Shown piece after piece: positions 1-23,768 of a stretch of DNA of 23,768 bases. The stretch is from positions 1 through 23,768 of IMG/VR virus record IMGVR_UViG_3300031857_019986. One strand, written 5' to 3'. The stretch comes from a virus. The translations under genes and the position numbers were made by a program. The notes under the pieces are model-generated. The model saw only the letters and a program-made list of their open reading frames with translations. It was not told the DNA's origin and searched no databases. Positions within the stretch are counted from its first letter, which is position 1. Every line of letters starts with the position of its first letter.

Positions 1-2443
1 CAATTCCTATTGTTGCTTCAACTAACGCATTGTTATTAACATAATCAACACCAGGTGTTACAAGTACGTTTATATTTGTAACCTCAGGATTTGCAAATGA
101 CTGTGCTCCTAATAGGTATGCGTAATAGTCAGTATTTGCGTAATCAACAGTGTTGTCTCCAACAGTAATTTGTTTAAACGCTCCCCATCCTGTCGAGTCA
201 GTGTAAGGTGCACATGACGAAGCTCCTTGTTTGTAACCTGTATTACCTAATTGGAATCTATCAGCGTTAGTTCTATACTCTCTGTATATATCCCATCCAT
301 CAAATCCACCTTGTACTAATAAAGTAAACTTACGAGAATACAAGAAGTAATAAGGATTTGTTTGTGATGTAGGTTCAGAACTAAATGAGCCTGACCCACA
401 GTCAAATGCTGTTTGTCCACTGTTTTGGTAAGCGTTCGCAATAGTAATTGATGTTGCTCCTGAATCCATGTGGAAACCTTTTGTAACATTTGGCCAATAT
501 ACGTGTGAAGGTTCTGTACAAGTTGCAGTAGTAGGATTTGGCATTCCTTTATATTGGAAAAAGTCAGGGTCATAACCTGGTGAATCCGAAGAAAACGCCA
601 CTGCTGATGAAATACCTAAATAAGTTCTTCTGATATTATCACCTGAACTTGACACACTATTAGAACCACTAGCAGTTGTTCCAAATGGTGGATTATAGAT
701 TACTTCACCTGGATAATCATATTTAGTTTTGTAAACTTGGAAAGGTGATTTACCACCAGTATAAGTTCTTGTAACAAAACCTTCGAATCCACAAGGTAAT
801 GCATCTACAGGTGCCTCATCATTAACTTCCACAAAAATATACTTTGACATTACCGCATATTCACCATCAGATGAACCTACTTTTTTAGCCACAAAGTTAT
901 TTTCGGATGGGTCCATACTACAATTTGTGAATTTTTCTAAAACAACAGGATTAGCATCTGTATCAAAGAAATCACGAACAATAAGGTCAAACGTTCCATT
1001 GTTAAATGAAATATTTGCTATAGAAATTTTTATTTCAGTATTAGCGTCGTTACCATCCGCAATTGTATAAACCTTGAATAATCTATAAACTAAATTACCT
1101 CTTAATTCAGAAACTAACCACGGTGATTCCGGAGTTTGATATCTTTCCAAATAGTATGCGATTGAAGAAATATCATTGTTTCTAGCTTCAGGTAAAGAAA
1201 TTAATGAACAATTTAATCCTCTAATAAATCCTTTATTATAACCATAGTTTAATAATGTTGGGTATCTTTCTTCAACAAACAAAGGAACTTCAGTTCTATC
1301 TTTCGCAAAGTTTTCAACACCAAATACTTTCGATATGTAATTTGCGTTTGATGACTGGAATGAAGTTTCAAATTGGAAAGTTGAATTTTCATATGTGATA
1401 CCCGATACTAAGAAAGTACTAAATGGATTTGTTGTTACACCAGAATAAGCTCCTGTACAAACCATTTGTACGTCGGTTGTTCCAGTAACTTGATAATCAG
1501 GTCCATGTTGATTTGCCGAATAATTAGTGATACCTCTTGAACGTAGAGTTGCAACAACTAAATCGTTATAACCTGAATAAGTTAAACCTGAAAAATTATA
1601 AATGTTACCTGTTATTGTACCACTATAAGCACCTGTTACAGTGTTTCCTGTCATCAATCCAATATTACTATAGAAAGAATATCCATTGTAATTCTCACCA
1701 TTTGTTGGAGGCGTAAACGTTGCGTAATACCAAACATCATTAACATCTGAACAATAATTAATACTTGATGTACTTATTGAATCAACACCAAATACATTAG
1801 TTGACGCTGAGTATCCGTTTGCAATATTTACAGTAACTTGGTTACCTGATACCGCCCCAAAATAATATATTGAAGAAGCAGATGTTGATGGTGTTGAAAT
1901 TGCACCATATATCAAACTTTGTAAATTTGAATAGATAGTTGACGAACCACCACTATATGTTGTATATGGTGTTGTCGGATTAACAATTCCTGCAGGTAAA
2001 CCTGAAATTGTTACAGTTGATGTTGAAGCGGTCGTTCCAACCCAAGTTGCAGTAAATGTAGTTGGTGAACCTGTTAGTGCAACAGTATTACAATCAACAT
2101 TAGCGACAGTTGTAATTGTCCATGATGGACCCGCATCATAACCTGATAATCCTAAAATTCTTGTGACAAACAATTGGTTAGATTGTTGTAAGTATGATTT
2201 AGCAATGTATGCTGCTTCATATTTTGGGATTTGTGTGTTCACAAATTTTTCAGGAGTTGTTCCACCAAAGTAAGTTTCAAACTCTCCATAACTTGTTATG
2301 AAGATAGGTTCAAATGCAGGTCCTTTTAAAGTTTCCCCCGCAATACCTAAAGTGGTAATCCCGACACTCTGTGAAACAAACGATAAATCTCTTTCTGACG
2401 TATATACACCAGGTGAGACGAAAACTTTGTTTGAAGTTGCCAT
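1..2443 (-). CDS. 18: Contractile tail sheath protein (T4 gp18-like), C-terminus cut by window edge
   Basis: The reading frame is open from an ATG at 2443 to the left edge, giving 814 codons with no stop. The N-terminus reads MATSNKVFVSPGVYTSERDL, and residues 25-50 contain a TTLGIAGETLKGPAF stretch. This 'SPGV..E' opening followed by a 'G.A...KGP' strand is the hallmark of phage tail sheath proteins, which polymerise around the tail tube and contract on infection. After about residue 110 comes a long Ser/Thr/Gly/Tyr-rich, beta-type section to about residue 400, absent from T4 gp18. More conserved sheath-like sequence follows, including an FVEERYPTLLNYGY stretch and, near the edge, NVLVTPGVDYVNNNALVEAT. 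T4 gp18 is 659 residues, so this sheath is clearly enlarged. It lies downstream of gp15- and gp14-like genes on the same strand, matching T4 order 14-15-18. A TATTTATCAAT element lies 32 bases upstream of the start. Confidence 0.88.
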   Translation of the reverse strand, partial: MATSNKVFVSPGVYTSERDLSFVSQSVGITTLGIAGETLKGPAFEPIFITSYGEFETYFGGTTPEKFVNTQIPKYEAAYIAKSYLQQSNQLFVTRILGLSGYDAGPSWTITTVANVDCNTVALTGSPTTFTATWVGTTASTSTVTISGLPAGIVNPTTPYTTYSGGSSTIYSNLQSLIYGAISTPSTSASSIYYFGAVSGNQVTVNIANGYSASTNVFGVDSISTSSINYCSDVNDVWYYATFTPPTNGENYNGYSFYSNIGLMTGNTVTGAYSGTITGNIYNFSGLTYSGYNDLVVATLRSRGITNYSANQHGPDYQVTGTTDVQMVCTGAYSGVTTNPFSTFLVSGITYENSTFQFETSFQSSNANYISKVFGVENFAKDRTEVPLFVEERYPTLLNYGYNKGFIRGLNCSLISLPEARNNDISSIAYYLERYQTPESPWLVSELRGNLVYRLFKVYTIADGNDANTEIKISIANISFNNGTFDLIVRDFFDTDANPVVLEKFTNCSMDPSENNFVAKKVGSSDGEYAVMSKYIFVEVNDEAPVDALPCGFEGFVTRTYTGGKSPFQVYKTKYDYPGEVIYNPPFGTTASGSNSVSSSGDNIRRTYLGISSAVAFSSDSPGYDPDFFQYKGMPNPTTATCTEPSHVYWPNVTKGFHMDSGATSITIANAYQNSGQTAFDCGSGSFSSEPTSQTNPYYFLYSRKFTLLVQGGFDGWDIYREYRTNADRFQLGNTGYKQGASSCAPYTDSTGWGAFKQITVGDNTVDYANTDYYAYLLGAQSFANPEVTNINVLVTPGVDYVNNNALVEATIGI

Positions 2444-2475
2444 TTTTATTTTAAATGTTTTTAAAAATTTATTTT

Positions 2476-2486
2476 ATTGATAAATA
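2476..2486 (-). promoter_or_regulatory. TATTTATCAAT element upstream of the sheath gene
   Basis: Read on the minus strand, this is TATTTATCAAT, 32 bases before the sheath ATG. The same 11-mer occurs at 2523-2533 (+) and 4273-4283 (-). Its core (TATTTAT) recurs before other structural genes here. It is the reverse complement of the ATAAATA core of T4-type late promoters, so whether it is a promoter read in this orientation is inferred, not shown. Confidence 0.45.
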
Positions 2487-2522
2487 TTGTCTTTTTAGTC
2501 AAAAACTAATGGAATAATTAAC

Positions 2523-2533
2523 TATTTATCAAT
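2523..2533 (+). promoter_or_regulatory. TATTTATCAAT element upstream of small plus-strand ORF
   Basis: This is an exact copy of the 11-mer, 31 bases before the TTG start of the small gene at 2565. It faces away from the minus-strand copy at 2476-2486, so the sheath gene and the small gene would be divergently driven from a region of about 60 bases. Confidence 0.4.
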
Positions 2534-2564
2534 CAGTAGGAATAAATTCTACCTTTTTTCTACC

Positions 2565-2714
2565 TTGAAAATTAAGAACATTAAAATATCACCCGAAAGT
2601 CACGAAATACTAAAAAACTACTGTATTAAACATGGATACAAAATTCATAAGTTTTTAGAAAACTTAATAGTTGAAACATGTAAAGAAAAAAAAGATATCT
2701 ACGGTGAAAATTAA
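2565..2714 (+). CDS. Small ribbon-helix-helix-like protein (49 aa, TTG start)
   Basis: The frame opens with TTG at 2565 and ends with TAA at 2712-2714, overlapping the stop codon of the convergent gp15-like gene. The product begins (M)KIKNIKISPESHEILKNYC and continues through a KIHKFLENLIVETCKEK helix. A short strand (KNIKIS), a helix starting at Pro-Glu-Ser, a Gly/Tyr turn and a second amphipathic helix match the Arc/MetJ/CopG ribbon-helix-helix fold, which binds operator DNA as a dimer. No ATG exists in the open frame back to the stop at 2496-2498, so TTG is the best start. The upstream TATTTATCAAT copy supports expression. It could act as a small phage-encoded regulator; the target is unknown. 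Confidence 0.55.
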   Translation: MKIKNIKISPESHEILKNYCIKHGYKIHKFLENLIVETCKEKKDIYGEN

Positions 2715-3757
2715 AGTAGATTTGAAACCATAGATATTGAAGCAACTCCAGCATTAGTTTTGACAATATTAAGTGTTAATATATCACCATCATTAACTTG
2801 AATAAATCCTGTCTGAAGTTGAGTGGAACTGTTTCCGTAATATAAATTGTTAATATAGATATCGTAAGACGCAACATTTTCACTACCAATAACTTGTATA
2901 TTTGCGGTATAATTAAATGTGTGAGTATATGCAGTTGTTGATGAATTAAAGTTAGCGTCAAATGAATACTGGTCAGGGTTTGAAGGGTTTACTTTTTTCT
3001 TAACCTTTTTCTTTCGATTATCTAATTCAACCAAAACTAAACTTCTACTAATACCTGGTTTAACCTGATATTCTTCTTCATCACTTAAAAACCCCTGTAA
3101 AGTAAATCCATATGATTGAATATAATATCTTCGTTTTTCAACATCCATTACAGATTCATCAGAAATATCATCTAAAATAATTGGAATATAATGTCCTTTA
3201 ATTTTAGTATAAGCTTGTCTTGATGCAAATTTTTCAATTACAGTTTGATTAAATTTATTTATTTCCCTCATTCTGTTACAAATTATTTTAACAGAATATT
3301 TTATATCAACAGGAACAGGTTGTGGAATTGTATAAATGTCAACACCTTTTCTTTGTCCGTCCCAAGTAGGTACCGCGGCATAATAAAACTGTTTTCTATT
3401 CGGTATATTATACTTTAATGAAGGTAACGTTCCATATTTAACTTCAGGAGTTCTAACGGTTGTAATAATCGGAGGTTGGACATTTTTATCAATATTATTA
3501 AAATCCCACGTTTGAGTGAATTGAGCCCAATTTTGAGTTGTCATCAAAATATCAACAACTTTTACCACTTTACCCGAAACAACAGTTTTTAATTCATTCT
3601 TAACAAAATCCAAAAATCCTCTATCTAAATCCTCATGTAATATAGATTTAGGTAAATAGGTCCCATCCTTATTGATATCTTCAAGAAGTTCTAATCTTCT
3701 TTCATAACCAATAGGTGGGTATGTTAATGGTAATGTTTTTTTTATCTTTGGTATCAT
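2711..3757 (-). CDS. Tail sheath terminator/stabiliser, T4 gp15-like, with extra C-terminal beta domain
   Basis: This 348-residue protein starts at an ATG that overlaps the stop of the gp14-like gene by one base (TAATG). The middle section (about 160-245) reads IKYSVKIICNRMREINKFNQ, then a stretch around YIPIILDD, then DVEKRRYYIQSYGFTLQGFL. That follows the T4 gp15 pattern of 'YELSIFTRYEDD..' and 'DNLSRRRIEWSLTFEVNGW'. gp15 caps the tail and joins sheath and tube to the neck. T4 gp15 is 272 residues. Here a Lys-rich linker (around 248-258) leads into about 75 extra residues that are Asn/Ser/Thr/Tyr-rich with alternating hydrophobics, like an immunoglobulin-type or other beta-sandwich surface domain. 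Gene order (14-like, 15-like, then sheath) supports the call, but the match is by pattern and position only. Confidence 0.6.
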   Translation of the reverse strand: MIPKIKKTLPLTYPPIGYERRLELLEDINKDGTYLPKSILHEDLDRGFLDFVKNELKTVVSGKVVKVVDILMTTQNWAQFTQTWDFNNIDKNVQPPIITTVRTPEVKYGTLPSLKYNIPNRKQFYYAAVPTWDGQRKGVDIYTIPQPVPVDIKYSVKIICNRMREINKFNQTVIEKFASRQAYTKIKGHYIPIILDDISDESVMDVEKRRYYIQSYGFTLQGFLSDEEEYQVKPGISRSLVLVELDNRKKKVKKKVNPSNPDQYSFDANFNSSTTAYTHTFNYTANIQVIGSENVASYDIYINNLYYGNSSTQLQTGFIQVNDGDILTLNIVKTNAGVASISMVSNLL

Positions 3758-4272
3758 TATAATCCTCTAAATTCGTTTTCCATTACAGGTGATGCATTAA
3801 TCGTTCTGTAAAATGGTTTATAACCTGCGTAGGTGTGTTTGTTATCTGAAACCACACGACCGTCATTATTAACCACATAATATCTAACTCGACTTTCAGT
3901 TTCGTAATATGCAATATAATCACCATACTCAATGTCAATATCAAGTTCATCCAAATGTGATTGATAAACAGAAATCCTTGCGTTACCTGGTTCTAATTGA
4001 TTAATTTTACTTGTTCCAAGAAACTTGTTTTCAGGAGCAACAATTTGTAAGTACGCTTTAAATTCAACAGGAGGTAAAAATTTAATTCCATCTTCTTGAG
4101 CTTCACCATAAACATCATCAACATTAGTTTTCTTTTTATCAACTTTGTAAAGAATAAGTGTAAAGTTCATATCACCCTCTAACCACTCTCTACCCATACC
4201 AACGTCTAAATTAAAATCTTCACCTCCGAAAAATTTACCTAATCTTGTTATTGGAACTACTCTGTTTGTCAT
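3757..4272 (-). CDS. Neck / head-completion protein, T4 gp14-like
   Basis: This 171-residue protein has an ATG at 4272 immediately preceded by a TATTTATCAAT element. Residues 40-75 (LYKVDKKKTNVDDVYGEA, then an EFKAYLQ stretch) resemble the 'Y(V/L)PR...DD(L/I)(F/Y)GE......(F/Y)...' core of T4-like gp14. The later IEYGDYIAYYETESRVRYYV parallels the gp14 'EGDLIYxPxxxxLFEI' section. gp14 sits with gp13 between the portal vertex and the tail. It is shorter than T4 gp14 (256 residues). It is translationally coupled to the downstream gp15-like gene, and the gp13-like gene lies nearby on the other strand. The family call is inference from short motifs and synteny. Confidence 0.5.
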   Translation of the reverse strand: MTNRVVPITRLGKFFGGEDFNLDVGMGREWLEGDMNFTLILYKVDKKKTNVDDVYGEAQEDGIKFLPPVEFKAYLQIVAPENKFLGTSKINQLEPGNARISVYQSHLDELDIDIEYGDYIAYYETESRVRYYVVNNDGRVVSDNKHTYAGYKPFYRTINASPVMENEFRGL

Positions 4273-4283
4273 ATTGATAAATA
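4273..4283 (-). promoter_or_regulatory. TATTTATCAAT element abutting the gp14-like start codon
   Basis: On the minus strand, TATTTATCAAT is directly followed by ATG of the gp14-like gene. If it is a -10-type promoter element, the transcript would have almost no leader. On the plus strand the same bases read as GATAAATA, similar to a T4 late promoter, so a role for the divergent helicase gene cannot be excluded. Confidence 0.4.
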
Positions 4284-4307
4284 TTCTTTTTTTTATTATT
4301 ATTAATA

Positions 4308-6089
4308 TTGTATATCAATTATACTATTTTGACGACACAATCAGGCCATTTAAGTATTGAGCAACAAGCTATATCTATTCTTGAAAATTACCAAGGGTCA
4401 AATAACTATATCCTAAAATTAAAAAAACAGATTGAGTCAAATAAAAAGTATGTCCCAACGAGAGCTCAGTGTGATTATATTGTTGACTATAATTCAGTAG
4501 TTCCAAAAGTTGCTAAGAAATGGGTTGATATTGATTCTTATTTTTCACAAAAACTTGTTGAGGACAACCCATTCATTAAAGAACCTGATAAAATCTATGT
4601 TGAAAAGATTTTAGTCGAGAAAGATAAGTCGTATCATATTTGGGGTAAAATTTTTAGTGCAGAAACTATTCACGATTTTTGGATACCAAAAGCTGCCGTT
4701 ATTAAACAACACACTGAAAACTTGGTTGATGTTGATTACACAAAGTATGATAAAAGACCTCCACTCGCTCACCAAAAAGAAGCCATTGAAAAGTTATTGA
4801 AGAACGATAAATTCATTTTAGCTGATGATATGGGACTTGGCAAAACTACCTCGACAGTTATTGCTTCTTTAGAAAGTGGAGCTAAAAAAGTTTTAATCAT
4901 TTGTCCAGCTTCACTTAAAATAAATTGGGAAAGGGAAATCAGAAATTACACAGATAAGTCAATATACATCTGTGAAGGAAAGAAGTTTGAAGATGCGGAT
5001 TACATCATTGTAAACTACGACATTCTTAAAAACTTTCACGACCCAAAAGACAAAGACAATTCTATTATTCTTAATTCAAAGTTTGATTTGGTTATTATAG
5101 ATGAAGCACATTATGTTTCAAATGCTCAAGCTCAGAGAACTAAAATCATAATGGACTTAACCAAGAACATTAAGAAACTTTGGTTACTAACGGGGACACC
5201 TATGACTTCTCGTCCAATGAATTATTACAATATTTTGAAACTTATTGATAGTCCTGTAAGTCAAAACTGGCAAGCATACGCTATCAGATATTGTGCAGGT
5301 TATCAGTTTAGAGTTGGTGGTAAAAAGATTTGGAATGTTACAGGAGCATCCAATTTAGAAGAATTAAGAGAAAGAACTTCTCGTCAGATTTTAAGAAGAT
5401 TAAAAACTGAAGTTTTGGATTTACCTGAAAAAATTATGACCCCCGTTTACCTTCGTTTAAAATCAAGATTGTATGAAGGTCTTATGGGAGAGTATTATGA
5501 TTGGTATAACAACAGACAAGAAGAATCAAAATCACTTTCGGTTCAGTTTACAAAATTGATGAAAGTAAGACAGGTGATTGCTGAGGAAAAAATACCTATC
5601 ACAATTGAACTTGCTGAGAATATTATTGAACAAGGTAAGAAAGTTATTATCTTCAGTAACTTCACCGAACCACTCAAAAAGATACACGAACATTTTGGAA
5701 AAAAATCTGTTTATTTAGACGGTTCAACACCAAAACCATCAAGACAAGACGCTGTGGACAAGTTCCAAGAAAGTGATAAAGTCCAAGTTTTTTGTGGTAA
5801 TATGAAAGCCGCAGGAGTTGGTCTAACATTAACTGCGGGTGAAGCGGTGATTATGAATGATTTATCATTTGTTCCAGCCGAACATTCCCAAGCTGAGGAC
5901 AGAGCGTATAGATATGGCCAAAAAAATTCCGTTTCAATATATTATCCTTTATTTGAAAACACTATTGAAGGCGTAATCTACGACATTCTTTCACACAAGA
6001 AACAGATTATCGGAACTGTAATGGGTGATATAGAAGATAATTCTGTAGATATTGTGGAACAAATACTTAACGAAATCAATAGTAAGTAA
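4308..6089 (+). CDS. SNF2-family (superfamily 2) DNA helicase/translocase
   Basis: This product of about 593 residues carries a complete SNF2 motif set: Walker A DDMGLGKT (173-180), motif Ia IICPASLKINW, Walker B DEAH (265-268), motif III LTGTP (294-298), motif V KAAGVGLTLT (about 500-509) and motif VI QAEDRAYRYGQ (528-538) with the arginine finger. The order and the compact insert-free core resemble SMARCAL1/HARP-type annealing helicases rather than T4 UvsW. Such ATPases track along DNA and remodel forks or D-loops, so a role in replication or recombination is likely. The N-terminal 100 residues are not recognised. No ATG is near: TTG at 4308 is the first plausible start, with another TTG at 4329. 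The upstream sense strand lacks TATTTAT, unlike the structural genes. It lies divergent from the gp14-like gene and 13 bases before the next gene. Confidence 0.9.
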   Translation: MYINYTILTTQSGHLSIEQQAISILENYQGSNNYILKLKKQIESNKKYVPTRAQCDYIVDYNSVVPKVAKKWVDIDSYFSQKLVEDNPFIKEPDKIYVEKILVEKDKSYHIWGKIFSAETIHDFWIPKAAVIKQHTENLVDVDYTKYDKRPPLAHQKEAIEKLLKNDKFILADDMGLGKTTSTVIASLESGAKKVLIICPASLKINWEREIRNYTDKSIYICEGKKFEDADYIIVNYDILKNFHDPKDKDNSIILNSKFDLVIIDEAHYVSNAQAQRTKIIMDLTKNIKKLWLLTGTPMTSRPMNYYNILKLIDSPVSQNWQAYAIRYCAGYQFRVGGKKIWNVTGASNLEELRERTSRQILRRLKTEVLDLPEKIMTPVYLRLKSRLYEGLMGEYYDWYNNRQEESKSLSVQFTKLMKVRQVIAEEKIPITIELAENIIEQGKKVIIFSNFTEPLKKIHEHFGKKSVYLDGSTPKPSRQDAVDKFQESDKVQVFCGNMKAAGVGLTLTAGEAVIMNDLSFVPAEHSQAEDRAYRYGQKNSVSIYYPLFENTIEGVIYDILSHKKQIIGTVMGDIEDNSVDIVEQILNEINSK

Positions 6090-6090
6090 G

Positions 6091-6097
6091 TATTTAT
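6091..6097 (+). promoter_or_regulatory. TATTTAT core element before the SOD-fusion gene
   Basis: TATTTAT lies five bases before the ATG at 6103, at the very end of the upstream helicase gene and across the short gap. It is the same core as upstream of the sheath, gp14-like, gp13-like and small structural genes. Confidence 0.35.
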
Positions 6098-6102
6098 TGT
6101 TA

Positions 6103-7620
6103 ATGAAATCATTAAACATTTTATCAGAGTCATTAGTTAGTCGTATATTGGGTGAAGAAACACAACCCGAAACCAAGTTTTTTATAAACGAAATGAAGAC
6201 CATAGGTATTGATAAGTTACCTTACGGTTACGCATCTTTAAGAAGATTTATTGACCCTGAAACAATGAAGTTTCACTATCAGAAACATTACAAGGGGTAT
6301 GTTAAAAAACTTAATGCAGCTCTTCGTAAGAAAGATTATGGTGATGTTGAACTTGAAAAAATTGTAAAACAAATATCAAAATATAACACAACAATAAGAA
6401 ACAATGCGGGTGGAGCTTTCAATCACGCATTATTTTGGAAGATGTTGTCACCCACACCACAAAAACCAAGTGGTGAAATTTTTGAAAAGATTGTAAAAGA
6501 ATTTGGAACATACCGTAACTTCAAAACTAAATTTGAAGAGGTTTCAAGAAAAAGATTTGGTTCAGGATGGTGTTGGTTAGTTTTGACCGATGGTGGGAGA
6601 TTAAAAGTTATGTCCACATCAAATCAAGATAATCCACTTATGAACATAATAAACAATGGTGGTTTTCCGTTGTTAGGTTTAGATTTGTGGGAACACGCTT
6701 ATTATTTAAAATACCAAAATAAAAGAGACGAATATATTGAAAACTTTTGGGATGTAATTAATTGGAAATTTGTTAATGATTTATACAAAACCAAAACTAA
6801 CAAAAATTTAAAAGAATCCGTTTCTAATAAAAAACTTTTGATGGAAGAATATAATACTTCTGATTTTGCAGATATTTTCAGTAACAACAAAACAGTCCTT
6901 TGGAAATATAGAAAATGTATTGATAACACTTTGAAAAGTGTTATGTCAGATAAGTGGTATGAAAATAACGAATATCATCACGGTTCCGCTTCAGGTATTT
7001 ACAACTATGAAACAGAGGGTCGTTCAGTAATTAATAAATTGAACACAAACTATATTGGGTTTAAAATTTTAGTTGAAGATATTAACATTGTTTTACAAAG
7101 ATTAAATCAACCAAAATTAGAATTCATTGGTGTAACTCCTGAAAAACAAATTCAAGAAATTGATAGATTTTGTTCAGTTTTAAAAACATACGGATTTGGA
7201 AAAAGAATATTCGAAGGTTCCAAAACTTTAGACAAGATTATGTCCCTTTTGAATAGGACTCACAAAAAAGGTGGTGACCTTGAAACATATGTTGCGAACA
7301 AAATTAACAAAGAATTTGGTGAAAAGACCGCAACTCTTATAGGTAGTTTAGGTTCCAAAGAAGATTTTGCGGGAACTGACTTAATAGTAAATTTTGATAA
7401 TAAAATACAATCAGCTCAGGTTAAACCTATTTTGAGTATGGAAGTAATTGAAGGTTTCTATCATATTAAAATCAAAGGTTTTGTTAAGAAGTTTAATACT
7501 GACCTATTAATTTTTTCTAACTTAAACCAACCTGTATATATTTTTAAGAACGAAAATGTTGATTTCAGTTCAAGTTTATTTAAAATCCCAACCGATAATT
7601 TAATTTATACTGTGAATTGA
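6103..7620 (+). CDS. Mn/Fe superoxide dismutase fused to a C-terminal region with PD-(D/E)XK (Mrr-like) nuclease motif
   Basis: This is a 505-residue protein. ATG 6103 is preferred over TTG 6052 because it avoids a 38-base overlap with the helicase gene and has a TATTTAT element just upstream. Residues about 35-225 form a full superoxide dismutase. Metal ligands are His58 (FHYQKHY), His108 (NHALFW), Asp194 and His198 (DLWEHAYYLKYQ). Tyr66 and His62 match the active-site gateway, and the FGSGWCWLV and FWDVINW signatures are present. NNAGG plus Gln175 in NQDNPLM match the manganese-type pattern of E. coli SodA. SOD converts superoxide to peroxide and oxygen. Bacterial SODs are about 200 residues, so some 280 C-terminal residues are extra. 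Within these, Glu384 in a helix, then GTD (Asp426), then QVK (Gln439, Lys441) fit the G-x-D...Q-x-K active site of Mrr-like nucleases. Residues 230-375 are unrecognised. A 33-residue leader precedes the SOD. The SOD call is strong; the nuclease is inference. Confidence 0.85.
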   Translation: MKSLNILSESLVSRILGEETQPETKFFINEMKTIGIDKLPYGYASLRRFIDPETMKFHYQKHYKGYVKKLNAALRKKDYGDVELEKIVKQISKYNTTIRNNAGGAFNHALFWKMLSPTPQKPSGEIFEKIVKEFGTYRNFKTKFEEVSRKRFGSGWCWLVLTDGGRLKVMSTSNQDNPLMNIINNGGFPLLGLDLWEHAYYLKYQNKRDEYIENFWDVINWKFVNDLYKTKTNKNLKESVSNKKLLMEEYNTSDFADIFSNNKTVLWKYRKCIDNTLKSVMSDKWYENNEYHHGSASGIYNYETEGRSVINKLNTNYIGFKILVEDINIVLQRLNQPKLEFIGVTPEKQIQEIDRFCSVLKTYGFGKRIFEGSKTLDKIMSLLNRTHKKGGDLETYVANKINKEFGEKTATLIGSLGSKEDFAGTDLIVNFDNKIQSAQVKPILSMEVIEGFYHIKIKGFVKKFNTDLLIFSNLNQPVYIFKNENVDFSSSLFKIPTDNLIYTVN

Positions 7621-7627
7621 TATTTAT
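7621..7627 (+). promoter_or_regulatory. TATTTAT core element before the gp13-like gene
   Basis: TATTTAT lies 16 bases before the ATG at 7644. It sits in a near-palindrome (GATATTT...AAATATC, 7619-7639) that fills the short gap after the SOD-fusion stop codon, so a small hairpin in the leader is also possible. Confidence 0.35.
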
Positions 7628-7643
7628 ATAAAAATATCATTTC

Positions 7644-8774
7644 ATGAATACAATAATTGCAGAACCTTTCAGAAGTCAACTTTATACAAAAGTAAGACAC
7701 ATACTTGGAGCCCCACTTCGTTCAATCGAATTAGAAGATGAACAAATGGACTCAATATTGGAATTTTCTATTGGGGATTACTCCCAATATGTTCAAGATT
7801 GGTTAATTGAATCCCAATGGACATCATTAAACAATTTGAATTTAGATACTCAATCTTTATCAAGAGCGTTTGTCACTAAAAGTTTAGATTTTGAAAATAG
7901 ATACGCTCAAGCATATTCTAAAATTGTTGGTCTACAATCAAGTCCACTTGGTGATTGGGTTTTGAAGAAGGATTATATAACATTAGTACCTAACCAACAG
8001 ATTTACGAAATCCCAGCAGGTCGTGAGGTTAATGAATTATTATGGTTTACTCCAACCGCACTTAACAATATACTATTTGACCCATGGAGTTTTGGAGCTC
8101 TTGGTGGGTATGGAATGGGTGGTCCGGCGGGGTATTCACAAATGGGTTATACAGGTTCATACTTTATGATGCCAGCATTTGATATGTTACTAAGATTACA
8201 AGAAATTAATATCCAAAGAAGAATTATTGCGGGTGATTTAACTTATAGAATTACAGGTTTACCTAATGGTAAAAAGGCAATTCATTTAATGCAAACACCA
8301 GGTGGAAAATTTGACTTTGGTAACTCATCACTAAGAAACTCTCAAGTTTGGTATTGGTATTACGATGTTGGACCTGAGGACAGAGACGCATGTTTGGCTG
8401 CAAATCCTGACATAATTAAACTTCCGTCTGACGTTCCTATGAACTCTATATCTTGGTCTGACTTAAATGAACCTGCTCAACAGTGGGTTAGAAGATATTT
8501 TGTGGCAGGATGTAAAGAAACATTGGCTAAAGTAAGAGGAAAATATTCAGGTAACTTAAAAACTCCTGATTCAGAATTAACAATGGATTACGCATCATTG
8601 GCAACTGAAGGTAAAGATGAAAAAACAAAACTAATTGAAGAGTTAATTGGTGCAGATGGTAGATTAACAAGATTAAGACCTGAAAAGATTATGGAACGTG
8701 AAGCGTTATTAGCTGAAAATCTAAATAAACAAATGAAGTTCAGAGCGTTCCCAAGAAACATGTATGTAATTTAA
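7644..8774 (+). CDS. 13: Neck protein, T4 gp13-like
   Basis: This 376-residue protein has an ATG at 7644. Near the N-terminus, VRHILGAPLRSIELEDEQM with a following FSIGDYSQY matches T4 gp13 'ILRRLGAPIINVELTPDQI...LELYGEY'. Near the C-terminus, QQWVRRYFVAGCKETLAKVR, then GKYSGNL and an EKTKLIEELIG helix match gp13 '[26 protein letters not shown]....LIEEARLEKEALREEL'. The centre (about 150-175) is Gly/Tyr/Met-rich, as in T4. gp13 binds gp14 and seals the packaged head for tail joining. T4 gp13 is about 309 residues, so this version is somewhat longer. It is followed after five bases by a small gene, probably in the same transcript. Its separation from the gp14-like gene by the helicase and SOD genes, on the opposite strand, departs from the T4 arrangement. 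Confidence 0.8.
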   Translation: MNTIIAEPFRSQLYTKVRHILGAPLRSIELEDEQMDSILEFSIGDYSQYVQDWLIESQWTSLNNLNLDTQSLSRAFVTKSLDFENRYAQAYSKIVGLQSSPLGDWVLKKDYITLVPNQQIYEIPAGREVNELLWFTPTALNNILFDPWSFGALGGYGMGGPAGYSQMGYTGSYFMMPAFDMLLRLQEINIQRRIIAGDLTYRITGLPNGKKAIHLMQTPGGKFDFGNSSLRNSQVWYWYYDVGPEDRDACLAANPDIIKLPSDVPMNSISWSDLNEPAQQWVRRYFVAGCKETLAKVRGKYSGNLKTPDSELTMDYASLATEGKDEKTKLIEELIGADGRLTRLRPEKIMEREALLAENLNKQMKFRAFPRNMYVI

Positions 8775-8779
8775 TTTTT

Positions 8780-9115
8780 ATGAGTATACAAAAATCAATT
8801 CCGATGCGTAGAGTTATCGGAACACAAGTTTTACAAACTTCTGAAGTATGTATGGTTTCAGACGAAAGTTATACAACAGAAGGAGAATCAGTAGTTATCA
8901 CAAAAGAATTAGATGAAATTGAAATTATCTTAAATCACTCTAATACTGACCATGTAATTGTTAAAGCTCTTACAAATACAAAAATCAAACCCATTGAGGG
9001 TTTGATTGATGAAGAGTTCAATGAGCTCAATATTGAAAAGGGCGCCTGTGTTGAACTATATTATGCTTTTGGTTCTTGGTTTATAGTGTCATCTGACGGA
9101 TTAAAACAATCTTAA
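8780..9115 (+). CDS. Small beta-rich protein, probable virion component
   Basis: This 111-residue protein starts five bases after the gp13-like stop, so it is likely co-transcribed with that gene. It has no membrane segment or signal peptide. The sequence is mostly short alternating hydrophobic strands: EIEIILNHSNTDHVIVKAL, a KIKPIEGLIDEEFNELNI stretch, then ACVELYYAFGSWFIVSSDG. The closing pattern (a strand, a turn, a strand with Trp, then 'S(S/D)G') resembles C-terminal beta modules of phage surface proteins. No specific family is recognised, and a virion role is inferred only from its place beside the neck gene. Its 3' end overlaps the polymerase gene's stop codon by four bases, tail to tail. 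Codons around 8984-9006 also carry a perfect inverted repeat that can serve as a terminator on the other strand. Confidence 0.7.
   Translation: MSIQKSIPMRRVIGTQVLQTSEVCMVSDESYTTEGESVVITKELDEIEIILNHSNTDHVIVKALTNTKIKPIEGLIDEEFNELNIEKGACVELYYAFGSWFIVSSDGLKQS
8980..9006 (-). terminator. Intrinsic terminator for the DNA polymerase transcript, antisense within the neighbouring gene
   Basis: On the minus strand the sequence folds as a perfect 9-bp stem (ATCAAACCC / GGGTTTGAT) with a 5-base loop (TCAAT), followed by a run of five T. It lies about 105 bases beyond the polymerase stop codon at 9112, inside the convergent small gene. A perfect stem plus U-tract in the right orientation supports termination. 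Confidence 0.6.
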
Positions 9116-11907
9116 ACCATTTCTTCCCAACCTTCTTCCGCCAATTCATAAATGTATTCAGGGTCAACACCTCGTTTTTCCCAGTACTTTAATTCTTGGT
9201 CTGTAATTGTTAATAAGTCCTCAATACTATCTTGGTCTTCAGGTTCAAAAGGAACACCATTAATTAGTTTACATTGTTCTTTGGTGAAGATACCTCTATC
9301 TTTTGGGTCATTAACAATTAAGTTATTTCTTACTTCTTTGTTAAAAACAATCAATAAAGGTTCAATTCGTTTATTAAATGTTACTACGGCTCTTGCTACG
9401 TTATATTCACCTGTCATATCAGGATTTGATTCTAATTCAGCTGGATTTAATCTATAACAATTAAGTTTTACATAGGATTCAACCATTTCACGAGGTATTT
9501 TACCATACCCTTCCATCATATTATCCAAATCAGATTGTGACCATCCCTTCTTAGGTTGGTTAACTTTTTGAACATCCCCGTGTGATGCTTTAATACCATT
9601 ATTTACATAGAATATTACATCACCCAAACTAACCGCAATACCATCTCTCATAGCCAATTCCATATGTGCCATACGTGACATTTCATTACCTGCTTTGGTC
9701 TTTTCTTTTGAACGTTTTTTATAGTCGTCAATAGACAATTTAACCTTTGCTCTTTGAGCAATCTTCATAAGTGGAATTTGTTTATTATAAATCTTTTCCA
9801 AGTATTCGTAATACCACTCAACAAAATCTTGACCATTACCTTCTAACAACATCTTGATTCCTTTGTCTAAGAAGTCCTCAATATATAATGGTAATTTTTT
9901 ACTCTTAATTGAGTTACCTGTAAGTTTAATCTTACCATTATGTTCCATTGTTGCGTAGTTCTTACGAGCAATATTCATACATGATTTCCATGTTCCATCA
10001 CAATCTAATCCCATAGCACCTTTCATAAATGTGTCGTTAAACTCAGCAACATCGGCATCGTAACCTTTGTATTCTTTACCCTCTTTAACCAACCAATTCT
10101 TACCCTTACCAATGTAAACTCTGTCTTCCACACCACCTTCAGGTAATGAGAAGTTCATACCATCCGTATCACATACAAGTGGTGTGTATCCTCGTTTCAT
10201 AAAGAATCGTAGCATCTGACGTAAGTATTGTCGTCCTGTACAAGTAATCTGTTCACCCATATACATATCACCCCAGTGATATACTTGTGGTGCGGATAAC
10301 GCGCCGAACATTGAATTAATGAATATCTTAATCGGTAATTGTTTACGGTCATAAGATGTTGCTTGTTTTTTATCAATGTCCTGATATTCCTTGGCCAAGT
10401 TTTTATACTTGATACGAGTATTACGGAAGTAATTTAACATTCCTTTCATTGCTCCTGTAATATCACAGGTTGGGAATACATCGTGAACAAGCTGTATTGA
10501 AGGATAAAGTGATGAGAAGTCAAGTTTCAATACATCAGTAGAAAATCCTACTTTAAGTAGTCGTGATAGTCCGCCGACAAACTCTGTCTTTTCATTTTTA
10601 GCAGGAATTGCTAACATATGTTTATAAGACCATGCTCTCATTTGGATTTCCCATAATGTAGCAGTCCCCATTGTTGAAACCCTTTCATATGTTGTTGGAA
10701 CTAAAGACGCAAGTAAGAATGAACCTTGGTTGAATTCTTCGTCAACTGTTAGAGTTTCCTCCAAGTCATCGTCAAGGTATCGTTCAACTAAATCATCACC
10801 TGTTGTCTTAATGTAGATGTTTGAGTACTTTGAACACGCCTCATCAATTGTGGGGTCTATCCCCACTTTCTTATATTTACCATTTTGGATGTTCAACCAA
10901 AACTCTTCTTTCTTTGCATAGAACGGACCAATATCTGTGTGGTCGATGTAAACACGGTCAGGGGCTTCCGCTTTAATATATTGAGTAATGTATTTCAAAC
11001 CTGCAGATTTAATAGAAGAGTTAATTGCTTGAGCTCTTCTAACTGCGTGTAATGTATCCACAACATTATAACCCCACATTGATGTCTGATTAAACCTTTC
11101 AACTTCGTTAGCAAGTTTCAATAAACTTTCGGATTGTTTAATTGGGTTAATTGGATTTAATGTTTTAGCAACTTTTCTTATATCCAAGTTCAAAGCTTTA
11201 GCTCTTTCAAAAATCCATAACCAGTCGAAGTTAAATCCGTTGTAAGAAGCGATAATACTTGGTTTAAGTTCATCTATGGTGTTGAAAAACTTAATAATAC
11301 CTTCCCTCTCTTGGTCTTCATTTGAACACTCAATTACTTGACTGAAACCTTTATTGGTTTTCATACCTATCATGAATATACGACCGTCTTTTGGTTCTAA
11401 TGCGGTCGTCTCCAAGTCAAATACAAACCTCGTAATACTGTTGTAATCCTCAAAACCTTTGAATAACCTTTTTTCTTTGGTAACCAAGAACTGTTCAACA
11501 GGTGGTAATATGAGTACCAATCCTTTTGTTGTTTCACCCCACGGGTCAACACCACCATCCCTAAAAAATTGTATTAATGAACGATAACCATTTAAAGATT
11601 TAACCATGAAAGTCAATCCTTTTTCTAATCGTTCATTACCGTCTGTTCTTAATTTTTCAATAACAATTTTGTGTTTTGTCATCGCCTCTTTTTGTAACGC
11701 CTTTGAGGACTTGTAAAAGTTCAATCCACGTAAATCACCTACCCAAGCGAATGGGATGAAGGTATCTTTTTTAATCTGTTTTCCGTGAATTGGGTGTTCG
11801 ATAATTTTCCAAACACAATCTTTGACGTAATCGTATTCTACACTGACGATATATTTTTCGTCATCATTTCCTTGAAGGAAATTTTCAATTTCTTCGTTTG
11901 ATATCAT
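9112..11907 (-). CDS. 43: Family B DNA polymerase with 3'-5' exonuclease (T4 gp43-like)
   Basis: This 931-residue protein is close to T4 gp43 (898). The exonuclease motifs are intact: Exo I FDLETT (Asp164, Glu166), Exo II NGFNFDW (Asp228) and Exo III YLDDD (Tyr377...Asp381). The polymerase motifs are intact: A LDFSSLYPSI (Asp463), B KIFINSMFGA (527-536) and C CDTDGMN (Asp580, Asp582). Motif C has Gly-Met where many family B enzymes have Ser-Ile. A KNYATMEHNGKIKLTG stretch follows, matching the K-x-Y thumb/palm region. It replicates the phage genome and proofreads. It lies alone between two convergent or terminator boundaries: a terminator belonging to the upstream minus-strand unit ends before its promoter region, and another lies just past its stop. 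The 5' region has no TATTTAT element, fitting a non-late expression class. No frameshift or intein is visible. Confidence 0.97.
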   Translation of the reverse strand: MISNEEIENFLQGNDDEKYIVSVEYDYVKDCVWKIIEHPIHGKQIKKDTFIPFAWVGDLRGLNFYKSSKALQKEAMTKHKIVIEKLRTDGNERLEKGLTFMVKSLNGYRSLIQFFRDGGVDPWGETTKGLVLILPPVEQFLVTKEKRLFKGFEDYNSITRFVFDLETTALEPKDGRIFMIGMKTNKGFSQVIECSNEDQEREGIIKFFNTIDELKPSIIASYNGFNFDWLWIFERAKALNLDIRKVAKTLNPINPIKQSESLLKLANEVERFNQTSMWGYNVVDTLHAVRRAQAINSSIKSAGLKYITQYIKAEAPDRVYIDHTDIGPFYAKKEEFWLNIQNGKYKKVGIDPTIDEACSKYSNIYIKTTGDDLVERYLDDDLEETLTVDEEFNQGSFLLASLVPTTYERVSTMGTATLWEIQMRAWSYKHMLAIPAKNEKTEFVGGLSRLLKVGFSTDVLKLDFSSLYPSIQLVHDVFPTCDITGAMKGMLNYFRNTRIKYKNLAKEYQDIDKKQATSYDRKQLPIKIFINSMFGALSAPQVYHWGDMYMGEQITCTGRQYLRQMLRFFMKRGYTPLVCDTDGMNFSLPEGGVEDRVYIGKGKNWLVKEGKEYKGYDADVAEFNDTFMKGAMGLDCDGTWKSCMNIARKNYATMEHNGKIKLTGNSIKSKKLPLYIEDFLDKGIKMLLEGNGQDFVEWYYEYLEKIYNKQIPLMKIAQRAKVKLSIDDYKKRSKEKTKAGNEMSRMAHMELAMRDGIAVSLGDVIFYVNNGIKASHGDVQKVNQPKKGWSQSDLDNMMEGYGKIPREMVESYVKLNCYRLNPAELESNPDMTGEYNVARAVVTFNKRIEPLLIVFNKEVRNNLIVNDPKDRGIFTKEQCKLINGVPFEPEDQDSIEDLLTITDQELKYWEKRGVDPEYIYELAEEGWEEMV

Positions 11908-11993
11908 AAATTTAAATGGTGTATTTGCTTCCGAATTAAGGTCGGAATTTACCTTGTGTGGTAAGTTTAACCAAATAAAAATTATAAGTCAAA
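11908..11993 (-). promoter_or_regulatory. Probable polymerase promoter region, no specific motif assigned
   Basis: A terminator precedes the polymerase gene on its own strand (11994-12021), so transcription of the gene should begin in this stretch of about 85 bases. No TATTTAT or TATAAATA element and no clear Shine-Dalgarno sequence is seen. The assignment rests on position only. Confidence 0.35.
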
Positions 11994-12021
11994 TAAAAAA
12001 ACCCACTCTTTTGAAGTGGGG
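11994..12021 (-). terminator. Intrinsic terminator after the 12042-12365 gene
   Basis: Read on the minus strand, CCCCACTTC, a short loop and GAGTGGG form a GC-rich stem followed immediately by seven T. It lies 21 bases past the stop codon at 12042 and would close the minus-strand unit of small probable virion genes before the polymerase gene. Confidence 0.85.
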
Positions 12022-12041
12022 TTCTTGTAACTTTTTTAAGA

Positions 12042-12365
12042 TTATGATTGTATTAGTAAGATAATTTCATCAACCAATGCTGTTAATAATGTTTGGTCAA
12101 TCTGAGACCAAGTAACTGAAAAAGATGTTTCTACAGTTCTGTCTTCAGTACCTTGACCTAAATATCTTACGTCCGTACCTTCGAAGATATGAATTACATG
12201 ATAATCAGTTAGTGTTACACCTGTTGGTGGTAAAAATGTTTTTACGTGGTCGACAAATGAAGTTAAAGTAGTTAAAGAAGAGGATTCAACTTTACCATTA
12301 TTAGTTTGTCCGATAATTTGAGTTTCACCATAACCGAATATGTGAATTGTTGAAAATTGTCCCAT
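12042..12365 (-). CDS. Unknown small protein, probable virion or late protein
   Basis: This 107-residue protein has an ATG at 12365. It begins MGQFSTIHIFGYGETQIIG and later has a second related phrase, YHVIHIFEGTDVRYLG, so the two halves may be related strand-turn-strand units. The C-terminus is a helix rich in Thr/Leu/Ile ending in IILLIQS. There is no signal peptide, metal motif or enzyme signature. A TATTTAT element 14 bases upstream places it with the structural genes, and a strong terminator follows. No family is recognised; late expression is inferred from these two flanking signals. Confidence 0.7.
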   Translation of the reverse strand: MGQFSTIHIFGYGETQIIGQTNNGKVESSSLTTLTSFVDHVKTFLPPTGVTLTDYHVIHIFEGTDVRYLGQGTEDRTVETSFSVTWSQIDQTLLTALVDEIILLIQS

Positions 12366-12379
12366 AATGTTTTTTATTT

Positions 12380-12386
12380 ATAAATA
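12380..12386 (-). promoter_or_regulatory. TATTTAT core element before the 107-aa gene
   Basis: On the minus strand, ATATTTATAAATA lies 9-21 bases before the ATG at 12365. It is palindromic, so it also contains an exact T4-type TATAAATA on the same strand (12375-12382), leaving the active orientation open. Confidence 0.4.
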
Positions 12387-12404
12387 TATTGATTTTTTAT
12401 TTTA

Positions 12405-12821
12405 TTATGGGTCACAACAAGGTCTGTCTATAATGTAATTGTTTGAATATGGAGTATAATCCAAACTGAAACTTTCTAAAACTGAAACATAAACCTTTTC
12501 TTTAAGTGGTAAAACAATCACTCCATCTGTATCCTGAGCAGAAATTTGAACTGAATATCTTCCACTTAAATTTGTTTCCCTATTCGTAAACTGATAGTTT
12601 AAGAAATAAACTATTTCTTCACTATTAACAGTTGAAGAACTGTAAGTTACATAACAAGGTTTTGAAGTTACTTTGAACTTTTTTGAAACTTCATCGTATA
12701 AAGAAATATAAAAAGTAGTATTAAGTAAATCTTGGTTTCTACCAAAATCACTTCTACCGTCTTTTGCAATTTCTATTTGAAAAATAGGTAATGTTGCATT
12801 TTTTTTAATTATCCATTCCAT
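12405..12821 (-). CDS. Probable baseplate/tail beta-sandwich protein, paralogue of the next upstream gene
   Basis: This 138-residue protein starts two bases after the stop of the 12824-13192 gene. It opens MEWIIKKNATLPIFQIEIAK and contains a FLNYQFTNRETNLSGRYSVQ stretch and IVLPLKEKVYVSVLES. The neighbour has the same blocks in the same order ('ATLP', 'YRFTSSDTNQSGLFKG', 'ILPLREELIIKI'), so the two are tandem paralogues. The 'xxKGATLPxLxxxVxKDG' opening and the 'NxxGxYxGEFxxxxxxGxxxLP' section resemble the N-terminal immunoglobulin-like domain of BppU-type upper baseplate proteins; that match is from memory of the pattern. This copy has an extra 15 residues at its C-terminus with two adjacent cysteines (CCDP). 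Confidence 0.65.
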   Translation of the reverse strand: MEWIIKKNATLPIFQIEIAKDGRSDFGRNQDLLNTTFYISLYDEVSKKFKVTSKPCYVTYSSSTVNSEEIVYFLNYQFTNRETNLSGRYSVQISAQDTDGVIVLPLKEKVYVSVLESFSLDYTPYSNNYIIDRPCCDP

Positions 12822-12823
12822 GC

Positions 12824-13192
12824 TTAAGTACTTACATAAGTTTCACCTATTTTTATTATTAACTCCTCCCTTAACGGAAGTATTTGAGTTCCCTCGTCAT
12901 TCAGAAAAACAAATTCTCCCTTGAAAAGTCCTGATTGGTTAGTGTCTGATGAAGTGAACCTATAATAAATATAATATTCAGTCGCGGCATTTGGGTCAAC
13001 AAATGTTTTTTCAACAAAACCACCAAACTTGTTAAGTATCTTGTATGCACCTGTATTAAGATTTACCATAGAAAAATAAATGGTAGAGTTTTCAATCAAA
13101 GACATAAACTCGTCAATATCAGCAACACCGTCTTTAACGACTTGCATTTTTAAGACAGGTAATGTTGCACCCTTATTAATGAAAAACTCCAT
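12824..13192 (-). CDS. Probable baseplate/tail beta-sandwich protein, first of a tandem pair
   Basis: This 122-residue protein has an ATG at 13192 and a TATTTAT element 14 bases upstream. It begins MEFFINKGATLPVLKMQVVK and has KTFVDPNAATEYYIYYRFTS in the middle. The composition is beta-strand-rich, with no signal peptide. It is a tandem paralogue of the next gene and resembles the BppU-type Ig-like N-terminal domain that anchors baseplate or fibre parts. Without the receptor-binding region of true BppU, it may be a small decoration or adaptor on the tail. This gene probably starts a three-gene late unit that ends at the terminator near 12000. The paralogy is seen directly; the location in the virion is inferred. 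Confidence 0.65.
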   Translation of the reverse strand: MEFFINKGATLPVLKMQVVKDGVADIDEFMSLIENSTIYFSMVNLNTGAYKILNKFGGFVEKTFVDPNAATEYYIYYRFTSSDTNQSGLFKGEFVFLNDEGTQILPLREELIIKIGETYVST

Positions 13193-13206
13193 AGATACTT
13201 TTTTTT

Positions 13207-13213
13207 ATAAATA
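13207..13213 (-). promoter_or_regulatory. TATTTAT core element before the tandem baseplate-like genes
   Basis: On the minus strand, ATATTTATAAA lies 14 bases before the ATG at 13192, nearly the same sequence and spacing as before the 12365 start. It fills the gap after the stop of the large glycosyltransferase gene and would separate the late unit from the glycan operon. Confidence 0.4.
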
Positions 13214-13219
13214 TCTATT

Positions 13220-14890
13220 TTAGCATTCTTTCCTTAAATCACTTGAATAATGTTCGAATCTATCGTGTTCGGTGGGTGTCATTAGAAGAATACCCGGATT
13301 TAATTTACCCTGAACTGTCTGTTGGAAGTTGTGAGACATGATTGTTTGTTCAAAAGGGGATTGAAATCTTGTTTCTAAATAACATTTGTAACTTCCTTTT
13401 TTTGAAAGTATAATTGGCCAGTTACATATGTAGATTTGACCCGATGCGTATGGTATTCCCTTATGTGATTTTATTTCTTTGAATTGTGTTCTTGGAGCAT
13501 TTGGGTCTAAACCCATTTGTGGTAATCTTTTGTTTTTTGGCCAATGTTGTTCTCTGAAATGTTGCGGCACGTTATACCACGACCACTGTGTACTATTGTC
13601 CCCGTAAAACTCTGTAAAGTTTAATTTTAGAAAATCAAAGTTTTCTTTTTGTATAATCTCCAAAGTTTTATAATAAAAATTATCTGAATATCTTGGAAAT
13701 CCATTTTTACAAACCGATTGTTCGGTAGTATAAAAGAACATGTCGTCTTCAAAGAACAACATATAATCCAAACCTGTTTCTTCAAAATGTTCGGCAATCC
13801 ATTGTCTACCTCCTGTAATCCCCAAATTATCTTTTTTAATATGTTCAAAATTATATTCTTCACATATTTTAATATACTCATCTGTTGTAGATAAATCTGT
13901 TGAGTTATTTAATAAAAATTTTTGTGTTTTATCAATATAATTTTTATCAAATCTTAACATTGAATCAATTAAAGTTCTGAATTGATTTGGTGAATTGAAT
14001 GTTATAACATATAAAGCAACTTTATTAATGTCAGTGTCTTGTTCTATAACCTTACATTCATTCTTTTTAATTAAACTATCATTTTTTAAATCTTCAAAAA
14101 ACTTTCCAAACAAACCATTTGATTCAATTTCAAAATAGTTTATTAGTTCAGGAAACTTATAAACCATAATCGAAAATATTGATTCTTCAGTACCCATGAA
14201 TCCTTGTGATAAAGTTTCATTCATCAAGTTGTAATATTCCCCATTCATTTCTGCGATAGTATCTTTTGGTCCACCGAAGAAACCTCCACGAGCAACTTTT
14301 TTTACATCATCACCAGCCCAATCATTAATTTCAGGGTATGAAAAACCATGTATTTCGTTGTTGGCATCGTATGGGAAACAAACGAATGTGAACTTATTCA
14401 CATATTTACTAAACTTATCCAAAACTTTGTCGTGTGTAAAATAACCAGGATGAACGGTATTTGAAAGACCTGCGTCAATCCAAAACAAATATTCTGAATT
14501 AAACTTGTCAAAAATCCTTGCGTCGTTTAACAAAAACATTTTTGACATTACAAGTGGATTATAATTTTCTAACCTACCTTGTGTCGATTCTTTTAACCAA
14601 GATGATTGATTATACCAATCAGGGTTAATTCTAATTTTTTGTATTTTATCGTAGAAATCATTTTTAATGAACCAACTTTTATCTCTTCTAATAAATTGGG
14701 TATTTGATTGTTCCCGTCTTTCCCAAACAAATTTTTCCAATTCTTCTTCACCAAAAATTATTAAGTTTTCTTCAACCTTCAAAAGTTGTTCAAACTTTTC
14801 CAAGTAATGTGAAAAGGAGCGTGACCAACCTTCTTCCAAGTTTTCCCTACCTATATTCCATAAACCTGTAACTAATGTAATATTACTCAT
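13220..14890 (-). CDS. Two-domain glycosyltransferase: HtrL/YibB-like N-terminus plus GT2-like C-terminus
   Basis: This 556-residue protein has an ATG at 14890 overlapping the preceding stop (ATGA). Residues 1-270 match the HtrL/YibB family: an ITLVTGLWNIGREN opening, PLVMSKMFLLNDA and the acidic motif FWIDAGLS (136-143), then RGGFFGG. Residues about 291-556 look like a separate GT-A domain: VALYVITFNSPNQFRTLID (291-309), a GITGGRQWIAE segment (357-367) and an acidic FFEDDMFF motif (379-386) suited to binding a metal-nucleotide-sugar. Such enzymes transfer sugars to glycans; donor and acceptor are unknown. A second, stand-alone HtrL/YibB-like gene lies two genes upstream, so the family is used twice. 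It is the last gene of the glycan operon. The fold calls rest on motif spacing and are fairly firm; the reaction is inferred. Confidence 0.75.
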   Translation of the reverse strand: MSNITLVTGLWNIGRENLEEGWSRSFSHYLEKFEQLLKVEENLIIFGEEELEKFVWERREQSNTQFIRRDKSWFIKNDFYDKIQKIRINPDWYNQSSWLKESTQGRLENYNPLVMSKMFLLNDARIFDKFNSEYLFWIDAGLSNTVHPGYFTHDKVLDKFSKYVNKFTFVCFPYDANNEIHGFSYPEINDWAGDDVKKVARGGFFGGPKDTIAEMNGEYYNLMNETLSQGFMGTEESIFSIMVYKFPELINYFEIESNGLFGKFFEDLKNDSLIKKNECKVIEQDTDINKVALYVITFNSPNQFRTLIDSMLRFDKNYIDKTQKFLLNNSTDLSTTDEYIKICEEYNFEHIKKDNLGITGGRQWIAEHFEETGLDYMLFFEDDMFFYTTEQSVCKNGFPRYSDNFYYKTLEIIQKENFDFLKLNFTEFYGDNSTQWSWYNVPQHFREQHWPKNKRLPQMGLDPNAPRTQFKEIKSHKGIPYASGQIYICNWPIILSKKGSYKCYLETRFQSPFEQTIMSHNFQQTVQGKLNPGILLMTPTEHDRFEHYSSDLRKEC

Positions 14891-15450
14891 TCCGTATCTC
14901 TTACTTTATAGATTATATAATCAACAAACTCACTTTCAAACATTTGTCCGATTTCTTCATAAAAAATCACATCGCCTAACACATCCTCTTGAAACATAGG
15001 TAAATTGTGTGTGTTTGGAATCACTCCCATGCATTTACCTACATTACCTCTTGTGAAATCTTTTAATCTCCAATTAATATCACCATACCAATTGTGTTTG
15101 AATATGTATAGTTTATTTTTTTCTTTAACTGTTTCTTTAATTACCTTAAATGCATCTTCGGTGTATCTGTCATCATCATCAGCAAACATTATAAAATCAC
15201 CTTTTAATGAATTAATATTTTCATTAAGTAATGGATGTCCATACTTCCACTTTCTTTCACCATTGTTTCTTATATGATTAACTTTGAAGTTAAACTCATA
15301 TCTTGATAAAACTTTTGAGACAAACTCGTGATTGATGTCAGATATGATTGTAAAAATATCTGTCGATTCTAATTGGTCTTTAAATGATTCAATTAATCGT
15401 GGTAATGTTTCACGACCGATAGAAGTACAAACAATGTTATAACTAAACAT
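14887..15450 (-). CDS. Family 2 (GT-A) glycosyltransferase, compact
   Basis: This 187-residue protein has an ATG at 15450 and overlaps both neighbours by 4-8 bases. The N-terminal strand YNIVCTSIGRETLPRLIESF starts a Rossmann-like GT-A core. An HIRNNGERKWKYGHPLLN segment follows, and the acidic motif FADDDDRY (89-96) is the metal/nucleotide-sugar site of GT2 enzymes. It is short, carrying the donor-binding half and a brief acceptor part, with no membrane anchor, so it probably acts in the cytoplasm. The tight overlaps mean it is translated with its neighbours. Substrate is unknown. Confidence 0.78.
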   Translation of the reverse strand: MFSYNIVCTSIGRETLPRLIESFKDQLESTDIFTIISDINHEFVSKVLSRYEFNFKVNHIRNNGERKWKYGHPLLNENINSLKGDFIMFADDDDRYTEDAFKVIKETVKEKNKLYIFKHNWYGDINWRLKDFTRGNVGKCMGVIPNTHNLPMFQEDVLGDVIFYEEIGQMFESEFVDYIIYKVRDTE

Positions 15451-16297
15451 AACATTTCTCCCTCACATATTTTGACTCATCATAAATGTCTAAAATGTCT
15501 AAAAATGATTTCTGTAAATCTAACCAATCACCAAATTCAAAAGCGTAACATTTATCTTTATTCTGTCCTGTGATAGCTGTAAGAACCTCTTGTTCACTAA
15601 TTAACTGATTGTGTTTTTCTAAATAACTTGTAAAAATGTCTAAATAACCCTCAAACAAATGTCTAACTATTTCTGATTTACCACCAAATAAACATCCTGG
15701 AACAACCTTTAATTCAACTCCAAATAGTTCATTAAACCTTGCAACCATTTCATAATTCATAACAATAGAATTACCTTTAAGGTGAATAAAACCGTGTTGA
15801 ATAATTTTTTCAGTTACCTTATTCAAAAAGTTTTTTGAGTTAATAAGTGGAGCCATATAATCTCTCCATCCGTCATGACAAGATGTTCCAATAAGTCCGG
15901 CATCAATCCAAACAACATTTTCACAATCATATGACTCATCAATTAAAAACTTTAATTTATTTAATACAACCTCCAAATAATTGTTTACACAATAAATCCT
16001 ATCGTAGTTCATCCCACCTGATAATTCTTGTATTCTAACTCTATCAATCAATTCACATGTTTCAGATGTATTTAATTCTTTGAATTTAAACTCAATATTA
16101 GGTTGATTAAACTCATATTGTAAATTGAATTTTTCATACGAATTTTTATCAGTATAAATTACGTACTGATATTCAGGAAATATAATGTTCTTAATTGTTG
16201 CAACAAGTAATGGAAAGTTTTTATATCTTTCACCGTTTCTTTCGGGAACATAATTTAATTCATAAATTGCCGAAACTATTTTAGTACCATTTGTCAT
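15443..16297 (-). CDS. HtrL/YibB-like glycosyltransferase-family protein
   Basis: This 284-residue protein has an ATG at 16297, which overlaps the upstream gene by 17 bases. Its opening (KIVSAIYELNYVPERNGERY), a YVIYTDKNS strand, an acidic VVWIDAGLIG motif (128-137) and a later VPGCLFGGKSE segment match the HtrL/YibB pattern, also present in the fused gene downstream. The WIDAG acidic pair is the likely sugar-nucleotide/metal site. YibB is encoded beside lipopolysaccharide core genes in enterobacteria, so surface-glycan work is reasonable. Actual reaction and substrate are unknown. Confidence 0.65.
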   Translation of the reverse strand: MTNGTKIVSAIYELNYVPERNGERYKNFPLLVATIKNIIFPEYQYVIYTDKNSYEKFNLQYEFNQPNIEFKFKELNTSETCELIDRVRIQELSGGMNYDRIYCVNNYLEVVLNKLKFLIDESYDCENVVWIDAGLIGTSCHDGWRDYMAPLINSKNFLNKVTEKIIQHGFIHLKGNSIVMNYEMVARFNELFGVELKVVPGCLFGGKSEIVRHLFEGYLDIFTSYLEKHNQLISEQEVLTAITGQNKDKCYAFEFGDWLDLQKSFLDILDIYDESKYVREKCYV

Positions 16298-16991
16298 GTT
16301 GAGCGTAAATAATATTTAATGATTTATTTGAGTTATTACCAAGTTCAACACCATTATACAATGCGGAAAAACACATTTCATCAATATTTCCAGCAGGTAT
16401 GTTTCTTAAACCATCAGTTTTTTTATATTCGATACATTTGTCCCATGTATCCAAAAAATGGGTAAACTTTTCCATTTCCATATCAATGTATTGAATACAA
16501 TCTTCGGGCATAATCCCTAACTTTTTTTTATCGGTTTCAAAACCAAAAACATTTTCATAGTGAAGTAATCTTCTACCAAGTTCACTATTAGATTGGATTT
16601 GTTCAGAAAAATTATATGTTACAGGGCCTGAAATACAATTTTGAATAAATGAATTAAGAATATTTTCTTCATTGAATAATGAAGGATTAACTCTCATATC
16701 AGCATCCACCAAAATAACTTTTGTAAATCCCAAATCAACCGACGCCCTAACCGAATATCTTTTTACTGAAAAATCAAAGTCATAATAATTTGTTTGATAA
16801 TCCAAATATTCAGAATTGTAATTTTTAATATCCACCGATTTAACAAAGTCAGCTTTAGTTATTTTATCACAATCATCAGTTAAAACTACCAAATGTGGTT
16901 TGAAATCATGATTTAAAATATCGTTAATGAAACGATTAACTTGCTGGTAATATCTTTCACCAAAACAAAATGTTGCAAATGTAAAACTCAT
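16281..16991 (-). CDS. DxD-motif glycosyltransferase-like protein
   Basis: This 236-residue protein has an ATG at 16991, just two bases after the upstream stop. It begins SFTFATFCFGERYYQQVNRF and has an HLVVLTDD strand and the key KVILVDADMRVNPSLF segment, where Asp96-Ala-Asp98 is a DxD motif binding metal and nucleotide sugar. The order (N-terminal strand with 'FGxxY', VLTDD, then the DxD strand) is like GT8/GT6-type retaining transferases. Near the C-terminus, IPAGNIDEMCFSALYN may be acceptor-side. No transmembrane segment is present. The glycosyltransferase call is sound by motif; family and sugar are not settled. Confidence 0.65.
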   Translation of the reverse strand: MSFTFATFCFGERYYQQVNRFINDILNHDFKPHLVVLTDDCDKITKADFVKSVDIKNYNSEYLDYQTNYYDFDFSVKRYSVRASVDLGFTKVILVDADMRVNPSLFNEENILNSFIQNCISGPVTYNFSEQIQSNSELGRRLLHYENVFGFETDKKKLGIMPEDCIQYIDMEMEKFTHFLDTWDKCIEYKKTDGLRNIPAGNIDEMCFSALYNGVELGNNSNKSLNIIYAQHDKWY

Positions 16992-16993
16992 AA

Positions 16994-18238
16994 TTATAAA
17001 TTTCCTGTTATTCTTTCACACCAATCTTTTGATTCCGAGTGTGGCCAAACAACCCAATATTTAGGTTTTTTATCCGTATTAAACTGTCTCCATACTTTAC
17101 AATAACCATCAGGGTCATTCATCATTCTTTGGATTTCATTTCTATCCGCATCTTGTCTGAAAATAGTTTCATCTTTTTCATCATGAAATGCAACCACCCA
17201 AAAATCATAATCTTTTTCAGGAACTTGATGAAACCCAATATCAATACAATGTTTGAATAATGATGTAAATGACTTTAACCATTCTTCCTCCGACTCAAAA
17301 TTATATGGGTTAGGTGGATAACCTTTATCTACGGTATATTGCTGAACAGCTCTTTTTGAAAATAAAAGTCCTGAATATTTCTCATACTCTCTTAAACTTC
17401 TTACCTTACCAAAACCATATTTACCGTGGTTCATTTCCTCTTCACCATCCATACCGAACAATGAACGATTTTTTTTGTGACAGTAATTGTTTTTATCTAC
17501 CCATTGTGAATCATCATCCCATTGTTTAGTACGACCCTTTCTTGTGTACTCGTGCCAAATCATAACTTTATGAGGATGAAATAAATCATAACCGTGAGTA
17601 TACGCTCTTGCGGCAATAGATATTTCTTCACCATGAAAATAAAATTCAGGGTCGTGTTGAACTTCTTTAGCAAACTTACCTAATGTAAAACAGAAGTGGG
17701 CTGAATAAAATCTTGCTTTGATAGGTTCAGTTAGATTCTGCCAACCAGGTATTGTTTCAGGTAAAAAGAAAACCGCACCTTCAGGAATGAATCTATCAAA
17801 AACCATTCTCCATGGTTCTTGTGTCCTACCTTGTGGGTCATTATCAGGGTCAAAAGATGAAACATATCCTGTTAGTAATGGTTTTTTATATCCCTTCTTT
17901 TGAAGGTCTTTGACCATGTTTATCATATCAACATCCCAATTAGGAGCAAACCTCATATGTGAGTCGATTTGGAGGGTATATTGTTCTTTATTATATAACT
18001 GTTGGATTTGATTTCTTGCCCAACATGCTCCTTTTGATTCAGTATATAAAATATTTAATATTCTAAATCGTTCATCATTTTCATATTCGGATAAATTGTC
18101 AAATGTATCATCAGGATGAAACTGACGAGCAATAGCAAAAACCAGATTTTCTGGTTTTTTTGCGTTTTCTAAAGCCGACTGAATTGTTGGTATTAATTGT
18201 GGGTCTCGATAAGATGCAATTTGAATAAAGATTTTCAT
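16994..18238 (-). CDS. GlcNAc-type glycosyltransferase (GT60 / PF11397-like)
   Basis: This 414-residue protein uses ATG 18238, which gives MKIFIQIASYRDPQLIPTIQ; a TTG six bases upstream is possible but less likely. The opening IASYRDPQL, an ESKGACWARNQIQQLY segment, LQIDSHMRFAPNWD (acidic donor site) and FYFHGEEISIAARAYTHGYD followed by HP are the hallmarks of PF11397 enzymes, typified by eukaryotic Skp1 hydroxyproline GlcNAc-transferase (GT60) and found in bacteria and phages. The family adds GlcNAc or related sugars to proteins or glycans. The C-terminal 130 residues are extra and unrecognised, with two WVVxxH-type strands (DFWVVAFHDE, KYWVVWPHSE) that look like an internal repeat. Codons near the 5' end include a terminator-like hairpin (see 18137-18161). 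Confidence 0.85.
   Translation of the reverse strand: MKIFIQIASYRDPQLIPTIQSALENAKKPENLVFAIARQFHPDDTFDNLSEYENDERFRILNILYTESKGACWARNQIQQLYNKEQYTLQIDSHMRFAPNWDVDMINMVKDLQKKGYKKPLLTGYVSSFDPDNDPQGRTQEPWRMVFDRFIPEGAVFFLPETIPGWQNLTEPIKARFYSAHFCFTLGKFAKEVQHDPEFYFHGEEISIAARAYTHGYDLFHPHKVMIWHEYTRKGRTKQWDDDSQWVDKNNYCHKKNRSLFGMDGEEEMNHGKYGFGKVRSLREYEKYSGLLFSKRAVQQYTVDKGYPPNPYNFESEEEWLKSFTSLFKHCIDIGFHQVPEKDYDFWVVAFHDEKDETIFRQDADRNEIQRMMNDPDGYCKVWRQFNTDKKPKYWVVWPHSESKDWCERITGNL
18137..18161 (-). terminator. Terminator-like hairpin inside the GT60-type gene
   Basis: On the minus strand, AACCAGA, a short A loop and TCTGGTT form a stem followed by a T run (TTTTTG in total). It lies about 80-100 bases inside the coding region. 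It could reduce read-through into the distal operon. AT-rich coding sequence could also produce it by chance. Confidence 0.3.
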
Positions 18239-18272
18239 ATTCAAATCTTAATTAAAAGAACAAAAAGATAAA

Positions 18273-18716
18273 TTATTTCTTTTTAATTTTTACATACTTA
18301 TACCACAATCTTTCGTGTAAGAAATAGATTATAGGTTTTAACGTTAATTCACCAATACCCAATAAAGAAGACATTTGTAATGATACACCACAAGATAAAG
18401 CAACTACAACAGTGGTAAGAGTTCCAAGTAATCTATATGATATTGTTTTTAATATATGACGAAGTAATACCGTTTCTTCCTTAACAGTTTGGACATATGC
18501 AACATTATCTTTGATTGTACAATGTCCTTCACAACTGATATGCCATTTATATTCATTAAGTTCAGGCATCCAATCCTGTGTTGTAAAAGTATGTCCGTCA
18601 ATAATAATATTTGAAACCAAGATTTCATTACCATTTTCAATTAATCTCCATCTTGTGTCTTCTGATGTTGAATGAACATTGAATCTAATTTGAAACTTTT
18701 TGATTTTCTTTTTCAT
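18273..18716 (-). CDS. DUF2061 membrane protein with soluble N-terminal domain
   Basis: This 147-residue protein has an ATG at 18716 overlapping the nucleotidyltransferase stop. Residues 86-145 match DUF2061 (PF09834): RHILKTISYRLLGTLTTVVV, a second hydrophobic stretch, then PIIYFLHERLWYKY. This predicts two transmembrane helices and a basic tail (KIKKK). DUF2061 proteins are known in bacteria beside or fused to sulfate-activation genes, which matches the adjacent CysC-like kinase and nucleotidyltransferase here. Residues 1-80 (KKKIKKFQIRFNVHSTSEDT, then WRLIENG and EYKWHISCEGHCTIKDN) form a separate small basic, beta-rich domain I do not recognise. A supporting membrane role, perhaps in sulfate or sulfated-product handling, is inferred from context. 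Confidence 0.75.
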   Translation of the reverse strand: MKKKIKKFQIRFNVHSTSEDTRWRLIENGNEILVSNIIIDGHTFTTQDWMPELNEYKWHISCEGHCTIKDNVAYVQTVKEETVLLRHILKTISYRLLGTLTTVVVALSCGVSLQMSSLLGIGELTLKPIIYFLHERLWYKYVKIKKK

Positions 18717-19111
18717 AATTTACCTTGGGCTCTTAATTCTTCTCTAATTTTTGTGGCTGAAATATCATGTATTTCTTGTGGTGGTATTCTCTCTATAATA
18801 TTATAACCAACACCTCGTCCGAATTCAATAGAACAGATATCGGGAATTATCATGACTTTTATCTTATCACCCATTTCAGAATAATGTTCTTCGATATTTT
18901 TCTTAACCTCTTCAGCGGTAAATGGATTTTTTTCATCAGGTTGAATATCCCTGATACAGATTAAGACATTCTTACCTTCATCTAACGCTTCTTGAAATAA
19001 CGATTGATGTCCTTTGTGTAAAGGTTGCCATCTTCCGACAAACATGGCATACTGACCATCCTTAGCAGGTAAAGATGATTCTACGTGAATTTTTTTATCC
19101 CAAGTACTCAT
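18713..19111 (-). CDS. HxGH-family nucleotidyltransferase (adenylyl/cytidylyltransferase-like)
   Basis: This 132-residue protein has an ATG at 19111 overlapping the CysC stop by four bases. FVGRWQPLHKGHQ holds the HxGH motif (His32, His35) that binds the ATP/CTP phosphates. ISATKIREEL (117-126) is the ISSTxxR-type signature closing the active site. The enzyme transfers a nucleotide from an NTP to a phosphate or sulfate-like acceptor; the fold includes NMN adenylyltransferase and ATP sulfurylase. Being next to APS kinase and a sulfotransferase, a minimal sulfate adenylyltransferase is an attractive guess, but canonical ATP sulfurylases are about three times longer, and the residues giving sulfate specificity cannot be judged here. 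NAD or sugar-nucleotide metabolism is the alternative. Confidence 0.8.
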   Translation of the reverse strand: MSTWDKKIHVESSLPAKDGQYAMFVGRWQPLHKGHQSLFQEALDEGKNVLICIRDIQPDEKNPFTAEEVKKNIEEHYSEMGDKIKVMIIPDICSIEFGRGVGYNIIERIPPQEIHDISATKIREELRAQGKL

Positions 19112-19536
19112 TTTTTATTAAAAGGTATTAATTCAAGACATTCGTCTATTGTTTTATTTGTTGTATCAATATCAATGAAGTTTTCAGTTGGAGCTTCGTA
19201 TTCCTTAACAAAGTTTTGTTCTCTCCCTCTAATTTCAGAAGTATGAACATAAATTTCACACACTTCATTTGTTTCTTTGAGTGAGTCCCTCATACTTTTA
19301 TAAGGAGCCACAACTGAAATAACAACTGTAAATCCTTTATGGTCTAAAAACCTTGCCAAGTCCAATACAGATTGTATGTTTTTAACTCTACCTTCTGCAG
19401 AGTAATCAAAATTTTGGAATAGTTCTCTTAAACCATCTCCGTCAACATTAATACAAGTGTCAGAACACTTTTCAATTAAAGCATTCGCTAATGTTGTCTT
19501 ACCAGCACCTGGCTGACCTGTGAACCAATAAATCAT
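19108..19536 (-). CDS. cysC: Adenylylsulfate (APS) kinase, CysC-like
   Basis: This 142-residue protein has an ATG at 19536 overlapping the sulfotransferase stop by four bases. It has the Walker A motif GQPGAGKTT (7-15), NVDGDGLRELF (30-40, matching the CysC 'LDGDxxR' APS site), GRVKNIQ (matching 'R..NI'), VVISVVAPYKSMRD (matching the CysC 'xISPxxxxR' segment) and VKEYEAP (matching 'YEAPxxxE'). The enzyme phosphorylates adenylylsulfate to PAPS, the sulfate donor. It is shorter than bacterial CysC (about 200 residues) but keeps the core. The neighbouring sulfotransferase would consume PAPS, so the two form a donor-making and donor-using pair. It probably acts in the cytoplasm. Confidence 0.85.
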   Translation of the reverse strand: MIYWFTGQPGAGKTTLANALIEKCSDTCINVDGDGLRELFQNFDYSAEGRVKNIQSVLDLARFLDHKGFTVVISVVAPYKSMRDSLKETNEVCEIYVHTSEIRGREQNFVKEYEAPTENFIDIDTTNKTIDECLELIPFNKK

Positions 19537-20357
19537 ATGTTTTTCTGATAATTAAAAATTTGATAGAACCATTGATAGTTGTTGTAAATCCAATCACAAA
19601 CATCTTCACCTAAAACTTTAACCGCACTTGATGGAGTAAGTTCCAAACTCTTTCTAATAGTGTGGTCACCAAACATTCCATAGATTTCATCGTCTTCTTT
19701 GGTCACTTGTTCAATGTTGTCAAAATTATGTTCGTAGAATGGTATTTCCAAAAAGTTATAAATCTTTAACATAGTTGCTTCAGGATACAAACATAAATCT
19801 TCATATCTCACAAATAACATTTTTTCATTTATTCCTTGTCTAAAAACTTCACCCAATCTTTCGATAGCCATACCCACAGGTTGTGAGTTGGCCCAAATAT
19901 CAATTCTTTTAGGTGTTGTAGTACCTTTTAACTCGGCGTGATTAACAATACCCATATCTTTGTACTGACTCTTACGGAAGTTTTTTTCCATAGAACAGAA
20001 GATGTCCCTTAAATCTCTCACCATACAGATAATCTTTGGTTCAGGGAATACTTCATTCAAGAAACCATAGTGAACACCCCATCCTCTACTTTTATCCACA
20101 ACATATTTCTTATCAGTAATTGCGGTAAAGAAACCTTCAACACCTTGTTTACAAAAAGATAAGTAACCTTTTTTCATCAATTCAGTGTCTTGAGCTTTGA
20201 ATTCAGGTGACGACGAGTAATTAGCTCTCGCCCCATAGATTAATTCCAATACACCACTTGTAGGTGTAGCATAAATGTCAGGGTTTTGAGCTAAAATGTT
20301 TTGTAACATTGTACTGCCAGCTCTTGGTAGCGAACTTTGAAAGAATAGTTTTTCCAT
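19533..20357 (-). CDS. PAPS-dependent sulfotransferase
   Basis: This 274-residue protein has an ATG at 20357 that shares a base with the SET gene stop. At the N-terminus, FFQSSLPRAGSTMLQNIL (5-22) is the 5'-phosphosulfate loop that grips PAPS. KIICMVRDLRDIFCSMEKNF (108-127) is the 3'-phosphate motif with Arg114 and Ser122. FVRYEDLCLYP and later YNFLEIPF match the sulfotransferase-fold core. These enzymes move a sulfuryl group from PAPS to a hydroxyl or amine on a sugar, peptide or small molecule. Its position, directly upstream of APS kinase in a glycosyltransferase operon, makes a glycan or tyrosine acceptor likely, probably on the phage fibre or host surface. The acceptor is not visible in the sequence. 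There is no signal peptide. Confidence 0.9.
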   Translation of the reverse strand: MEKLFFQSSLPRAGSTMLQNILAQNPDIYATPTSGVLELIYGARANYSSSPEFKAQDTELMKKGYLSFCKQGVEGFFTAITDKKYVVDKSRGWGVHYGFLNEVFPEPKIICMVRDLRDIFCSMEKNFRKSQYKDMGIVNHAELKGTTTPKRIDIWANSQPVGMAIERLGEVFRQGINEKMLFVRYEDLCLYPEATMLKIYNFLEIPFYEHNFDNIEQVTKEDDEIYGMFGDHTIRKSLELTPSSAVKVLGEDVCDWIYNNYQWFYQIFNYQKNI

Positions 20358-20743
20358 TATATAATTGTTTTAATAAATTTCCAGTAGTCAGGACCTCCGT
20401 ATGAAGTACAGATTTCTTCACCAATTTCAATATCACGATTTGCGACGAAATAGTAAAGAGCCGAATTAGAATCACAGGTCCAAAATGCATTATTATTTTC
20501 ACTATGATTGTATATACAACCATAACCAAGAGGTATTGCGAAATGAGTTGGTTGGTGTCCACAAGGATATGAAAATCTATATTTCAAAAGTATATCATTC
20601 ATATCACCCAAATCTGTTCTGAAAAAAATCGCATAACATGTTTCGATGATTTCATCCTTTTTAATTTTTTGTGAAGCAAAAACCCCCAATCCATGAATGG
20701 GGGATGCTTTTACTTCTATCTTTTGTGGAATAGGTATATTCAT
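20357..20743 (-). CDS. SET-domain protein (lysine methyltransferase-like)
   Basis: This 128-residue protein has an ATG at 20743, two bases after the GT9-like stop. It is nearly a bare SET domain: SPIHGLGVFASQKIKKDEII (14-33) is the GxG S-adenosylmethionine strand, YNHSENNNA (78-86) holds the NHS motif of the pseudoknot, and GEEICTSYG (108-116) carries the catalytic tyrosine Tyr115. SET enzymes methylate protein lysines. Pre-SET and post-SET zinc regions are absent, as in small bacterial and viral SET proteins. In this operon it might methylate a structural protein or a host protein; the substrate is unknown. A strong terminator-like hairpin lies within codons 12-20. Confidence 0.85.
   Translation of the reverse strand: MNIPIPQKIEVKASPIHGLGVFASQKIKKDEIIETCYAIFFRTDLGDMNDILLKYRFSYPCGHQPTHFAIPLGYGCIYNHSENNNAFWTCDSNSALYYFVANRDIEIGEEICTSYGGPDYWKFIKTII
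20678..20703 (-). terminator. Terminator-like hairpin in the 5' part of the SET gene
   Basis: On the minus strand, CCCCCA...TGGGGG is a 6-bp GC-rich stem (extended by two inner pairs), followed at once by TTTTT, 40-65 bases inside the coding region. The structure is as good as a normal intrinsic terminator and is G/C-rich in an AT-rich gene. It could act as an attenuator between the fibre/GT9 genes and the distal operon. Activity is inferred. Confidence 0.4.
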
Positions 20744-20744
20744 A

Positions 20745-21614
20745 TTAATCTTCTAAAGATTTTAATACATCTTCAATATTAAAAATTTCTTCTTCTGAAT
20801 TAAACGGAAACTCCATTGGTTCACCTAAAATATTAAACTTATTTAAGTATGATAATTTAAGTTCAGGTTTTTTGGTAAACTCATTATGAACAATATTGTT
20901 ATTAATACCATAACCAAATACTTTTGGTGAATTAGCCACCCACAATACTGTTGATGATAAACCAATTGCAGATGCTACGTGTTGAGCAAAACTATCCATA
21001 AATAATCTTTTTGAACTCATAGATATAACTGTTGCAACAGCTCTGAAACCATCTGTCAATTGAACGGTATCTCTCAATCCCGGTTGGTCGTCTCTTCTAA
21101 TATGAAAGATAGTGTAGGCATATTTGAATTTATCAACAACTTGTTGAGCGATATGGTGAGGAATGTCTCTAGCCCATGAATATTTCATATTTTGTTCAAC
21201 ACCACCATTGGTTTGAATTACCATAATTGGTTTGTCTGTTGTGTATTTTTTAGAATAAAATTGTCTTTCTCTTTCAGTAACATAAAGGTTTGTTTTCTCA
21301 CCATTATACTCCAAATCAAATAACTTGCACCATGTTTGAATAACATGTTCTTCATTCTTTAAGTGTTCAGTATCCAAGTATGGGTCGTGAGCAAACACTT
21401 TAAAATCTTTGTTTTCTAAATAATCTGAATAGAAATATTTGTGTTCACCAAAGGCATATGCTCTGTCAACAAATGGATTATTCAAAAATACATCAGGATA
21501 ACCTGATACAACAATTAATTTTGATTCTGGGTATTTTTTCTTTATGATTTCACAGATAGCGGTACCCATAACACATTTGCCGATACCACCATTAATTTGA
21601 AAAATTATATTCAT
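20745..21614 (-). CDS. Glycosyltransferase family 9-like (heptosyltransferase-type)
   Basis: This 289-residue protein has an ATG at 21614, about 50 bases after the fibre stop codon. The opening MNIIFQINGGIGKCVMGTAI with KKYPESKLIVVSGYPDVFL is the GT9/ADP-heptose transferase N-terminal half (compare 'GDxVxtxPxlxxLrxxxP'). The second half has MVIQTNGGVEQ and LFMDSFAQHVASAIGLSSTV, matching the GT9 'D(S/T)xxxHxAxAxxxPxxxLxG' nucleotide-sugar site. GT9 enzymes build lipopolysaccharide core. Here it starts the glycan operon. Similar GT9-like proteins also occur in other phages. Sugar and acceptor are unknown. Confidence 0.78.
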   Translation of the reverse strand: MNIIFQINGGIGKCVMGTAICEIIKKKYPESKLIVVSGYPDVFLNNPFVDRAYAFGEHKYFYSDYLENKDFKVFAHDPYLDTEHLKNEEHVIQTWCKLFDLEYNGEKTNLYVTERERQFYSKKYTTDKPIMVIQTNGGVEQNMKYSWARDIPHHIAQQVVDKFKYAYTIFHIRRDDQPGLRDTVQLTDGFRAVATVISMSSKRLFMDSFAQHVASAIGLSSTVLWVANSPKVFGYGINNNIVHNEFTKKPELKLSYLNKFNILGEPMEFPFNSEEEIFNIEDVLKSLED

Positions 21615-21665
21615 ATTTTAAGTTTTGTTAAAAACATAAAATAAAAAATACATTCGTAAAGATTA

Positions 21666-23768
21666 TTATGGGACAATATTCAAAACACCAGCATTACTCC
21701 AAACTGAACCTGAAGGAAGTCCTGCGGATGAAGTTGGAATTGTTTTGATTGACAAGTTATTTACGAATGTTGTACAAACTCTGTCCACCGAAATATTGGC
21801 CCCGACAATAAATGAAGTTGTTCCCGTTGATGCAATTGTATTCCCACTTCCCGCTAATACACCACTAAATGCCGCACTTACAGTGTTTCCACTACCACCA
21901 CCTATAAATGAACAATCGGCACTAACAACATTACGAAGACCTATAAATATTCCTGATGAACAACCAGTAGTATTGTTAAAAAATCCATTACCCACAATTG
22001 AATAATAACTACTTGCAGTATTACTGGACCCACCACCTATAAATGACCTACTTCCACTTGCGGTGTTTTGACGACCTCCACTAATGGTTGAATAAGGACC
22101 ACTTGCGGTGTTAAAAAATCCACCACCCACGGTTGAGACAAAACCATTTGCGGTATTAGTGGTACCTCCGGCAATTGTTGATGTAGAACCTGTTGCAGTG
22201 TTATTTCTACCACCACCAATAAACGAGTAACCTCCACTTGAGGTGTTTTTATATCCACCGCTTATGGTTGACCTACAACCACCGGCGGTATTTTGACGAC
22301 CACCACTTATTGTTGATGTTTCACCACTTGCTATGTTTTGACGACCTCCACCTATAAATGAACCTGTACCACTTGCGGTGTTTATAATACCCCCACTTAC
22401 AGTGGAAGTATCACCATTAGCAATATTAGCACTCCCTCCACCTACGGTTGAGTATTGACTACTTGCGGTATTACTTCGTCCACCACCTATGGTTGAGCAA
22501 GCTCCACCCGCAATGTTTCTATATCCACCTGATATTGTTGATGTCAGACCTGATGTAATATTACAGCATCCTCCACCAATAAATGAACATGCTCCACCAG
22601 CGATATTTAGACAACCACCAACAACTGATGATGTATTACCACTTGCAACATTGGTTCTACCCCCCACTATTGTAGAATAGTTACCACTTGCAGTATTAGT
22701 GAATCCACCACCAACAAAAGACGAAATCCCACACGCAATGTTTCCACACCCACCAACAACTGTATCTCTCAAATTTAATGCAATATTTGCCCCTCCACTA
22801 CCGATAAATGAAAAATTACCCGTTGCTGTATTTGAAAAACCACCACTTATTGTTGAGTAAACACCATTGGATGTATTACCACTACCACCACCAATAAATG
22901 AACACGCTCCACCAGCAACGTTACAACTACCACCAACAACTGATGATGTTGTTCCTGTAACTCTATTTTGAAATCCTCCACCAATAAATGTGTAGGTACA
23001 ATTCGAGATTAATGTTGGAGCAACTGTGAAAGTACAAGACGATAATACAAATGTTCCCCCTAACGTATTATTACCAACACCTCCAGCTATTACTGAACCT
23101 GTCGCTAAACACCCACTTGTTGAGTTACAAATACTATTACAAAAACCACCACCAATTACTGAATAAACACCACATGCTGCATTACATCGTCCACCACTAA
23201 CCGTTGAGCCGGTAACATTTGAGCGGTTATTTTGACCTCCTCCAACAGTTGAATGATAACCACTAGAAGTATTAGAGTAACCCCCACTAATTGTTGAATT
23301 ACATCCTGATGCGAAATTAGCTCGTCCACCACCTACTGTTGACGCAGTGCAACTCGCAGTATTTTGCATACCTCCTCCGACTGTTGTATAACTAGCACTT
23401 GCGGTGTTTGAACGTCCTCCACCTATTGTAACCCAAGTAAAATTGGCTACGTTTGATTGTCCCCCTCCAATTACTGACGAAAGACTAGAATTATTGTTAA
23501 ATCTACCCCCACCTATGTTTGAATAGGAGGCACTTATGGTATTAGAATATCCTCCACTTACGGTTGAATAACAACCACTTACGGTATTAATCCTCCCACC
23601 ACTTATTGTTGAATAAACTCCACTTGATATGTTTTTGCAACCTCCACCGATAAATGAACATGCACCAACAGCGGTATTACAATATCCACCACTAATTGTT
23701 GATGTATTACCACTTGCAATGTTTTGTCGTCCCCCACCGATAAATGAACAAGCTCCTCCCGCAATGTT
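21666..23768 (-). CDS. Long YadA-head-like repeat fibre protein, N-terminus cut by window edge
   Basis: The frame is open from the right edge (no start seen) to TAA at 21666-21668: 700 residues. An internal Met at 23369 is not the start, since the same repeats continue upstream of it. About 36 units of 15 residues follow a consensus N-T-A-S-G-x-x-S-T-I-S-G-G-x-x. This is the pattern of the left-handed beta-roll head of trimeric YadA/Hep_Hag-type adhesins. Two unit-breaking inserts of about 22 and 35 residues lie around 22975-23160. The protein ends with a different domain, NNLSIKTIPTSSAGLPSGSV, then WSNAGVLNIVP, a C-terminal style seen in phage fibres. Cysteines are frequent at repeat positions 6, 7, 14 and 15. 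It most likely forms a trimeric fibre or appendage that contacts the host. It is followed at once by the glycan operon, making it a plausible glycosylation target. Confidence 0.85.
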   Translation of the reverse strand, partial: NIAGGACSFIGGGRQNIASGNTSTISGGYCNTAVGACSFIGGGCKNISSGVYSTISGGRINTVSGCYSTVSGGYSNTISASYSNIGGGRFNNNSSLSSVIGGGQSNVANFTWVTIGGGRSNTASASYTTVGGGMQNTASCTASTVGGGRANFASGCNSTISGGYSNTSSGYHSTVGGGQNNRSNVTGSTVSGGRCNAACGVYSVIGGGFCNSICNSTSGCLATGSVIAGGVGNNTLGGTFVLSSCTFTVAPTLISNCTYTFIGGGFQNRVTGTTSSVVGGSCNVAGGACSFIGGGSGNTSNGVYSTISGGFSNTATGNFSFIGSGGANIALNLRDTVVGGCGNIACGISSFVGGGFTNTASGNYSTIVGGRTNVASGNTSSVVGGCLNIAGGACSFIGGGCCNITSGLTSTISGGYRNIAGGACSTIGGGRSNTASSQYSTVGGGSANIANGDTSTVSGGIINTASGTGSFIGGGRQNIASGETSTISGGRQNTAGGCRSTISGGYKNTSSGGYSFIGGGRNNTATGSTSTIAGGTTNTANGFVSTVGGGFFNTASGPYSTISGGRQNTASGSRSFIGGGSSNTASSYYSIVGNGFFNNTTGCSSGIFIGLRNVVSADCSFIGGGSGNTVSAAFSGVLAGSGNTIASTGTTSFIVGANISVDRVCTTFVNNLSIKTIPTSSAGLPSGSVWSNAGVLNIVP
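21820..23768 (-). repeat. In-frame 45-bp coding repeats (15-aa units)
   Basis: Repeats of 45 bases run through the fibre gene, seen on the plus strand as recurring CCACC(A/T)ATAAATGAAC and ACTTGCGGTGTT-like blocks. They stay in frame with no spacer or frameshift. Units have diverged at the third codon positions and at the two variable residues, so they are old but still similar enough to allow unequal recombination and length change. Confidence 0.9.

Follow-up and report, generated by a model that had tools for sequence, protein, structure and literature searches.

In phage T4 the prohead protease gp21 removes small N-terminal peptides from the internal proteins (PMC9958956), and in Alt the same protease cuts at ITE-6 and LTE-619 (PMC5694885). 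An algal virus, the chlorovirus PBCV-1, packages a superoxide dismutase (SOD) in its virion, and this enzyme has been linked to lower superoxide during infection (PMC7019647). Fe/Mn SOD genes are also found in phage genomes, i.e. in PA5oct-like phages, Vibrio phage 2.275.O and Bacteriophage sp. MW462191; these align with the protein described here over the SOD part only, and the C-terminal domain is present in none of them.

The gene studied here lies in a viral DNA of 23,768 nucleotides (IMG/VR record IMGVR_UViG_3300031857_019986), hereafter the window. Its product of 505 aa consists of a leader of 30 aa, a SOD domain (36-226), a disordered linker and a C-terminal domain (C-domain) of 255 aa. 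These features and the two conserved neighbours are distributed as follows:

4308..6089, + strand: SNF2/UvsW-like helicase gene, conserved upstream neighbour (Pfam, PHROG 62, synteny)
6103..7620, + strand: SOD-nuclease fusion gene, 505 aa, kept by homologues as a single ORF end to end
6103..6192, + strand: N-terminal leader MKSLNILSESLVSRILGEETQPETKFFINE, aa 1-30, a putative targeting sequence or propeptide ending in a conserved (I/L)xE
6208..6780, + strand: Mn-type superoxide dismutase domain, aa 36-226 (Pfam, PDB phmmer, Foldseek, 88/88 conservation)
6793..6852, + strand: disordered linker, aa 231-250, with two conserved (L/I)xE (E238 at 6814-6816, E248 at 6844-6846)
6853..7617, + strand: C-domain, aa 251-505, a helical region followed by a PD-(D/E)XK-like fold (AF2, Foldseek, invariant columns)
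7282-7284, 7378-7380, 7417-7419 and 7423-7425, + strand: C-domain key residues E394, D426, Q439 and K441
7644..8774, + strand: gp13-like neck / head-tail adaptor gene, conserved downstream neighbour (PHROG 211 at 5.6e-8, synteny)

The fusion of SOD and C-domain is genuine. IMG/VR was scanned with the whole protein as query, and the best 80 of 592 relatives were retained. Dozens of independent contigs, drawn from many metagenomes, encode the full 1-505 span as one ORF, at 47-100% identity; nearly all relatives examined carry the complete 505 residues in one ORF, on contigs that reach 322 kb, and the gene is cut in two contigs (L038 and L108). The UniProt entry A0A6J5L953 (501 aa), labelled only 'superoxide dismutase', is the same fusion, with 76% identity in the C-domain (BFVD). 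The initial annotation had proposed a search for the same fusion in other phage genomes, and this search succeeded; the accompanying statement that no such fusion was known does not hold for the databases, which already contained it in A0A6J5L953, and our literature search found no paper on a SOD-nuclease fusion. That two genes were joined by an assembly or frameshift artefact has a negligible probability: we found no point in its favour, and it is ruled out by the recurrence of the identical single ORF across these contigs and in UniProt.

The SOD assignment of the initial annotation was confirmed. Pfam recognizes Sod_Fe_N (2.7e-22) and Sod_Fe_C (2.5e-40) over residues 36-226, both above the cut-off. 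The metal ligands are H58, H108, D194 and H198, the second shell comprises Y66, Q175, H62 and E197, and the Gly104/Gln175 arrangement of the Mn type accompanies the three His and one Asp ligands. The six residues listed beforehand (His58, His108, Asp194, His198, Tyr66 and Gln175) were correctly placed and are invariant, every ligand being unchanged in 88/88 unique full-length homologues. The top PDB match is a Sphingobacterium MnSOD (1.2e-59, phmmer), and Foldseek also supports SOD. By domain and ligand criteria the protein thus belongs to the Mn-type Fe/Mn SODs, with a predicted dismutase activity. Most of the closest bacterial SODs belong to Bacteroidota. In a maximum-likelihood tree with 80 bacterial SODs, the 17 viral SODs form one clade (100/100), so that the viral SOD was likely acquired once; since this clade sits among Bacteroidota SODs, the lineage probably infects Bacteroidota.

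Outside the SOD region, the protein has no match in Pfam, PHROGs or NCBIfam. The C-domain was modelled with AF2 from 27 homologues (pLDDT 91.4, pTM 0.83). Compared with the PDB by Foldseek, this model retrieves first the PD-(D/E)XK homing endonuclease I-Ssp6803I (probability 1.00), then, as next plausible and weaker matches, archaeal Hjc resolvases (probability up to 0.75); the E-values are modest, the best being 4.8e-3. I-Ssp6803I also has a QxK motif. In BFVD the C-domain matches viral PD-(D/E)XK proteins, and the same fold is found inside a marine phage protein of 1113 aa. The invariant residues of the aligned set include E394, D421, D426, Q439 and K441, and we infer from the fold match alone that E394, D426, Q439 and K441 cluster in space. 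A PD-(D/E)XK nuclease fold is thus well supported by the model, and DNA cleavage is a predicted activity. The initial annotation had proposed an Mrr-type PD-(D/E)XK nuclease: the PD-(D/E)XK part stands, on the model, the Foldseek matches to I-Ssp6803I and Hjc and the invariant residues, whereas the Mrr part is abandoned, as no Mrr_cat or other Mrr Pfam match occurs among the 27 members. GTD426 and QVK (439-441) had been placed correctly; position 384, given as Glu, is occupied by Asn, the invariant acidic residue of the helix being Glu394. Nothing supports the further suggestion of a toxin or defence system gated by metal or redox state, PADLOC giving no match for the window protein. No C-domain was found in bacterial genomes. 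Among annotated phages it occurs only in a 735-kb uncultured phage, as a standalone ORF of 290 aa which keeps E, D and QxK and is devoid of SOD; its own close relatives did not turn up.

The gene order around the fusion does not vary: it follows the helicase and is followed, in some cases after extra ORFs, by the gp13-like neck gene, a small ORF and the DNA polymerase. A second scan took the neck gene as query and was therefore blind to SOD in its selection. The SOD protein was present upstream of the neck gene in 76/76 new contigs, broken into two ORFs in one of them (L343). It is thus well supported that the SOD fusion behaves as a core gene of the lineage, and also that this lineage consists of widespread, uncultured, large T4-like lake phages. 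By capsid protein the nearest sequenced records, at 41-46% identity, are an uncultured phage, Microcystis phage Mel-JY01 and Flavobacterium phage immuto; the latter, an isolate (capsid 41%), has gp23 and gp21, and within a 49-kb stretch of it none of the annotated genes is a SOD fusion. Peptidase_S77, the gp21-like prohead protease, was detected in 5/8 partial genomes of relatives, the window itself being a fragment, and it co-occurs with gp23 in genomes of relatives. The minus strand of the window also contains glycosyltransferase-like genes (GlcNAc family, HtrL/TAGT-like) within the structural region (13220-18244), adjoining nucleotidyltransferase, APS kinase-like and sulfotransferase genes that may form a phage sulfation cassette (18713-20357), a SET-domain protein, possibly a lysine methyltransferase (20357-20743), and an adhesin-like repeat protein of 567 aa with a weak UspA1-type repeat match, possibly a fibre (21666-23369).

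Conservation is unevenly distributed in the non-enzymatic segments. In the leader, E30 and I/L28 are kept in 88/88 sequences and the remaining columns average 50%; in the non-redundant set, (I/L)28xE30 is present in 46/46 sequences. In the linker, where pLDDT is 33-43 around residues 231-250, E238 reaches 98% of the 46 non-redundant sequences, with L/I/V/M at 236, and E248 reaches 91%. Apart from (L/I)xE the inter-domain segments are poorly conserved; (L/I)xE is itself a weak motif, and its comparison with neighbouring proteins is unbalanced as these are far more conserved. The leader ends in a gp21-type site (motif from PMC5694885), as T4-type head-internal proteins do. In the gp23 of the relatives, LINE|A occupies the place at which T4 gp23 is cut, in each of the five genomes inspected.

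The fusion leader also resembles tags found on other ORFs of a relative of 242 kb (G001, L194-L205), whose N-termini are enriched in leader-type motifs (32/225 ORFs, against 14 +/- 3.5 in shuffles). Otherwise unrelated ORFs of this genome, e.g. 222631-223966, 230498-231506 and 237236-239205, carry the tag MKKIIRLTESDLxRIVKRVIKE or MKYIITESQ, possibly a head-targeting tag. A tblastn search of annotated phages with the tag peptide gave no matches, the query being too short, and we found no paper in which this peptide is printed. Beside the SOD gene, two contigs (L063:11481-12554 and L207:6105-7058) encode another tagged protein, which has a PD-(D/E)XK-like QVKP motif; a homologue of it, recognized by eye, is located between gp21 and gp22 in another relative (G003).

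The 88 unique full-length proteins fall into three types: type A with the nuclease (74), type B with an unrelated domain of about 320 aa (13), and type C (1, L339) with a short tail after SOD. The nuclease tetrad is kept wherever the nuclease domain occurs. In the SOD tree types B and C group together as one clade; both carry an additional N-terminal HExxH domain, which has no Pfam match. In this subclade the same (L/I)xE segment stands between the HExxH domain and SOD, and again between SOD and the unrelated domain. Profile comparison revealed no relation between the payloads of types A and B, and sequence searches gave no identification of the type B fold; type B retains E, D and SCK with a spacing that could be nuclease-like, as a pattern only. 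In the type A relative G001, homologues of the metallopeptidase and of domain B are genes in their own right, one of which starts with MKKKKLINE, and the L339 tail domain matches nearby standalone ORFs starting with MKIIISES or MRIIITEN. These sequences show that the payload is interchangeable, the subclade having a putative HExxH metallopeptidase in front of SOD and an unrelated domain behind it. Since the leader is internal in types B and C, an N-terminal targeting role is impossible there, and a cleavable linker fits better than a pure targeting signal. In L339 (1483-4961), the fusion is flanked by four tagged ORFs, three of them alike and the fourth more distant, whose body also makes up the C-terminal tail of the fusion. 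In a 634-kb phage (LR745206, L367:2897-6115), a homologue of the type B domain is found within a row of genes that start with MKYLxxYxE, which resembles the T4 capsid targeting sequence.

We infer, with a probability of about 0.55, that the protein is an enzyme polyprotein packaged in the head, processed by the prohead protease and ejected with the DNA. The precursor would be made alongside the late structural genes and brought by its leader into the prohead core, where a gp21-like protease would cut after (L/I)xE at E30, E238 and E248, removing the leader and splitting SOD from the C-terminal enzyme. Both enzymes would be retained inside the capsid and accompany the DNA into the cell. There, the MnSOD would remove superoxide, and it may also protect packaged DNA in the free virion; the PD-(D/E)XK enzyme would cleave or resolve host, competitor or branched phage DNA. 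This virion-carried reading is indirectly supported by the conserved (L/I)xE linkers, the shared class of N-terminal tag and the interchangeable payloads. Several points count against the proposal: a nuclease enclosed together with the phage DNA has to be kept inactive, in G001 the fusion gene is located about 40 kb away from the gp21/gp23 cluster, the (L/I)xE motif is weak and its comparison with neighbouring proteins unbalanced, the leader of types B and C is internal, and the Foldseek E-values against the PDB are modest.

The protein could instead be an uncut bifunctional enzyme of the cytoplasm, in which SOD shields the replication machinery or the cell itself, phage DNA is resolved or trimmed by the nuclease (in the manner of Hjc or endonuclease VII), and (L/I)xE are helix caps. 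The UvsW/SNF2-like helicase adjoining the gene, the nearby DNA polymerase and the relatedness of the nuclease fold to Holliday junction resolvases all agree with such a role; we nevertheless consider it rather unlikely, because it leaves unexplained the conservation of (L/I)xE in low-confidence linkers, the exchange of payloads at these linkers and a tag common to many ORFs. A structural protein of the neck, tail or capsid, with SOD and nuclease folds serving mainly as scaffolds, would account for the constant location next to the gp13-like neck gene. This is improbable given that all SOD catalytic residues are invariant (88/88) and that the tetrad is retained with the nuclease domain; the swapping of payloads would also be odd for a structural interface.

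The head-packaged reading has a broader form, which we put forward tentatively, at slightly short of even odds: a phage head would carry a multi-enzyme polyprotein cleaved by the prohead protease, with modules swapped at conserved cleavage linkers, constituting both a virion-delivered antioxidant defence and a modular system of ejection cargo, in variants with SOD and nuclease or, in the subclade, with metallopeptidase, SOD and another enzyme. If true, phages would supply the cell with superoxide control as soon as infection begins, the code of tag and cleavable linker would make many unknown phage proteins recognizable by sequence alone as head cargo, and a natural set of cargo modules for head delivery would be available.

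Compared with known systems, the fusion shares all ligands and second-shell residues with the Fe/Mn SOD family (Mn type, Bacteroidota branch), and differs from it by the leader, the C-terminal enzyme and a long stem branch. With I-Ssp6803I and archaeal Hjc, the C-domain has in common the fold found by Foldseek and an invariant set E...D...QxK; it adds an N-terminal helical region and has no detectable sequence similarity to them. The SOD of PBCV-1 (A245R) is alike in proposed role, a virion-delivered enzyme lowering superoxide in the infected cell, and serves as a functional precedent, but it is an unfused Cu/Zn enzyme of an algal virus whereas the present one is of Mn type and from a phage. 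Like T4 IPI-III and Alt, which have a capsid targeting sequence and are processed by gp21, the fusion has a leader ending in (I/L)xE; its internal (L/I)xE are comparable to the internal/C-terminal (L)xE site of Alt, and a gp21-like protease and gp23 are likewise present in genomes of its relatives. Its leader is longer than those of T4 and different in sequence, and its cargo, in contrast to the T4 internal proteins, would be SOD and nuclease, with a metallopeptidase in the subclade, i.e. several enzymes per chain.
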